From Candidatus Hydrogenedentota bacterium (GTDB lineage Bacteria; Hydrogenedentota; Hydrogenedentia; Hydrogenedentales; JAEUWI01), in NCBI GenBank assembly GCA_019637335.1, contig JAHBVV010000005.1, positions 62,001 to 126,000 on the forward strand: a DNA stretch of 64,000 bases. The letters run 5' to 3'. A program made the position numbers and the translations under genes. How positions within the stretch are numbered: the stretch's first letter is position 1; each line of letters starts with the position of its first letter. Shown here one piece after another: positions 1 to 64,000 of this stretch. The notes beneath the pieces were generated by a model. It searched no databases. It had not been told where the DNA came from and saw only the letters and a program-made list of their open reading frames with translations.

Positions 1-1981
1 TGGGCTGAAAACCGATATCAACCCACAAGCCATCGCACAAGGCAACGATCCGGTTGCGCAGCGCCTGCAATTCGGCGGGGAGCGTGTCGGCCTGCGCCAG
101 CGCGGAGGCGGCGTTCGCCATGGCGTTGGCCGCGCCCGTGGCGGCGGCCTGGGCCAGGGCGGCGTAGGCCTCGGCCTCGTAGTCCGCTTCCAAAAGCGCC
201 CGCTCGCGGATGTACGCATCGTAGTACGCGCGCACGAGGTTCAATTTCCAGCGCCAGTTCGATTCCAATCCGGGGTGGTCGGCTTCCAGGGCCTGCCACG
301 CGGCCAGCGTACCATCGACTCCGGTGTTCGTGAGCACGGGGAGCGTCCAGTTCTCTTCCAGTGCGAGGATGCCGGCCGTCGCTTCTTCCGCCACGCCCGG
401 GCTGAAGAAGAAGCGGGTATACTCCTCCATCATGGCCTCTACAGACATCGAACTATCCCAGCCGCGCATACTCCAGACATGCTTGTTCACATCGTCGTGG
501 ATGCCATCGGAATACGCGATAAACCCGATCGTGCTGGGCGCGTGTTGGTTGTGGATATGCGCGGTGTCCGCCGGCCGCGGATTGATCGCTTCGCGCCCGA
601 GCAGGTGGGCGAAGGCGCGGTCAAAATCGCGCTGGGGGAACTGGCACCGCACGTTGTGCGTAATGTCGGGATAGTGGCGAATGGGGTACTGGTTCGGGGT
701 GCGGTCGCGCGCTTCCTGAATCGTGTGCTTCGTCCACGGGCCGTAGACCACGCCCGTGAGCCAGCTGGGCATTTCGTTTTGGAGATATGCGAAGAATTCG
801 TCGTTCTCCTCGTGTTCGAAACCCTGGTTGGAGACCCAAAGCTCCGCCCCGGGGAAATAAGATCGCAGGAGCGTCCCAAGCTGCGCCAGGTAGTTCATCA
901 CGTCGCCGGGCGCATTGCTGCCGGGGTCGCCGCCCGGCACAAAAATGGCATCGAGCCGCGGCAGTTGCTGAAAGAGCGCCTCGCTCGCCGCAAGATTTGA
1001 CGCCGTGGCGCTGGGGACGATCCCTTCGATCGGCGTCCAGATCCAGTAGTCGATATCATACTCCGCGCAGATCTCGCTGATGTTAACGTGCATTTCCTCC
1101 GAACTGGGCGGAAAATGCGGGCTGCCATCTCCGGAAAACACGTTCTCAATCGCATTGGTTCCGAAAATGACCAATTCCCGGATGAACTGTGCGTACGTGT
1201 CGCGGTCCCAGGCGTCGTAGGCGTTGGCGGTATGCCGGTAGCCGAGTTGGTGGCCCCGGAGCGGGTAGTCCGGGATGGAATCGATCGCAGGCGCGGCGGG
1301 AAGCGTCGCGCTGCCCGGGCCCCATTCCATCAGGCGCAGGAGCTTGCCCGCCCCATAGAGCGCGCCGTGCGGATCGTGGCCAACAATCCAGATCGTCGTG
1401 CGGTCGCCTTGCACCTCCGAGAAGATGCGGAAACTGTCCGGCGCCGGCGCCGAGAGGAGGCCGGTCAGGTCTCGGGTGGTGATGGCGATCGACAGGCCAT
1501 CGACCGGCACGCTTGTCGCCAGCGGGAGCGAAAGCCCCGTTCGTTTCTCGATCTCCTCGGCGAGTACGATGGCCGCCTTCGATTCCGCGGCGGGCCGCGT
1601 GCCCGCGTTCGTGACAATCGTGGCGCCCGACAGGTCGATGCTTCCGTTGGCGGGCGCGCTGGCGCCGCCAACGACAATGAAATCCTCTTTCGTGACCGAA
1701 TAGTCCACGCCGCCCACGGTGACGGTCAGGGAAACGTCGTAGCGCCCCGGAGCGCTGTAGGCATGGCTCGGCTCGACGGCGACGTCCGTGGCGCCGTCAC
1801 CAAAATCCCACACCCGCGCGGTAATTTCGCCCCCGCCCGCATCCGTCTGATCGGAAAACGTGACCGGTAAACCATCGATCGTGAGCGTGACGTCGGCGGA
1901 AAAATCAGCCGTGACCTGCGCGGGCGCAAGCCCCGCAGTTCCGGCCAGGAGCAGAAGGGCGCTTGCCAGATATCGCATCAT
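1..1981 (-). CDS. Secreted PKD-domain protein with GH20b-like/alpha-glucuronidase-like region, C-terminus cut off
   Basis: An uninterrupted reading frame of 660 codons runs off the left edge, so the C-terminus is missing. The start is a tandem ATG-ATG at 1981/1978 behind GGGGAG at good spacing. Residues 1-22 form a Sec signal peptide (MMRYLASALLLLAG, ending near APAQ). Residues about 23-105 are a PKD-type beta domain containing the WDFGDG and YDVSLTV signatures. Residues about 112-225 resemble the N-terminal domain 2 of family 20 hexosaminidases and alpha-glucuronidases (AEEIEKRTG, then GALYGAGKLLRL). Next comes a barrel-like region starting DYPLRGHQLGYR. Known of the family: such proteins act on extracellular polysaccharide. 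The substrate is not readable, and I could not place catalytic acids, so carbohydrate activity is inference. An alternative is a non-catalytic glycan-binding protein. The gene reads away from the MITE at 2173-2674. Confidence 0.72.
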   Translation of the reverse strand, partial: MMRYLASALLLLAGTAGLAPAQVTADFSADVTLTIDGLPVTFSDQTDAGGGEITARVWDFGDGATDVAVEPSHAYSAPGRYDVSLTVTVGGVDYSVTKEDFIVVGGASAPANGSIDLSGATIVTNAGTRPAAESKAAIVLAEEIEKRTGLSLPLATSVPVDGLSIAITTRDLTGLLSAPAPDSFRIFSEVQGDRTTIWIVGHDPHGALYGAGKLLRLMEWGPGSATLPAAPAIDSIPDYPLRGHQLGYRHTANAYDAWDRDTYAQFIRELVIFGTNAIENVFSGDGSPHFPPSSEEMHVNISEICAEYDIDYWIWTPIEGIVPSATASNLAASEALFQQLPRLDAIFVPGGDPGSNAPGDVMNYLAQLGTLLRSYFPGAELWVSNQGFEHEENDEFFAYLQNEMPSWLTGVVYGPWTKHTIQEARDRTPNQYPIRHYPDITHNVRCQFPQRDFDRAFAHLLGREAINPRPADTAHIHNQHAPSTIGFIAYSDGIHDDVNKHVWSMRGWDSSMSVEAMMEEYTRFFFSPGVAEEATAGILALEENWTLPVLTNTGVDGTLAAWQALEADHPGLESNWRWKLNLVRAYYDAYIRERALLEADYEAEAYAALAQAAATGAANAMANAASALAQADTLPAELQALRNRIVALCDGLWVDIGFQP

Positions 1982-2133
1982 TTACATCTCCCCGGGAGCG
2001 GCGCGAACGCCCCTCTCCCCATGTTCCTCCACCGCACGAATGGCGGCGAATGTTCCCCCGTGGCCCTACGCGCGACCGGTCCCTCGCTGACGCGAAATCT
2101 CTTCATCCGGTTGGCGCATGAACAGCTACCCCT

Positions 2134-2162
2134 ATCGTAGCAACAACAGCCTGGTCTGGCAA
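2134..2162 (-). promoter_or_regulatory. Candidate sigma70-type promoter for the PKD protein gene
   Basis: On the minus strand TTGCCA (2162-2157) and TACGAT (2139-2134) are separated by 17 bases, about 150 bases upstream of the start codon. The -35 box ends only two bases from the target duplication of the MITE, so the insertion sits directly behind this promoter. Confidence 0.4.
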
Positions 2163-2164
2163 TG

Positions 2165-2172
2165 AAAAAGTC
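2165..2172. repeat. Left 8-bp target-site duplication of the MITE
   Basis: AAAAAGTC lies directly outside the left terminal inverted repeat and is repeated exactly at 2675-2682. This is the footprint expected from transposase-mediated insertion. Confidence 0.8.
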
Positions 2173-2337
2173 GGCTCATCCGGTTTGAAGGTACATCGGC
2201 AACGATGGCGGCAAATATGGGTAGTTTGCTCGGTTCTCTTTTCCGGACGGCGATGCTATGAGCGTATACAAGATTCCTTGGACCTTGTCTGTAGCGCAGA
2301 CGGTATACTCGGTAGAAGAACTGGATGCCAACGCATT

Positions 2338-2432
2338 CTTTCGGCCCGAAGGGCCAACGGAGTTCTCAGCCCCGGGCAACGCCCGGGGATTGAGCGGCGG
2401 GTTTCTTATACGCCCTGAAAGGGCAGCGCAGT
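2338..2432. repeat. Left arm of internal multi-hairpin inverted repeat
   Basis: Contains in order GGCCCGAAGGGCC, CCCCGGGCAACGCCCGGGG and GCCCTGAAAGGGC. The same blocks recur in reverse complement at 2463-2557, and a degenerate copy of the first two occurs at 26226-26290, so this block is a dispersed repeat in its own right. Confidence 0.75.
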
Positions 2433-2462
2433 TGAACTTCAGAAACGCTGGACTGGCTCACC

Positions 2463-2557
2463 ACTGCGCTGCCCTTTCAGGGCGGGGAAGGTGGCGCCCC
2501 CGTATTCCCCGGGCGTTGCCCGGGGCTGGGAGCTGCACTGGCCCTTCGGGCCGAAAG
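2463..2557. repeat. Right arm of internal multi-hairpin inverted repeat
   Basis: Reverse complement of the 2338-2432 arm with local divergence around 2487-2505. The two arms can fold on each other or as separate short hairpins. Confidence 0.75.
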
Positions 2558-2674
2558 AGCAGTCGATACGATTACTCCGACAAAGGCCCCAACCAGCATA
2601 CATGGGCGGTTCCAGATAATTCGGGCACGGAGAAACGCCTGTGAATAATCCCGTACGCTCAAACCGGATGAGCC

Positions 2675-2682
2675 AAAAAGTC
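2675..2682. repeat. Right 8-bp target-site duplication of the MITE
   Basis: AAAAAGTC, identical to 2165-2172, directly outside the right terminal repeat. Confidence 0.8.
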
Positions 2683-2736
2683 GCGCGGAAGATCGGATTG
2701 GGGCGGGGTTTAGCAGTATACACACGACGGACTCGC

Positions 2737-2765
2737 TTGGAGGTCGCTTCCCCATCTGGTATCAT
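2737..2765 (+). promoter_or_regulatory. Candidate promoter for the DUF1592/DUF1552 pair
   Basis: TTGGAG (2737-2742) and TATCAT (2760-2765) are spaced by 17 bases and lie about 100 bases ahead of the start codon at 2867. It is just outside the MITE, so it is native flanking sequence and not supplied by the element. Confidence 0.4.
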
Positions 2766-2866
2766 GTCAGGGGCCGGTGCAGGCAGCATGTGGCCAGAAT
2801 TGCCGCATGACAGGTGCGCGACCGGCGTCCCGGGCGCGCCAATGCCATTCGTTGTAGAGGTATCCC

Positions 2867-4828
2867 ATGAATCGAATCGTGTCCGCCATTCCCGTGGCGT
2901 TTGGACTCACCGCGGCTGCGTTCGCGGCCGCGGAAGATCCCATCCCCTTCGAAACCGCCGTGCGCCCGCTGATTGTGGAGTATTGCACCGATTGCCACGA
3001 CGAAGTCCTTTCCCGGGGCGATTTGAACCTGGATCGTTTCCAGACGCGGGACCAGGCCATCGAGTCGCTCGCGCTCTGGCAGCGGGCCGGAATGCGCGTT
3101 CAGAACAAGGAGATGCCGCCGCGCAATAAGAAAAAGCAGCCCACGGACGAGGAGCGCGCCCTGATCCTGGAATGGATCGGCACGCTGCAGGTCAACGAGG
3201 CGGACTGCAACCAGATCGCGAACGAGGAATCGACGGCCTGGTACCGGGGCGACGTGATGAGCCGCCGGCTGAACCGGCTGGAATATGAGAACACCCTGCG
3301 TGACTTGCTCGGGGTGGATTTGGCCGTCGCCGACATGTTCCCCGCCGACGGGGCGGGCGGCGAGGGCTTCGACAACAACGGCGGAGCGCTGTTCCTCTCG
3401 TCCATACAGATGGAGAAGTACCTGGCGGCGGCCGATCTGGCGATAGAGACCGCGCTGCCCCCGCGCACCGACAACCTGACGTGCGCCGTCGAGTGGACCG
3501 GCGCAACGGGCGTCGATCCAGCCGCCGACGCGCGGTATGCCGCCCTGATCCCCGAGGCGGGCGAGCGCGGCGCGGTCGGCCGGGATGCGGCGGAGCGGGT
3601 AATTGAGGCATTCGCGGCGCGCGCCTGGCGCAAACCGCCGGATCCACAGGCGCTGGAGCGGCTCCTGACCGCCTACGACACCGCCGCGGATCGCGGCGAT
3701 TCCTTCACGGAGGCCGTTAAGTTTGCGATGAAGGGCGCGCTCGTCTCGCCGCGTTTCCTGTTTCTCGCGGAGCCGCAGCCGGAGAAGAAGGGCAACTACC
3801 CCCTGGGCGACTACGAGCTGGCCTCGCGCCTGTCCTATTTCCTGTGGTCCAGCATGCCCGATGCCGAACTCTTCGCGTTCGCGGCGGAAGGGCGCCTGCA
3901 GGACCCCAACGTGCTTCAGGGGCAGGTGCGGCGGATGCTCCGCGACCCGAAGGCCTCCGCGTTGGGCCGTTCCTTCGCGGGGCAGTGGCTCGGCATTACG
4001 CAGCTCGCCGAGACCGCGAAGCCCGACGCGGGGCGCTTCCCCGAGTTCAGCGACGACCTGAAGGCCGCGATGCAGGCCGAAGCCTACACCTATTTCACGG
4101 AACTCGTGCGCGAGGACCGGAGCCTGCTTGAACTCATCGATTCGGACTACCAGTACGTGAACACGTCCCTGGCCCGCCTCTACGGCATCGACGGCATCGA
4201 GAGCGACACGCTCCAGCGCGTGCAGGTGGCCGATGCCCGCCGCGGCGGCGTGCTGGGCATGGCCGCCGTCCTGACGGCCACCTCCCACCCCCTGCGCACC
4301 AGCCCGGTGCTGCGCGGCAAGTGGGTGATGGAGCAGATCCTGGGGGCGCACGTGCCGCCGCCCCCGCCGGACGCGGGCGCCCTTCCCGAGGATGACAAAC
4401 ACCCCGAGGGGCTGACCTTCCGCCAGCAGCTGGAAATCCACCGGGAAAAAGCCGAATGCGCCAGCTGCCACAGCAGGATGGATCCGCTGGGTTTCGGCCT
4501 GGAGAATTTCGATCCCATTGGACGCTGGCGCGACACCCAGGCGGATCAGCCGATTGACGCCTCCGGCGTTCTGCCCTCGGGCGAAGCCTTCAATGGCCCG
4601 GTGGAGTTGAAGGGTATCCTCATGCGGCAGAAGGATGAGTTCGCGCGGAATCTGACCCGGAAAATGCTGGGCTACGCGCTCGCCCGCGACCTGAACCGGT
4701 ACGACAAATGCGTGATCGACGATTGCATGGAGGCGCTGAAGGAGAACGATTACCGCCCGAGCGTGCTTTTCACCGAAATCGTGTTGAGCTATCCCTTCCG
4801 GCACCGGTATAGCGCCGGTCAGTCGTGA
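2867..4828 (+). CDS. DUF1592-type planctomycete cytochrome protein (PSCyt1-DUF1587-DUF1595-DUF1592-DUF1588-DUF1585)
   Basis: A 653-aa exported protein of the family widespread in Planctomycetes and related phyla. Residues 1-22 are a signal peptide ending AFAAAE. A c-type heme motif CTDCH (C40-H44) opens the cytochrome-like N-terminus. DUF1587 follows (RLNRLEYENTLRDLLG), then DUF1595-like sequence, DUF1592 (YELASRLSYFLWSSMPD) and DUF1588 with a second CxxCH (C531-H535, CASCH) and the DPLGFGLENFDPIGRWR signature. DUF1585 ends the protein (RYDKCVIDDC). GAGG lies a few bases upstream of the ATG. The reaction is unknown; two heme motifs point to electron transfer outside the cytoplasm. The DUF1552 gene 152 bases downstream is its usual partner. 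Confidence 0.9.
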   Translation: MNRIVSAIPVAFGLTAAAFAAAEDPIPFETAVRPLIVEYCTDCHDEVLSRGDLNLDRFQTRDQAIESLALWQRAGMRVQNKEMPPRNKKKQPTDEERALILEWIGTLQVNEADCNQIANEESTAWYRGDVMSRRLNRLEYENTLRDLLGVDLAVADMFPADGAGGEGFDNNGGALFLSSIQMEKYLAAADLAIETALPPRTDNLTCAVEWTGATGVDPAADARYAALIPEAGERGAVGRDAAERVIEAFAARAWRKPPDPQALERLLTAYDTAADRGDSFTEAVKFAMKGALVSPRFLFLAEPQPEKKGNYPLGDYELASRLSYFLWSSMPDAELFAFAAEGRLQDPNVLQGQVRRMLRDPKASALGRSFAGQWLGITQLAETAKPDAGRFPEFSDDLKAAMQAEAYTYFTELVREDRSLLELIDSDYQYVNTSLARLYGIDGIESDTLQRVQVADARRGGVLGMAAVLTATSHPLRTSPVLRGKWVMEQILGAHVPPPPPDAGALPEDDKHPEGLTFRQQLEIHREKAECASCHSRMDPLGFGLENFDPIGRWRDTQADQPIDASGVLPSGEAFNGPVELKGILMRQKDEFARNLTRKMLGYALARDLNRYDKCVIDDCMEALKENDYRPSVLFTEIVLSYPFRHRYSAGQS

Positions 4829-4980
4829 GGGGAGATGGACCGAGTGGACGGGTTGGAGATAGCGGACGGCCGATTTCCACGCGGTCCACATCGTCCATCC
4901 GGTCCGCTTGACCTTGCAGGCGCCGCCCGGACATGGCTATAGTTAAGCCGTTGGCAGGAATACGAACCGCAGGAACCGTC

Positions 4981-6324
4981 ATGAACGTTATCAAGAACCA
5001 CCGCATTTCCCGCCGCACCATGTTGCGCGGCATGGGCGCAGCCCTGGCCCTTCCCGCCCTGGACATCATGGCGCCCGCCCGAGCCTCGGCCGCGGCGAAG
5101 CCCCCCGTGCGCATGGCGTGCATCTACTTCCCCAACGGCGTGTGGGAAAAGGCCTGGATCCCCGAGGCCTCCGGGACGGATTTCGCGTTGCCGTATTCAC
5201 TGGAGCCGCTGGAAGCGCTGCGCGGCGATATCAATATCTTCTCCGGCCTGGACAAGGCCGCCAGCCGCCAGGGCGACGGGCACTACGCGAAAACCGCGAA
5301 CTTTCTCACCGGCGAACCGGTCGCGAAGACGATCGGCAAGAACATCAGCGCCGGCGGTATCTCGCTGGACCAGCTCGCCGCGCGGCACGTGGGCGGGCAG
5401 ACCCCGCTTCCGTCGCTCGAACTGGGCATCGACCCGGTTATTTCCGGTATCGACAGCAACGTGGGCTTCACGCGGCTGTACGGCTCCTACATCTCCTGGC
5501 GTTCGGCCACCCAGCCGGTCGCACGGGAGATCAATCCCCGATTCGTCTACGAGCGCCTCTTCGGCGACAGCGCTCAACATGAACTCCGCAACGACCGCTA
5601 CCGCAGCCTGCTGGACATCGCGCTCGAAGACGCCCGGCAGCTCCGCGGCAGGCTCGGCCGCGACGACCAGGTCAAGCTGGACGAGTACATGGACGCGGTG
5701 CGCTCGGTGGAGGAGCGGATCGAGTTTGCCATGAAGCCGGATCCCCGCGAGTGGAAGCCCGAACAGGCGCCCGAGCTCGGCGGCGCGCCGGACCCCGAGA
5801 TCCCGCGCGATTTCCCGGAGCATGTCCGGCTGATGCTGGACCTGATGGTGCTGGCCTTCCAGACGGATTCGACGCGCGTGCAGACCTTCATGTTCGCCAA
5901 CGACGTATCCGGCCGGAACTTCAATTTCGTGGAGGGCGTGAACGCCGGCCACCACGATCTCTCGCACCACGAAAACAAGGAAGACAAGATCGAGCAATAC
6001 AAGCGGGTCAACCGCTGGCATACGGCGCAGTTCGCGTACCTTCTGGAGAAAATGCGGGCGATCCCGGAGGGCGAGGGGAACCTGCTGGACAACAGCATGA
6101 TCCTCTTCGGCTCCAGCATCTCCGACGGCAACCGGCACGATCCGAACAACCTGCCCATCCTGGTGGCCGGTAAAGCCGGCGGCGCCTTCAGGACCGGCCA
6201 GCACATCGCCAGCGAGAAGAATACCCCCCTGTGCAACCTGTATCAGACGATGCTGGGCGGCATGGGCGTGGAGGTTGAGCGTTTCGGCGACAGCACCGGC
6301 GTGATGAAGGAAGTAATCGCGTAG
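4981..6324 (+). CDS. DUF1552 (HXXSHH) family protein with Tat signal
   Basis: 447 aa from the ATG at 4981, which is preceded by AGGAA. An in-frame ATG at 4933 would add 16 residues ahead of the signal and is less likely. Residues 1-38 form a twin-arginine leader (SRRTMLRGMG, hydrophobic core ALALPALDIM, then ARASA), so a folded protein, perhaps with a metal, is exported. The family-defining HxxSHH motif is present as H325-DLS-HH330. The C-terminal half (MILFGSSISDGNRHDPNNLP) resembles sulfatase/DUF1501-like proteins. No activity has been established for the family to my knowledge. It is almost always encoded next to DUF1592 cytochromes, as here, which suggests a shared extracellular redox or hydrolytic role (inference). 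Confidence 0.9.
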   Translation: MNVIKNHRISRRTMLRGMGAALALPALDIMAPARASAAAKPPVRMACIYFPNGVWEKAWIPEASGTDFALPYSLEPLEALRGDINIFSGLDKAASRQGDGHYAKTANFLTGEPVAKTIGKNISAGGISLDQLAARHVGGQTPLPSLELGIDPVISGIDSNVGFTRLYGSYISWRSATQPVAREINPRFVYERLFGDSAQHELRNDRYRSLLDIALEDARQLRGRLGRDDQVKLDEYMDAVRSVEERIEFAMKPDPREWKPEQAPELGGAPDPEIPRDFPEHVRLMLDLMVLAFQTDSTRVQTFMFANDVSGRNFNFVEGVNAGHHDLSHHENKEDKIEQYKRVNRWHTAQFAYLLEKMRAIPEGEGNLLDNSMILFGSSISDGNRHDPNNLPILVAGKAGGAFRTGQHIASEKNTPLCNLYQTMLGGMGVEVERFGDSTGVMKEVIA

Positions 6325-6364
6325 CAACGGGCTGCTGGCCCCCGGGCGCAATGTATTCTGGTTT

Positions 6365-6390
6365 GGGCGGGGTCCGCGCGGGCCCCGCCC
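6365..6390 (+). terminator. GC hairpin after the DUF1552 gene
   Basis: GGGCGGGG pairs with CCCCGCCC, with a CC/GG extension through a G-T wobble and a 4-base loop. It follows the stop codon by about 40 bases. There is no U-tract, so it may be a stabilising hairpin and not a complete intrinsic terminator. Confidence 0.4.
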
Positions 6391-6424
6391 GATTGCATTA
6401 CGGCAGGAAGGAACCCGATCCGGC

Positions 6425-8248
6425 GTGCATGGTCTGGAACGAACGCGAGGAAGCGCCAGGCGGTGGGCCGCGCTCCTGGTGTTGGGGCTGGCCGCCTCGT
6501 GCGCGCTTTCCGCCGCCGCACAGGTGGCCTACGAGACGCGCATCGAAGGCGTGGAGGCGGGCCCGATGCGCGAACTGCTCTTCTCCGTCTCCGAATGTCT
6601 ACGCAAACAGGGCGAGCCGCCCGCAAGCGCCCTGCACCTCCGCCGGCGGGCCGCGCGCGATCTCGAACGCTTCAAGGACGCCTTCCATTCCCGGGGGTAC
6701 TACGGCGCCACGGTGAACGTGGCGCTGGACAGGGAGGCCCGCCCCATCACCGTAACCTTCTCCGCCGATCCGGGCCTCCCGTATGTCCTCGGAACGATCC
6801 GGGTGCGCGCCGCGGACGATCCAGACGCCGCGGCGAAACTGCCCGCCCCGGAAGCCGCCGGCCTGGTGGAAGGCGCCCCCGCGATGGCGGACGCCATAGC
6901 CGGGGCCAACGCGCGGATTTTGAACCACCTGCGCGCGCGCGGTTACCCGAGGCCACGGATTGCCCGGCGGGATGTTGCCGTCGATCATGCCGCGCGCTCC
7001 GTGGCCGTTACCTACGACGTCAATCCCGGGCCACGCGCCGTCTACGGGGAGCCGCGCTACGAGGGCCTGGAACGCACACGTCCCGCCGTGCTGGATCGCC
7101 TCCTGCCCTGGGCGCCGGGCGAGCCCTATGACCAGCGCCAGATGGGCGAACTGCGGACCCGCCTGTACGACACCGGTCTGTTTTCCACGGCGACGGTGGA
7201 ACCGCTGGCGGGAGAAATCGGCGAGGACGGCGCGGCCCCCATTCGGGTGGCCGTGACCGAACGGCCGCCGCGCACGATGACCGCCGGCATCGAATACAAG
7301 ACCGACGAGGGCGCGGGCGCGAAATTTGGCTGGGAAAACCGCAACCTCCGGGGCCTGGGACACCGCCTGGGCCTCGAAACCACCCTGGCGACCGAGCTGC
7401 GCGCGCTGGACCTGCGCTACCGGATCGACCGCTTCCGGCGGATGGACCAGGTGCTGAACGCCTCGCTTTTTATCGGGCAGGAGGAGCGCGAAGCCTACGA
7501 CAGCGATCGCGTCGAAGGGCTCGCGCTGGTCGAGCGGACGCTGAGTCCCCGGCTTACGCTTGGGGCGGGCGCGGGCTTCCGGATCGGGCGCGTGGAGCAA
7601 TTGAGAGCGCGAAACAGCCACGAGTTGTTCTATTTTCCGTTGGAATTGCGGCTGGACCGATCGAATGATTCGCTCGATCCCTCGAACGGGTTCAAATTTC
7701 GGGCCCGCGTCGCGCCCTACATCGACCCCCTCGGCGATCGCACCTATTTCGGGCGGGCCGACCTCGAATTCAGCTACTACCACGGCTGGGGCACGTTAAA
7801 ATCCGCCGACGGGGCAACCATCCCCCTCTGGGTGCTCGCGGCGCGCGCGCGAATCGGGGCCATCGCGGGCGCCTCCCGGGATGAGGTCCCGGCGGATGTC
7901 CGCTTCTACGGCGGCGGCGGCGGCTCCATTCGCGGCTACCGCTACCTGACCGTGAGCCCCCTTTCGGGCGATGATCCGATCGGCGGGCGCTCGCTGGCGG
8001 AGTTCTCGCTGGAATTTCGCCGACGCCTGAGCGAATCACTCGGCGTCGTATTCTTCGTGGATGCGGGCTCTGCGTTTGAAGGGGCCTATCCCGATTTCAG
8101 CGAAGATCTCCAGGTGGGCGCGGGCGCGGGTATTCGCTACTACACACCGCTCGGCCCGCTTCGCTTTGACCTGGCGATACCAGTGAACAAACGCGGCAAA
8201 ATCGACGACGCGTTTCAAATCTACCTCAGCATAGGGCATGCGTTTTGA
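6425..8248 (+). CDS. tamA: Outer membrane translocation/assembly protein TamA (Omp85 family)
   Basis: 607 aa with a GTG start; GAAGGAA lies about 12 bases upstream. A signal peptide covers residues 1-33 (RRWAALLVLGLAASC, cleavage near SAAAQ). POTRA-like repeats occupy about 34-270, including FHSRGYYGATVNV, LRARGYPRPR and LRTRLYDTGLFSTATV. The C-terminal barrel carries Omp85 signatures: GGGGSIRGYRYL, then FFVDAGSAF and a GIRYYTPLGPLRFDLAIP strand close to the terminus. Length and architecture match TamA. It directly precedes tamB and overlaps it by four bases, the classical tamAB arrangement. Role by homology: with TamB it moves proteins or phospholipids between inner and outer membrane. This shows that the host is diderm. 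Confidence 0.88.
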   Translation: MHGLERTRGSARRWAALLVLGLAASCALSAAAQVAYETRIEGVEAGPMRELLFSVSECLRKQGEPPASALHLRRRAARDLERFKDAFHSRGYYGATVNVALDREARPITVTFSADPGLPYVLGTIRVRAADDPDAAAKLPAPEAAGLVEGAPAMADAIAGANARILNHLRARGYPRPRIARRDVAVDHAARSVAVTYDVNPGPRAVYGEPRYEGLERTRPAVLDRLLPWAPGEPYDQRQMGELRTRLYDTGLFSTATVEPLAGEIGEDGAAPIRVAVTERPPRTMTAGIEYKTDEGAGAKFGWENRNLRGLGHRLGLETTLATELRALDLRYRIDRFRRMDQVLNASLFIGQEEREAYDSDRVEGLALVERTLSPRLTLGAGAGFRIGRVEQLRARNSHELFYFPLELRLDRSNDSLDPSNGFKFRARVAPYIDPLGDRTYFGRADLEFSYYHGWGTLKSADGATIPLWVLAARARIGAIAGASRDEVPADVRFYGGGGGSIRGYRYLTVSPLSGDDPIGGRSLAEFSLEFRRRLSESLGVVFFVDAGSAFEGAYPDFSEDLQVGAGAGIRYYTPLGPLRFDLAIPVNKRGKIDDAFQIYLSIGHAF

Positions 8249-11200
8249 CGGACGATGCAACCAGGAAGAAACGCTGGCCGAAGCGGCGCGCGATGGCGCT
8301 GCTGGCCCTGGCGTGCCTCGCGCTGGCGGGCCTCCTGTTTGGCGCGCTGCAAACGCCGCCCGCGAAACGCTTCCTGGCCGCGCGGCTGGCGGAAACGCTC
8401 TCCGGCGCGCTGCCCTGGCCCGTTCACATGGAAGGGATCGGCGGCGTTCTGCCGTTTTCCGCGACCGTGGCCGCTTTTCACATCGGAGATGCGGGCGACC
8501 CCTGGCTGGAGGTGGCGGACGCGGGGGTCGCGCTGGATTTGTTCCCGCTCTTGCGGGGCCAGGTTGCGCTGGACCGCGTCGCCGCCGCCAGCGTGACGCT
8601 GCACCGCCTGCCGCCCCCCGGCCCGCCGGAACCCGAGGAACCCGCCGGACCGCTCGCCCTGCCCGCCCTGCGCGATCTGCCGGGCTGGCTTCGTGTCGGC
8701 CGATTGCAGGTGGAGCGCGTGGCGCTGGGCGCGCCGGTGCTGGGCGAAGCCCTCGCGATGTCGCTGGCGGGCGCCTACCACCCGGAAGCGAACGAGGCGA
8801 TCCAACTGGATGTGCGCGGTCTCGGCGGCGCAGATCTGCGCCTCGCCGCACGCGCCGCGCTGCGCGATGGGGCCGTTCTGTTGCGCCTGGAGGCCCGCGA
8901 CGGCGTCCTGGCCCCCGTCCGGGCCGGCCTGGACGGGCCCCTGACGGCGAAAGTCGCACTCGAAGGCCCTCTGGAATCCGCTGCCTTCTCGCTGGACCTG
9001 GACGCCAACGCATCGGCCCTGCTCGCACTGAAGGGAACCCTCGGCTATACGGAACCCCTCGCCATCCAGGCGACAGGCCAGGCAACGCCTCCGGCGGACC
9101 GCCTGCCAACGTCCGTTCGCGAGCGATTTGGATCGGCCTTCGACATTTCGCTCGACGTGGCCCTGGAGGACGGCCAGCGGGTGGCCGCGCGCGAAGTGCG
9201 CGTGGGCTTTTCCGGAGGCGACCTGACCATCTCCGGAGCGTTCGGCACACTGGATCGCGCGCTGGACGCGCTCGTCGCGTTCGACTACGACGACTTTCAC
9301 CGCCTGACCGGCCAGCCGCTGGAGGGCGATCCCGTGGCGCTGGCGGCCCGCATTCCGCTCGGCGGCGCCCTCGACCGCATCGCAATTCAGCCCGAACTCA
9401 CGGCGGGCGGCGCGCCGCTGCTGTCCGGCGCCCTGGACATCGCGCTCGCGGACGGCGTAACCGCGACCGGGGCCTTAAGGGCGCACCCCGCCGTCCCGGG
9501 GACCCCCGCCGCGATTGCGGACCTGCTCTCGGAGGGCGCCGGACTGGACATTGACGTACGCTACGCGAATGGCGAAGCGACCTTCACCGAAACCCGCCTG
9601 ACAGCCGCGCCGGCATCCCTCCGCGTAAACGGGACCGTTGCTCCCGAGACTGGCGTGCTCGCGCTGGATGTGGAGGCCGTCGCGGAAAACTTGAACGCGT
9701 TCGAGCAATTGGCCGGCTTCCCCCTCGCCGGACGCCTTGCCGCGAACCTGGCGCTGAACGGGCAGGACGCCGGATCCTCCGCACGCGGCGAGATCGCCGT
9801 GGCAAACGTGCAAGTGAATACAATCACCGCGCCGGAGGGCGTGCTGGAGCTGGACATCAGCGCCGGACGCTTTCCCGACGCCCTGGCGGAACAGATCGAG
9901 GCGGTGCTCTCGGGGCGCTTCCCGGGATTCTCGCCCCAGCCGGGCCTGCAACGTGACCTCGATCTCGCGGGAACCCTTGTATTGGAGGACCTGCGGGGCC
10001 TGACCGTCCGGGGGCTCGACATCCAGGACGGCAACCTGAGCCTGACCGGCGATGGCGCGGTGGATTTGGAGTCGCGAACCGCTGACTTTCAGGCGGGGCT
10101 CAAGGTCGCACAGATCGGCGATTACGCGGGGGCATTCGGTCTTCCCTATCGCGGCGGAGTGGACCTTCAGGCCAGCGTCCGGTCGGGCGAGTCCCCGGGC
10201 GAACTCCTGGCCGACCTCAACGGGGCGCTGAATGCCCTGGACGGCCTGCCCGCCCCCGCCGCCGGACTCCTGGGGAAGCGCGCGACGCTTTCGGGGCAAC
10301 TGGCTCATGCCGGGGAGCAACTTAAGCTAAACGCGTTCAAAATAGAGGGTGGCGGGGGTGTGACCGTGGAGGCCGCCGGGGACTACCGACTGGACGAACG
10401 CCAGCTCCAGGCCCGGGCATCCGGCCGCATAGCCGATCTGGGGCCGCTGAGCGGCGTGGCCGGGCGTCCCCTCTCCGGTGGGGCGACTTTCACCCTCGAA
10501 GCTGGCGGTCCCGTGGACCGGATGGCCGCCCGGGCGTCGGTCAGCGGAACCGGCCTGGATCTCGATGTGCTGATGGCGGACACTGCGGAAGTGACAATCG
10601 ACGCCGCGGGAATCCCCTCGGCGATTGCCGGCGATGTATTGGTCACGCTGAACCGGGACGGGGCCGTTCTCAGCCTCCGGGCGAGCGGTGGCCACCGCGG
10701 CGGCCTGATTTCGATAGAGTCGCTGAATCTGGAGGCGGGAGGGAACCGCCTGCGGGCGTCGGGCTCCTTCGTACCGGCGTCCGCCCGGGCAGGCGGAGAG
10801 GTTGAACTGGATGCGCCCGCCCTCGAAGGCCTCCAGACCTGGCTGAACCTGCCACTTTCCGGGAGCCTGCTGCTGTCCGCTTCACTGGACAGGGCCACGG
10901 GCGCTTTCTCCGGGGAATTGAACGCGCATGATTTAGTGCTGCCCGGATTGACGCTGGGGCGCGCTGTGGGACGGGCCGACGTAGCCAACCTGCGTGAATT
11001 TGCGGGCGCCGACGTGAACCTGGATATCGAAGCGGTTGCCGCAAGCGATATAGCACTGGACGCGGCAATCATTCGCGCGCAAGGGGATCGTGACGCGCTG
11101 GCGCTCACCGCCTCAGGTCAGGGCGAATTCCAGGATCTGACGCGCTTTAAGGTGGAGGCCGGCGGACTGTTCGGCGCCGGCGCCGCGACCTTCGAAATCA

Positions 11201-12987
11201 GCACGCTTGCCTTTCAATTGGAGGACGACGCCTTCGCGATAGAGGGGCCGGCCGTGATTTCGTGGGCGGATGGGGGCGCATCCCTGGGGCCGCTGGCGAT
11301 CGCGGGCGACGCCGGGCGCGTGGAAGTGTCGGGCCGGTACGCCGCCGGCGCTGTGGACGTCCGCGCACAGTGGAGCGACGTTTCGCTCGGGCTCCTCGCG
11401 CTGGCCGGCATCGATCCCGCGGGGGGCGCGGTGTCCGGCGCGCTCTCCGTAACCGGCGATCCCGCCGCGCCCGAGGTGTCGCTCGACGCGGTGCTCCACG
11501 GCTACCGCGCCATGCTGGACGACATGGACACGCCCGGGCTGGACGCGAGGTTGATGGCGGAAATGGGGAGGGGCGGTGTGGAGGCCGCCCTGGAGGCCAG
11601 TGTGCCCGACGCGGCGCGTTTTGATGTCAGGGCGGCGCTACCCCTGGAGTTCGCGATTTCGCCCTGGCGATTCGCGATTCCCGAGGATGCCGCCTGGAGC
11701 GGCGTTCTGGCCGGCAATGCGGATCTCGCGGCGGTCGCTCCGCTCTTCGCGCTGGAGGGCCACGAGATTCGCGGCAAACTCAGCGCGGAACTGCGCGCGG
11801 GCGGCGCCGTGTTCTCTCCACGGCTGGACGGGGCCGTGACGATCACGGACGGCTACTACGAGAACGGCAACACCAGCACGATTTTGAACGCAATCAAGGC
11901 CTCGATTGAGGCACAGGGAGACACCCTGCGGCTCACCGAGTTCCACGCCGACGACACCGCCGGCGGCGTGTATTCGGCGGACGGCTATTTTGCGCTTCGG
12001 CCGGAAGAAAGGTCTCCCTTTGAATTCCACCTGCGGCTTGACGGGCCGAGGCTCGTTTATCGCGACGATCTGCGGGCGGAAGGGGATGGCGAGCTACATC
12101 TCGTGGGGGACAGCGGCGGCGCGTCGTTGACGGGCAATCTATCCGTGGGTCCGGCCTACCTGACCATACCCGAGGGATCGGGCGAGACCCAGATTACAAC
12201 GGTGGAGTACCGGGTAAAGGGAGAGCGCGCGGAGGAGGAGGAGGAGGAGGGAAGCGCGGCGCCGGCGGGGTATCCGATTGCGCTTGACCTGGCGCTGAAC
12301 CTGCCGGGGCGCATCTTCCTCACCGGCCCCGGGCTGGATTCCGAATGGTCGGGCAACTTCCGTATCAGGAACACGGCCAGCGAGCCCGGGGTCGAAGGTA
12401 TCCTGCGGGTCAACAAGGGCACGCTCGACTTCCTCGGCCGCGCCTTCAGCCTGGCGGAAAGCACGATCACCTTCGATGGACAGCACCCGCCCTCGCCGTA
12501 CCTCCGCATCACCGCCGAGACCGAAACGGCGGATGTACTGGCGCGCGTCCGGATGGAGGGGCTGCCGGAATCGATCAACATCACACTTGAATCCGAGCCC
12601 CCCATGCCGCAGGACGAGATTCTTGCGCGCGTTTTGTTTGGCCGGCGGCTTTCCGATGTGAGCCCCGTTCAGGCGCTCACGCTGGCCCGTTATGCGTCCC
12701 TGTTCAGGGGGCGGCAGCGCGGCGGGAGCGTCCTCGGGCGCCAGGGCCCGCAGCCCTTCCTCGTGGACCGGGTGAGCGTTCGCAGCGGTTCCGGCGTGGG
12801 AGATATGACGATCGCCACCGGCAAATACCTGAGCGACGATTTCTACCTGGAGTTCGAGCAGGGCCTCGGTGCGGCCCAGAGCCTCGTTTCGCTGGAGTGG
12901 CTCTTCGCCCCGCGCTGGTCGCTCAAGGCGCGCACCACCTCCCAGGGCGAGGGCGGCTTCGGCGTGTTCTGGAAGAAGGACTACTGA
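8245..12987 (+). CDS. tamB: Translocation/assembly module protein TamB (AsmA-like, DUF490 C-terminus)
   Basis: 1580 aa. The start is TTG at 8245, whose last two bases begin the TGA of tamA (TTGA overlap), so translation is probably coupled. Residues about 18-40 are a signal anchor (MALLALACLALAGLLFGAL) that fixes the protein in the inner membrane. A very long beta-rich region follows with recurring short strands and LxLxA patterns, typical of the lipid-conducting beta-groove of the AsmA/TamB group. The DUF490 C-terminus includes LARVLFGRRLSDVSPVQALTLA, KYLSDDFYLEFEQGLG and ends GVFWKKDY. A run of six Glu (residues 1330-1335) interrupts the C-terminal third and is likely a loop. The next gene converges with only six bases between the two stop codons. 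Confidence 0.9.
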   Translation: MTDDATRKKRWPKRRAMALLALACLALAGLLFGALQTPPAKRFLAARLAETLSGALPWPVHMEGIGGVLPFSATVAAFHIGDAGDPWLEVADAGVALDLFPLLRGQVALDRVAAASVTLHRLPPPGPPEPEEPAGPLALPALRDLPGWLRVGRLQVERVALGAPVLGEALAMSLAGAYHPEANEAIQLDVRGLGGADLRLAARAALRDGAVLLRLEARDGVLAPVRAGLDGPLTAKVALEGPLESAAFSLDLDANASALLALKGTLGYTEPLAIQATGQATPPADRLPTSVRERFGSAFDISLDVALEDGQRVAAREVRVGFSGGDLTISGAFGTLDRALDALVAFDYDDFHRLTGQPLEGDPVALAARIPLGGALDRIAIQPELTAGGAPLLSGALDIALADGVTATGALRAHPAVPGTPAAIADLLSEGAGLDIDVRYANGEATFTETRLTAAPASLRVNGTVAPETGVLALDVEAVAENLNAFEQLAGFPLAGRLAANLALNGQDAGSSARGEIAVANVQVNTITAPEGVLELDISAGRFPDALAEQIEAVLSGRFPGFSPQPGLQRDLDLAGTLVLEDLRGLTVRGLDIQDGNLSLTGDGAVDLESRTADFQAGLKVAQIGDYAGAFGLPYRGGVDLQASVRSGESPGELLADLNGALNALDGLPAPAAGLLGKRATLSGQLAHAGEQLKLNAFKIEGGGGVTVEAAGDYRLDERQLQARASGRIADLGPLSGVAGRPLSGGATFTLEAGGPVDRMAARASVSGTGLDLDVLMADTAEVTIDAAGIPSAIAGDVLVTLNRDGAVLSLRASGGHRGGLISIESLNLEAGGNRLRASGSFVPASARAGGEVELDAPALEGLQTWLNLPLSGSLLLSASLDRATGAFSGELNAHDLVLPGLTLGRAVGRADVANLREFAGADVNLDIEAVAASDIALDAAIIRAQGDRDALALTASGQGEFQDLTRFKVEAGGLFGAGAATFEISTLAFQLEDDAFAIEGPAVISWADGGASLGPLAIAGDAGRVEVSGRYAAGAVDVRAQWSDVSLGLLALAGIDPAGGAVSGALSVTGDPAAPEVSLDAVLHGYRAMLDDMDTPGLDARLMAEMGRGGVEAALEASVPDAARFDVRAALPLEFAISPWRFAIPEDAAWSGVLAGNADLAAVAPLFALEGHEIRGKLSAELRAGGAVFSPRLDGAVTITDGYYENGNTSTILNAIKASIEAQGDTLRLTEFHADDTAGGVYSADGYFALRPEERSPFEFHLRLDGPRLVYRDDLRAEGDGELHLVGDSGGASLTGNLSVGPAYLTIPEGSGETQITTVEYRVKGERAEEEEEEGSAAPAGYPIALDLALNLPGRIFLTGPGLDSEWSGNFRIRNTASEPGVEGILRVNKGTLDFLGRAFSLAESTITFDGQHPPSPYLRITAETETADVLARVRMEGLPESINITLESEPPMPQDEILARVLFGRRLSDVSPVQALTLARYASLFRGRQRGGSVLGRQGPQPFLVDRVSVRSGSGVGDMTIATGKYLSDDFYLEFEQGLGAAQSLVSLEWLFAPRWSLKARTTSQGEGGFGVFWKKDY

Positions 12988-12993
12988 CCCGGG

Positions 12994-15093
12994 CTACGCT
13001 TCGTCCCCGTCATTGCCGAGGCGGCGCAGCAGGAATTCATCGATCTCCCGCGCGATGCCCGTAAGCGTGGGTTCGATCGCGCTCGGCCGCATCCCCCGGG
13101 CTTCGAGCCGTTCAATGCCCTTCCGGTGCTCCTGGTGCAACCGCGCGATCTTCTCCGAATTTGTTACCCGAACCAGCATCCGCAGCGAGCGATAGCTGGA
13201 TTCCAGGCGCGAGGTGGAGCTGGTGAGCGTGGTCCCGTCCTCGAAGCGGGTAAACAGGTCCCGCCACGCCATACCGAACGGCGCGGCGTAGGCGATGGCG
13301 AAGGCCTGCTCCGCCGGATTCGCGTAGCAGCGGAGGATCGCGCCGCCGACCTTCATGCAAACCAAATCGCCCAGATACGCGAAGCCCAACTCCCGGAAAG
13401 CGCGGTCGAAATCCTTCGCCTGATTCAGCGCGTTGCGCATGCCCTCGTCGATGGACTTGGCGTGGTAGTCCGGCGCCCGGAACTCGGATGCGCGGCCCTG
13501 GTAGATGCACTCGCCGGTTGCCGGGGGCGCGGACTCCTCCTCGATCTCGCGCTGCATCGCGATCCAGTCCGAGAAACTGGTCGCCAGGCGCGCTTCAATC
13601 GGCGCCGTGTCCCAGCGGTGTTGGTAGCGCCCCCGGAGAATCAGCCCCGCCAGGTCGCCCGCATCGCGCAACTTCGCCGGTTGGATCGCGAGGCCGTCTC
13701 GCCGGGGCATGGTGTCGTACAGGCCCATGTCCCGGGAAGCGAGCGCCATAATTGCCTCGGCCTCTTCCTCGTCCCGCGCCATCTGGGGCGCGCCCGTTTC
13801 CGCCGCGCGCGCTACGGTCATCAGCCCCGCAATGTCCTCCGGCGCCAGCGCAACGGCGGCGGCGTCCACCAGCCATTGCCCATCCGCCACCTTTCCCGTG
13901 AAGCGGTGGCGCGCGTACTCGCCATGGGCGAGCAGTTCGAGCCGCGCCCCGGCGGGCAGCGCGCTCAAAAGCCGCCCGATTCGCGCGCGGGCGCGCGGTG
14001 CGAACAGCACGCCGCCGCCCGAGCAGTAGAGGCTCGCTCCTCCGCCGTACCGAAACACCTGAATATAGGTCGGCGGGCGCTCCGCCGGCCAGGCGTCCCC
14101 GCCGGATTCGAAGGTGATACGAAACCCGAACTCCGGGTGGATATCCAGCGCGGCAGCAATGCGGCCCAGCAGCGGCGCTTCCTCCACCGAAACAACGGCG
14201 GGCCCGCCCTCCAACGGGTGGAGCGGGAGATCGCCCGCATGTCGCAGCACCGGTTCACACGGGTCGTACGGTTCCGCTTCATCCAGCGCGCGGCTCGCCT
14301 CTTCCGCCTCCACCACGGCCCGGTGAAACTGCTCGCCCAGCCCCAGGTGGTCGAGAAAGCGCCAGAGATTGCCCGTGTCATTGTCCAGTTCCACGCGGGA
14401 GATGTTCTCTCCCGTCAAGATGCGGATCACCTCCGCGCGATCGTGCGGGATCCCGAAGCGCGCCAGTTCCTTCGCGATCACTTCCGCGTGCAGTTCGAGG
14501 AATCGACGGTACAATGCCCGTCCCGCCAGATCCTCGAGTTCCCCAAGCAATTCGGGGGGCAGCGCGACCCCGCGCTCGGCGTACGCTTCCGCGATCGCCT
14601 CCAGCGGGCTCGTTTCGCCATACTCGTCCTCCTCATCGTCCTCTTCCTCGTCGTCCGCGCAGGGCTCGAAGAAGTCGTCTTCAAAGTCGAGGGGCGCCAG
14701 ACGATGTTCCGGCAGCGGCGGAAGCGCGAGCAGATCCACCAGCTGGATGTCCCCATCCTCGCCGTAGATGTCGTCGTAATCGTCGTTCTCGGGCGCGCTT
14801 TCGCCCGCCCCGATCCAGCAGAATTCGTGAATTGTTGAGAAGGGTTCCTGTCCCGCCCGGCGCAGGTGCAGGATCCACCGGCACCCGTCCTCCGTGGTTG
14901 CGAGCAGTGCGGGGCCCTCCAACGCTTCCAGGGCCTTCAGCAGCTGGTCCGCGCCCGTCGTCCACACCGAGGCCATGGCCCAACACCAGCCATCCGCGGT
15001 TTCGACCGCGGAGACAGAGCAGTCCGCGAGGGCCGCGGACAGGGCATCGGGCGTGGTGTTGCGCGCGGCGGCGATGTGCCTTCGTACAGCCAT
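12994..15093 (-). CDS. Large hypothetical protein with acidic insert
   Basis: 699 aa from the ATG at 15093, preceded by a perfect AGGAGG at 7 bases; a further upstream ATG lacks such a site. I do not recognise the family. No signal peptide or membrane segment is visible, so it is probably cytoplasmic. Residues about 105-165 are strongly acidic, including DDEEEDDEEDEYGE, and separate an N-terminal alpha/beta part from the rest. The C-terminal ~180 residues (KSIDEGMRNALNQAKDF, then YLGDLVCMKVGGAILRCYA, then SSYRSLRMLVRV) look like a compact independent domain with regular helices, possibly shared with other unannotated proteins of the lineage. It is monocistronic: the promoter side faces the OsmC gene and the 3' end abuts tamB. 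Function unknown. Confidence 0.75.
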   Translation of the reverse strand: MAVRRHIAAARNTTPDALSAALADCSVSAVETADGWCWAMASVWTTGADQLLKALEALEGPALLATTEDGCRWILHLRRAGQEPFSTIHEFCWIGAGESAPENDDYDDIYGEDGDIQLVDLLALPPLPEHRLAPLDFEDDFFEPCADDEEEDDEEDEYGETSPLEAIAEAYAERGVALPPELLGELEDLAGRALYRRFLELHAEVIAKELARFGIPHDRAEVIRILTGENISRVELDNDTGNLWRFLDHLGLGEQFHRAVVEAEEASRALDEAEPYDPCEPVLRHAGDLPLHPLEGGPAVVSVEEAPLLGRIAAALDIHPEFGFRITFESGGDAWPAERPPTYIQVFRYGGGASLYCSGGGVLFAPRARARIGRLLSALPAGARLELLAHGEYARHRFTGKVADGQWLVDAAAVALAPEDIAGLMTVARAAETGAPQMARDEEEAEAIMALASRDMGLYDTMPRRDGLAIQPAKLRDAGDLAGLILRGRYQHRWDTAPIEARLATSFSDWIAMQREIEEESAPPATGECIYQGRASEFRAPDYHAKSIDEGMRNALNQAKDFDRAFRELGFAYLGDLVCMKVGGAILRCYANPAEQAFAIAYAAPFGMAWRDLFTRFEDGTTLTSSTSRLESSYRSLRMLVRVTNSEKIARLHQEHRKGIERLEARGMRPSAIEPTLTGIAREIDEFLLRRLGNDGDEA

Positions 15094-15221
15094 GGGGGAA
15101 CCTCCTGCGGCAATTACTCTATTGGAACTCCCCGCGCCGTAACAAGGGTGTTGCAAACATCCTGTCCGTATGAAGTTGGGCCGAAACGCTTACCGGTATT
15201 CCCTGATGCTGTGACGGGAGT

Positions 15222-15274
15222 GCGCAAGGCTGGAAGCGCAGGCGTCCCCGCCTGCATCTTGCGCCGCTGGCGCA
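15222..15274 (+). repeat. Dispersed two-hairpin repeat, copy 1
   Basis: The first 35 bases (15222-15256) match 26481-26515 in reverse complement at 34 of 35 positions. The core GCAGGCGTCCCCGCCTGC is a hairpin. It is followed by a second small palindrome (GCGCCGCTGGCGC) whose sequence differs between copies. It sits in the 371-base gap between the 699-aa protein gene and osmC. I see nothing else in that gap apart from the ribosome-binding sites. Confidence 0.7.
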
Positions 15275-15464
15275 TCGAAGACCTGCCCTCCCAGCCTCGC
15301 ACGATGGCATTCCAGGATCAGAATCGAGTTGTAAACTTCCGACGCCTGAAAGGCTCCGGCCAATTCTTCGGCGATTACCCCGCCGCCGGGCGTAAACCCG
15401 CACCCCGGGACGTCATTCATGGTACTATCACCAGATTGAACGGAATTACCGGAGGCAACGCACC

Positions 15465-15911
15465 ATGTCCGAACACCGCGTGACGGTCCGCTGGGACCGC
15501 ACTTCGCCCGACTTCACCTACGACACGTACAACCGCGAACATACCTGGACGTTTCCCGGCGGGCAATCGCTCGATGCGTCGTCCGCACCGGAGTATCTGG
15601 GCGACTCAACGTGTGTCAACCCCGAGGAGGCCTTCGCCGCGTCGGTGTCGTCGTGCCATATGCTGACCTTTCTTGCCATTGCGGCCCGAAAGCGCTATAC
15701 CGTGGAGTACTACATGGATGACGCGGTGGCTGTGCTGGAGAAAAACGCCGATGGCGCCCTTGCCGTCACCCGGGTGGAGCTTAACCCGTCCGTACGCTTC
15801 AGTGGGCCGCCGACGCCAAGCCCGGAGGAAATTACCGCCCTGCACGAAAAGGCGCACCAGCACTGCTTCATTGCCAATTCGATCAAGTGTGAGGTCGTGG
15901 TGAACGAATAG
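15465..15911 (+). CDS. OsmC/Ohr family peroxiredoxin-like protein
   Basis: 148 aa, ATG preceded by GGAGG at about 9 bases. It matches the OsmC fold: an N-terminal beta sheet (HRVTVRWDR), a central helix with a conserved Cys (C64 in VSSCHMLTF) and a second Cys late in the chain (C134 in HQHCFIANS), the usual thiol pair that reduces organic hydroperoxides. Further Cys residues lie at 50 and 142. The SLDASSAPEYLGD segment is typical of the OsmC subfamily that is neither Ohr nor classical OsmC, so the natural peroxide substrate is uncertain. Cytoplasmic. It is followed after 57 bases by an SMP-30 lactonase on the same strand and may share a transcript with it. Confidence 0.88.
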   Translation: MSEHRVTVRWDRTSPDFTYDTYNREHTWTFPGGQSLDASSAPEYLGDSTCVNPEEAFAASVSSCHMLTFLAIAARKRYTVEYYMDDAVAVLEKNADGALAVTRVELNPSVRFSGPPTPSPEEITALHEKAHQHCFIANSIKCEVVVNE

Positions 15912-15968
15912 GCCGCACAACGCCCGAATGGAACCCGCGGCCGCCGCCGCGGATATAAGGAGAACACC

Positions 15969-16868
15969 ATGCTTACGAACCTGATAACATCCATCGCCCT
16001 GACCGCGCTTGCGGGCCTGCACGACCCGGCCTCCCTGGAGAAGCTGACTTCCGGCTACCAGTTTACGGAGGGGCCGGTGTGGCGCGCCGACGGGACCCTG
16101 CTCTTCAGCGATATTCCCGCAAACCGCATTTACACCGGTACCGGCGAAGTCTTCCGCGATCCGAGCCACCAGTCCAACGGGCTCACCCTGGATCGGGAAG
16201 GGCGCCTGATCGCCGCCGAGCACCAGTCCCGCCGCGTGACCCGCACCGAGAACGACGGCAGCATCACCGTGCTCGCGGAGACCTTCGAGGGCAAGAAGTT
16301 CAACAGCCCGAACGACGTAATCGTGCGAAGCGACGGCATGATCTTCTTCACCGACCCGCCCTACGGCCTCCCCGGGGGCATGGAGGACTCGGAGCTGGGT
16401 TTCACCGGCGTGTATGCGCTCGACCCCGAGACAAAAACAGTTACACTCATCGGAAAGGACTTCAACCGCCCGAACGGCCTCTGCCTCTCGCCCGACGAGA
16501 AGACCTTGTATGTGGCGGACACCGAGGGCGATCACGCGCCCAATACCAACGACAAAAAGGGCGATATCTGGGCCTTTGAGGCGGACGGGAGCGGATCCTA
16601 TGGCGGCGGAAAACTTTTCTGCCAGCTCCCGTATCCCGATGGCATCAAGGCGGATGTCGAAGGCAACATCTGGGCCACCTGCACCGCGGGCGTCCAGGTG
16701 TTCAGCCCCGAAGGCGCGCTCCTGGAAACCGTCGAGACCCCGGAAGGTCCGGCGAATTGTGCTTTCGGCGGCGCCGATGGCAAGACGCTCTATATCACCG
16801 CGCGGACGAGCGTATACACCGTGCGGACCAATGTGCAGGGCATCTATCCGGCGAACCGGGATCGGTAG
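15969..16868 (+). CDS. SMP-30/gluconolactonase family protein
   Basis: 299 aa with ATAAGGAGA ahead of the ATG. A six-bladed propeller of the SMP-30/gluconolactonase/LRE family. The metal and substrate ligands of the family can be placed: E34 (QFTEGPVW), N115 (FNSPNDV), N169 (RPNGLCLSPDEKTLYVAD) and D224 (PDGIKAD). Family members hydrolyse sugar lactones such as glucono- or galactonolactone with a divalent cation. A hydrophobic N-terminus (LITSIALTALAGL) may be a signal peptide, which would put it in the periplasm. The specific lactone cannot be read from sequence. Confidence 0.88.
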   Translation: MLTNLITSIALTALAGLHDPASLEKLTSGYQFTEGPVWRADGTLLFSDIPANRIYTGTGEVFRDPSHQSNGLTLDREGRLIAAEHQSRRVTRTENDGSITVLAETFEGKKFNSPNDVIVRSDGMIFFTDPPYGLPGGMEDSELGFTGVYALDPETKTVTLIGKDFNRPNGLCLSPDEKTLYVADTEGDHAPNTNDKKGDIWAFEADGSGSYGGGKLFCQLPYPDGIKADVEGNIWATCTAGVQVFSPEGALLETVETPEGPANCAFGGADGKTLYITARTSVYTVRTNVQGIYPANRDR

Positions 16869-16973
16869 CGCGCGTTTCCGCCCACGGCGTCGCCGCCGCT
16901 GCCTGGCCCAGGCTTTGAACGTGTTCATGTCCCCGCCGGTGATCTTGCCGGCGCGACACGACGGAGGTAGATC

Positions 16974-17369
16974 GTGCAACGAGCCTATTACGCAGCCATC
17001 CTCTGCTATTGCGGCCTGATTTTCTGGATCTCCAGCCGCCCCGTTCCCGAGCTCAGCGGCCCGAAATTCCCCGGCCAGGACAAGCTGCTGCACCTGATGG
17101 CCTACGGCGTCCTGGCCGGGCTGGTGTCGCTTGGTTTGCACCGATCGGGCCGGGCCTACGCGCCGCGCCTCTTGTACTGGATTCCCGTGCTCGTTTCGGC
17201 GCTCTACGGCGTTTCCGACGAGATCCACCAGTATTTCGTGCCCGATCGCACCTTCTCCTTCGGCGATATGGCCGCGAATCTTACCGGCGCGCTGCTCGCC
17301 AGCGCCGTATGCCTTCTCTTCTTCCGCCGATTTCCCCGGTTGATCCCCGCGGAGGCGGAAGGAACCTGA
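16974..17369 (+). CDS. VanZ-like membrane protein
   Basis: 131 aa, GTG start behind GGAGGT. Four hydrophobic segments (about 6-22, 38-56, 66-84, 98-116) with the VanZ-family signatures DKLLHLMAYGVLAGL and YGVSDEIHQYFVPDRTFSFGDMAANLTG between and within them. VanZ of Tn1546 gives low-level teicoplanin resistance, but most homologues are housekeeping membrane proteins of unknown role, so no antibiotic phenotype should be assumed. The neighbouring penicillin-binding protein gene lies 403 bases downstream. Confidence 0.87.
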   Translation: MQRAYYAAILCYCGLIFWISSRPVPELSGPKFPGQDKLLHLMAYGVLAGLVSLGLHRSGRAYAPRLLYWIPVLVSALYGVSDEIHQYFVPDRTFSFGDMAANLTGALLASAVCLLFFRRFPRLIPAEAEGT

Positions 17370-17471
17370 CACGCAGGCGAGGGATAACAGTCCATACGAC
17401 TATCCGTCAACGGCTTCTCTTCTTTTCAGGATTCTCCGGTCCAATTCCGACAGAACCGTCACCGATCCACA

Positions 17472-17657
17472 ATCACCCAAATAATTCAACGCCCGCCAAC
17501 GTGGCTCAGCCTTCCAGGCTGAGGCAGCGCGAGAGGCGGTTTCGAACAGCCCATTGAGGCCGTGAACACAGCCTCGGAAACCCCAAAGCGAGACGATCCT
17601 TTCTTCATTCGTGTCCCTTCGCGTTAATTCGCGGTTCAACGTTGTTTGGTTACGGCC
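17472..17657. repeat. Long direct repeat, copy A (upstream of the PBP gene)
   Basis: This stretch and 20224-20408 share the same order of blocks: AACGCCCGCCAACGTGGCT, a small CAGCCT/AGGCTG hairpin, CAGCCTCGGA, and the end block AATTCGCGGTTCAACGTTGTT. The copies lie on either side of the penicillin-binding protein gene in the same orientation. Most of the 403-base gap before the PBP start is this repeat. Confidence 0.8.
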
Positions 17658-17772
17658 CGGGGCTGCGCGGTGCGCATTCCCGCCAGCCGTTGCCCCGGTT
17701 TGCGGGCGAATGCTAAGCTTATCGGCAAGCGCCGCGGGCAGTACCCGCCGGCCCCGATCACAGGAAACCCCA

Positions 17773-20037
17773 ATGTCCACCAAGGCTCCCGGCCCCCCAC
17801 CCCGAAAAATCACACGCGCCATGAACCGCGGCTGCGCGGGGCTGTTCTTCTTCCTGATGCTCGTCGCCGGATCGGTCTGGGGCGCGAGCCTCGGCGTCTT
17901 CGTTTGGGTGCTGGAGGACGCGAAATCCACCATCGAGGCGCTTGAGGAATTTCGCCCGAATATCGGCAGCAAGGTCTATTCTTCGGACGGCGAGCTGTTG
18001 GGCCAGTTTACCATCGAGGAGCGGCAGCTGGTGCCGCTCAACGAGATGCCTTTGCACCTGATCAAGGCGTTCCTGGCGACCGAGGATCACCCCTTCTACG
18101 AGCACCGGGGCGTGCGTCCCGACGCCATCATAAATGCGGCGCTGACCGGCCTGCAGACCGGGCATTTTCGCGGCGCCAGCACCATCACCCAGCAGGTGGT
18201 CCGGAATATCAAGGACCTTTCGGTGGGCACCGAGGTGACCCTCGAGCGCAAGATCCGCGAAGCGATCACGGCGCTCCAGGTGGAGCGCGAATTCACCAAG
18301 GACGAAATTCTCGAGCTCTACCTCAACCAGATTTTCCTCGGCATCAGCGCCTACGGCGTGGAAGCGGCCTCGCGCCAGTACTACGCCAAGAGTTGCCGGG
18401 AGCTGACCCTGGGCGAGGCGGCGACGATGGCCGGGCTGACCCGCGCGCCGAACATCAACAACCCCATCTACAACATGAGGAACGCGCTGGCGCGGCGGGA
18501 CATCGTGCTGGGGCAGATGTTGGATAACCGCTTCATAACACAGGCGGAATACGAAGCGGCCCGGGCGGAGGACCTCGACGAGTCGGTGATCACGCCGGAA
18601 GAGCGCCTGGCCCTGGAGGACGCCCGCAGGGGGGTATGGGCCCCCACCAAGTTCAAGGCGCCTTACTTCGTGGAGGAGGTACGCAAATACATCTACGCCC
18701 AGTACGACAAGGAAGAAGTGCTGGAGCAGGGCATGGAGATTCACACCACGGTCGACATGCGGATGCAGCGGGCGGCCGAGGGGGCGCTCTTGAAGGCCCT
18801 CGACGATTTCGACCAGCGAAAGCTCACCTGGCTGACGAAGGTCGGGCGAGAAGAAGAGTTTGTGCCCGTCTCCGGCGCGCTCGTCTGCATCGACAACCGC
18901 GAAGGATACGAGGGGCAGGTCCGCGCCATGGTGGGCGGGCGCGATTTCGACACCATAAAATTCAACAGCGCCACCCAGGCCAAGCGCCTCATCGGCTCAA
19001 GCATCAAGCCCTTTGTCTGGGCCGCCGCCATCGCCGAGGGCATGAGCCCCTCAACCGTCATCGTGGACGAGCCCTTCGTCCGGCTCGACGGAAACCGAAA
19101 GCCGTGGGCGCCCAAGAATTTTGATGGCAATTTCCGGGGGCCCATGTCGATCCGCCACGCCCTGGAGCGCTCGACCAACATCGTCTCGGTCAAGCTCGTG
19201 GAGCGCCTCGGCGTGCCGGTCGTGCGTTCCTACCTCCAGAGTTGCGGCATAGAGACGGACGTCCAGGGGCTCACGATCGCGCTCGGCACCCCGCAGGTGT
19301 CGGTGCTGGAACTGTGCGCCGCCTACTCCACCTTCGCCCGCGGGGGGAAGCTCCACCGCCCGGTTATGATCACGGAAATCAAGGATCGCGACGGCCTGAC
19401 GCGCTACCGTCAGCCCGATATCGCCCCCGAGATCGCCATGCGCGAAGACGTCGCCTTTGTCGTAAACCACATGCTCCAGGGCGTCGCCACCCCCGCGAGC
19501 GGCGGCTGGCAGCCGACCGCCTGGCGCACCCACGAGATCGGGCGGCCGCGCGGCGGCAAGACCGGCACCACCAACGACAGCCGGGATGCCTGGTTCGCCG
19601 GCCACACCGCGGATTTCACATGCGTCGTGTGGCTGGGCTACGCCGACAACCGGCCCCTCGGGACCGGCCGCGACGCCGAAGGCCGCACCTTCACGGGCGG
19701 ACACCAGGCGGCCCCCGTCTGGATCGAATTCATGAAAGAGGCGCAGGAAGGGATGCCCGTCCGGGATTTCGAGGTCCCCGCAAATATCGAGTTCTTCAAT
19801 ATTGACCGGATCACCGGTGTGCAAGGCGGCAGCTACCGCGAGGCCTACCTCAAGGACGGGCCCAAGCCGCCGGGCCGCTGGTACGCGGACGTGCAGCGCG
19901 AAATCCAGGAAGTGGAGCAGTCCGTGGACCTGGAGTCCATCGCGCCGGACGATACCGGCTTCGCGCCGGGTTTTGGCCAGGCGCCGGGCCTGCAATCCGC
20001 GCCCCTGGCCCCGCTGGTCCCGCTCGAAGCCCTGTAG
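17773..20037 (+). CDS. mrcA: Class A penicillin-binding protein (PBP1A-like transglycosylase/transpeptidase)
   Basis: 754 aa from the ATG at 17773 (AGGAAA upstream); longer in-frame starts lie inside the direct repeat and are unlikely. A cytoplasmic tail is followed by a membrane anchor at about 22-45. The GT51 domain (about 60-250) has EDHPFYEHRGV with the catalytic Glu, RGASTITQQVVRN and KDEILELYLNQIFLG. The transpeptidase domain has SxxK at S409-K412 (SSIK), SxN at S467-N469 and KTG beginning at K596 (GGKTGTTND). It polymerises and cross-links peptidoglycan on the periplasmic face. It ends soon after the transpeptidase domain with a Pro-rich tail. Paralogue naming (mrcA/ponA) is by overall architecture. 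Confidence 0.93.
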   Translation: MSTKAPGPPPRKITRAMNRGCAGLFFFLMLVAGSVWGASLGVFVWVLEDAKSTIEALEEFRPNIGSKVYSSDGELLGQFTIEERQLVPLNEMPLHLIKAFLATEDHPFYEHRGVRPDAIINAALTGLQTGHFRGASTITQQVVRNIKDLSVGTEVTLERKIREAITALQVEREFTKDEILELYLNQIFLGISAYGVEAASRQYYAKSCRELTLGEAATMAGLTRAPNINNPIYNMRNALARRDIVLGQMLDNRFITQAEYEAARAEDLDESVITPEERLALEDARRGVWAPTKFKAPYFVEEVRKYIYAQYDKEEVLEQGMEIHTTVDMRMQRAAEGALLKALDDFDQRKLTWLTKVGREEEFVPVSGALVCIDNREGYEGQVRAMVGGRDFDTIKFNSATQAKRLIGSSIKPFVWAAAIAEGMSPSTVIVDEPFVRLDGNRKPWAPKNFDGNFRGPMSIRHALERSTNIVSVKLVERLGVPVVRSYLQSCGIETDVQGLTIALGTPQVSVLELCAAYSTFARGGKLHRPVMITEIKDRDGLTRYRQPDIAPEIAMREDVAFVVNHMLQGVATPASGGWQPTAWRTHEIGRPRGGKTGTTNDSRDAWFAGHTADFTCVVWLGYADNRPLGTGRDAEGRTFTGGHQAAPVWIEFMKEAQEGMPVRDFEVPANIEFFNIDRITGVQGGSYREAYLKDGPKPPGRWYADVQREIQEVEQSVDLESIAPDDTGFAPGFGQAPGLQSAPLAPLVPLEAL

Positions 20038-20091
20038 GCCACCAACCCGCCGTAAACCCCAGGTCATGCAACCCGCGCCAACGGGTGCTCC

Positions 20092-20180
20092 GTGTTCAAG
20101 CCGCCCATCAACATCGGAAACGCAGCCTCGGAATCCCACGTCATACGTGTGAATTCGTACCCTTATTCGTCATTTGCATG
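20092..20180. repeat. Partial degenerate copy of the long direct repeat
   Basis: The blocks TTCAAGCCGCCCATCAACATCGG, GCAGCCTCGGAATCCCA and a TTCGTACCC tract correspond to the middle of the 17472-17657/20224-20408 repeat but are diverged. It precedes copy B by about 45 bases. Confidence 0.45.
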
Positions 20181-20223
20181 TTTTCCAGACAAGTCTTTCC
20201 GAAGTAAACTCGGAAGAGCCATA

Positions 20224-20408
20224 GTCACCCCACAGGTTCAACGCCCGCCAACGTGGCTTGGGCTTCCAGCCTGAGGCAGCGTGAGCGCCGGGTTCGAACG
20301 GCCCATTGATGCCGTGAATACAGCCTCGGATTCCCAATGCAAGATGGTCCTCTGTTCATTCGTATCCATTCGCGCTAATTCGCGGTTCAACGTTGTTCGG
20401 TTTCGGCC
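20224..20408. repeat. Long direct repeat, copy B (downstream of the PBP gene)
   Basis: Second copy of the 17472-17657 repeat in the same orientation. Together with 20092-20180, 20428-20525 and 20602-20700 it fills nearly all of the 788-base gap between the PBP and oxidoreductase genes. Confidence 0.8.
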
Positions 20409-20427
20409 AACGACCGCCGCCCTGCGC

Positions 20428-20525
20428 CCTTCGTGGTGATCAATTCCTTGGTGGCGCCCAGCGGCTCCCCCGTGTTCTTTGTGTTCTTTGCGCGCTCTGT
20501 GGCTCCAAATCCAATCCCCCGACCG
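20428..20525. repeat. CTTCGTG-type degenerate tandem repeat, unit 1
   Basis: Starts CCTTCGTGGTGATCA and continues with TTCTTTGTGTTCTTTG and a GCTC tract. The unit at 20602-20700 has the same order of blocks. The reverse strand reads as CACGAAGG(G)CACGAAG, a pattern that often yields spurious short proteins in environmental genomes. Confidence 0.6.
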
Positions 20526-20601
20526 CCCAAACCGCGCGTCACGCCCTCGATCATCGTCTTTGCGCTTTCGCGTGACTATCAATCCTTCTCCAACTTCTTT
20601 C

Positions 20602-20700
20602 CTTCGTGCTCTTCGTGCCCTTCGTGGTGATCATTTCTTCGGTTGCGGCCAATGGTTGCCCTGCGTACTCGGTGTAATCTTTGCTCCCCCAATCCAGGTT
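20602..20700. repeat. CTTCGTG-type degenerate tandem repeat, unit 2
   Basis: Three CTTCGTG words in a row, then GGTGATCA, a GGTTGCGGCC block and GTGTAATCTTTGCTCC, parallel to the unit at 20428-20525. No convincing gene lies in either unit. Confidence 0.6.
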
Positions 20701-20825
20701 CCCTCCGGCCGTGCCCCCGAGCCCCCCGGGCGATGCCCTTGGCGCCCCCGCCACCCATGGTGTACCATGCCCTCTTGCGCAGAAACGGGCGCACCACGCG
20801 CCCCCCGGTAGAAGGAGCTATGCCC

Positions 20826-22100
20826 ATGCAGATGAACCGCCGCCATTTCCTCGCCCTGTCCGGCGCCGCCGCAGTGACCATCCTGCCCGCGTCCGCGCGG
20901 GGGGCCAACGAACGGATACGGGTCGGCGTCGCGGGCTTGCAGAACCGCGGCCGCAACCATATCTCCGGAATTCTCGCCGCGGAGCACGCCGACCTCGTCG
21001 CCGTATGCGATGTGGACCAGTCCGTGCTGGACCGCGAGGCGAAGGCCGCCGAGGAAAAGCTTGGCCGCCCCGTGAAGCAATACCGCGACTACCGCGACAT
21101 GCTGGCGGATCCGGAGATCGACGCGGTCACCATCGCCATGCCGAACCACTGGCACGTGCTCGCCGCCATCTGGGGCCTGGACGCTGGCAAGCACGTCTAC
21201 GTCGAAAAGCCGCTGTGCCATACCTACTGGGAGGGCCTGCAACTCATCGCGGCGGAACAGCGCGCCGGCAAGATCCTGATGCACGGCACGCAGCGCCGCT
21301 CCGAACCGCTCTGGCAGCGCATGGTGGAACGCGCCCGCGCCGGCGTCATCGGCGACATCTACCTCGCGCGCTGCGTATGCTTTAACCGCCGCGACGCGAT
21401 CCCCGCGCAGCCGGATTCCGAGCCGCCCGCCGGCCTGGACTGGTCGCTGTGGCAGGGGCCCGCGCCGGAACAGGCCTTCAACCCGGCCTACGTGCACTAC
21501 AACTGGCACTGGTTCTGGCGCTACGGCAACGGGGAAGTCGGCAACAACCTGGTCCACTTCACCGACATCGCCAATTGGGCGCTGGATCGGGGTCTCCCCG
21601 TCAAGATCCACACGCAGGGGGGCCGTTACGGGTATGAAGACGCCGCCGAGACGCCCAACACGCAGGTCAGCACCGCCACCTTCGCCGATGGCACGATGCT
21701 GGTCAACGAAGTCCGCGGGCGCTTCAGCCCGAAGGAACACAACACGCAGGTGGGCCTGTTCCTCTACGGTTCCGAGGGCTGGATGGCCGAAGGCAAGTTT
21801 TTTGACACGGCGGGCCAGGAAATTCCCGACGAGACCCCGTTGGAACGGGTCAACGCCACCGACGCGCACCTGAACAACTTTGTGGAGGCCATCCGGAACA
21901 ACGACCCGCGGCGCATTACATCCACCGCCCGCCAGGGCCTGGAAGCGGCCGCCATCTGCCACTTGGGCGATATCTCGTACCGGGTCGGCCGCACGGTGCA
22001 TTTTGACGCCGATCGCCACCAGATCCTGAGCGACGCCGAGGCGAACGCGCTGCTGACCAGGGAGTACCGGAAGGGCTTCGAGGTGCCCGCGCTGGCCTGA
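20826..22100 (+). CDS. Gfo/Idh/MocA family oxidoreductase with Tat-like leader
   Basis: 424 aa. AAGGAG lies 8 bases before ATG 20826; an in-frame ATG at 20820 is too close to that site. The N-terminus NRRHFLALSGAAAVTILPASA is a twin-arginine-like export signal. A Rossmann domain follows (RVGVAGLQNRGRNH), then the family signature EKPLCH with the usual catalytic Lys, and a C-terminal alpha/beta domain with the HYNWHWFWRYGNGEVGNN segment typical of exported planctomycete-type members. Such enzymes oxidise or reduce sugars and inositols with NAD(P) that is often tightly bound, which explains Tat export of a folded holoenzyme. The substrate is unknown. It is monocistronic, followed after 155 bases by an M16 peptidase. 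Confidence 0.9.
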   Translation: MQMNRRHFLALSGAAAVTILPASARGANERIRVGVAGLQNRGRNHISGILAAEHADLVAVCDVDQSVLDREAKAAEEKLGRPVKQYRDYRDMLADPEIDAVTIAMPNHWHVLAAIWGLDAGKHVYVEKPLCHTYWEGLQLIAAEQRAGKILMHGTQRRSEPLWQRMVERARAGVIGDIYLARCVCFNRRDAIPAQPDSEPPAGLDWSLWQGPAPEQAFNPAYVHYNWHWFWRYGNGEVGNNLVHFTDIANWALDRGLPVKIHTQGGRYGYEDAAETPNTQVSTATFADGTMLVNEVRGRFSPKEHNTQVGLFLYGSEGWMAEGKFFDTAGQEIPDETPLERVNATDAHLNNFVEAIRNNDPRRITSTARQGLEAAAICHLGDISYRVGRTVHFDADRHQILSDAEANALLTREYRKGFEVPALA

Positions 22101-22255
22101 CAGGCCGGGAACGCGCGCCAGGGTAGCTACACAGGTTTGGGCGGGTTCCGAATAGAGTGGAGCACGATGCGGCGGCGCCCGGGCGCCGGAGGATAACCGA
22201 ATTAACCACGTACCGGCCGGATTGCCGGGAACGACAGCGTAAGGATGCTCATTTC

Positions 22256-25168
22256 ATGGTAAGTACGCGTATCTGGTGCGCCGGCCTGATTCTGGCCCTC
22301 GCGGCCGTGTGGAGCGGCCCCGCGGCCGCGGGCTACAAACAGGTCAATTCGCCCAATCCCAACGACGAAATGGCCGTGTCGATCTATGAGCTGGACAACG
22401 GCCTCACCGTCTACCTGACCGTGAACCGCGAGACGCCCCGCTTCTACGCGGAAATCGCCGTCCGCGCCGGCAGCAAACAGGATCCGGCCGAATCGACCGG
22501 CCTCGCGCACTACCTGGAGCACCTGTTGTTCAAGGGATCCACCCAGCTGGGCACGCTGAACTACGAGGCCGAGCGCCCGCACATCGAGCGGATCGAGGAA
22601 CTCTACCAGCAGCACTTCCACGAAACCGATCCCGAAAAGCGGAAAGCACTCTACGCGGAAATCAACGCCGAGACCATGAAAGCCGCCGAATACGCCATCC
22701 CCAACGAGATGGACCGCCTCTATAAGGCCATGGGCGGGACGATGCTCAACGCGCACACCTGGCACGAGGAGACTGTCTACAAGATCAACCTGCCAAAGAA
22801 TCGCCTGGAGCAGTGGGCGGCCATCGAAGCGGAACGCTTCGCGAGCCCCGTGTTCCGCCTCTTCCAGACCGAGCTCGAAACCGTGTACGAGGAGATGAAC
22901 CGCGCCCTCGACAATAAGGACCGGATCATCCAGTACGCCGTGGACGGCCAGCTCTACAAGACGCATCCATACGGCCAGCAGCCGACGCTCGGCAAAGTGG
23001 AGCACCTGAAGAACCCGTCGCTGAAGAATATCGGCGACTATTACGACACCTATTACGTCCCCAACAATATGGCCATCTTCATCTCAGGAGACATTGACAA
23101 GGACGAGACGATCGCGCTCATCGACCAGTACTTCTCGCCGTGGGCGCCGAAGCCGCTGCCCGGCCCGCAATCGTGGGACGAACAGCCGCTCCAGGGCCGC
23201 GAGGAAGTGGTCCGCACGTACCAGGGCGAAGAGTTCGTCATGCTCGCTTTCCGGACCGCCTCCAACAAGCACGAGGACTACGAGGCGCTCACCCTGCTCG
23301 ACATGATACTCGACAATGCCTCCGCCGGCCTGATCAACATCAACCTCAACCAGCAGCAGCGCGTGCGCCAGGCGGGCTCCTATCCCGGAATCTACAACGA
23401 CTACGGCGCCCAGTTCCTCTGGGGCATCCCGAAAGAGGGGCAGACCCTCGCCGAAGTCGAGGCGCTCCTGCTGGAGCAAATCGAGCGCATCAAGAACGGT
23501 GAATTCGACGATTGGCTCCTGCCCGCCATTATCAACGACTTCAAGAAGACCACCAAGCGCGGCCTCGAATCCGACCCCGCGCGCGTCGCGGACATGCGCT
23601 CCACGTGGCTCGAATTTCAGGACTGGGATGAGCACGTCGCCCGCTTTGAGCGCCTCGAAAAAGTGACCAAAGAAGACGTCATGCGCGTCGCCAAAACCTA
23701 CTTCGGGGACAACTACGTCGCCGGCCTACGTAAAGACGCGCCGCACGAAGTGCCGGATATCGAGAAGCCCGAACTCGCCGCCATCAAGATCGACCCGCAG
23801 CGATCCTCGGAATTCGCGGCGCGCATCATGCAGATGCCGGTCGAGCCCATAGAACCGGAATTCGTCGACCGGGACAACGATCTGACCATCGTCGAACCGC
23901 TGAACGGGGTGCGCCTGTATTACGTGCAGAATCCCCTGAACGACCTCTTCAGCCTGTCGATTCGCGTCCCCGTGGGCACCCGCACCGACAACACGCTGAA
24001 CATGGCCGCCATGCTTTTCGACAAATCCGGCACGAAGGACCTGAGCGCCGAGGATCTCCGAAAGGAATGGTACAAGCTCGGCACCGATCTCAGCATCGGC
24101 GCCGCGGAGGAGGAGTCCTCGATCAGCCTCTCCGGGCTCGACGAGAACTTCGCTTCATCGGTGTCGCTCCTCCAGGCCCTGATGTCGGATCCCCGCGCCG
24201 ATGCCGGTGTCCTGGACGAACTGAAGAAGATCATTCTCGTGCAGCGCGAAGACGCCCAGAAACAGGTGGAGAGCATCGCGAGCGCGCTCGTGGCCTACAA
24301 CCGCTTCGGCGCGGAGTCGGAGCACCTCACCCGCATGACGAACGCCGAGGTGCAAGCGATCGGCGCGAAGGCGCTCTACGCCAATGGCCGCGCGCTGTTG
24401 GACTACCCGCAGGACGTGACGTATGTGGGCACGTTGCCGCTGGAGACGGTGGTGGACGCCCTGAAGCGGTTCTATGGCCCGCGCAGGACCGTCAAGCCGG
24501 CCCCGGACTTGCCCGAACGCCCGATTCGCGCGCCGGGGAACACCGAAATTTACTTCGTGGACAAGGACGCGGCCCAGGCCCAGATCCGGCTGGAATTCGG
24601 CAGCGTGAAATACGACCCGGGTCTCAGCCCGGCCATTGACCTCTACAACAACTACTTCGCGGGGGGTATGGCCGGCATCGTGTTCCAGGAACTTCGCGAG
24701 GCCCGCGCACTGGCCTATTCCGCCGGCGCCCGCTACATCGAGGGCGACGAAATCGGCGACCAGAGCCTCATGGTGGGCGTCATCGGAAGCCAGGCCGACA
24801 AGACCGTCGAGGCGGTGAAGGCCTTTATCGAACTGCTCGACGATCTGCCCGCATCCGAGGAACGCTTCGCCACCACCCGGGAAGCCCTGATCAACCGCTA
24901 CCGCACCGGCAAGATCGGGTTCCGCGGCGTGGCCGGCGCCGTGCGGGGCTGGGAGAAGCTTGGGCTGCCCGGCGACCCGCGTGAGGCCGCCTTCAACTCC
25001 GTGCTGGCGAGCAGCCTGCCAAACCTGCTCCAGTTTCACGGAAGCATCATCGCGGATCAGCCGAAGCTCATCTCCGTCGTGGGCGACGGCGACAAGATCG
25101 GAATGGAGAAACTCGCGGAGATCGCGCCGGTCCGGAGCGTGAACCTGAAGGAAATTTTTTCAGAGTGA
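22256..25168 (+). CDS. Two-domain M16 family zinc metallopeptidase (pitrilysin/insulinase type), exported
   Basis: 970 aa from ATG 22256 with AAGGA upstream. Residues 1-25 form a signal peptide (LILALAAVWSGPAAAG), so the enzyme is periplasmic or surface-exposed. The inverted zinc motif HxxEH is H85-Y-L-E88-H89, with the third ligand expected in the ETVYEEMNRALD helix. Residues about 30-520 make the active M16 half. The C-terminal half (about 545-970) has the same fold but no HxxEH, as is usual when one half is a structural partner. PqqL-like two-domain members degrade peptides. Substrate unknown. A strong 13-bp hairpin follows the stop codon. Confidence 0.92.
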   Translation: MVSTRIWCAGLILALAAVWSGPAAAGYKQVNSPNPNDEMAVSIYELDNGLTVYLTVNRETPRFYAEIAVRAGSKQDPAESTGLAHYLEHLLFKGSTQLGTLNYEAERPHIERIEELYQQHFHETDPEKRKALYAEINAETMKAAEYAIPNEMDRLYKAMGGTMLNAHTWHEETVYKINLPKNRLEQWAAIEAERFASPVFRLFQTELETVYEEMNRALDNKDRIIQYAVDGQLYKTHPYGQQPTLGKVEHLKNPSLKNIGDYYDTYYVPNNMAIFISGDIDKDETIALIDQYFSPWAPKPLPGPQSWDEQPLQGREEVVRTYQGEEFVMLAFRTASNKHEDYEALTLLDMILDNASAGLININLNQQQRVRQAGSYPGIYNDYGAQFLWGIPKEGQTLAEVEALLLEQIERIKNGEFDDWLLPAIINDFKKTTKRGLESDPARVADMRSTWLEFQDWDEHVARFERLEKVTKEDVMRVAKTYFGDNYVAGLRKDAPHEVPDIEKPELAAIKIDPQRSSEFAARIMQMPVEPIEPEFVDRDNDLTIVEPLNGVRLYYVQNPLNDLFSLSIRVPVGTRTDNTLNMAAMLFDKSGTKDLSAEDLRKEWYKLGTDLSIGAAEEESSISLSGLDENFASSVSLLQALMSDPRADAGVLDELKKIILVQREDAQKQVESIASALVAYNRFGAESEHLTRMTNAEVQAIGAKALYANGRALLDYPQDVTYVGTLPLETVVDALKRFYGPRRTVKPAPDLPERPIRAPGNTEIYFVDKDAAQAQIRLEFGSVKYDPGLSPAIDLYNNYFAGGMAGIVFQELREARALAYSAGARYIEGDEIGDQSLMVGVIGSQADKTVEAVKAFIELLDDLPASEERFATTREALINRYRTGKIGFRGVAGAVRGWEKLGLPGDPREAAFNSVLASSLPNLLQFHGSIIADQPKLISVVGDGDKIGMEKLAEIAPVRSVNLKEIFSE

Positions 25169-25178
25169 CTGCTGGCGC

Positions 25179-25215
25179 CGGGAAGGGCCGGGGCCAGCGC
25201 CACCGGCCCTTCCCG
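25179..25215 (+). terminator. Strong hairpin after the M16 peptidase gene
   Basis: A perfect 13-bp stem (CGGGAAGGGCCGG pairing with its complement) and an 11-base loop begin about 10 bases after the stop codon. It lacks a U-run, so termination may need another factor. Confidence 0.5.
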
Positions 25216-25230
25216 CGCGCCGTCTCGATC

Positions 25231-25287
25231 AGGATTCACGTGTAAGGCGCGGGAAGCCCGAACAGGCGTGCGCCACGCGTGAATCCT
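25231..25287. repeat. Inverted repeat ahead of the cytidylyltransferase-like gene
   Basis: Perfect 10-bp arms AGGATTCACG (25231-25240) and CGTGAATCCT (25278-25287) are separated by 37 bases. It could be a binding site pair or a leader hairpin; I cannot decide. Confidence 0.45.
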
Positions 25288-25342
25288 GTCTGCATTCGGG
25301 CAACGGGAGCGCCATAGCGCGGCGTATGGGAGCGCGGTCGCA

Positions 25343-26008
25343 GTGAATATCGCCATGATACCGGCGCGGATGGGAAGCCAGCGCCTGAAGCAAAAGAATC
25401 TGCGCCAACTCGGCGGCGTCCCGCTCATCGCGCGCGCCATACGCAAGTGCCACGCGGCCGGCTGCTTCGACCAGATCTGGGTGAACTCCGAGCACGAGGC
25501 CTTCGCGGAAATCGCCGCCGCCGAGGGCGCCGGCTTTCACCGCCGCCCCGGGGAACTGGCCGACAACGCCGCCACGAGCGAGCAGTTCGTGGGCGAATTC
25601 CTGCGCGCGCATCCCTGCGATCGCGTGTTCCAGGTGCATTCCATCGCGCCCCTCCTCACCGAAGCCGAAGTGCGCGGCTTCGTCGAGGCGATGATCGCCG
25701 GCGGCGAGGATACCCTGCTCAGTTGCACCCACGAGCAAATCGAGTGCGCGCTCGACGGCGTCCCGGTCAACTTCACGTTCGCGGAAAAGACCAACTCGCA
25801 GGATCTGCGTCCCATACAGCGCATCAGCTGGAGCATCACCGGCTGGCGCCGCGAACCCTACCTCGCCGCCATCGACGCCGGCGCAACCGCGACCTACGCC
25901 GGCCGCATCGGCTTCCACGTGATCGGCCGCCTCGCCGGACACATCATCAAGACCGAGGAAGACCTCCAGATCGCCGAGGCCCTGCTGCCCCGCTGCGAAG
26001 GCGCATAA
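25343..26008 (+). CDS. Acylneuraminate cytidylyltransferase-family protein
   Basis: 221 aa, GTG start with GGGAG upstream. The N-terminus MNIAMIPARMGSQRLKQKN is the nucleotide-binding signature of the CMP-NeuAc/CMP-KDO/CMP-pseudaminic acid synthetase family (usual IPARxGSKRxxxKN). The product of such enzymes is a CMP-activated acidic sugar for surface glycans. Residues 60-110 keep the family pattern (ATSEQFVGEFL and VFQVHSIAPLLTEAEV), but the usual Gln-Thr-Ser-Pro segment after the third strand reads VHSIAPLL, so the substrate may differ from classical NeuA. No sialic acid synthase genes are in the window. It stands alone between two hairpins and a repeat region. Confidence 0.8.
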   Translation: MNIAMIPARMGSQRLKQKNLRQLGGVPLIARAIRKCHAAGCFDQIWVNSEHEAFAEIAAAEGAGFHRRPGELADNAATSEQFVGEFLRAHPCDRVFQVHSIAPLLTEAEVRGFVEAMIAGGEDTLLSCTHEQIECALDGVPVNFTFAEKTNSQDLRPIQRISWSITGWRREPYLAAIDAGATATYAGRIGFHVIGRLAGHIIKTEEDLQIAEALLPRCEGA

Positions 26009-26225
26009 CCCCGGGGGACTGGAGCCCGCGACAGCATGTGCCCGGCCGCGAAAGCGCCCCAACCACCCAAAAATCGCGGGCGCCTGTACCCGCCACCTCC
26101 AGCGCGGCTGAAAGAGTAGGATAGCCGTCCCGGCTGTCCCCGGATTGCAACGCAATCCGAATCATTCCCCCAACCCTCTGACTGGTGTGACGGCAATCCG
26201 GGCTGCCGCGATCATGCTGTCAGAT

Positions 26226-26290
26226 CTCTTCGGCCCGAAGGGCCAGCGCAACATAGCCCAAGGCATCGCCTCGGGAAATCCTTTAGCGGA
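26226..26290. repeat. Degenerate copy of the multi-hairpin block found in the MITE
   Basis: TTCGGCCCGAAGGGCCAGCGCA is followed by a GCCC-AAGGCATCGCC-TCGGG hairpin, in the same order and spacing as in the right MITE arm read on the minus strand. Terminal repeats of the MITE are absent, so this block spreads or persists independently of the element. Confidence 0.55.
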
Positions 26291-26352
26291 ATGAAGCTGG
26301 GCTTGATACCTCGACGATACAATCCCGCGCCGCAACGGAAGTGCGGACAAAT

Positions 26353-26392
26353 GGGAGCGCGGGCGGCCCGCCCGCAACGCGCCGGAGGCGCG
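26353..26392 (+). repeat. Dispersed two-hairpin repeat, variant copy 3
   Basis: GGGAGCGCGGGCGGCCCGCC, then a CGCGCCGGAGGCGCG palindrome: the same two-hairpin layout as copies 1 and 2, with changed stem sequences. Confidence 0.5.
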
Positions 26393-26463
26393 AATCTGTT
26401 AAACAGCGGTAGTCCGGTTCCAATCGCCTCTCCGATCACATGTGCCGATATCGCAAACACGCC

Positions 26464-26515
26464 ATGCACCTCCGGTGCATTGCAGGCGGGGACGCCTGCG
26501 CTCCCAGCCTTGCGC
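26464..26515 (-). repeat. Dispersed two-hairpin repeat, copy 2
   Basis: The reverse complement of 26481-26515 equals 15222-15256 at 34 of 35 positions, followed by the palindrome TGCACCGGAGGTGCA. The 670-base gap from 26009 to 26678 holds this copy, copy 3, the 26226-26290 block and the 26564-26585 motif, and no convincing gene. Confidence 0.7.
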
Positions 26516-26563
26516 GCTCTCGTCGTAGGATCGCGGCATGAAAAGAATGGGCTGGCGCTTCTT

Positions 26564-26585
26564 CAGACCGCTAAAGTGTTACGGA
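26564..26585. repeat. 22-base motif shared with 49835-49856
   Basis: Contains CGCTAAAGTGTTACGGA. It matches the second copy at 21 of 22 positions. Both lie shortly downstream of minus-strand genes. Confidence 0.5.
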
Positions 26586-26678
26586 AATCCTTGCGGCTAC
26601 AGCATCTGGAGGTTCGTGCATTTCCGTTCCATACGGCGACACACGCCATCCGCCCGATGCAGTCCCCCGGGCCCCCAC

Positions 26679-27638
26679 CTACCCCCGCGGCAGCCCCCGA
26701 AACACCTCGATGTTATAATAGCGTGGTTGCCCCATGTCGCCGTACCCCGGCAGATGCTGGTACAGGTCGCGCGTGATGTCCGGGATGGCGTATTTCGGCT
26801 GGAAGCCCAGGTACGTCTTCGCGCGCTCACACGAAACCTTATAGTTACGGAAGTCCTGGATATCCTTAATCGTGACCCGCACCTTCCTCCCCGCGCACGC
26901 CTCCACCTCGTCCTTCACGAAATCGGCCACCTGGCCCACCGTGAAGTTGTCCTTCGCAATGTTGAACACCCCGCTGATGCCCCTGTCCGCCTGTACCGCG
27001 CGGAGAAACGCGCTGCACGTGTCCCGCACGTCAATGAGCGGGCGCCAGATCGCCGGGTTGTTCACCGTGATCACGCCATCCGCCATCGCGCACTTGAACA
27101 TGGTGTTGATGATGAGGTCGAAACGCATGCGCGGGCTGTGTCCGCAGACCGTGCCCTGGCGCAACGCGATGGCGGAGAAGGAATCGTCCTGCAACTGCAT
27201 GACGCCGTACTCGCCCGCCAGCTTGGAGATGCCATACGGGTACGCGCACGTAACCGGCGCGTCCTCGTTGTACAGCTCGTTGACCGTATAGCCATAGACC
27301 GAGCACGAAGAAGCGTACACAAAGCGGCGCACGCCCGCGCGTTTCGCCTGAAAGGCCAGGTAGGAGGGAAGCGCCCCGTTCTGCACAAAATTCATCGCGG
27401 GGTCAAACTCCGCCATGGGATCGTTGGAAAGCCCCGCGAGAAAAATGACTTGGTCGTACCCCTTCAGGTCGGCGTCCGTGAGCGTGAAGAGGTCCTTCTG
27501 AATGACCGGCGTGCCTTCCGGCAGGTGGTTGCCGAACCAGAGCAGATCGGCCACATCCACGTCATAGCCGTGCTCCTGGAGCATGGGAACCAGCACCGAG
27601 CCAATGTAACCGGCCCCGCCGGCGGCCAGAATGCGCAT
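26679..27638 (-). CDS. NAD-dependent epimerase/dehydratase (extended SDR)
   Basis: 319 aa, ATG behind GGAAGGAAGGG. The NAD-binding GGAGYIGS (G7-S14) is at the N-terminus. The active site is of the extended SDR type, with SSCSVYG (110-116) and YxxxK as Y135-PYGISK with K139. It belongs to the nucleotide-sugar epimerase/dehydratase family (GalE, RfbG/RfbB relatives). The DFRNYKVSCERAKTYLGF tail is common in members found in O-antigen and exopolysaccharide loci. Expected role: converting an NDP-sugar in the cytoplasm for surface glycan synthesis. The exact epimer or dehydration is not predictable. The GT2 gene 93 bases upstream reads in the same direction. Confidence 0.88.
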   Translation of the reverse strand: MRILAAGGAGYIGSVLVPMLQEHGYDVDVADLLWFGNHLPEGTPVIQKDLFTLTDADLKGYDQVIFLAGLSNDPMAEFDPAMNFVQNGALPSYLAFQAKRAGVRRFVYASSCSVYGYTVNELYNEDAPVTCAYPYGISKLAGEYGVMQLQDDSFSAIALRQGTVCGHSPRMRFDLIINTMFKCAMADGVITVNNPAIWRPLIDVRDTCSAFLRAVQADRGISGVFNIAKDNFTVGQVADFVKDEVEACAGRKVRVTIKDIQDFRNYKVSCERAKTYLGFQPKYAIPDITRDLYQHLPGYGDMGQPRYYNIEVFRGLPRG

Positions 27639-27731
27639 GAATACCCTTCCTTCCGTCGCGCGCGCCCCGGTGAGCGGGCGCGCAGGTCGGGCATTATAGC
27701 AACCGTGCGCGCCGGGGGCGTAATGCGCCGT

Positions 27732-29030
27732 TCAGGGGCGCCACGCCCGAAGCTGCCCGATCAATGCCCGCTGGCCGTCCAGATCGTCCCGCATCGCCGC
27801 GCAAGGGACCACGGGAAGGCCGATCCCACGCCACTGCGCGACGCGCCCGATGGCCTCGAACAGGTCCTGCCGCGGAAAACCGTGATCGCGGAGGTGGTGG
27901 ACGAGTTTTAACGTGCGGAAGGCGTCGAACCATTGGTGGAATTGCCGCGTGCGCTGTTCCATGCCGCCGCCCTGCCGCAGGATGTTATCCCAGGCCGCCT
28001 CAAGACCCTGCGCGGCCAGAAATCGCGCGAGTTCCGGGCTGATCCGCGCGGCGCGCTCCAGGAGGCGCGCGCCCGGTTCGGCCAGCGCGCCGGGCGCCGA
28101 TTCAAGCCAGGCCTGAAGCACCTGAAACGTCTCCGGATGGTAGGTCCGGTAGGCGTCGTCCGGGTCCGCCGCGAAGGCCCCCACCTTGCGGCCGGTGCCG
28201 AATGGGACGCGGTGCGAGGGGCGGCCCGACGGGCGCACGGTGGTCTCCCAGATCCGCCCGATCTCGCCCGTCTTCGCGAGCTGTTGCAGGAAGTAGAAAT
28301 CTTCGCCCGCCTGGCGGCGGTTCATGCCGCCGGACGCCGCATAGGCCCGGGCGGTGCAGGCCATGGCGGAGCCGATCGCGGGATAGGCGTACGGCGAGCC
28401 CGCATAGCCCCAGGCAAGCTCCTGGTAGCGGAGGTAGAGCTCGTAGCTGAGAATCGGGCGGGCCGTTTCGGGCGCGCCAACGACCGGGTGCGCGTAGGCC
28501 ACCGCAACGCCCCAGCGCGGGCCGGCTTCGAAGAAGGCGTAAAGGGCTTCCAGGTAGTTCGCGTCGACCCGCGTGTCCGCGTCGAGACAGATAAGCGGCG
28601 CCTTGGGCTGGCCGGCGGCGTGAAGTCGTTCCAGCGCCGCGTCCAGCCCGATCTTTCTTGCGAGGCCGACGCCTTCCCGGGGGCCGAGTTCGCGCCCCGG
28701 GGAGGCGGCGTCGATCCAGGCGAGGCGGAGTTCGGGATGCGCCGCGGCGAAGTCCGGCAGCGCGCGGAGCGTGCGCTGGTTGTCGGCGATATCGGTGTCC
28801 CGCGCGATGCCGGGGGCCCGGTTGTTGATCACGCAGAGCACCAGGGTCCTGGCCAGCAGCGCGGGTCCGCAACAGGCGAGATCCCGGAGCGTATCGAAGA
28901 GGCGATCGTGTTCCGCGAGCGCGGGGATCACCACGGCCCCGGCGAGGCCATCGGGCTGATCGTGACCGTGCGCTGGAAGCCAGGCGGCGTGCGCGGCGCG
29001 CTTGCCCAGGTAGCGCGCGATGGGGGTCAC
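27732..29030 (-). CDS. Family 2 glycosyltransferase
   Basis: 432 aa from the GTG at 29030, which overlaps the miaA stop as GTGA. The N-terminal nucleotide-sugar domain has VVIPALAEHDRLFDTL and the acidic metal site LICLDADTRVDANYLEALYAFF. Acceptor-side sequence YAYPAIGSAMACTARAYAASGGMNRRQAGEDFYFLQQL carries the GEDF motif of GT2 enzymes. A helical C-terminal region (about 330-432) has no membrane segment. The sugar donor is unknown. Coupling to a tRNA-modifying gene looks fortuitous and reflects shared transcription; the epimerase downstream is a likelier functional partner. Confidence 0.85.
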   Translation of the reverse strand: MTPIARYLGKRAAHAAWLPAHGHDQPDGLAGAVVIPALAEHDRLFDTLRDLACCGPALLARTLVLCVINNRAPGIARDTDIADNQRTLRALPDFAAAHPELRLAWIDAASPGRELGPREGVGLARKIGLDAALERLHAAGQPKAPLICLDADTRVDANYLEALYAFFEAGPRWGVAVAYAHPVVGAPETARPILSYELYLRYQELAWGYAGSPYAYPAIGSAMACTARAYAASGGMNRRQAGEDFYFLQQLAKTGEIGRIWETTVRPSGRPSHRVPFGTGRKVGAFAADPDDAYRTYHPETFQVLQAWLESAPGALAEPGARLLERAARISPELARFLAAQGLEAAWDNILRQGGGMEQRTRQFHQWFDAFRTLKLVHHLRDHGFPRQDLFEAIGRVAQWRGIGLPVVPCAAMRDDLDGQRALIGQLRAWRP

Positions 29031-29935
29031 TGGGCCGCCCGAATCGCGGCCAGGGCCTCTTCCAGGCGGCCTTCGGGAATCCACTGGATCGGCACGCCCT
29101 GGCGCTCCATCCGGCGGAACCACGTATCCTGCCTTTTGGCGAAGCGGCTGATTTCGCCGCTGAGCTTCTGGTACAGGTCGTTCCGGTTCTTGATGGCGCC
29201 GCGAACATAGCGCGAAACGTAGCGGTACTCCAGGCCGAGCTGTTCGAGGCGCTCCCACGGCACGCCGGACGCCATCAGGTCCTCCACCTCCTCGATGAGG
29301 CCCTCGTCGAGCCGGATATTGAGCCGCCGCGCGATGCGCTGGCGCAGGACCTTGCGGTCCCAGGCGACGCCCAGCACGAGGGGATTGAGCGGCGGCGCGG
29401 GTTCCGGGGTGCTGTTGTCGGTGTGCACCGCGATTTCGATAGCGCGCAGAACGCGGTCCCGATCCAGAAGGTCCGTGGTGTTGTGGGTATCGGGCCGCAG
29501 GGCGACCAGGCGCTCCGCGAGCACCTCGGTGGACATGGGCTCCATGGCGGCGCGCAGTTCGGCGTTGTAGGGCACGGGGACCATCATTGCCGGGGAGAGC
29601 GCCGCTTCGAGGTAGAGCCCCGTGCCGCCGGCGGTGATGGGGAACTTGCCGCGCGACTGCACCTCCGCAACGGCGGCGAAGAAATCGCGCTGGAACTGAA
29701 ACACGCTGTATTCGTCGCGCGGGTCCACGATATCGATCAGGTGGTGGCGCACGGGCGGGCCACCGATTTCGTATTCGTGGAGGTCTTTTCCAGTCCCGAT
29801 ATCGAGGCCCCGGTAGACCTGCCGGGAGTCCGCCGAGATAATCTCGCCGTCCAGGATGCGCGCCAGGGCGATCGCCAGCGCGGTCTTGCCGGATGCAGTG
29901 GGTCCGAGAATGATTAGGGAATCGTTAGCGGGCAT
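29027..29935 (-). CDS. miaA: tRNA dimethylallyltransferase MiaA
   Basis: 302 aa from the ATG at 29935; an in-frame start at 30013 would add 26 residues unlike the family. The P-loop GPTASGKT spans residues 11-18, followed by ISADSRQVYRGLDIGTGK, the HHLIDIVDP strand and GGTGLYLEA. The C-terminal EYRYVSRYVRGAIKNRNDLYQKL and RFAKRQDTWFR are standard MiaA signatures. It adds a dimethylallyl group to N6 of A37 in tRNAs that read UNN codons. Length is near the usual 300-315 aa. Its stop codon overlaps the GTG of the following glycosyltransferase. It is divergent from ppk1 across about 185 bases containing an AT-rich TATAAT-like site at 30025-30030. Confidence 0.93.
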   Translation of the reverse strand: MPANDSLIILGPTASGKTALAIALARILDGEIISADSRQVYRGLDIGTGKDLHEYEIGGPPVRHHLIDIVDPRDEYSVFQFQRDFFAAVAEVQSRGKFPITAGGTGLYLEAALSPAMMVPVPYNAELRAAMEPMSTEVLAERLVALRPDTHNTTDLLDRDRVLRAIEIAVHTDNSTPEPAPPLNPLVLGVAWDRKVLRQRIARRLNIRLDEGLIEEVEDLMASGVPWERLEQLGLEYRYVSRYVRGAIKNRNDLYQKLSGEISRFAKRQDTWFRRMERQGVPIQWIPEGRLEEALAAIRAAQ

Positions 29936-30119
29936 GGGCGGGGACCTTGTACTTCCAGCGCTTTTCCGTGCATCGGGGGGCGTGTGGACCCGCCTCACGG
30001 AAAACTGACACAATAGCAGGCTCTATTATACGCGAAGCGGGCAGCCGTTGCGCGTGGGGGCGGGCCGCGCACGGTTGTGCGGCCCGACCGCGCGCCGCCG
30101 CGCTTCAAGATTCGGGGTT

Positions 30120-32141
30120 ATGAAGAACGTACACCAGATACGCGAAATCTCGACCCTTTCGTTCAACGAGCGGGTCCTCCAGGAAGCCGAAGACGAACGG
30201 AATCCGCTCCTCGAGCGGCTGAAGTTTCTCGGCATCTTCTCGTCCAACATGGACGAGTTCTTCAAGGTCCGGGTGGCGAGTATCCACCGCCGGATCGAGC
30301 TGGGAAAGCGCGGCTTCCAGGGCATCCTCGAGGTGCTCAACGACAAGGCGCGCGGGCTGGACGAGCGCTTCCGCGCGGCCTACGACCGCATCACGCGCGA
30401 ACTGGCGGACAAGGGCATCCGGATCGTCACCGAGATGGATATCGTCGCCTCGGGCGATGGCATGGAAACCTGGGTTAAGGACTACTTCCGGGCGAACATC
30501 CTTCCGGGACTCGTGCCGCTCATCTGCTACAAGACCCAGCCCTTCCCGCAATTGACCGACGGCGCGCTCTACCTGGCGGTCGTGATGCGGGGAAAGAAAA
30601 AGCGCTACGCGATCCTCGAGGTGCCCCCGGAGGTGCCCCGCTTCGTGGAATTGCCCAACGGCAACATCATGTACGTGGACGACGTTATCCGGCTCAACCT
30701 GAACGAGCTCTTCTACATCTTCGAATACGAGGAGATCGGCGCCTACGAGTTCAAGGTTTCGCGCGACGCCCAGCTCGACATTGACAACGATTTCACGGAG
30801 GGCTACATCCGCAAGATGGAGCGGGTCCTCAAGCAGCGCAAGGGCGGGCGGCCCACCCGGCTCGTGTACGACGCCGCCATGCCGCAGGGGTTCCGGCGCA
30901 TGCTGCAGAAAGAGCTGAATATCGACGAGGACGATACCCTCATCCCGGGCGGGCGCTACCACAACATGAAGGATCTCATGCAGTTCCCGGCGAAGCGGGA
31001 GGACCTCATGTTCCCCAGGCTCCCCGCACTGCCGCATCCGGTGCTCGATTTCGACGTGCGCCCGATGATGGACACCATCCGCGAGCGGGATGTGCTGATC
31101 ACCTACCCGTACCAGTCCTTCGGCCACGTGATCCGGCTGCTGCGCGAAGCGGCCATCGATCCCCACGTGAAGTCCATCAAAATGACGATGTACCGTTCCG
31201 CGAACCATTCGCAGGTGGTGAACGCGCTCTACAACGCGGCGCGAAACGGGAAAAAGATCTTCGTATCCATCGAATTGCAGGCCCGCTTCGACGAGCAGCA
31301 CAACATCCATATCGCGGAAACGCTCACGGAGGTTGGGGCCCACGTGGTCTACGGGGTGCCGCCGCTCAAGGTGCACTCCAAGCTCCTGCTGATCGAGCGG
31401 CGCACGAGCCTCTTCGCCGGCCTGTCGACCGGCAACTTCAACGAGGCGACGGGCCGCCTGTACGTGGACAGCATCCTCCTCACCAGCGACAAGCGCATGA
31501 CCGCCGAAGTGGCCGAGGTCTTCTCCTATCTGGAGACCGCCGCGATGATGCGCGCCGTGACCGCGCCGCGCTTCAAGCACCTCCTCGTCTCCCCCTTCAA
31601 TTCGCGCCGCCAGCTGATGGCCCTGCTCCAGCGGGAGAAGGAAAAGGGCGAGGCGGGCTACGTCCTCCTGAAGACGAATCACCTGACCGACCCGAAGATC
31701 ATCAAGAAGCTCTACGATCTGGCCGACGCCGGGGTCCAGATGGATTTCATTGTGCGGACGACCTACGCGATGAAGCCCCACCCGAAGATCCGGGCCATCT
31801 CCATTCTCGATCGCTACCTGGAGCACCAGCGCATCTATATCTTCGGAACGGGCAAGGACCGGCGGGTCTTTCTTGGTAGCGCGGATCTCATGGAGCGGAA
31901 CCTGGACTGGCGAGTCGAGGTCGCTTTTCCGCTCCTGAACGAGCAGCTCGCCGAACACGTGCACGACCTCATGCAAATCCAGATCGCGGACACGGCCAAA
32001 GCGCGTATACTGGACGATACCCAGAGCAACCCCTACGTGGGCGACAACGCGGATGGCCTGCGCGCCCAATGGGCCACGCGCGCGCATTTTGAGTCCCTGC
32101 TGGCGGAGAACGCCAACGCGGTGGACGCCGCCGCGACGTAA
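30120..32141 (+). CDS. ppk1: Polyphosphate kinase 1
   Basis: 673 aa from ATG 30120, which gives the family N-terminus (SFNERVLQEAEDERNPLLERLKFL, then SSNMDEFFKVRV). Domains: N (about 1-105), head (about 105-315), then two phospholipase-D-like catalytic domains. The autophosphorylated His is expected in GVPPLKVHSKLLLIER, and the second catalytic His in MKPHPKIRAISILDRYLEH. FAGLSTGNFNEATGRLY and FLGSADLMERNLDWRVEV complete the signature. It polymerises ATP gamma-phosphate into inorganic polyphosphate at the membrane. A YacP-like gene follows 14 bases downstream, probably in the same transcript. Confidence 0.95.
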   Translation: MKNVHQIREISTLSFNERVLQEAEDERNPLLERLKFLGIFSSNMDEFFKVRVASIHRRIELGKRGFQGILEVLNDKARGLDERFRAAYDRITRELADKGIRIVTEMDIVASGDGMETWVKDYFRANILPGLVPLICYKTQPFPQLTDGALYLAVVMRGKKKRYAILEVPPEVPRFVELPNGNIMYVDDVIRLNLNELFYIFEYEEIGAYEFKVSRDAQLDIDNDFTEGYIRKMERVLKQRKGGRPTRLVYDAAMPQGFRRMLQKELNIDEDDTLIPGGRYHNMKDLMQFPAKREDLMFPRLPALPHPVLDFDVRPMMDTIRERDVLITYPYQSFGHVIRLLREAAIDPHVKSIKMTMYRSANHSQVVNALYNAARNGKKIFVSIELQARFDEQHNIHIAETLTEVGAHVVYGVPPLKVHSKLLLIERRTSLFAGLSTGNFNEATGRLYVDSILLTSDKRMTAEVAEVFSYLETAAMMRAVTAPRFKHLLVSPFNSRRQLMALLQREKEKGEAGYVLLKTNHLTDPKIIKKLYDLADAGVQMDFIVRTTYAMKPHPKIRAISILDRYLEHQRIYIFGTGKDRRVFLGSADLMERNLDWRVEVAFPLLNEQLAEHVHDLMQIQIADTAKARILDDTQSNPYVGDNADGLRAQWATRAHFESLLAENANAVDAAAT

Positions 32142-32155
32142 GAGGAACGGCCGGG

Positions 32156-32674
32156 ATGGCGGAGAAACTGCTGGTAGACGGGTACAACGTGTTGCACCAC
32201 TCGCGGAAGTTGTTGCGGCTGGTGCGTCAGGACATGGAAACCGCACGCGAAGCCTTGATCGACAAGGTCGCCCACTACTGCATTCAGACCGGCCACCAGG
32301 TGACCATCGTGTTTGACGGGCAGGGCGCGCAGGTGGTGCAGCGGGTCGAGCACTACCGATCCGTGCCGGGGCTCGAAGTGCTCTACGCGCCCGGACAACT
32401 GACCGCGGACGCCGTCATCGAGCGCATGGTCTACCAGACGCCGCGCAAGATGGACGTGGCCGTGGTCACGAGCGATCGCGGCGTGCGCGATCTGTGCCGG
32501 GGCATGGGCGCGCTGGTGATGGACGCCAACAACTTTTTGCAGAGCATCCAGGATTCACGCGCGGACGCCGGGGAAACCGTCCGCAATACCCAGAAGCCGG
32601 CCCCGGTCAACGTGGAAGACCGCCTTGACGAACGGTCGCGGTCGATACTGGAGCAGCTCCGGAAGAAGCTGTAG
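32156..32674 (+). CDS. NYN domain protein, YacP-like ribonuclease
   Basis: 172 aa. The N-terminus LLVDGYNVLHH holds the first acidic residue (D8) of the PIN/NYN nuclease fold, and VTIVFDGQGAQ and VAVVTSDRGVRDLCRGMGA give the further acidic positions. This is the NYN_YacP (DUF901) family. Bacillus YacP/Rae1 cleaves mRNA in the ribosome A site. That role is possible here but not shown. It starts 14 bases after ppk1 and is convergent with coaD, with 31 bases between the genes. Confidence 0.85.
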   Translation: MAEKLLVDGYNVLHHSRKLLRLVRQDMETAREALIDKVAHYCIQTGHQVTIVFDGQGAQVVQRVEHYRSVPGLEVLYAPGQLTADAVIERMVYQTPRKMDVAVVTSDRGVRDLCRGMGALVMDANNFLQSIQDSRADAGETVRNTQKPAPVNVEDRLDERSRSILEQLRKKL

Positions 32675-32705
32675 CCACCGCTCCCGCCCCCCGAAATCAC
32701 CCCGC

Positions 32706-33203
32706 TCAGGCCTTGCGTTCTTCCTCAAGTTTCTCCTTGAGCCGCTTTTCCACCGCCGGGCTCACGAAGTGGCTGAGCGATCCCCCAAAAGCCGCAATTT
32801 CCTTCACAAGGCGCGAGCTGAGGAAAAGATACGGTTCGCTCGGCATCAGGTTGACGGTGTCGATTTCGGGGGCGAGCTTGTGGTTGTTGATCGCCATCGT
32901 AAGCTCGAATTCGAAGTCCGAAACCACCCGCAAACCCCGGATCAGCGCCACCGCCCCCTTCTTCTGCGCGAACTGCACCGTGAGCGACTTGAAGTGATCG
33001 ATCGATACCCTCGGAATGCCCGCGACCATCTCCGTGAGCATCTCGACGCGCTCCTCCACGGAAAACAGGCCCACCTTGGCGTCATTCACAGCGACGGCCA
33101 CGATGACGTGGTCGAAAATGTTTACCGCGCGCTCGATGAGGTCCAGGTGGCCGAGTGTGGGGGGGTCGAAACTGCCGGGATACACCGCGATCCGCTCAGG
33201 CAT
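32706..33203 (-). CDS. coaD: Phosphopantetheine adenylyltransferase CoaD
   Basis: 165 aa. GSFDPPTLGHLDLIERA holds the T/HxGH nucleotidyltransferase motif (T16-H19), followed by ALIRGLRVVSDFEFEL and the SSRLVKEIAAFGG motif with the family Ser/Arg. It converts 4'-phosphopantetheine and ATP to dephospho-CoA, the penultimate step of CoA synthesis. The length is that of the family. Its start lies eight bases inside the end of larC, so it is co-translated with the nickel-pincer cofactor genes, an uncommon partnership. Confidence 0.95.
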   Translation of the reverse strand: MPERIAVYPGSFDPPTLGHLDLIERAVNIFDHVIVAVAVNDAKVGLFSVEERVEMLTEMVAGIPRVSIDHFKSLTVQFAQKKGAVALIRGLRVVSDFEFELTMAINNHKLAPEIDTVNLMPSEPYLFLSSRLVKEIAAFGGSLSHFVSPAVEKRLKEKLEEERKA

Positions 33204-34608
33204 CCGTATACTCTCCTTTTACCGCGGCCGCCAGGGCGCATTCGTAGACCTTGCGGACGGGGACGCCCGCCTGGGCCGCCGCCCGCATGCAATCCTCGTA
33301 TTCCGGCGCGGTGCTGATGGCCTCGCCGTCGCGCGAGCCGATCTTTATCCGAACCGGGCCCCACGGTGTGGCCACCGTCTTCCAGTCGCGGTCCAGTATC
33401 ACGCGCTGCTCCGTTCGCGTGCGCACGCCCAGCGTCGTGGAGTGGCTGAACAGGATGTCGCACAGGGCCCGGGCGCGGGATTCCTCCGCCAGCACGGTGA
33501 CCTTGTGTGCGGGGCGGCCTTTCTTTCCGATGACCGGCGTCAGGAAGGCATCCAGGGCGCCGCCGTCCATTAGTCCGGCAACCAGCGGTGCCAGCAACTC
33601 GCCCGACATGTCGTCGAGGTTGGCTTCCAGCACCTGGATGGATTCGGTGGCGCCCGCGGCGCCCTCGCTCTCGCCAATCAGGACGCGCAGCACATTGGCG
33701 CGGTCCGGCAGGTTTTTCGTGCCGCTGCCGTAGCCGATGGCCTCCACCCGCATGAGGGGCGCCGGGCCAAACTCGCGCACGCGGTGGTCGACCAGCGCGG
33801 CGCCGGTCGGCGTGACGAGTTCGCCGTCCACCGCGCCGCCGTAGGTCGGCTTGTTCTGGAGGAGGCGCGCCGTAGCGGGCGCGGGCACCGGCATAATGCC
33901 GTGATCGCATTTGACTGTGCCCGACCCCACGTGGAGCGGCGAACACACGAAGCGCTCGATGCCCAGCAGGTGAAAGCCCAGCTGCGCGGCGACGATGTCG
34001 ACGATGGAATCGACGGCGCCCACCTCGTGAAAGTGGACCTTGTCGATGGTGGTCCCGTGGACCGAGGCCTCCGCGCGCCCCAGCGCCTGAAAAGTCTCGA
34101 TGGCCGCATCTTTCACCGGCCCGGGCAGCGCGCTGTGCTGTATGAGCTTCTCGATATCCGCCAGATGCCGGTGCGGCTGTTGGTGATGATGGCCATGATC
34201 ATGATCGTGGTGATGGTGATGCCCGTGACCATGCTCATGTTCGTGATCATGATCATGATCGTGGTCATGGTGATGATGCTCGTGGCCAGGATCATGGTCA
34301 TGATGATGCCCGTGCCCGTGCCCGTGCCCGTGCCCGTGGTCGTGCTCGTGATCATGATGATGGTGATGGCCGTGGTCATGATCATGGTGGTGATGGCGCC
34401 CGTGTTCGTGGCCATCCTCAATCACCTTGAATTGCGTGGCGTGCACGCCTTTCTTGAGCACCTTCTCCGCCGTGACGTGGTAGCCCTCGACCCCCAGCGA
34501 TTCGAGGCCCGCCTGTATGGCGGCAAAATCGGCCCCCGCGTCGATCAGGGCGCCCACCGTCATGTCGCCGCTGATGCCGCTGTAACAGTCAAAATAGATG
34601 GTTTTCAT
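33196..34608 (-). CDS. larC: LarC, nickel insertion enzyme of the nickel-pincer nucleotide cofactor, with long His-rich insert
   Basis: 470 aa. LarC inserts nickel into pyridinium-3,5-bisthiocarboxylate mononucleotide to complete the cofactor of lactate racemase-type enzymes. Family signatures: YFDCYSGISGDMTVGALIDAG at the start, VHFHEVGAVDSIVDIV, HGIMPVPAPATARLL, ELVTPTGAALV, LEANLDDMSGE and GRPAHKVTVLAEE. Residues 67-148 are an exceptional insert of about 48 His in 82 residues alternating with Asp, Glu and Gly, presumably a nickel-binding store. The gene is one continuous frame, unlike lactobacilli where a programmed frameshift joins two parts. LarB is 86 bases upstream and coaD overlaps downstream. 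No larA or larE is in the window. Confidence 0.95.
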   Translation of the reverse strand: MKTIYFDCYSGISGDMTVGALIDAGADFAAIQAGLESLGVEGYHVTAEKVLKKGVHATQFKVIEDGHEHGRHHHHDHDHGHHHHHDHEHDHGHGHGHGHGHHHDHDPGHEHHHHDHDHDHDHEHEHGHGHHHHHDHDHGHHHQQPHRHLADIEKLIQHSALPGPVKDAAIETFQALGRAEASVHGTTIDKVHFHEVGAVDSIVDIVAAQLGFHLLGIERFVCSPLHVGSGTVKCDHGIMPVPAPATARLLQNKPTYGGAVDGELVTPTGAALVDHRVREFGPAPLMRVEAIGYGSGTKNLPDRANVLRVLIGESEGAAGATESIQVLEANLDDMSGELLAPLVAGLMDGGALDAFLTPVIGKKGRPAHKVTVLAEESRARALCDILFSHSTTLGVRTRTEQRVILDRDWKTVATPWGPVRIKIGSRDGEAISTAPEYEDCMRAAAQAGVPVRKVYECALAAAVKGEYTDA

Positions 34609-34694
34609 GGTTCGCCTTTACCGCGGCGCGGCTTGTTCGTTGGTCTTGCGGCCAGAGAATTCCGCGACATCTCGCGGGCGCCGCTGGCGCGCCG

Positions 34695-35456
34695 TCATGC
34701 GCATCCGCTCGCCATGCGGTTGATGGTGGAAGCGGCCACGGCGGCCCCGAAACCGTTGTCGATATTGACGACGGTGACCCCCGTGCCGCAGGAGTTGAGC
34801 ATACCAAGCAGCGCCGCCAGGCCGCCGAAACTCGCGCCGTATCCGACCGAGGTTGGCACCGCGATGATGGGGCAACGCACGAGGCCGGCGAGCGCGGACG
34901 GGAGGGCGCCTTCCATGCCGGCGCAGCAAATGATCACGCTGGCGCGCAGCAGCTTGTCGCGCTGGTGAAGCAAACGGTGGATCCCCGCCACGCCGACATC
35001 GGTAATGGTCTCGACCGGATTCCCGAGCAGTTCACAGGTAACGCGCGCCTCCTCGGCCACGGGCAGATCGCTCGTGCCCGCGCAGACCACCGTAATCGTG
35101 CCCTTTGCCAGTTCCGGCGTCTTGATGGTTATGCTGAAGGCGCGAGCGAGCTCGTGGTGGACCGCGTCTGGGTGGGCCGCGCAGACCGCCTGGATCACCT
35201 CCGGCGAGCACCGGGTGCCCAGCACACTGGTGTTCCGCTCGCGCATCCGCCCCGTAATGGCGACCACCTGTTCGGGGGTCTTGTACTCGCAGAAGATCGT
35301 CTCAGGATAGCCCTTGCGCAGCTCCCGGTGATGATCAATCTTTGCGAAGCCGAGATCCTCGAAAGGCAGGTGGCGCAGGTTTTCGACCGCATCGGTCGGC
35401 GCAAGGCGCCCGCCGGCGACGTCTTCCAGTAGTGCTTGCAGCGTTTGATGGTCCAT
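34695..35456 (-). CDS. larB: LarB, nicotinic acid adenine dinucleotide carboxylase/hydrolase
   Basis: 253 aa. LarB carboxylates the pyridinium ring of NaAD and splits off AMP, the first step of the nickel-pincer nucleotide pathway. The C-terminal part is PurE-like (AIR carboxylase fold): TVVCAGTSDLPVAEEA, AGIHRLL, VIICCAGMEGALPSALAGL, VPTSVGYGASFGGLAALLGMLNSC and NIDNGFGAAVAAS. The N-terminal region has the ETIFCEYKTPEQV segment of the family. It is the first gene of larB-larC-coaD. Upstream is an M16 peptidase gene on the same strand, 63 bases away. Confidence 0.95.
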   Translation of the reverse strand: MDHQTLQALLEDVAGGRLAPTDAVENLRHLPFEDLGFAKIDHHRELRKGYPETIFCEYKTPEQVVAITGRMRERNTSVLGTRCSPEVIQAVCAAHPDAVHHELARAFSITIKTPELAKGTITVVCAGTSDLPVAEEARVTCELLGNPVETITDVGVAGIHRLLHQRDKLLRASVIICCAGMEGALPSALAGLVRCPIIAVPTSVGYGASFGGLAALLGMLNSCGTGVTVVNIDNGFGAAVAASTINRMASGCA

Positions 35457-35519
35457 AGTGACTTACCCGTTCCCCGGGAACACGGGGGTAGACAAAGTGT
35501 AGCGTAAGGGATGTCTGAA

Positions 35520-36791
35520 TTACAGCGCGATCACGTCCGGCATCGTCTGTTCCTCGGGCCCGAGCACGAGCAGCGCGCTCTGATCCGGAGTGAAGATTTC
35601 CGCGCAGCAGGTCTTGACGTCCGCCAACGTAACAGCGTCGACCCTTGAGATTATTTCGGATATCGGAACAAGCTTGCCGTAGTACATCATGGACTTCGCC
35701 ATACGCGCCATCCGCGTAAAGGTGCTTTCCATCGCCATAAGCATGCCCCCCTTGATCTGCTCCCGGTTCAGCTCCAGCTCCTCCTCCGAGAGACCATTGT
35801 CGCGCAGCTTCCGGAGTTCCGCAAAAGTCAATTCCAGGGTGTTCGCAAGCTGTTGCGGAGCCACGGCGGCGTACACCCCGAGCGAGCCGGCGGTCAGGTA
35901 GAACGCGTCGAAGGTGTAGATGCTGTACGCCAGCCCCTCCTCCTCGCGAATGCGCTCGAAGAGGCGCGACGTCGAGCCGCCGCCCAGGATGTTGCTGGTC
36001 ATGTCGTAGGCGTACTTCCGCTCGTCGTAGAGCGAGGGGGCGGGAAAAGCCAGCGTAATGTGCGATTGGGCGATGTCGCGGTGCACCGCCCGGATCCCGC
36101 TTTGGAACCGGGGCGCCGCGTCAAGCGGCGGAACCGCGCCCACCGAAATGGAGCCAAACTCCGCCGACACCTGATCGATCACCGCGCGACGGTCGAAGTT
36201 GCCGGCAATAGAAAACACCATGTTTTCCGGGCGGTACCAGCGCCGGAAGAAGTCAACCACATGGTCGTAGCCCAGTGCCGAAACGGATTCCGCCGACCCG
36301 GAGATCGAGCGCCCGAGCGCGTGGCCCGGCCAGTGATGTTCCGTAATCAGGTCGTGAACGTATTCGTCCGGCGTGTCCTCGATCGAGGCAATCTCCTCCA
36401 GAATGACATTCCGCTCCTTCTCCAGATCGCAGAAGAGGGAGTTCTTGACGAGGTCCGCCAGGATCTCGATGCCGGTGGCGACGTGCTTTTCGAGCACCTT
36501 GACGTAGAGGCAGGTGTATTCGCGCGAGGTGAAGGCGTTCAGCTGGCCGCCGCGGCTTTCGATCGCCGCCATGATCTCGTGAACATTCCGGTTCGATGTC
36601 CCTTTGAAAAACAGGTGCTCCAGAAAGTGGGCTATCCCGTTCTCGTCCGCGCGCTCATTGCCCGATCCGGTCCGTATCCAGACGCCGATACTGGCGGAGT
36701 GCAGGTACGGCAGCGGCTCCAGGCAGACCGCCAGGCCGTTGTCCAGCGTTATGACCTCCGCATCCTCCTGCGTGTAGACGATATCACTCAA
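35520..36791 (-). CDS. Single-domain M16 family metallopeptidase (processing-peptidase-like)
   Basis: 423 aa. The frame opens at TTG 36791; an ATG 7 bases upstream is in another frame and stops after five codons (MQTVE), overlapping this start. The zinc motif HxxEH is H55-F-L-E58-H59 within DENGIAHFLEHLFFKG, and the third ligand is expected in VILEEIASIEDTPDEYVHD. AHFLEHLFFKGT and the Gly-rich loop ILGGGSTSRLFERIREEEGLAYSIY are strong family marks of the bacterial YmxG/mitochondrial processing peptidase group. No signal peptide, so probably cytoplasmic. It lies downstream of pnp, as in many bacteria, but a strong terminator separates them. Confidence 0.9.
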   Translation of the reverse strand: MSDIVYTQEDAEVITLDNGLAVCLEPLPYLHSASIGVWIRTGSGNERADENGIAHFLEHLFFKGTSNRNVHEIMAAIESRGGQLNAFTSREYTCLYVKVLEKHVATGIEILADLVKNSLFCDLEKERNVILEEIASIEDTPDEYVHDLITEHHWPGHALGRSISGSAESVSALGYDHVVDFFRRWYRPENMVFSIAGNFDRRAVIDQVSAEFGSISVGAVPPLDAAPRFQSGIRAVHRDIAQSHITLAFPAPSLYDERKYAYDMTSNILGGGSTSRLFERIREEEGLAYSIYTFDAFYLTAGSLGVYAAVAPQQLANTLELTFAELRKLRDNGLSEEELELNREQIKGGMLMAMESTFTRMARMAKSMMYYGKLVPISEIISRVDAVTLADVKTCCAEIFTPDQSALLVLGPEEQTMPDVIAL

Positions 36792-36888
36792 CGGTTTGCA
36801 TTCCTTCCAGCACGTGTGCGCGACTCAGGCCCGCGCGCTCCTGAAATGGCCGCCGCGCCGGCAGCGGTAGCGCGCCGGCGCGGGGCCT

Positions 36889-36921
36889 CAAAAAAATGGC
36901 GCTTCCACGGGGAAGCGCCAT
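36889..36921 (-). terminator. Rho-independent terminator of pnp
   Basis: On the minus strand ATGGCGCTTCC (36921-36911) pairs with GGAAGCGCCAT (36906-36896), with a 4-base loop, followed by a run of seven T. It begins about 20 bases after the pnp stop codon. Confidence 0.92.
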
Positions 36922-36940
36922 CGTATCCATACATTCCCGA

Positions 36941-39253
36941 TTACCGGCGCCCGCCGCGGTCGCCGCCGCCGCGCCCGCCGCGATCACCACCGCGCCCGCC
37001 GCCACCGCCGCGTCCGCCGCGATCACCGCCACGTCCGCCACGGTCGCCGCCGCGCCCGCCCCGGTCACCCCGGTCGCGGTCACGGCTGGCTTCCTTCTTT
37101 TCAAGCTCGCTCGGGTCCACCCGGCCCAGCTCGACGTCGGCCTGCACTTTGGACAGGTTGACGCGGCCCATCTTGTCGATCTCGATCACCTTGATGTCGA
37201 TCTCGTCGCCGACGTCCACCACGTCCGTCACCTCGTTTACGCGGCCGGGGGCCAGCTCGGAGATGTGGATCATGCCTTCCTTGTTGCCCACCACGGTGCA
37301 GAAGGCGCCGAAGTTCATGATGCGCGTGATGGTGCCCTTGTAGAGCGCGCCCACCTCGACGTCCGCCGTGATTTCCTTGATGAGGTCAATCGCGGCCTGC
37401 GCGCTGGCGGCGTCCACCGCGGCGACATTGACGGTGCCGTCATCTTCCACGCTGATTTCCGAACCCGTTGAGGTCTGGATTTCGCGGATGACCTTGCCTC
37501 CCGGCCCGATGATGTCGCGGATCTTGTCGACGTCAATCTTGATCGTGTAGATGCGCGGCGCATACGGCGAGAGGTCCTCGCGCGGCCTGTCGATGCATTC
37601 CAGCATCTTGCCGAGAATGTATTCGCGGCCGGCCTTGGCCTGTTCGAGGGCCTTCTGCATCGTTTCGCGGGAGAGCCCCTTGATTTTGGTGTCCATCTGG
37701 AAGGCCGTGATGCCGTCCTTCGTTCCGCAGACCTTGAAATCCAGGTCGCCCAGGTGATCCTCGTCGCCCAGGATGTCGCTCAGGATGCGGATCTCGTCGC
37801 CTTCCTTGATCATGCCCATGGCGATGCCCGCCACCGGCGCCTTGATCGGGACGCCGGCGTCCATCATGCAGAGCGTGCCGCCGCAGACGGTCGCCATCGA
37901 GCTCGAACCGTTGCTTTCGGTCACCTCCGACACAATGCGGACGGTGTACGGGAAGTCCTTGAGCGTTTCATCGGCCGCGCGCTCTTCCTCGCTCACAAAC
38001 GGCACCATGTTCATCAGCGCGCGCTCCGCCAGTTTGCCGTGGCCGATTTCGCGGCGGCCCGGACCCATAATGCGGCGCACTTCGCCCACCGACCAGGAGG
38101 GGAAGTTGTAGTGCAGGAAAAAGCGGCGGAATTCATCGCCCGTGAGCTCATCGAAGCGCTGCTCGTCGCGGGTCGTGCCGAGGGTTGTGGTCACGAGGGC
38201 CTGGGTTTCGCCGCGCGTGAAGAGGGCGGAACCGTGGGCGCGCGGAAGCACGCCAACTTCGATCGTGATATTGCGGATTTCGTCGAGTGCGCGCCCGTCC
38301 ATGCGGCGGTTGGTCTCGATGACCTGGCCCCGCATGACGCGCTTCTTCAAGTCGCTGAACGCCGCCTTCGCGTCGCCTTCGAGCTCCGCCCAGCGCTCCT
38401 CGCCGTATTTCTCCGCGAGCGCGGCGAGGGCTTCGTCCTTGATCGCGTCGATGGTTTCGTAGCGCACCTGCTTTTCGGAAATCGCCTGCGCTTCCTTGAC
38501 GCGGCCGGCGTACCCTTCGATGGCCGCCACGATTTCGTCGTTGAGGTTGATTACCTCCACCGGCATCTTCTCCACGCCCGCCTTTTCGCGGAGCTCGTGG
38601 ATCGCTCGGATGATCTTCTGGATGTGCGCGTGGCCGAATTCCAGGGCGTCCAGCATAAGGGACTCGGGTACTTCGTGTGCGTGCCCTTCCACCATCGTGA
38701 TCGCGTCGGCCGTGCCGGCGATGACAATGTCGATATCGCTCTCGGGCATCAGCTCCATCGAAGGATTGACCACAAGCTGGCCGTCAATCATCCCCACGCG
38801 CACCGCGCCAATCGGCTCGGAAAGCGGCACTTTCGAAATGTGCAGCGCCGCCGAGGCCGCGTTGATGCTCATCACATCCGGATCATTGACATTGTCCGCC
38901 GAAAGCACGGTCTGGCAGACCTGAAGCTCGTTCAGGAAGCCCTTGGGGAACAGCGGACGCAGGGGGCGGTCCGTCATGCGGCACACGAGGATCTCGCGCT
39001 CCGAGGGGCGCGCCTCGCGGCGGAAGAAATTCCCCGGGATCTGGCCCACCGCGTAGAACTTCTCGCGGTAGTCGACCGTCATCGGGAAGAAATCCTGGCC
39101 CGGCCGCGCGTCGGGCGCAACGCAGACCGCCGAAAGGACCATGGTGTCGCCGCTGCGGCAAATCACCGATCCGTGGGCCTGCTTCGCGATGCGCCCCGTT
39201 TCAAATTCCAGTGTTACGTCGTCCAATTGGACAGAAAGGCGTACTGTTGACAT
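36941..39253 (-). CDS. pnp: Polyribonucleotide nucleotidyltransferase (PNPase) with RGG-rich tail
   Basis: 770 aa from ATG 39253. Two RNase PH domains are present (about 5-220 and 310-540; the second carries [29 protein letters not shown]). A KH domain follows with the loop [11 protein letters not shown], then an S1 domain ([20 protein letters not shown]). It degrades RNA 3'-5' phosphorolytically and works with RNase E or other degradosome partners. Unusual: residues about 724-770 are an Arg/Gly/Asp repeat of GDRGGRGG type, which is not part of standard PNPase and resembles RGG RNA-binding or condensate-forming tails. rpsO lies 293 bases upstream, as in E. coli, with a terminator between. Confidence 0.95.
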
Positions 39254-39504
39254 AGTTCTTCTAACTCCGTGGACACAGTATCGCCTCCCACAACGATCGG
39301 GCCCGTCTTTTTCATCTCTTCTTCTTCGTTCTTCCATGCGCCGTCGGCGGCGCAACGCGCGTAGTGCGCGGGCGGACGCCAGGGGGTCTGCTGCTGTCCT
39401 GGGCTGGTCCGCTTTTCGGCCTCGCCCGGCGGGGGCCGGTGAGGCCAGGTCCTTCCCGGCGGTAGCCGCGCAGTGCGGGGAGCCGCCGGTAAGGCATGCG
39501 TGAT

Positions 39505-39538
39505 AAAACACTCGGGGCGGCGCTACCGCCGCCCCGAG
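39505..39538 (-). terminator. Rho-independent terminator after rpsO
   Basis: CTCGGGGCGGCG and CGCCGCCCCGAG form a perfect 12-bp stem with a 4-base loop directly after the rpsO stop codon (minus strand), followed by TGTTTTATC. The rpsO-pnp order with an intervening terminator mirrors E. coli. Some read-through into pnp is expected because no clear pnp promoter is visible in the 39254-39504 leader, which itself holds further GC-rich inverted repeats. Confidence 0.88.
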
Positions 39539-39546
39539 GGCATTCC

Positions 39547-39816
39547 TTACTTACGCAGGCCGAGCTCCGCGATGAGCGCCCGGTAGCCTTCCAGATCGTT
39601 GTTCCGGAGGTAGGCCAGCAGATTGCGCCGCTTGCCCACCAGCCGCAGCAAACCGCGCTGTCCGGCAAAGTCCTTCTTGTGCACCTTGAAGTGCTCGGTC
39701 AGGTCGTTGATACGCTGCGTCAGAAGCGCGATCTGCACTTCCGTCGACCCCGTATTCTTCTCGTCCTTCCCGAATTTCTTGATGACTTCCTGCTTCTGTT
39801 CCTTGGTTATCGCCAT
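39547..39816 (-). CDS. rpsO: Ribosomal protein S15
   Basis: 89 aa from ATG 39816 (GAAAGGTG upstream). [51 protein letters not shown] is the S15 signature that binds 16S rRNA helices H20-H22. Length matches the family exactly. The gene is followed by its own terminator, then pnp. Confidence 0.97.
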
Positions 39817-39891
39817 GGATTCACCTTTCGTTGTATTCACCCGGGCCAAGTGCGCCGCCGGTGACCGCGGTCGACCGAGCGCCGGGCAACT

Positions 39892-39917
39892 CCACAAAAT
39901 CCCGGCAAGACGCCGGG
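39892..39917 (-). terminator. Intrinsic terminator after pgk
   Basis: CCCGGC-GTCTT-GCCGGG followed by ATTTTGT on the minus strand, 14 bases after the pgk stop. The stem is short (6-7 bp), so leakage towards rpsO is possible. Confidence 0.6.
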
Positions 39918-39930
39918 CGATTCAACTGTG

Positions 39931-41124
39931 CTATTTGTCCGTCAACGCGGCGATGCCCGGAAGGATCTTCCCTTCGAGCATCTCCAGCGAAGCGCCGCCG
40001 CCCGTAGAAACGTGCGACATCTTCTCCGCCAGGCCGAACTGCGCGACCGCGGCCGCGGTATCGCCGCCGCCGATCACGCTCGTGATGGTCTCGCTTTCGG
40101 CAAGCAGATCCGCGATGGCGCGGGTGCCGCCGGCAAACTTCTCCATCTCAAACACGCCCACCGGGCCATTCCAGACGACCGTGGCCGCCTTCTTGATGGC
40201 TTCGAGGAACTGTTCCCGGGTCTTGGGCCCGATATCCAGGCCTTCCCAGCCGTCCTCGATCTCGCCCAGGCCGCAAACCTTCGTGTTCGCGTCGTTCGAG
40301 AAGGCGTCCGCGACGATATTGTCCACGGGAAGGAGCAATTCTACTCCTTTTTCCTTCGCCTTTGCCATCACCTGATTCGCCGTGTCGAGGCCGGCCTCGT
40401 CGAGCAGCGAATTGCCGATGGCGTAGCCCTGCGCCTTCATGAAGGTGTAGGCCATGCCGCCGCCGATGATCAGCGTGTCGACGAGGTTGAGCAGGTTGTC
40501 GATGACCGTGATCTTGTCCGACACCTTCGCGCCGCCCAGAATCGCGATCAGCGGCCGCTTCGGGCTGTGCAGCACGCCGCCGATGTACTCGATCTCCTTG
40601 GCGACCAGGAAGCCCGCCGCGCTCTGCGCCACGTACTTCGTCACGCCCTCGGTCGAGGCGTGTGCGCGGTGCACCGTGCCGAACGCGTCGCTGACGTAGA
40701 CATCCGCCAGCTTCGCCAGCTGCTCGGAAAGCGCCGGATCGTTCTTCGTTTCACCGGGGTGAAAGCGCGTGTTCTCCAGCAGGAGAATATCGCCGGCGGC
40801 CAGCTTGGCCACCGCCGCCTCCACCTCGGGGCCCACGATGTCGTCGGCCTTGGACACATTGCCGCCCACCAGCTTGCGCAGCTCGTCCGCGACAGGATCC
40901 ATCTTGAACTTGCTGTTGTCCTCGCCGGCTTTGGGGCGGCCCAGGTGCGACATCAGAATCAGCTTCCCGCCCTGGTCGCGGACGTACTGGATGCTCTTGA
41001 GCGCCGCCACAATGCGGGTGTTGTCCCGCACCGTGCCGTCCGCGTTCTGCGGGACGTTAAAGTCCACCCGCATGAGCACGCGCTTGTCCTTCAATTGAAG
41101 GTCGGTGATACTCAGCTTGTTCAT
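39931..41124 (-). CDS. pgk: Phosphoglycerate kinase
   Basis: 397 aa from ATG 41124, two bases after the gap stop codon. It starts with RVLMRVDFNVP, keeps SHLGRPK, LLENTRFHPGE, the nucleotide-binding GGAKVSDK and the GGGDTAAAV loop, and has the family length. It makes ATP from 1,3-bisphosphoglycerate in glycolysis and runs in reverse in gluconeogenesis. It is clearly translated from the same message as gap. Confidence 0.97.
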   Translation of the reverse strand: MNKLSITDLQLKDKRVLMRVDFNVPQNADGTVRDNTRIVAALKSIQYVRDQGGKLILMSHLGRPKAGEDNSKFKMDPVADELRKLVGGNVSKADDIVGPEVEAAVAKLAAGDILLLENTRFHPGETKNDPALSEQLAKLADVYVSDAFGTVHRAHASTEGVTKYVAQSAAGFLVAKEIEYIGGVLHSPKRPLIAILGGAKVSDKITVIDNLLNLVDTLIIGGGMAYTFMKAQGYAIGNSLLDEAGLDTANQVMAKAKEKGVELLLPVDNIVADAFSNDANTKVCGLGEIEDGWEGLDIGPKTREQFLEAIKKAATVVWNGPVGVFEMEKFAGGTRAIADLLAESETITSVIGGGDTAAAVAQFGLAEKMSHVSTGGGASLEMLEGKILPGIAALTDK

Positions 41125-41126
41125 GA

Positions 41127-42164
<1,038 letters not shown>

Positions 42165-42385
42165 TCAGCGCGTCTGGTTCCCGCCGCGGTTCGCGCGGCA
42201 CACCGGTCTTGGCCGGTATTCGGAACGCATCCGTGAATGAAGGAGAAAGACGTTGCTTGCGGCGCTCGGGGGCGCTGGATTGCCCCACAATCCGGGCCGG
42301 ATCGGGGGATCGTCCGGCCTGCGCAGTAACTTTCAACCCTGTCCGTCTTCGCAGGGACCTGTTTTTCCATTCACGAATCGCGGAA

Positions 42386-42415
42386 AGTATGTCACATCGC
42401 CGCGCCGCAAGTCAA
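42386..42415 (-). promoter_or_regulatory. Candidate proximal promoter P2 of gap-pgk
   Basis: TTGACT (42415-42410) and CATACT (42391-42386) with an 18-base spacer on the minus strand, giving a leader of roughly 255 bases to the gap start. Confidence 0.55.
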
Positions 42416-42451
42416 TTCGTCCGCCGCGCCCGACGGGGCGTCGGTCGTGTC

Positions 42452-42497
42452 TGGAAAAGGAGGGGAGGGGCCCCGGGTGGTCAGCTCCAGGGCCCCT
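42452..42497 (-). terminator. Hairpin with T-run between the two gap promoters
   Basis: On the minus strand AGGGGCCC pairs with GGGCCCCT (plus two more pairs past one mismatch), then CCCCTCC and TTTT. It would lie about 40 bases into a P1 transcript. It may end a short RNA or attenuate P1 output; the gap before the T-run makes it suboptimal as a terminator. Confidence 0.4.
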
Positions 42498-42536
42498 CAG
42501 GGAAGAGAGTCATAGAAACGGTTGTTCTATACCCGA

Positions 42537-42565
42537 AGTATAGCGCAAATTCTTAAATACGTCAA
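42537..42565 (-). promoter_or_regulatory. Candidate distal promoter P1 upstream of gap-pgk
   Basis: TTGACG (42565-42560) and TATACT (42542-42537), 17-base spacing, in an AT-rich stretch that stands out from the GC-rich surroundings. This is the closest match to the sigma70 consensus in the window. Confidence 0.65.
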
Positions 42566-42690
42566 GACGGAATTGCTGGTTTCCGTAAAAAAATATACGC
42601 CCAAAAGGGTGGGAAGTCATAAGTGCTTTCAAAAAAATAACTTGTGACGATGCTTGTGGTCGCGCCAATCCTCGTTCTTGCGCCGGAAGG

Positions 42691-42727
42691 GAATAGAAAA
42701 GCCCGCAGTCGCTGGCGACCGCGGGCT
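42691..42727 (-). terminator. Intrinsic terminator after the Asp-rich protein gene
   Basis: AGCCCGCGGTCGC pairs with GCGACTGCGGGCT with one mismatch and is followed by TTTTCTATTC on the minus strand, 30 bases after the stop codon. Confidence 0.8.
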
Positions 42728-42757
42728 GAACCCGGCATGGTGACGCGTCTCGGGTGA

Positions 42758-43279
42758 TCAGTCGTCGTCGAGATCGTCGAAATTGAAACTCTCGCCATCG
42801 CCATCGTCGCCATCATCGTCGTCGTCATCAAAGCTGAATGCGGCCCCGTCGCCCTCGTCGCCGGATTCATCATCGTCATCGTCATCATCATCATCATCAT
42901 CATCATCATCGCCGTCGTCGTCGTCAAAGCTGAAGGACGTATCGTCATCGTCCCCCGCATCGGCGCTTGCCTCCTCCTTTTTGCCATAGTAATCGTCGTC
43001 GTCGTCCTCGTCGTCCTCCACCTCGAAGCCAAGCGCGCGCGCCAGCGCCTTGATATCGGCGTTCCCCTCCATCGCCTTGCGCTTCTCCTCCTCGAATTTC
43101 ACGTCGCCGGCCTTCTCCTTGCAGCGGACGTCAATGAGCTGCGCGTTCTCGAAGCACTGGCCGATTTCGGAGAGGACCTCCTTCAGCGCATCCTTGAAGT
43201 TCTGGTCGCCCTTCATGGCCGCCTCGGCCTTGCCGCGGTCCTTTCCGGGATTCGAGCTGAGTCCGATCTTGAATGACAT
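42758..43279 (-). CDS. Small protein with poly-Asp tail and three FxFDD motifs
   Basis: 173 aa from ATG 43279 with GGAGAA upstream. I do not recognise the family. Residues 1-85 are charged and helical (KDALKEVLSEIGQCFENAQLIDVRC and KFEEEKRKAMEGNADIKALARALGFEVEDD), perhaps a small folded domain. Residues 87-173 are largely Asp with three aromatic repeats: FSFDD at 116, FSFDD at 148 and FNFDD at 165. The Asp run is encoded by a GAT/GAC microsatellite (plus strand CATCATCATCGTC, about 42868-42912) that could vary in length. Such tails mimic nucleic acid or bind basic proteins and metal ions; no function is claimed. It has its own terminator and is divergent from the Tricorn-like gene. Confidence 0.78.
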   Translation of the reverse strand: MSFKIGLSSNPGKDRGKAEAAMKGDQNFKDALKEVLSEIGQCFENAQLIDVRCKEKAGDVKFEEEKRKAMEGNADIKALARALGFEVEDDEDDDDDYYGKKEEASADAGDDDDTSFSFDDDDGDDDDDDDDDDDDDDESGDEGDGAAFSFDDDDDDGDDGDGESFNFDDLDDD

Positions 43280-43482
43280 GCGGAGTTCTCCAGTCACTGG
43301 GGGAGCGGCGGCGGACGCGCCCTGGCTGCCGCCCGCGCCGTCCTCCCTGCCAGCCGCCAGTCTAGCAGAAGGGCGGCGCGCCGGCAAGCCATTTTCGCGC
43401 GCGCCGGGCAACGGGACGGCGCCGGGTGCTATCATAGCGCCCGCGGGTCCCCCCGGGGTCCGCGAAACCAACAGGAGACAAT

Positions 43483-46400
43483 ATGTCTGGATACTACCGG
43501 CAGCCCACGGTGCATGGAGACACGGTCGTTTTTGTTTCCGAGGATGACCTCTGGCGCGTGCCGTTGGCCGGCGGGACGGCGTTGCGCCTCACCGCGAGCC
43601 AGGGGGCCGTCGCGACGCCATGTCTCGCGCCCGATGGCAAATGGATCGCGTTCAGCGCGCGGGAAGAGGGCGCGTGGGAGGTCTACGTCATGCCCGCGAA
43701 TGGCGGCCCCGCGGAACGGCTGACCTTTCAGGGGGGCGTCGCCGTCGTGGTGGGCTGGGTGGGCGACGGCGCCGAAATTCTCTATTCGAGCGACGCGGAC
43801 GCCCCATTCAGCCGCGCGCGCCATCTGTGGTCCGTGCCGCGAACGGGCGGCATTCCGGCGCGGCTGCCGTGGGGCATTGCGAACCACCTGAGCCGCGGCC
43901 CCGGGAACAGTGCGGTTATTGGAAGAAGCACGGGCGACCCCGCACGGTGGAAGCGCTATCGCGGCGGCAACGCGGGCCAGCTCTGGGTCGATCGCGAGGG
44001 CGAGGGAACATTTGAACGGATCAATCCCGTTGAGGGCAACATCACCGCGCCCATGTGGATCGGGAAGCGCATCTACTTCATTGCCGACCACGAAGGCGTC
44101 GGCAACCTCTACAGCTGCACGCCCGCCGGGCGAAACGTCCACCGACACACGCACCACGAGGACTTTTACGCGCGCGGCGCGAGCACCGACGGCCGCACGG
44201 TCGTCTATCACGCGGGCGGCGACCTCTATCGCTACGACATCCGCGAGGACACCGCGCAAAAAATACCCGTGGACCTGCCCAGCCCCCGCGTGCAGCGGAA
44301 CCGGCGTTACGCCCCGGCGGACAAGTACCTTCAGGGATACCAGCTCCGGCCCGACGGAAAGGCGCTCGCCCTGACCGCGCGCGGAAAACTGTTCACGATG
44401 GGCAACTGGGAAGGTCCCGTCTTCCAGCACGCCAACGAACCCGCCGCGCGCGCCCGGCTTTGCGCCTGGCTGAACGACGGCAAGCGCGTGGTTTTTGTAT
44501 CGGATCGCACGGGCGAAGAGCGCCTCGAAATTGCGGACACCACGGGAACGGGGAAGCCGCGCACGTTGAAGAAAATCGATATCGGCCACGCCATGGGACT
44601 TGCGGTTTCGCCGATCACCGATCGCGTTGCGGTGGAAAACCACCGCTTCGAGCTTATCGTGGCCGACCTGGCGTCCGGCAAGAGCCGCACCGCGGACCGC
44701 AGCGAATTCGGCCCCATTACGGGCGCGGCCTGGTCGCCCGACGGCCAGTGGATCGCCTATTCCTTCCCGGATACGTCGCGGACCCGCGTCATTCGGCTCT
44801 ACCACGCCCCCACCGGAAAGCGGTTCTGCGTCACCCGCTCCGAATTCTTCGACGCCGCGCCGTCGTGGGACCCGGAAGGCAAATACCTCTACTTCCTGTC
44901 GTTTCGCGCGTTTAATCCCGTCTACGATACGCTCCACTTCGATCTCGGCTTCCCCAAAGCGATGCGGATTATGGTGGCTCCCCTCCGGCTGGACGTGCCC
45001 GATCCCTTCGTGCTCCGCCCGGATCCCCCCGAGACCCCAAAGGCCGATGCCGAAAAAGACAAGGACAAAGAGAAGGACAAAGAGAAGGGCACGAAGGTCG
45101 CTCCGATCAAAATCGATACCGCCGGCCTTACGGACCGGATCCTGATGTTCCCGCGCGAAGCCAGCCGCTACGGCCGCGTCGTCGGGCTCAAGGGCAAGCT
45201 GCTCTACAGCGAATACCCCATACGCCATGCCCTCGGCGGCAACGGGGGATCGGGCGAGGGCCGCGGGAGCGTCTACTGTTTCGACCTGGCCTCGATGAAG
45301 GAGGAACAGATCCTCACCGGGGTCGATGGTTTCTCGCTCTCGCGCAATCGCGCCATGCTCATCTATCGTTCCGGCAAGAAACTGCGCGTGGTCAAGGCGG
45401 GGGAGAAGCCGGCCGAACAGAAAGCAAACGGCCTGGTGCGCGACGGCGGCAAGTCGACCGGCTGGATCGATCTCGACCGCATCAAGGTCGCCGTCGATCC
45501 GCCTCAGGAATGGCGGCAGATGTTCCGCGAAGCCTGGCGGCTCCAGCGCGACTATTTCTGGGACGAAAAAATGTCCGGCGTGGACTGGAAAAAAGTGTAC
45601 CGCCGCTACGAACCCCTCCTGGAGCGTGTCTCCTGCCGGGGTGAATTGTCCGACCTCCTGTGGGAGATGCAGGGCGAACTCGGCACGTCGCACGCCTACG
45701 AATACGGAGGCGATTATCGAAGCGCGCCCCACATGCCGCAGGGAATGCTTGGAGCCGACCTGGCCTGGGACGCGCGCGGCAAGGGATATCGGATCGGGTC
45801 CATGATCGCCGGCGATTCGTGGGATGAAGACGCGCACTCGCCCCTGCTCGCGCCGGGAACGGGCGTGGCGAAGGGCGATCTGATTCTGGCCATCAACGGG
45901 CAGCCTCTCTCCAAAGCGGTGACGCCCGGGCACGCCCTCGTGAACCGGGCCGGCCAGCAGGTGGCCCTGACCGTGCGCCGCAAGAAAGCCGCCCCGCGCG
46001 TGGTGACCGTGCGCGCGCTTGGCGGCGAGCAACTACTCCGCTACCGCGCCTGGGTCAACGAGAAGCGCGCCGAGGTCCACCGCCGTGGCGGCGGGCAGGT
46101 TGGTTACGTGCACATCCCCGACATGGGCGCGCGCGGCTATGCGGAATTCCACCGGGGCTGGCTGCCGGAGCTGCATTACCCGGCGCTGATCGTCGATGTG
46201 CGCTTCAACGGCGGCGGGCACGTCTCCCAGTTGCTGCTGGAAAAGCTGGCCCGCAAGCGCCTCGGCTACGACGTGGCGCGCTGGCATGCGCCGGAGGCCT
46301 ACCCGCGCGAGTCGGTTCAGGGGCCGATGGTCGCGCTGACCAACGATTTCGCGGGGTCCGATGGCGATATCTTCTGCCATTGCTTCAAGCGCATGGGCCT

Positions 46401-46746
46401 GGGCCCCCTTATCGGCTCCCGGACCTGGGGAGGCGTCATCGGAATCAGCCCGCGCACCGCGCTCGTCGACGGAAGCGTGACCACGCAGCCGGAGTTCTCG
46501 TTCTGGTTCGACGATGTCGAGTGGGGCGTGGAAAACTACGGCACGGATCCCGACCAGGAGGTCTATATCACCCCCCAGGACTACAAGGCCGGGCGCGATC
46601 CGCAACTTGAGGCGGGTCTGGAGGCGATTCTGGGCTTGCTGAAGGAGAACCCGCCGGCCTTGCCGCCGTTCCAGAAGCGGCCGGCGCGGAATCTGCCCCG
46701 CCTGCCCCGGCGCGATGGCGCATCCGGGGGGAAACGAAGCCGGTAA
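43483..46746 (+). CDS. Tricorn protease homologue (S41-type serine protease, tail-specific fold)
   Basis: 1087 aa, ATG behind AGGAGA. An N-terminal six-bladed propeller (about 1-320) and a second propeller (about 330-650) are joined by a Lys/Glu/Asp linker (KDKDKEKDKEKG, about residues 525-538). Then come the C1 helical domain, a PDZ domain (about 755-850) and the C2 catalytic domain. The catalytic tetrad of archaeal Tricorn (S745, H746, S965, E1023) maps to S736-H737 (GTSHAYEYGG), nucleophile S959 (TNDFAGSDGD) and E1017 (VENYGTDPD). Tricorn processes peptides from the proteasome or other proteases. No signal peptide, so it should be cytoplasmic. Confidence 0.93.
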   Translation: MSGYYRQPTVHGDTVVFVSEDDLWRVPLAGGTALRLTASQGAVATPCLAPDGKWIAFSAREEGAWEVYVMPANGGPAERLTFQGGVAVVVGWVGDGAEILYSSDADAPFSRARHLWSVPRTGGIPARLPWGIANHLSRGPGNSAVIGRSTGDPARWKRYRGGNAGQLWVDREGEGTFERINPVEGNITAPMWIGKRIYFIADHEGVGNLYSCTPAGRNVHRHTHHEDFYARGASTDGRTVVYHAGGDLYRYDIREDTAQKIPVDLPSPRVQRNRRYAPADKYLQGYQLRPDGKALALTARGKLFTMGNWEGPVFQHANEPAARARLCAWLNDGKRVVFVSDRTGEERLEIADTTGTGKPRTLKKIDIGHAMGLAVSPITDRVAVENHRFELIVADLASGKSRTADRSEFGPITGAAWSPDGQWIAYSFPDTSRTRVIRLYHAPTGKRFCVTRSEFFDAAPSWDPEGKYLYFLSFRAFNPVYDTLHFDLGFPKAMRIMVAPLRLDVPDPFVLRPDPPETPKADAEKDKDKEKDKEKGTKVAPIKIDTAGLTDRILMFPREASRYGRVVGLKGKLLYSEYPIRHALGGNGGSGEGRGSVYCFDLASMKEEQILTGVDGFSLSRNRAMLIYRSGKKLRVVKAGEKPAEQKANGLVRDGGKSTGWIDLDRIKVAVDPPQEWRQMFREAWRLQRDYFWDEKMSGVDWKKVYRRYEPLLERVSCRGELSDLLWEMQGELGTSHAYEYGGDYRSAPHMPQGMLGADLAWDARGKGYRIGSMIAGDSWDEDAHSPLLAPGTGVAKGDLILAINGQPLSKAVTPGHALVNRAGQQVALTVRRKKAAPRVVTVRALGGEQLLRYRAWVNEKRAEVHRRGGGQVGYVHIPDMGARGYAEFHRGWLPELHYPALIVDVRFNGGGHVSQLLLEKLARKRLGYDVARWHAPEAYPRESVQGPMVALTNDFAGSDGDIFCHCFKRMGLGPLIGSRTWGGVIGISPRTALVDGSVTTQPEFSFWFDDVEWGVENYGTDPDQEVYITPQDYKAGRDPQLEAGLEAILGLLKENPPALPPFQKRPARNLPRLPRRDGASGGKRSR

Positions 46747-46831
46747 AAGCGATACAATCAGGGCCCGCGCGCCGGTCCCTCCAACACAACCACCGCGCGC
46801 TACCCCAAATAACCGACCAGGAGTACTGCTC

Positions 46832-48943
46832 ATGTTCCGTCCACGCATTCTCGCCCGTGCCCTTCTCGTTGCCGGACTGGCCTGCGCCTCCCTGGCGTCC
46901 GCCGGAACGGTGACCATTTACCGCGATACCTTCGGCGTGCCGTACATCTACGGCGATACCGACGCCGGCGCCGCCTTCGGGCTTGGCTACGCCCAGGCGG
47001 AAGACCGGCTCGACGATCTCTACATCAACATCCGGCAGGCGGTCGGACGCATGGCCGAGGTGCTCGGCAAGGATCACCTGCAGTCCGACTACATGATGCG
47101 CCTCGCCCGCAACGCCGAGCGCTGCGCGGAATACTGGCCCACCGCGCCGGAGCCGCTTCGCGCCATCGGCGACGGGTTTGCGGCCGGCGTGAACGCGTGG
47201 CTCGCCGACAATCCCGGAAAGGCTTCGCCCTACGCCCTCGACCTGGAGCCGTGGCATGGCCTCGCCGTCATGCGCGCCATGATCCTGAACTGGCCGCTGG
47301 GCAACATTCGCGACGAGCTACGGCAAAAAGGGAACACGCTGGGCTGGGGCTCCAACGAGTGGGCGGTGGCCCCCGAGCGCAGCGCGGACGGCAGCGCCAT
47401 CCTGCTGGCCGATCCGCACCTCACATGGCAGGGCATGTCCGTGTTTTACGAGGCGCACGTGTATGGCGACGCGCTGGCGGAGCAGCACGGCTTCTTTCTC
47501 GTGGGCGTGTACCTGCTTGCCTACGGGCACAACCAGCACGTCGGCTGGGCCCCCACCACCGGCGGCCCCGACACCGGCGACGTGTACGCCATGAAGCTCA
47601 ACCCGGACAACCCCACCCAGTATGAATACGATGGCGAATGGCGCGACGCGAAGGTCGGGATGATCTCCATACCCGTGAAGGGCGGCGACCCCGTCCAGAT
47701 GCCCACCTACACCACCCATCTTGGACCCGCGTTCGCGGAGCCGAACATCGAAAAGCAGACCATCCTCGTCGGCGCAACGCCGTACTTCGATCAGATGCAG
47801 CTCCTCGAACAAGGCTACAAGACCCTCCAGGCGCGCAATGTGGACGAGTTCACGGAAGCGATTTCGATGAACCAGTTCATGCAGCAAAACCTGATGTCCG
47901 CGGACCGCGACGGCAATATCGCGTATGCGCGCGTGGGCATGACGCCCATCCGGCCCGAGGGCTACGACTGGGGCGCGCCGGTGCCCGGGAATACCTCGAA
48001 AACAGCCTGGCTCGGCATCCATCCCCTCTCGGATCACGTCCAGATCAAGAATCCGCCCCACGGCTACATGCAGAACTGCAACATCAGCCCCGAGTTCATG
48101 ATGGTCGACTCACCGCTCACCCCGGACAAGTACATCGACTACCTCTACAACGTCAGCTGGGATACCCGGAACAGCCGCGGTGATCGCGCGCTCCAGGTCC
48201 TCGACGCGGACGACAGCCTCACCCGGGAAGAGGCCATCGACCTGGCCTTCGATATCACCGATCCCTACTGGGCGGGTTGGAAGTCGGCCCTGGAGAAGGT
48301 GGCCATTGGGCCCGCGAAGGTCGCCCTGGAAGATGCTGGCTACAAAACCGACTTCGACCGCCTCCTGAACTGGGATGCCCGCTACCACCGGGACAGCACC
48401 GCCGCCCCGCTCGTGCGCTACTTCCGCCTGACAGCCTTTGAGAAAGTCGACCCCGGCAAGGTCAACGCCGGGCGCCACCTCAATATGGACGAGCTCTTCG
48501 CCTTGAAGGACGCGCTCGACGAGGCCCGCGAGCAGATGATCGCGCTCTACGGGCGCACCGATATCGCCTGGGGCGACATGATCACCGTGGGCCGCGGCGG
48601 GAAATTCTTCCCCGCGTCCGGCGGCGACTACGGCGGCGGCGAAAACGACAAGCGCGTTCGAAGCCTCCTCAGCCTCGGGGTGCGGGAGACGGAACAGGGG
48701 AGCGGCAAATACCTGGCGAACAAGGGTTCCATGGCCATGATCCTCATGTTCATGCACGAGGACGGGGTGGAGTCCTACACCTGCGTCCCATGGGGTCAGA
48801 GCGCCGATCCCGATTCGCCGCACTACATGGACCAGGGCGAGAAGCTGTTCACCCAGCGCAAGTTCAAGCCGGTCTTCCGTACGAAGGAAGCCCTCCTGGA
48901 AAACACGACCTCGGAGAAGACCCTGACGTACGACCCCAGCTGA
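46832..48943 (+). CDS. Penicillin acylase family Ntn hydrolase, exported
   Basis: 703 aa from ATG 46832 (AGGAG at 8 bases). Signal peptide 1-24 (LARALLVAGLACASLASAG). An alpha subunit starts VTIYRDTFGVPYIYGDTDAGAAFGLGYAQAEDRL. The autocatalytic nucleophile is S174 in LGWGSNEWAVAPERS; cleavage before it makes the beta subunit, which has ILLADPHL and LLAYGHNQHVGW. Homologues hydrolyse amides such as penicillins, aculeacin or acyl-homoserine lactones in the periplasm. The substrate here is not predictable. It follows the Tricorn-like gene by 85 bases and may share its transcript. Confidence 0.93.
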   Translation: MFRPRILARALLVAGLACASLASAGTVTIYRDTFGVPYIYGDTDAGAAFGLGYAQAEDRLDDLYINIRQAVGRMAEVLGKDHLQSDYMMRLARNAERCAEYWPTAPEPLRAIGDGFAAGVNAWLADNPGKASPYALDLEPWHGLAVMRAMILNWPLGNIRDELRQKGNTLGWGSNEWAVAPERSADGSAILLADPHLTWQGMSVFYEAHVYGDALAEQHGFFLVGVYLLAYGHNQHVGWAPTTGGPDTGDVYAMKLNPDNPTQYEYDGEWRDAKVGMISIPVKGGDPVQMPTYTTHLGPAFAEPNIEKQTILVGATPYFDQMQLLEQGYKTLQARNVDEFTEAISMNQFMQQNLMSADRDGNIAYARVGMTPIRPEGYDWGAPVPGNTSKTAWLGIHPLSDHVQIKNPPHGYMQNCNISPEFMMVDSPLTPDKYIDYLYNVSWDTRNSRGDRALQVLDADDSLTREEAIDLAFDITDPYWAGWKSALEKVAIGPAKVALEDAGYKTDFDRLLNWDARYHRDSTAAPLVRYFRLTAFEKVDPGKVNAGRHLNMDELFALKDALDEAREQMIALYGRTDIAWGDMITVGRGGKFFPASGGDYGGGENDKRVRSLLSLGVRETEQGSGKYLANKGSMAMILMFMHEDGVESYTCVPWGQSADPDSPHYMDQGEKLFTQRKFKPVFRTKEALLENTTSEKTLTYDPS

Positions 48944-49052
48944 CTCGGGGCGAAAATAGACTGCCGACTACCGCCTCCTCGCGCCGCTTCACCGTGAGCG
49001 CGGGGAGGCGTTGCCGATAGTACGATGGGCCGACGCCCGGAAAGGACTCGTT

Positions 49053-49502
49053 GTGAAGCATATCCGCGTCGCCATAACCCGCGACCCCGGCACGGAAGAC
49101 CTCCCCCTGCCCGCCTATGAATCGGCCCTGGCCGCCGGGATGGATCTCCGCGCCGCAGTGGCGGAGCCGCTCACCCTCGCGCCCGGTGATCGCGCCATGA
49201 TCCCCACCGGCATCCGCATCGGGCTGCCCCCGGGCGCGGAGGCGCAGGTCCGCCCGCGAAGCGGGCTCGCCATCCGCCACGGCATCTCCATGGTCAACAG
49301 CCCCGGCACCATCGACGCCGACTACCGCGGGGAGGTCCAGGTCCTGCTCATCAACCACGGCCGCGAACCTTTCACCATCCAGCGCGGCGATCGCATCGCC
49401 CAGCTCGTGGTCGCGCCCGTCTTTCACGCCGGGTGGGACCTCGTCGACGCGCTCGACGAAACGCTTCGCGGCGATGGCGGCTTCGGGCACACCGGGGTAT
49501 AG
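49053..49502 (+). CDS. dut: dUTP diphosphatase
   Basis: 149 aa from GTG 49053, with AAAGGA 7 bases upstream. All five trimeric dUTPase motifs are present: [34 protein letters not shown] and the C-terminal [10 protein letters not shown] that closes over the active site. It hydrolyses dUTP to dUMP and pyrophosphate. The length is typical. It lies 109 bases after the penicillin acylase gene. Confidence 0.95.
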
Positions 49503-49680
49503 GGACGGGCGCGGCTATCGGCGCGGGAGACAAGCGGGCCGCGGGTCACATTGCTTGTCGCGGTGGTCCTGGAGGGAATAGAAGGATTCTTGCAAGCGGG
49601 CCCACGTTGCAGCGGATACGACAGTCTGAGCCCGGGAAGGCAATTCGATTCCCAGTAGAGCAGCCTCCCTCCCGCCCGCG

Positions 49681-49783
49681 GCGCAATACAGCTACGGAGC
49701 GCCAACGGCCCGCCAGCAGATTGCGCCCCCAGCGCAATACAGCTATGGAGCGCCGGCGGCCCGCCGATAGATTGCGTCGCCGG
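49681..49783. repeat. Two tandem 51-base units
   Basis: GCGCAATACAGCTACGGAGC at 49681 recurs at 49732 as GCGCAATACAGCTATGGAGC, and both units go on to GGCCCGCC and AGATTGCG. It fills the middle of the 388-base gap 49503-49890, in which I see no gene. Confidence 0.75.
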
Positions 49784-49834
49784 CCCGCCATGCACACCGG
49801 CTCCATTAGTAAAAACACATACTGTTCCGCACTA

Positions 49835-49856
49835 CAGAGCGCTAAAGTGTTACGGA
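49835..49856. repeat. 22-base motif shared with 26564-26585
   Basis: CGCTAAAGTGTTACGGA in the same orientation as the other copy; it sits about 35 bases past the 3' end of the 900-aa membrane protein gene. Confidence 0.5.
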
Positions 49857-49871
49857 TGTGGAAATGTCGGT

Positions 49872-49892
49872 TGAAAATTCGCGGCGCGAATT
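49872..49892 (-). terminator. Short hairpin overlapping the stop codon of the membrane protein gene
   Basis: AATTCGC-GCC-GCGAATT followed by TTC on the minus strand; the stem begins inside the TAA stop. Seven base pairs with a 4-base T tract give a modest intrinsic terminator. Confidence 0.5.
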
Positions 49893-52593
49893 AATAGCCC
49901 GAGGGTTTCTCTGGATCGGGCTGGGGGTCGCCTTCCGGAGTGGATTCTGCTTCGGGGGTTTCGATGCCGGCCTGTTCCGGTGTGTCCTGACCAACGAGTT
50001 CGACTGCGGGGGGGTCGGGATGCCTCGCCTCGTTCTCCCCGCTCTCATCCAGGGGGGCTTCGGGCGTCCAACCCTCGGCATCGGGGTCGGCTTCCCCGGC
50101 GGTTACGGACGCCTCCACGCGATCCTCGTCGGGGGATGGGATTTCTTCGTAATCGTCGGTCTCCGATTCGGCGTCTTCCAGTTCCGTTTCATCGATGGAT
50201 TCCGCGGAGTCGGGCTGGAGGGGATCCGCGTCGAAGGTCCCGTATGGGGCCTCTGCCCCACGCTCGCCGCCATCGCCGCCATCCCGCGATCCGGAGGGAT
50301 CCCCGGACTCGGGCTCGGCATACGCCACGATGTGGGCGTCCTGGGCGCCGCCCTCCGAAACGGCCATGGCCGCATCGCCGCTGCCTTCAATCCGGGCCGC
50401 AGGGGTTGCGGTGGCGAGCGCGGCCTGCCAGCGCTTGCGATCATGGTAGTGGTACAGGATCACCGCGCTAATCAGGAAGAGCAGGACGTAGTACAGGTTG
50501 AAGGCCATTTCGTTCCAGTTGGTGATGGGGCCGGTGATGGCCTGGCCGAGTATGTTCTGCACGACAAGCACGAGCGCGACCAGCAGCGCGGCGTGTGGGA
50601 AGGGGTCACGGGCAGACTGCGCGGGCACGCGGCGGAGTAGCACGAGCAGCACGATGGCCGCGAGCACGGCGAGCATGCCGGGACCAATGTAACGCCAGTA
50701 AATGTCACCCCAGTACTGCTCGCTACCGAGTTCCTGGAGGTAGATATTGGCCCAGCCGCGCGTGCCGTTTTTCAGGGACATGCCGAGGCCCACGAGGAGG
50801 CCCAGGTAGACGCCCAGCCGTTCGAGGTTCGGCTCCTCGCGGTGGGGCTCGGTTTCCTCCAGGGAGATCGTTTCGCCCCAGGGCATGATGGCGAAAACGA
50901 ACGCGGCGACGCCGAAGCCGGCGAGCACGGCGGGCCCGAGCAGGACATACCACCGCGCGGGCTCCTCCGCCGCCATCCAGAGCCATCCCTTCCAAGCCGG
51001 GAGCTCGCCCTGGAGAAACGCGGCGCCGATGGCCAGGAGCAGGAGATAGACCGCGAGCCAGTCGGGGTTCGGGTACCGCAGGAACACGGAAACGCGGGGC
51101 TTCTTCCCGTGCACGTTGCGCGCCATGGCGCGGAGCATGTAGAGCGCCACGTAGACCGCGCCATAACCGGCGGCGATCACGAGCAGGTAGAGGTCGAAGC
51201 GCGCCCACCAGGGAAGGGGGTTGTCCCCGCGCCCCAAGCGCATCCGGGTCGAGAGGAACCACACGATGAGTACGAAGAGGCCGTAGCGTGGAAGCCAGTT
51301 ACTGAGGGGCGGCACCGGGGACGGCTCGCCGCCCCCCTCCGCCCGCCGCACGCGCCACAGGTGATGCGCATAGAGCGCGGCGCCGGCGAGCAACACGGCG
51401 GCAAAGGCGATCGTATCAAGGTGGTCGCGCCACTCCGAACCAAACATCTGTCCCCCGCGCTCGACGAGGAACCAGACAAGCAGGACGGCCATCAGGAATG
51501 CGGAGAACGCGCCGAAGTAGAAGTCGGTCCGGCGCGGCGCCGAGGCGGCGGGCAACGGGGCCGGCGCGGGCATGGGGCGGTTCACGAGGTAGTAGGCCAC
51601 GCCCAGTGCGACGCCGATACTGATGCCGCCGCAGGACTCCCAGCAGCGCCACCAGTTGAATCCGGCATCGCCGAAGACGCCCGGGGCCCATTTCCAGTTC
51701 TGGCAGAGCGCCCAGCCGGCGCCGTTAAGCAGGCCGACGGTGGAGATCAGGGTGACATTGCGCCAGTCGCGGCGTCCGATTTCGAAAAGGAGGAACCCGA
51801 GATAAAAGCCCAGGTGGCGGATCGCGTTGCCGTTGTCGTTCATCAGGCGGCGGAGATTCGGGTTCGCATCAAGGTCCTGGTAGCGCTCCTGGATGCTGCT
51901 GTAAAGCGGCAGGAACCACTGCGGGTGCTGCTGGTAGAGCTGGTCGAGGAAATAGGCCATACCGAAGCCGCAGAAGAGGCGCACGCCCCACTTCCAGGCG
52001 GCGAGGGGCCGCTCGGCGGCGCACCAGGCCAGCATGCAGGCCCCGATCCCCGCCCAGGGCACGCCGGCGATGAACAGCCAGATGAACCCGTACGTCGGGT
52101 CAATTTCCACAAATTCACCCGCGCCCGTGTTCGTCTGGAGCTTGCCCTCGAAGAAGCTGGACCACTGCATCCAGCCGCGCGCGCCCGAAAGGCCGATGCC
52201 GATGGTGAGCGCAAGCACGATCCAGCCGGAGGCGTAGCGCCGGATTGGCGGGCCGCCGGGGTTGCGGGCAATGAACCACCACGCCGCGCCCCACATGACG
52301 CCCGCGAAGACACACCCCTTCACCGCGCCGAAGCCGGAGGACCCGCGCACGGCCCACGTGAAGCCGCCCAGCGCCGCAAAGAGGAGCACGGGCAGGAAGA
52401 AATCGTGGACGAGGTCGTCCTTGCGGCGCGCGGCGCAGAACGCGGCGAGGCCGAGGGCGATCGCCCCGAGGACCGCCACGAATTGGGGCACGCCCTGCAG
52501 TTGATTCGACCAGCCAAAGACGCCCAGCGCGGCGAGCGCCAGGATGCCGGTAAGGATGGCCCCGGCGGGCTTGGAAATCGTGTGTGTGTTCAT
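49891..52593 (-). CDS. Large polytopic membrane protein with acidic C-terminal tail, function unknown
   Basis: 900 aa. I count roughly 16 hydrophobic segments between residues 12 and 718, with soluble loops at about 145-165 and 225-262 (QERYQDLDANPNLRRLMNDNGNAIRHLG). The Trp- and Gly-rich loop GFTWAVRGSSGFGAVKGC and the segment KGTRGWANIY-like (NGTRGWANIYLQELGSEQYWGDIYWRYIG) could line an active site. Residues 719-900 are a disordered acidic Pro/Asp/Glu tail. I do not recognise the family. It starts 48 bases after the UbiA-like gene and is probably the last gene of the dprE1-dprE2-ubiA transcript, so a glycosyltransferase, polymerase or flippase role acting on the polyprenyl-linked sugar is possible. 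That is inference only. Confidence 0.75.
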   Translation of the reverse strand: MNTHTISKPAGAILTGILALAALGVFGWSNQLQGVPQFVAVLGAIALGLAAFCAARRKDDLVHDFFLPVLLFAALGGFTWAVRGSSGFGAVKGCVFAGVMWGAAWWFIARNPGGPPIRRYASGWIVLALTIGIGLSGARGWMQWSSFFEGKLQTNTGAGEFVEIDPTYGFIWLFIAGVPWAGIGACMLAWCAAERPLAAWKWGVRLFCGFGMAYFLDQLYQQHPQWFLPLYSSIQERYQDLDANPNLRRLMNDNGNAIRHLGFYLGFLLFEIGRRDWRNVTLISTVGLLNGAGWALCQNWKWAPGVFGDAGFNWWRCWESCGGISIGVALGVAYYLVNRPMPAPAPLPAASAPRRTDFYFGAFSAFLMAVLLVWFLVERGGQMFGSEWRDHLDTIAFAAVLLAGAALYAHHLWRVRRAEGGGEPSPVPPLSNWLPRYGLFVLIVWFLSTRMRLGRGDNPLPWWARFDLYLLVIAAGYGAVYVALYMLRAMARNVHGKKPRVSVFLRYPNPDWLAVYLLLLAIGAAFLQGELPAWKGWLWMAAEEPARWYVLLGPAVLAGFGVAAFVFAIMPWGETISLEETEPHREEPNLERLGVYLGLLVGLGMSLKNGTRGWANIYLQELGSEQYWGDIYWRYIGPGMLAVLAAIVLLVLLRRVPAQSARDPFPHAALLVALVLVVQNILGQAITGPITNWNEMAFNLYYVLLFLISAVILYHYHDRKRWQAALATATPAARIEGSGDAAMAVSEGGAQDAHIVAYAEPESGDPSGSRDGGDGGERGAEAPYGTFDADPLQPDSAESIDETELEDAESETDDYEEIPSPDEDRVEASVTAGEADPDAEGWTPEAPLDESGENEARHPDPPAVELVGQDTPEQAGIETPEAESTPEGDPQPDPEKPSGY

Positions 52594-52641
52594 GGTGCGA
52601 ACTATAGAGAGCGGCGGCGCGCCGCTTCAAGTTGGCGGCGG

Positions 52642-53544
52642 CTACAGGGACGGCAGGTAGATGAGGGCGGCGCAGGCGGCGGCCCAGAGGAGTACGGTGA
52701 CGCCGAGCGGGCGGTCCTGCAGGAGGGTGCTGCTGGGGTCCCCGCCGCCGGTCTTGTGGTGGATGAGGTGCAGGTAGCGGAACAGGCCGTACACCACAAA
52801 GGGCAGCGTCACATACAGCTTGTCGGTGCCGAGACGCTCGATGACCTCGGGAGAACACGTATAGATGGTGTAGGTAAGGAGCGTTCCGCCGGCCATGATG
52901 AGAATCAGCTGGTCGAGGTAGTTCACGGTATAGTGCTGCAAGACCTGGCGATGGGACTGGGCCCCGCCTTCGAGGAGCATGATTTCCTGGCGGCGCTTGC
53001 TGAGGCCGAGAAAGGTGGCGAGAAACAGCGTGCAGACCACCAGCCAGTTGGAAAAGGGCACGTCCAGCGCCAGGGCGCCGGCGACGGCGCGCACGACGAA
53101 GCCCAGCGCGATGGCCATGACGTCGATGATCATGAGGTGCTTCAACTGCAGGGAGTAGGCGATGGTGAGCGCGACGTAGGCGATGAGCGCCGCGAGAAAC
53201 GGCAATCGGATGTACGCGGCGAGCGCCAGGCTGACCCCGAACAGCGCCACGACCATCAACAGGGCGGCGGGCACGCTCAGGGCCCCGCTGGCCAGGGGGC
53301 GGTGGCGCTTTTTGGGGTGTTCGCGATCGCTCTCGATGTCGAGGATGTCGTTGAAGATATAGGTTGCGCTCGCGGCGAGACAAAACGCGGCGAAGGCGAG
53401 CGCGCTAATCCCGATGCGCGCGGGATTGCCAAGTTCCCCGGCGAAAACGAGCGCCGCAAAGAGCAGAAGGTTCTTGGTCCACTGGTAGGGGCGCATCGCG
53501 CGGATGCATACCCCGGTGGCCGGCATTAGACTGCGCGCGGCCAT
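52642..53544 (-). CDS. ubiA: UbiA-family decaprenyl-phosphate phosphoribosyltransferase homologue (Rv3806c type)
   Basis: 300 aa starting at ATG 53544, which overlaps the dprE2 stop as TGATG. RPYQWTKNLLLFAALVFAG opens the first membrane segment. The prenyl-diphosphate/PRPP-binding Asp motif is FNDILDIESDREHPKKRHRPLASG, and the second conserved loop is FLGLSKRRQEIMLL. About eight to nine membrane helices in all. The WTKN and HPxKxxRPxASG forms set the phosphoribosyltransferase subgroup apart from quinone or heme prenyltransferases. Reaction by homology: transfer of 5-phosphoribose from PRPP to polyprenyl phosphate, the committed step towards polyprenyl-phospho-arabinose. Confidence 0.88.
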   Translation of the reverse strand: MAARSLMPATGVCIRAMRPYQWTKNLLLFAALVFAGELGNPARIGISALAFAAFCLAASATYIFNDILDIESDREHPKKRHRPLASGALSVPAALLMVVALFGVSLALAAYIRLPFLAALIAYVALTIAYSLQLKHLMIIDVMAIALGFVVRAVAGALALDVPFSNWLVVCTLFLATFLGLSKRRQEIMLLEGGAQSHRQVLQHYTVNYLDQLILIMAGGTLLTYTIYTCSPEVIERLGTDKLYVTLPFVVYGLFRYLHLIHHKTGGGDPSSTLLQDRPLGVTVLLWAAACAALIYLPSL

Positions 53545-54302
53545 CACATCCGCATCTTCTTGAACTGCCATCGCGGGATGCACCGGATGATCCACATGAT
53601 GTAGCGCCAGAAGAAGGGCACATAGGCCTCGTCGCGCCCGCGGCTGACGGCGCGGAAGATCGCGCGGCCGGCCTGCGCCGGCGAGGCGACGAGGGGGCCG
53701 GGCAGGGGCAGCCCCCAGGTCATGGCGGTATCCACGAAGCCCGGCTGGATGGTGGTCACGGAGACATTCGACTTGTAGAGCCGGACGCGGAGCCCTTCCA
53801 GGTAGCAGGTGAGGCCCGCTTTCGTCGCGCCGTAGATGTAGTTGCTCTGCTTGCCGCGATCGCCCGCCACCGACGAGAGCACGCCGATGAAACCCGATCC
53901 CCGCTCCTCAAAGACGGCGGCAAACTGTTCGAGAATCGAGATCATCCCGGTCAGGTTGACGTCGATCATAGCGCGGGCCACGGCGATGTCGCGCTGGGCC
54001 GCGGCCTGATCCGCCATGGCGCCGAAACCGGCGACGACCCCGGTGGGGCGCGTGCCGAGTACCGCCTCGCACTCATTCACGAAGGCCGCGTGGGTATCGG
54101 TTGCGGCGGCGTCGAAATGCAGCGCGTGCACGGGCACACCATGGCGGACGGAAAGGTCCCGCGCGCGGATCGCGTTTTCCTCATCGTCGCGCGCGCCGAG
54201 TATCAGGGCGTACCCGGCGGCGGCGTAGTTCTGGGCCAGGGCGTGCATGATGGCGGAGGTCGAGCCGAGCAGGACGGCGCTATGACGGAATTCCACGGCC
54301 AT
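53544..54302 (-). CDS. dprE2: DprE2-like SDR, decaprenylphosphoryl-2-keto-ribose reductase
   Basis: 252 aa. The N-terminus has the Gly/Ser-rich dinucleotide loop (LLGSTSAIMHALAQNY, in place of LGGTSEIG in M. tuberculosis). The active-site Ser is in VLSSVAGDRGKQSNY, followed by YxxxK in IYGATKAG. The C-terminus RYIMWIIRCIPRWQFKKMRM parallels the mycobacterial end ([20 protein letters not shown] as I recall it). It reduces the 2-keto intermediate made by DprE1 to the arabinose epimer, using NADH or NADPH. It overlaps both neighbours by one base (TGATG at each junction), so the three proteins are probably made in equal amounts. Confidence 0.88.
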   Translation of the reverse strand: MAVEFRHSAVLLGSTSAIMHALAQNYAAAGYALILGARDDEENAIRARDLSVRHGVPVHALHFDAAATDTHAAFVNECEAVLGTRPTGVVAGFGAMADQAAAQRDIAVARAMIDVNLTGMISILEQFAAVFEERGSGFIGVLSSVAGDRGKQSNYIYGATKAGLTCYLEGLRVRLYKSNVSVTTIQPGFVDTAMTWGLPLPGPLVASPAQAGRAIFRAVSRGRDEAYVPFFWRYIMWIIRCIPRWQFKKMRM

Positions 54303-55660
54303 CAGACGATCCCCAGCCGCCGCGCCATCGACGAAACGAGCACACCCCGGGGGTCGAGGCGTTTCCGGATTTCCCGGAATTCATCGAGGCGCGGATACAT
54401 GGCCGCGATGGTTTCCGGCTTCGCCACGGCGTCCTTCGCCAGATAAAGGCGCCCGCCGTATTCGAGCAGGATGCGATCGAGCTCGTGCAGGAAGGGCGTC
54501 AGGCCCGCGTGGTTCGGGATGTCCAGGGTCAACGTATAGCCCTTCATCGGATGCGAGAGCAGCCCCGGATTCTGTTCGCCGAAGGTCTTGAGCACCGCCA
54601 GGAACGAAGCCCGCCGCGACTCCGAAAGGCGCTCCAGAATCTTGACCAGGCCCTGCTTACTCTCAAATGGGAGCGTGGCCTGGTACTGGGCGAAGCCCCG
54701 GCGCCCGTAGAGGCGGTTCCAGTGATGGATCGCGTCGAGCGGGTAGAAGTACGAGTCGAAATCCACGATCTTTCCGATGGCCGTCGGATGCAGGGCGTAG
54801 AAGGCCTTATTGAACGCCGTAACGGCGGCGGGATTCAGCACGAACTGGGGGCAGGGGAAGGGCACGGCCTTCGGCAGGCCTTTCTTCACCGCAAAGGGGC
54901 GGGAGCGGCGCCTGCCGGTAAGCTGGCGGGGGCTGGCATGGTCGCCCTGCATCAGCACCGATCGCCCCAGGTTCGCGCCGCGCGCCAGGCAATCCACCCA
55001 GGCCACGGAGTACTTGTGGGCGCTGTCGGTCGCCGCCATGGCCTCCAGCGCGTGCTCCAGATCCGTGCAGCGCGTATAGTCCGCCGAAATGTACGCGCTC
55101 TCGACGGGCAACAGGCGCAGCCGGGCGGTGACGATGATGCCGGTAAGCCCGATCCCGCCGGCGGTCGCCCAGAAGACATCGGTATTTTCCGACTTGGAGC
55201 AGATCAACACGTCGCCGGAGGGCAGCAGCAACTCGAAGGACTCCACGAACTCGCAGAATGTGCCGTCGCCGTGGTGGTTTTTTCCGTGCACATCGTTGGC
55301 GATCGCCCCGCCCACGGTGACATATTTCGTGCCGGGCGTAACGGGAACGAAATAGCCCCGGGGCAGAAAGACCTCGATGATCTCCGCCAGGCTGACCCCG
55401 GCCTCGCACTCCAGCACGCCCGTTTCCGCGTCAAACGCGATCATCCGGTTCAGGCGCGTCATGTCGATCACGCCGCCGTCGCCATTGACGGCGGTGTCGC
55501 CATAGCTCCGCGCGAGGCCGCGGGCCAGGGTGGTCGGGAGGATCTTACAGGCGATGAGTTCGCGCAGGGCGCGGCGGCGTTCGGGCCGGAACACCGCGCA
55601 GGGCTCGGGGTTCATTCCCCCCCAGCCACTCAGACTCTGTTCCCTGGATACCTCGGCCAC
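54302..55660 (-). CDS. dprE1: DprE1-like FAD oxidase, decaprenylphosphoryl-beta-D-ribose 2-epimerase subunit
   Basis: 452 aa from GTG 55660, preceded by CAGGAGAG at 7-8 bases, which keeps the SGWGG entry motif. FAD domain: RGLARSYGDTAVNG, PGTKYVTVGGAIANDVHGKNHHGDG and FWATAGGIGLTGIIV. The substrate domain ends YGGRLYLAKDAVAKPETIAAMYPRLDEFREIRKRLDPRGV and SSMARRLG, very close to mycobacterial DprE1. The catalytic Lys equals K409 (K418 in M. tuberculosis), and the Cys387 that reacts with benzothiazinones aligns with T378; both are offset by nine. It oxidises C2 of polyprenyl-phospho-ribose. First gene of the coupled trio. Confidence 0.9.
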   Translation of the reverse strand: MAEVSREQSLSGWGGMNPEPCAVFRPERRRALRELIACKILPTTLARGLARSYGDTAVNGDGGVIDMTRLNRMIAFDAETGVLECEAGVSLAEIIEVFLPRGYFVPVTPGTKYVTVGGAIANDVHGKNHHGDGTFCEFVESFELLLPSGDVLICSKSENTDVFWATAGGIGLTGIIVTARLRLLPVESAYISADYTRCTDLEHALEAMAATDSAHKYSVAWVDCLARGANLGRSVLMQGDHASPRQLTGRRRSRPFAVKKGLPKAVPFPCPQFVLNPAAVTAFNKAFYALHPTAIGKIVDFDSYFYPLDAIHHWNRLYGRRGFAQYQATLPFESKQGLVKILERLSESRRASFLAVLKTFGEQNPGLLSHPMKGYTLTLDIPNHAGLTPFLHELDRILLEYGGRLYLAKDAVAKPETIAAMYPRLDEFREIRKRLDPRGVLVSSMARRLGIV

Positions 55661-55766
55661 GAAAGGGCTCTCCTGGACCGCGCGATGGCGCGCAACGTTC
55701 CCAACACCAACAAGATAACCGTGCAAGTATACCGGCCGCCGCGGATCGCGCACAAGACGCGGGCGG

Positions 55767-56759
55767 TCAGGGCAGCTTGCAGACCTGGGCGATAGCCTCC
55801 AGGCCGGCCTCGTGAAGGGGGCCATTCGAGGCGAAAACGCCCGTGTTGGCGGCCAGTTTCCGCCCCTGCGTGAAATCGAGCGCGCGCCCTTTGAGGTCCG
55901 TGATGCGGCCGCCCGCCTCTTCCAGGATGATCGATCCCGCCGCCTGATCCCAGATGCATTCCTTGTAGTCTTCGCGGCCCGGATTCAGCAGGCGGAAGAG
56001 CAGCTCGCCGCCGCCCGCCGCCAGCACGGCATATTTCGCCTGGCTGTCCATGCGGACGGGCTCCGCCGCGATCCCCAGGCGGGCGCCCAGGGCGTCGATC
56101 GCCCCGGCGTTCGTGTGGCTGTCTTCCGCCGATCGCATGACCCGCGCCCGCCGCATTTCCCGGCAGGCCGACACGCGCAAGGGGGTGAAGTCGCTGGCGC
56201 CGCCGAGGGAGAGCCAGGCCCCTTCGCCACGCCGCGCGATCAGCACCGCCCCGCCGCCGTCCGCCGGCGCGCAACCCTCCCCCAGATGGGGGCAGGCCAG
56301 CGCGCCAAGCACCACTTGGCCTTCCTCGACGAGCGCCAGGGCCACGGCATATTGCCCGCCCCGCAGGTAACCCTTCGTGCCGTCGATGGGGTCGAGGGTC
56401 CAGAAACGCGACCCCGGCTCGCCCAGGCCGCGATCGATCCAGTCGCATACGGCCTCTTCCGTGGCGCCGGGGGCGACTTCGCCGGCGAACTCGGCGACAA
56501 GCCGGCGCACTTCGCTCGCGTCGGGGCCGCGGAGGGCCGCGGCGCTTTCCTCGCCCACCAGCGGGGTATCGGGTGAATGCGCCTGCAGGGTGCGCGCCGC
56601 GAGGGCCTGGGATGCGAAATCCGCCACCGTAACCGGCGAACAGTCGCTTTTTGTCAGGTCGCGCGCCGCGAGCCGTTCCTGGACGCGCAGCGCCACGGCG
56701 GCGCCCTCGCGCACGATCGTCAGGGCAAGATTCACTTCCGGATGGCGGGTGTCCAGCAT
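55767..56759 (-). CDS. HAL2/CysQ-like 3'(2'),5'-bisphosphate nucleotidase (inositol phosphatase superfamily)
   Basis: 330 aa from ATG 56759 (GAAGGAA upstream). Mg2+-binding motifs of the superfamily: VGEES, the DPIDGTKGYLRGGQYAVALAL block and WDQAAGSIILEEAGGRITD. The GTKGYLRG(G/D)QYA form is typical of the HAL2/SAL1 group that hydrolyses PAP and sometimes inositol polyphosphates. The gene lies 106 bases upstream of dprE1 on the same strand. Two readings are possible: a housekeeping PAP phosphatase, or the phosphatase for polyprenyl-phospho-5-phosphoribose, the step otherwise missing from the pathway encoded downstream. Confidence 0.87.
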   Translation of the reverse strand: MLDTRHPEVNLALTIVREGAAVALRVQERLAARDLTKSDCSPVTVADFASQALAARTLQAHSPDTPLVGEESAAALRGPDASEVRRLVAEFAGEVAPGATEEAVCDWIDRGLGEPGSRFWTLDPIDGTKGYLRGGQYAVALALVEEGQVVLGALACPHLGEGCAPADGGGAVLIARRGEGAWLSLGGASDFTPLRVSACREMRRARVMRSAEDSHTNAGAIDALGARLGIAAEPVRMDSQAKYAVLAAGGGELLFRLLNPGREDYKECIWDQAAGSIILEEAGGRITDLKGRALDFTQGRKLAANTGVFASNGPLHEAGLEAIAQVCKLP

Positions 56760-56907
56760 GGTGTGCGTTCCTTCGCGTTCAGGTTGCGCGCGGTCCCGGC
56801 GCCCCATTACGAGGCGCCGGCGCTTCGGGCGTCAAAAGCCGGTAGTGTACCCCACGCGGCGCCCCCCGATCCCGCCGCGCCTTCCCGCCCGGGCAACCCG
56901 AACTTTT

Positions 56908-56937
56908 CTGGACTTCCGGCGCGCGGTCATGTATACA
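56908..56937 (+). promoter_or_regulatory. Weak candidate promoter for the PilZ gene
   Basis: CTGGAC (56908-56913) and TATACA (56932-56937) with an 18-base spacer, about 65 bases ahead of the chosen start. The -10 is good and the -35 poor. Confidence 0.35.
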
Positions 56938-57000
56938 ATGAACAGGATCGTGTTGGAGTCAGGCTGCGGGTTGTCGTATCGGGCGCGGCCGGGAACGGAA

Positions 57001-57663
57001 ATGGGAGAAAGTATCGTGGCTTCATCCGCTGAATCACACGCGGCCGACAAGTTCTTTGCGCCCGGGAATCGGTGCCTGCTCATCATCATGAAGCAGCGCT
57101 TTCTCGTGAGTATACAGAGCGTCACCGAGAACAGCATCGAAGTGAGTTTTCCCGTTCGGGATTTCCCCGTCGAGGGGATGCGGGTCTTCCTCGAATTCCA
57201 TGACCTCGAGGGCTATACCCGCTATGAGTCGGAGGTGCTCGTCGCGCCGAAGGAGCCGGGGGACTTTCTCGTGCTCCGGCGCCCGCCGGATTACGTCCGC
57301 AATTACCACCGGGGTTCCTGGCGCGTGCCGGTTGATTTCAAGGCGGAGGTAAAGGGGCACGTGCATCCCCGGCGTCTCCACGTTCCCGTGGTCAATCTCA
57401 GCACGGGCGGCATGCTGCTGCTTTCCGACAGCGCGATGGAAGTCGATGACGTGATCGAGTCCTGGCTGCCCATTCCGGAGCTGGAAGGGGAGAAGATGAC
57501 CTGCAAGGTCGTCCACCGGCACGAAAACCGGCAGGACGGCGGCCTGCCGCAGGTGGGTTGCGCGTTTATCAGCCCGGACCCCACGAACCTCAAGGTCATT
57601 TCGAACTACATCTGGGACCGAATTCGCGCGCTGGGTCCGGACTATCCCCCGGTTGAGACCTGA
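57001..57663 (+). CDS. PilZ domain protein, predicted c-di-GMP receptor
   Basis: 220 aa from ATG 57001. A GTG at 57016 behind GGGAGA is an equally good start, and the first residues are not conserved enough to decide. Residues 18-95 resemble the YcgR-N beta domain. The PilZ domain carries RxxxR at R104-R108 (HRGSWRVPV) and N/DxSxxG as N132-LS134-TGG137, the two elements that bind cyclic di-GMP. No signal peptide or membrane segment. Such YcgR-like proteins control motility, secretion or polysaccharide synthases. The partner here is unknown. It is followed by an amidase gene with its own promoter. Confidence 0.88.
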   Translation: MGESIVASSAESHAADKFFAPGNRCLLIIMKQRFLVSIQSVTENSIEVSFPVRDFPVEGMRVFLEFHDLEGYTRYESEVLVAPKEPGDFLVLRRPPDYVRNYHRGSWRVPVDFKAEVKGHVHPRRLHVPVVNLSTGGMLLLSDSAMEVDDVIESWLPIPELEGEKMTCKVVHRHENRQDGGLPQVGCAFISPDPTNLKVISNYIWDRIRALGPDYPPVET

Positions 57664-57707
57664 CCGCCCGCTTTTTCATTTGCGGGGCCAAATCCCATAT
57701 GTTGTGC

Positions 57708-57736
57708 TTGCGCATCGGCACTCAATACTGTATATT
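57708..57736 (+). promoter_or_regulatory. Candidate promoter for the amidase gene
   Basis: TTGCGC (57708-57713) and TATATT (57731-57736), 17-base spacing, 52 bases upstream of the ATG at 57788. Confidence 0.55.
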
Positions 57737-57787
57737 GATGTCCATTGCAGCCGTTAACGCAACACAACTATTGGCGCCGCTGGAAGT

Positions 57788-59599
57788 ATGTACCCGGATC
57801 AACGTGCTCTACAAGTCCCACGCCGTCCTTTCTTCGCCCCGTACCTGCGGTGTGTCCTGCTGTCGTTGCTGATTGCCGCGCCGTTGGGGGTCGAAGCGGC
57901 GGAGGTGGTTCGCAAGCCGCTTGAGGCCGATGTCACCATTGCGCTGAAGGGCGGCCGGACCCTCTACCTGGAATGCCGTCCGCCGCGCCGCGGGAGCCGC
58001 CAGGCGTTCCTCCAGCGCTATCTCGCCGATGAGGGCTCCGCCAGCCGCTACCGGACGCTCTCGACCGTGCCGCTGATGTACAAGGATCTCAAGCCCGAGG
58101 TCCAGCGGCGCGTAATTGAGACCATCTTCCCGGACGATTTTGCGGATCCCGCGGGCTGGTGGCATACCGTGACGTACGACGGGTCCAGCGGCGTGGAAAC
58201 CTGGTGGAACCTGGCGGAGTGGCTTACGGGCAAGGGCACCGACTACAAGACACTTGAGGCGCTGCCGGAGAACCGCCGCTACAACGGCGGCCTGGCGAAG
58301 GGCAACGTGGTGCTGATCCCGCGCGATATGCTGCTGGAGGTATTCCAGCGCCCGACCCCGGGGCGGGAGCGCCGCGTAATACTCGAGCCCCTTGACGTGG
58401 CGGACGATATCGTTCTTGGGGTCGATGAACAGAACGGGCCGGACCTGGCCGCGGTGGCGCCGGGGGAAATCCGATACGGCCGTGACGGCAAGGGCGAGTA
58501 TGCGGCGTACCGGCTGAAGAAGGGTGAGGCGCTGTACACGTCGGTGGTGATCCGCTTCACGGATCTCCGCGAGGTGGCGGCGGTGCAGGAAGCGGCGGCG
58601 GACATCCTCGCGCGAAACAATATCGCCGACCCGCATAAGATTCACGTGGGCCAGGAAATCCGTATACCGCTCGACATGCTTTCGGACAGCCTCCAGCCGG
58701 CGGGCAGCGAGCGCCGCGACGCTTTTGACGCGTCCATTCAGGAAGCGCGGCGGCTTCGAACCACGTCTCAAAACGTGAAGGACCTCGACGGCGTGGTCAT
58801 CGTCCTCGATCCCGGCCACGGGGGAACGGATCAGGGGGCCAGCCACGGCCCGGGAATCCTCGAAGACGAGATCAACTACGATATCGCGGTGCGCATCAAG
58901 CACAAGCTCGAAACCACGACGCGCGCGCGGGTGTACATGACCCTGATGGATCTGAGCGAGAAATACACCATCTCGAACGCGACCAGCTTCGTCCACGATA
59001 CGGACGAGGTCGTGCTGACCAACCCGCCCTACCACTCGACCGACGTCAAGGTGTCGGCCAACCTGCGCTGGTACGTCGCGAATGACATCTACCGCAAGGA
59101 ACTTGCCCGAGGGGTGAAGCCCGAGAATATGCTCTTCATGTCCATCCACTGCGACGCGCTCTACGAGAAGCTGCGGGGCACGATGGCCTATATTCCCGGA
59201 GCCGCCTACCGGGACGGCGATCGCAGCCTCAATAGCGGCGTCTACGCGCGGTACACCACCGCGGGCCATACGACGGCAACATCCACCATGGCCGAGCGGC
59301 GGCGGGACGAAGCCCTCTCCCGGAATTTCGCCGAAACGCTGATGCACTCCCTGCGCACAAACAACCCGCCGATCGCCGTGCACCGGGACAGCGACCCCAT
59401 CCGAAACGTGATCCAGCGCAGCCGCAACGAGCGCTGGATTCCAGCGGTGCTCAAGCACAACCAGATTCCCACCAAGGTGCTTGTCGAGGTCGCGAACCTC
59501 AAAAACCCGACGGACCAGCAGCGAATAACGGATCCGCAGTGGCGCGACTGGTACGCGGACGCGGTGGTCCGCGCAATCCGGGCGCACTTCGCGGCGTGA
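57788..59599 (+). CDS. N-acetylmuramoyl-L-alanine amidase (Amidase_3) with LysM-like segment
   Basis: 603 aa. A hydrophobic segment at about 18-37 (LRCVLLSLLIAAPLGVEA) is a signal peptide. The N-terminal part (40-230) has two weak LysM-like or tetratricopeptide-free binding regions. Residues about 235-300 (KKGEALYTSVVIRFTDLREVAAVQEAAADILARNNI, then HVGQEIRIP) are a LysM-type fold. The catalytic Amidase_3 domain (about 335-600) has zinc ligands H344 (DPGHGGTDQGA), E359 (EDEINYDIA) and H454 (SIHCDA), with catalytic E567 (VEVANLKN). It cleaves the bond between MurNAc and the stem peptide in the periplasm. Confidence 0.92.
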   Translation: MYPDQRALQVPRRPFFAPYLRCVLLSLLIAAPLGVEAAEVVRKPLEADVTIALKGGRTLYLECRPPRRGSRQAFLQRYLADEGSASRYRTLSTVPLMYKDLKPEVQRRVIETIFPDDFADPAGWWHTVTYDGSSGVETWWNLAEWLTGKGTDYKTLEALPENRRYNGGLAKGNVVLIPRDMLLEVFQRPTPGRERRVILEPLDVADDIVLGVDEQNGPDLAAVAPGEIRYGRDGKGEYAAYRLKKGEALYTSVVIRFTDLREVAAVQEAAADILARNNIADPHKIHVGQEIRIPLDMLSDSLQPAGSERRDAFDASIQEARRLRTTSQNVKDLDGVVIVLDPGHGGTDQGASHGPGILEDEINYDIAVRIKHKLETTTRARVYMTLMDLSEKYTISNATSFVHDTDEVVLTNPPYHSTDVKVSANLRWYVANDIYRKELARGVKPENMLFMSIHCDALYEKLRGTMAYIPGAAYRDGDRSLNSGVYARYTTAGHTTATSTMAERRRDEALSRNFAETLMHSLRTNNPPIAVHRDSDPIRNVIQRSRNERWIPAVLKHNQIPTKVLVEVANLKNPTDQQRITDPQWRDWYADAVVRAIRAHFAA

Positions 59600-59648
59600 T
59601 CGTGGCCCCCGCCGCTATCACAATTCGCATTTCCGGGTTTTCGCGAGC

Positions 59649-59677
59649 TTGAAACCGGATGGGCGGGGGTGTAAGAT
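59649..59677 (+). promoter_or_regulatory. Candidate promoter for the dapL-like gene
   Basis: TTGAAA (59649-59654) and TAAGAT (59672-59677) with a 17-base spacer in the 281-base gap after the amidase gene; the leader would be about 200 bases. Confidence 0.5.
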
Positions 59678-59880
59678 CAGGGCTCCGCGATCACGTCTTG
59701 GGAACGAAATGCCCAAATCGCCGCCCGGCCCAGGCCTGCCGCGCGCGCGCGAACGAGACTCCACAATACAGACCAGCGGGCGCATGCCGTGAAATGACCG
59801 CGGCCTCCCGCGTGTTACCCGTAAGGGGCCGGTGGAGTTCACCCACGCAAGCCCACAATGGAAACGCAGTAAAGGATTGT

Positions 59881-61062
59881 ATGTCGATGCAGACCGCCGA
59901 CCGGCTGAAAAAGATCCCCCCGTACCTGTTCATGACCTTGCGCAACAAGATCAACGAGGCCCGGGCGCGGGGGATCGATGTCATCAGCCTGGCGATTGGC
60001 GACCCGGTGGAGCCCACCCCGCAGCCCGTGATCGACGCGCTGGCGAAGGCCGCCCAGGACCCCGCCAACCACCCCTACCCCACGGATGAAGAGTGGGGCA
60101 TGCGCGCGTTCCGCGACGCCATCGCCCGCTGGTACAAGCGCCGCTATGGGGTCGAGTTGGACCCGGCGAAGGAGATCGTGGCGCTGATCGGTTCGAAGGA
60201 AGGTTGCCACCACTTCGGCATGGGCGTCATCAACCCGGGCGACACCGTCCTGGTGACCGACCCGGGCTATCCGGGCTACAAACCCGCCATCTGGTTCGCC
60301 GGCGGCGAGCCCTACGCGGTGCCGATGAAGGCGGAGGACGATTTTCTCCCGCGTTTCGAGGATATTCCCGCCGATATCGCAAAAAAGGCCTCGGCCTTCT
60401 TCCTGAACTACCCGAACAATCCCACCGGCGCCGTCGCCACACCGGAATTCCTCAATAAGCTCGTGGAATTCGCAAAATCCAACGACATCGTTGTCTGCTA
60501 CGACAACCCGTACAGCGAAGTGGTGTTCGGCGCCCCCCGCTTGAGCTTTCTGAGCGCCCCCGGCGCAAAAGAGGTCGGCGTCGAGCTGAATTCGCTCTCC
60601 AAGCCCTACAACATGACCGGCTGGCGCATCGGCATGGCCAGCGGCAACGCCGACATCGTCAAGGCTATCGCGACCTCCAAGGCAAACACGGATTCCGGAA
60701 TTTTCAACGCGATCCAGTACGCCGGTATCGAAGCGCTGGACAACTGCGACGCCCATATCGAGCACATGCTCGAAATCTATGGGCGCCGGCGCGACAAGGT
60801 TATTCAAACTCTGCGCGACCTGGGCTGGACCTACGACCCGCCCAAAGGCGCATTTTACCTGTGGGCGCCTGTACCCCAGGGCTTCACCTCGGCGGAATTC
60901 TGCGACCACATGCTCGAGAATTGCGCCGTCGTGCTCGCTCCTGGCGCCGGCTACGGTGTGAATGGGGAAGGATTCGTGCGCTTCTCGCTGACCGTGTCCG
61001 ATGAGCGGCTGGACGAGGCGCTCGGTCGCATGCGCGACAAGCTTTCGCCGTTTACCTTCTAA
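59881..61062 (+). CDS. dapL: Class I/II aminotransferase, probable LL-diaminopimelate aminotransferase
   Basis: 393 aa from ATG 59881 (AAAGGA upstream; ATG 59887 is an alternative). N-terminus RLKKIPPYLFMTLRNKINEARARGIDVISLAIGDP is the DapL-type entry. Further marks are GSKEGCHHFGMGVINPGD, DPGYPGYKPAIWFAGG, YPNNPTGAVA and the PLP lysine K241 in LNSLSKPYNMTGWRIG. DapL makes LL-diaminopimelate directly from tetrahydrodipicolinate, a lysine and peptidoglycan precursor route common in Planctomycetes, Chlamydiae and related groups. A closely related alternative is a broad-specificity aspartate-type aminotransferase. Confidence 0.82.
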   Translation: MSMQTADRLKKIPPYLFMTLRNKINEARARGIDVISLAIGDPVEPTPQPVIDALAKAAQDPANHPYPTDEEWGMRAFRDAIARWYKRRYGVELDPAKEIVALIGSKEGCHHFGMGVINPGDTVLVTDPGYPGYKPAIWFAGGEPYAVPMKAEDDFLPRFEDIPADIAKKASAFFLNYPNNPTGAVATPEFLNKLVEFAKSNDIVVCYDNPYSEVVFGAPRLSFLSAPGAKEVGVELNSLSKPYNMTGWRIGMASGNADIVKAIATSKANTDSGIFNAIQYAGIEALDNCDAHIEHMLEIYGRRRDKVIQTLRDLGWTYDPPKGAFYLWAPVPQGFTSAEFCDHMLENCAVVLAPGAGYGVNGEGFVRFSLTVSDERLDEALGRMRDKLSPFTF

Positions 61063-61085
61063 TTCAAACACCGGAGCACGCCAGC

Positions 61086-61568
61086 GTGGTCGAAGCCGCC
61101 CGCCAATTGATTGCCCATATGAGCGCATTTGGACTGGAAATCTCGATTGACCAGATTTGCGTCGTGCCTGGAGGTATCTCCAAGCATGACGCGCTGGAAA
61201 CCCTTATCGCCGCCGTCGGCAAGAACCCGGTGATTCGCGACGTTTCCGCGTTTCGCAACGCCGTGTTTGAGCGCGAGGCCATCATGAGCACCGGTATCGG
61301 GGAGGGCATCGCCATTCCCCACGTCCGCATTCCGGAGGTCTCCGAGGCGACCGTGGGCGTGGGCGTGGCGCCCGAGGGCATCGACTTCGATACCCTCGAC
61401 AACAAGCCGGTCCACGTGCTGGTGCTCTTCGCCACGCCGGCCAATTCCGACAAGGAATACCTGCGCCTCCTGGCGCAGGTCATGCTCGCGCTGCGTAACA
61501 AGGATCTGTTTCAGCGCCTGACGGCCTGCAAGACGCGGCAGGACGTGTTCGACGTTCTCAACAGCTGA
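61086..61568 (+). CDS. PTS EIIA domain protein (fructose/nitrogen family)
   Basis: 160 aa from GTG 61086 with CGGAG upstream; the in-frame ATG at 61119 has no ribosome-binding site. The domain carries the phosphorylation site H79 in GIGEGIAIPHVR, the form usual for PtsN/FruA-type EIIA proteins. It lacks any attached EIIB/EIIC membrane part. PtsN-like solitary EIIA proteins are regulatory, taking phosphate from HPr or NPr. The gene follows dapL by 23 bases, likely in one transcript, and may link aminotransferase or wall precursor supply to PTS status (inference). Confidence 0.88.
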   Translation: MVEAARQLIAHMSAFGLEISIDQICVVPGGISKHDALETLIAAVGKNPVIRDVSAFRNAVFEREAIMSTGIGEGIAIPHVRIPEVSEATVGVGVAPEGIDFDTLDNKPVHVLVLFATPANSDKEYLRLLAQVMLALRNKDLFQRLTACKTRQDVFDVLNS

Positions 61569-61627
61569 TATCAGGAAGCGTGCGCCTGCTAATTCGGTAA
61601 GAGGCGCCAAAAACGCGATCCGGGCCG

Positions 61628-61656
61628 TTGGCTCATCCCGCCAAAAATGATACAAT
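61628..61656 (+). promoter_or_regulatory. Candidate promoter for the 64-aa protein gene
   Basis: TTGGCT (61628-61633) and TACAAT (61651-61656) with a 17-base spacer, 27 bases ahead of the start codon. Confidence 0.6.
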
Positions 61657-61683
61657 GCGGTGTTGAGGCTTGGAGGATAGCGG

Positions 61684-61878
61684 ATGGCCACGTTTGAATA
61701 CCATGCGATTCGCGCCGAAGGCGATGAGGAAAAGTCCTTCGTCGGCGGCGTCATTATTGCCAAGGATCGCCACGATGCAAAGGCAAAGCTGATGGAGAAG
61801 GGGCTGAAGGCGACGATGTTGAAGCAGGCGCGCGGCGTCATGGCCGTCATCAAATGGCTTGACGCCGATATCCGGTAA
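61684..61878 (+). CDS. Small protein resembling the N-terminal segment of GspF/PilC
   Basis: 64 aa, ATG preceded by GGAGGAT at good spacing and by a near-consensus promoter, which supports a real gene. FEYHAIRAEGDEEKSFVGGVIIAKDRHDAKAKLMEKGLKATML follows the pattern of the cytoplasmic start of type II secretion/type IV pilus platform proteins (FxYxAxxxxGxxxxGxIxAxxxxxAxxxLxxxGL). The rest of GspF, including all membrane helices, is absent, so this is a free-standing domain and not a secretion protein. No secretion genes are nearby. Function unknown; it may bind a GspE-like ATPase (inference). Confidence 0.75.
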   Translation: MATFEYHAIRAEGDEEKSFVGGVIIAKDRHDAKAKLMEKGLKATMLKQARGVMAVIKWLDADIR

Positions 61879-61982
61879 GCCGCGCCGCCAGCCGGCGCGG
61901 AGGGGGCTCGGGGGGGCGAATTCTCGAAGCGGTGACTTGCGCCGGCGCGGCGCAACGAGTCCGCCCAATCCAGGAGGCTCCA

Positions 61983-62732
61983 ATGAAGCTTTCGGTCGTC
62001 GTGCCGGTGTATAACGAGGAAGCTACGCTTGAACCCCTGGCGCGCGGCATTGCGGAGCAACTCAGCGCATACGATTACCGGATACTCTTCATCGATGATG
62101 GCAGCACGGATGGCTCGTATGCGGCGCTCCTGCGCCTGCGGGCGGAAAACGACCGGATCGATGTGATCAAGTTCGCGCGCAACTGTGGCAAGACCCAGGC
62201 CCTGGCGGTGGCATTCGCCCAGATAACCGGCGAAGTCGTCGTGACGATGGACGCCGACTTGCAGGATGATCCGGTTGAGTTGCCGCGGATGCTTGCGAAG
62301 CTCGAAGAGGGCTATGACGTGGTGTGCGGCTGGAAGGCCAACCGCCGTGACCCATTCCACAAGACCATTCCATCCCGCTTTTACAACAAGGGCGTCAACG
62401 CGCTCTTCGGCCTCGACATCCACGATGTAAACACCGGCTTCAAGGCCATGCGGGCCCCGGTGGCCAAGTCCTTGACCCTGTACGCCGATCTGCACCGGCT
62501 CATTCCCGTGATGGCGGCCCAGGCCGGCTTCCGCGTCACCGAAATCCCCGTGACGCATCATCCCCGGCGATTCGGCCACTCGAAGTACGGTTTTTCGCGC
62601 TTTTACCAGGGCATGCGCGATGCGGCCCGCCTCTGGTTCCGCGGCCACGCCGCCCGCGCCGCTGAGGCGCAGTCCGAACTGGCCCAGGCGCAGGCCTGTA
62701 TCGAGACGAGCCACGTGGGGGCGGCGTCATAA
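61983..62732 (+). CDS. Family 2 glycosyltransferase, dolichol-phosphate-mannosyltransferase-like
   Basis: 249 aa from ATG 61983, which has AGGAGG at good spacing. LSVVVPVYNEEATLEPL, ILFIDDGSTDGS, FARNCGKTQALAVAFAQITGEVVVTMDADLQDDPVELPRML and VCGWKANRRDPFHKTIPSRFYN with the later PVTHHPRRFGHSKYGFSRF are the signatures of DPM1/ArnC/GtrB-type enzymes that load a sugar onto polyprenyl phosphate. The two C-terminal membrane helices of bacterial GtrB are missing, so it is a soluble, DPM1-like form. It might supply polyprenyl-linked sugars for the envelope, as the dprE1-dprE2-ubiA products may. Confidence 0.9.
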   Translation: MKLSVVVPVYNEEATLEPLARGIAEQLSAYDYRILFIDDGSTDGSYAALLRLRAENDRIDVIKFARNCGKTQALAVAFAQITGEVVVTMDADLQDDPVELPRMLAKLEEGYDVVCGWKANRRDPFHKTIPSRFYNKGVNALFGLDIHDVNTGFKAMRAPVAKSLTLYADLHRLIPVMAAQAGFRVTEIPVTHHPRRFGHSKYGFSRFYQGMRDAARLWFRGHAARAAEAQSELAQAQACIETSHVGAAS

Positions 62733-62851
62733 AGCCTGAACGGCCCTCCCGGAAGAGCCACCGCGAGATCCCGGACTGCTCCGGGGAATATACGCGATCC
62801 CGCGGAAAAGGATCGCGGACACGTATTCCCATCTGAGAACCCCCCCCGCCT

Positions 62852-63799
62852 TCATACCCCCCCGGCGTCCTCCGCCAACCGCGCCCGAACCGCCTCCAGC
62901 ACCCGATCCACCGCAATGTCCTCCAGGCAGCTCCCATGCCCCGCGGGACACACCCCGCCCGCGCCCGCGCGCGCCGCGTGGTTCCAGAACCCGCTGCACG
63001 GCAGGCCACTTCGGATCGCGGTCAGGTTGGGATCGCCGCGCACCAGGAATTCCGGATCCGTCGGGCCGAAAAGCCCCACCACCCGGGTACCCGACGCCAG
63101 GGCCAGGTGCAGCAGGCCGGAATCGCACGCCACCGCCACATCCGCCGCATGCAGCAGGCAGGCCGCGTCGCGCACCGAGGTCTGGCCCGTCAGATCCAGC
63201 CCCGGGCCGAGCCCTTCGCCCGCGGCCCCAACCACGATCACCCGCAGGCCGTCTCGGTGCAGTGCCGACGCCAGTTCCGCCCAGTGTTCGCGGGGCCAGC
63301 GCTTGATGGGCCACGACGCCCCCGGCGCCAGCGCAACCAGCGGCGCCGCGTCGCGCGGCACGCGCGCCAGCAACTCCGAGTCCCAGTCTCGATAGTGCAG
63401 GCGCGGGCGGGCGTCCGGAACCGCGATTCCCGCCTTGCGGCTGTACTCCGCCAGGCGCCACATACGCCGGCTCGCGCCCCGCAACAGCACGTAGCGATCC
63501 GGCCGTGGATGCGCCGGGTTCACCGCGCGCACCGCGGGATGATCCTCAAAGAGCGCGGGGTAATTGCTGATGACCTCAATGGCGGCATCTGGATAGCGCG
63601 TGTGCAGCGCCTCCAGCACGGGCAGCGCCATGATCTCGTCGCCCAGGCGCCAGTTCAGTTCCACCAGCAGCGTACGCGGGCGGCGCAGCAGCCCCTTCAG
63701 ACGCCACCGAACCGCGCGCGCCAGTCGGCCCGCGCGCCGCGCGATAGCGCCCCGCCGCTCGTCATACGTCGGGTGCACGGGCGTCTCCCCGGCGCGCAT
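62852..63799 (-). CDS. Family 9 glycosyltransferase (heptosyltransferase-like)
   Basis: 315 aa if started at ATG 63799 (GGAGA upstream), overlapping the upstream GT4 gene by 38 bases; GTG 63778 behind GGGGAG is an alternative. RTLLVELNWRLGDEIMALPVLEALHTRYP is the N-terminal signature. LAPGASWPIKRWPREHWAELASAL and ACDSGLLHLALASGTRVVGLFGPTDPEF make the nucleotide-sugar binding half. The C-terminus has several Cys (CSGFW, CPAGHGSC). ADP-heptose LPS heptosyltransferases are the best known members, though many act on other sugars. It probably works with the GT4 and nearby GT2 in assembly of a surface glycan. Confidence 0.88.
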   Translation of the reverse strand: MRAGETPVHPTYDERRGAIARRAGRLARAVRWRLKGLLRRPRTLLVELNWRLGDEIMALPVLEALHTRYPDAAIEVISNYPALFEDHPAVRAVNPAHPRPDRYVLLRGASRRMWRLAEYSRKAGIAVPDARPRLHYRDWDSELLARVPRDAAPLVALAPGASWPIKRWPREHWAELASALHRDGLRVIVVGAAGEGLGPGLDLTGQTSVRDAACLLHAADVAVACDSGLLHLALASGTRVVGLFGPTDPEFLVRGDPNLTAIRSGLPCSGFWNHAARAGAGGVCPAGHGSCLEDIAVDRVLEAVRARLAEDAGGV

Positions 63800-64000
63800 C
63801 GCGCATCTCCGCGTAGACCCGCGCAAGCCCCCGGGTATAGGCGTCCAGCCCGAATCGACGCTGCGCCAGTTCGAGGCCCCGGTCCGCATACGTTTTTCGA
63901 AGGGACGCGTCTTCCACCAGCTGTTTGATCTTCTCCCAGAGCGCCAGGAAGTCGTTCGGCTGGCATAGCATCGCCGCGTCCTCCACGATCTCCGGGATCG
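63762..64000 (-). CDS. C-terminal end of a family 4 glycosyltransferase, cut by the window edge
   Basis: The frame enters from the right edge without a start, so only about 79 C-terminal residues are seen: IPEIVEDAAMLCQPNDFLALWEKI, then DRGLELAQRRFGLDAYTRGLARVYAEM. This is the GT-B C-terminal pattern of GT4 enzymes (PEIVxDxxxL, then PxDxxxLxxxI). The stop codon lies inside the start of the GT9 gene, pointing to a shared transcript. Confidence 0.8.
   Translation of the reverse strand, partial: IPEIVEDAAMLCQPNDFLALWEKIKQLVEDASLRKTYADRGLELAQRRFGLDAYTRGLARVYAEMRDARRGDARAPDV

Follow-up and report, generated by a model that had tools for sequence, protein, structure and literature searches.

A probable non-autonomous ISL3-type MITE with an inverted pair of three-hairpin arms in Candidatus Hydrogenedentota

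A 502-bp element occupies positions 2173-2674 of the window, i.e. the whole stretch of 64,000 nucleotides that was analysed. Its ends, flanks and copies indicate that it is very probably a non-autonomous MITE of the ISL3 type, carrying an inverted pair of three-hairpin arms. Two points we consider new: the palindrome array is a wider module that is not private to this MITE, and its middle hairpin H2 (with GGGCAACGCCC) is a landing site for IS231-like elements of the IS4 family.

Structure and position of the element

The element is bordered by 22-nt terminal inverted repeats, GGCTCATCCGGTTTGAAGGTAC on the plus strand (2173-2194) and GGCTCATCCGGTTTGAGCGTAC in the minus-strand reading (2653-2674), which match at 20 of 22 positions (91% complementary). 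Both the sequence and the comparison of copy flanks identify AAAAAGTC as a perfect 8-bp target duplication at 2165-2172 and 2675-2682. The initial annotation had described the repeats and the duplication in the same terms, and had noted the absence of a transposase; indeed, the window copy contains only short ORFs of at most 128 aa, none of which is recognisable as a transposase. The left and right spacers (2195-2336 and 2559-2652) are conserved only among the copies within the host genome.

Between the spacers lie two arms (2337-2432 and 2463-2558), which are 81% complementary and separated by a centre of 30 nt (2433-2462). They measure 96 nt each, one more than first estimated, and consist of three hairpins as had been claimed. 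The left arm contains H1 (GGCCCGAAGGGCC, 2343-2355), H2 (CCCCGGGCAACGCCCGGGG, 2370-2388, with GGGCAACGCCC at 2374-2384) and H3 (GCCCTGAAAGGGC, 2412-2424), and the right arm H3' (GCCCTTTCAGGGC, 2471-2483), H2' (CCCCGGGCGTTGCCCGGGG, 2507-2525) and H1' (GGCCCTTCGGGCC, 2540-2552). In mononucleotide shuffles 1.1 hairpins were expected, with a maximum of 3, against the six found here, and the fold has a z-score of -14.4 relative to shuffled sequence. Matches of the central arms to Rfam microRNA models were rejected as artefacts of a long hairpin.

The hairpins are conserved in structure. A search of the host genome for H2, in which stem positions 3 and 4 were left free, yielded 71 occurrences; 69 of these are fully paired, and three pair types are found at the fourth stem position. 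Among 28 distinct H1-H2 arms 98.1% of the cells are paired, and the covariation score is 0.303, compared to 0.092 for shuffled and at most 0.074 for slid controls. This shows that the structure of H1 and H2 is kept, be it by selection or by template-switch correction of palindromes, where the latter could have produced the compensatory changes instead of selection.

The element is located between two divergent genes, encoding a PKD protein (start at 1981, minus strand) and a DUF1592 protein (start at 2867, plus strand), and fills most of the region between them. It may affect both neighbouring promoters, the consensus scan supporting this on the PKD side only. There, the sequence TTGCCA-17-TACGAT (2162-2134, minus strand) resembles a promoter and starts 2 bases from the duplication, in agreement with the distance given in the initial annotation. 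The -35 box that had been placed about 55 bases from the element on the DUF1592 side is unsupported, since the same scan found no plus-strand promoter-like site for that gene.

Copies in the host genome

The host is a member of Candidatus Hydrogenedentota, with an assembly of 7.16 Mb in 55 contigs. In this genome the element forms a repeat family: a search with its full length gave 85 matches, some 22 of which are near full length, mostly at 82-93% identity. Roughly 25 long copies are present, together with about ten fragments at contig ends. Since the ends of contigs C9, C14, C18, C20, C21, C22, C31, C35, C39, C47, C48 and C51 fall within copies, the copy count is a minimum. As a gauge of any preference for intergenic sites, stop-to-stop frames span 20 of 26 copies against 79% in the control, a measure that does not discriminate in such a G+C-rich genome.

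The initial designation as a MITE with an 8-bp duplication is borne out at the level of the family. Of the 26 long copies, 12 are flanked by perfect 8-bp duplications, a number that rises to 14 if one mismatch is allowed, whereas a control that paired left and right flanks from different copies gave only 6 of 650; the duplication is therefore not due to chance. The duplicated targets are A+T-rich, at 76% against 38% at 100-400 bp upstream. In half of the copies no clean duplication is seen, which is put down to decay or recombination. Searches with the joined flanks identified empty sites, where the 8-mer is present once and the element is absent, within further repeats of this genome. The empty site of copy L003 is found at L008:2524-2603 (90% identity over 80 bp) and that of L034 in L108-L120; further ones were found for L002, L008, L011 and L012. 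These paralogues show that the borders of the element are exact.

Contigs C21, C22 and C39 hold sisters that are nearly identical to the window copy (98-100% over the compared ends), which supports the earlier suggestion of a fairly recent insertion. An orthologous empty site for the window locus was sought in genomes of the same genus; the DUF1592 gene is present there, the intergenic DNA could not be aligned and no PKD gene was found upstream. One copy (L035, C1:12967-13807) is interrupted between its arms by some 330 bp of unrelated sequence, itself bordered by GTAACACTTTAGCCGTATGAAG and CTTCATACGGCTAACGTATTAC, perhaps another MITE nested in the centre.

Affiliation with the ISL3 family

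The 22-base end pattern was searched in a collection of 84,980 genomes. In Desulfobulbaceae UBA10518 (L158), a sequence identical to the right end of the window element (22/22, GGCTCATCCGGTTTGAGCGTAC) precedes by 60 bp an ISL3 transposase gene, the product of which matches PF01610 (8e-30) and scores above the cut-off of NF033550. Similar, perfect ends together with 8-bp duplications are seen in two complete ISL3 elements of finished plasmids, one in Pseudodesulfovibrio (GGTTCATCCGGCTAAAGCGTAC, duplication CTAATGGT) and one in Vibrio (GGTTCATCCGGTAAATCGATAC, duplication CATTTAAG), and in relatives of the same order ISL3 remnants terminate in GGNTCATCCG-type sequences. The ISL3 family, which the initial annotation had named as the first candidate, is thus supported by ends of the same type.

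A search of the host assembly for the ISL3 transposase domain (PF01610) gave zero matches, and a lone site resembling the terminal repeat (C21:56775) has no transposase alongside. We therefore infer mobilisation in trans by an ISL3 transposase from the ends and the duplications: such an enzyme, since lost or missing from the assembly, would have cut and joined at the element ends. The window element shares the terminal sequence GGNTCATCCGG and the 8-bp duplication with ISL3-family insertion sequences, from which it differs by its size of 502 bp, the lack of a transposase and its palindrome cargo. Bacterial MITEs such as NEMIS, ERIC and RUP are 70-300 bp long (PMC3733652). Like these, the element is short, non-coding and gene-adjacent, with IS-like ends and target duplications; unlike these, it exceeds that size range, and carries six ordered hairpins that are found again next to the same ends in other species.

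Nested IS231-like elements

Four copies (L031-L034) are 1.86-1.91 kb long and carry a DDE transposase, either whole or as a remnant. As they share their outer ends with the short copies, the MITE might be read as their internal-deletion derivative and thus as an IS4-family MITE. We hold this to be highly improbable, and the long copies were rejected as parents: the transposase gene belongs to an IS4 element that is inserted in one of the hairpins and bounded by inner ends of a different kind (CATAAGCG...CGCTTATG), unlike the GGCTCATCCGGTTTGA ends of the MITE. This inner element (ends CATAAGCGYTAACTT) is sited in H2 of the left arm with the 11-bp GGGCAACGCCC at both sides, and occurs in both orientations. 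Its transposase has the YREK signature and matches the IS4_1 model. L034 carries a different transposase at the same H2 position, and in relatives this type of IS4 element sits in hairpins that lack the MITE ends.

The IS231 subgroup has CAT-------AA--TAA ends, repeats of 10-12 bp and the YREK signature (PMC2266710). The inner element of L034 shows all three, with ends CATAAGCGTTAACTTAA, repeat GGGCAACGCCC and motif YRGRWQIELVFKRLK; it differs from the subgroup in its host phylum and in having its target within a mobile hairpin. In L034 (C1:890990-892135) the IS4-family transposase is intact (382 aa), and in the type A copies L031-L033 it is broken by frameshifts or stops. The target preference of IS231A is GGG-N5-CCC, which GGGCAACGCCC fits; the middle hairpin presents this motif and serves IS231-subgroup elements as a landing site. 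A sister copy (L042) has its right-arm H2 occupied by an IS4 element. Elements of this IS4 type are also found in H2-like hairpins of other genomes, with both ends in L228 and one end in L230. This makes three separate landings in MITE copies of the host, besides the hairpin insertions in two other genomes. One further IS4 insertion (L107) lies outside any hairpin. The 11-mers flanking the IS4 element of L228 (G036:C82), GGGCGTTGCCC and GGGCAGCGCCC, differ from each other, being closer in inverted than in direct comparison.

The composite of MITE and IS4 element has probably spread as a unit. In L031-L033 the MITE ends are 99.4-100% identical, whereas other copies have at most 95% identity to the left end of the composites, and L032 and L033 are flanked by perfect duplications that differ from each other. 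At least one composite would thus have been moved by the MITE's own ends. The nested element of L032 is oriented opposite to those of L031 and L033, so that a second insertion is possible; for movement as a unit, either this or an additional inversion is needed.

The palindrome array as a module

The same six-hairpin array is found with other flanks (...ATACAATTCGCGTTCATTCG...) in a second repeat family of the host (L108, L110-L115 and L117-L120). A search of 59 relatives with the element minus its hairpins gave no match; the ends of the element are present in two genomes of the same genus. Elements in sister species (L161, L198, L204, L207, L212 and L214) have inverted-arm palindromes beside such ends, and their alignment with the window copy is limited to the ends and, partly, the hairpins. 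The paired-arm layout is also seen in L207 and L198, where the hairpin sequences are different. In the planctomycetes, one end adjoins such an array on a Pirellulales contig (L150), and two elements of 79 and 100 bp (L148 and L152) have the ends and lack the hairpins. Judging from the latter two, the array seems to be dispensable for mobility.

Alternative origins of the array

Paired inverted palindromes that occur in many copies, also outside the MITE, are reminiscent of REPIN/BIME elements, and with 12 Y1_Tnp genes in the host genome the array might have been moved by a RAYT (Y1 transposase) and then captured by the MITE. REP palindromes are moreover known as targets of insertion sequences, including the IS4-family ISRm22 at the axis of palindromy (PMC1525189), a likeness that the array shares. 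We nevertheless consider a RAYT-moved origin unlikely. The array was found within 1.5 kb of none of the 12 Y1_Tnp loci in a one-mismatch search, and no Y1 domain was detected near 36 array-bearing loci, although the positive control was. The array also differs from REP, BIME and REPIN sequences in having three hairpins per arm, a feature lacking in REP anatomy, as well as ISL3-type ends and no linked RAYT found.

The array might alternatively act as RNA, either as a structured transcript or as a transcription insulator, and be kept for a function of the host or of the element. H2 and H1 together correspond to the Rfam model RF01687, Acido-Lenti-1, which has been described as an RNA (PMC2864571). 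With 19.6 bits the window copy remains below the gathering score of 37 bits, which is passed by related arrays (L116, 37.1 bits; the MITE L214, 43.2 bits), so that parts of these belong to the family. The compensatory changes in H1 and H2, the very stable fold and the location between divergent genes fit the same idea. It seems improbable to us all the same: palindromic DNA yields the same pattern on both strands, a terminator-like U tract was looked for and not found, and the many copies, their pairing in inverted orientation and the mobile setting are more in keeping with a repeat than with an RNA gene. Matches to RF01687 were obtained in 46 of 68 genomes of Candidatus Hydrogenedentota, with as many as 73 scored in a single genome, and in none of 14 control genomes; at 8 of 17 sampled loci they form inverted pairs within 300 bp. 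In this phylum Acido-Lenti-1 behaves as a dispersed, often inverted-paired double-palindrome repeat, which differs from its description as an RNA in being half of a dispersed inverted repeat.

In a sister species (G001), L207:1174-1219 and L251:1501-1696 match Acido-Lenti-1 at 53-55 bits, those of L251 as an inverted pair. The matches lie within a larger repeat shared by the two loci and adjoining CCGGATGAACC sequence, possibly another MITE subfamily.

Implications

Returning to the array as a mobile module, we tentatively suggest, at somewhat less than even odds, that Acido-Lenti-1, rather than being a family of RNA genes, represents one arm of a mobile double-palindrome module with a wide distribution. 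Such a module would move between unrelated element types (ISL3-type MITEs, the second repeat family and free copies), being kept as a structure and as an IS231-like landing site. The element explains many of the contig breaks of the host assembly, and the three-layer nesting of MITE, palindrome array and IS231-like element makes target choice testable layer by layer. A recent paper considers that Acido-Lenti-1 ncRNAs may regulate protease genes in Tannerella, noting how little is known of their function (PMC13298647). If the arrays are arms of a mobile palindrome module, Acido-Lenti-1 annotations of this kind need to be re-examined.
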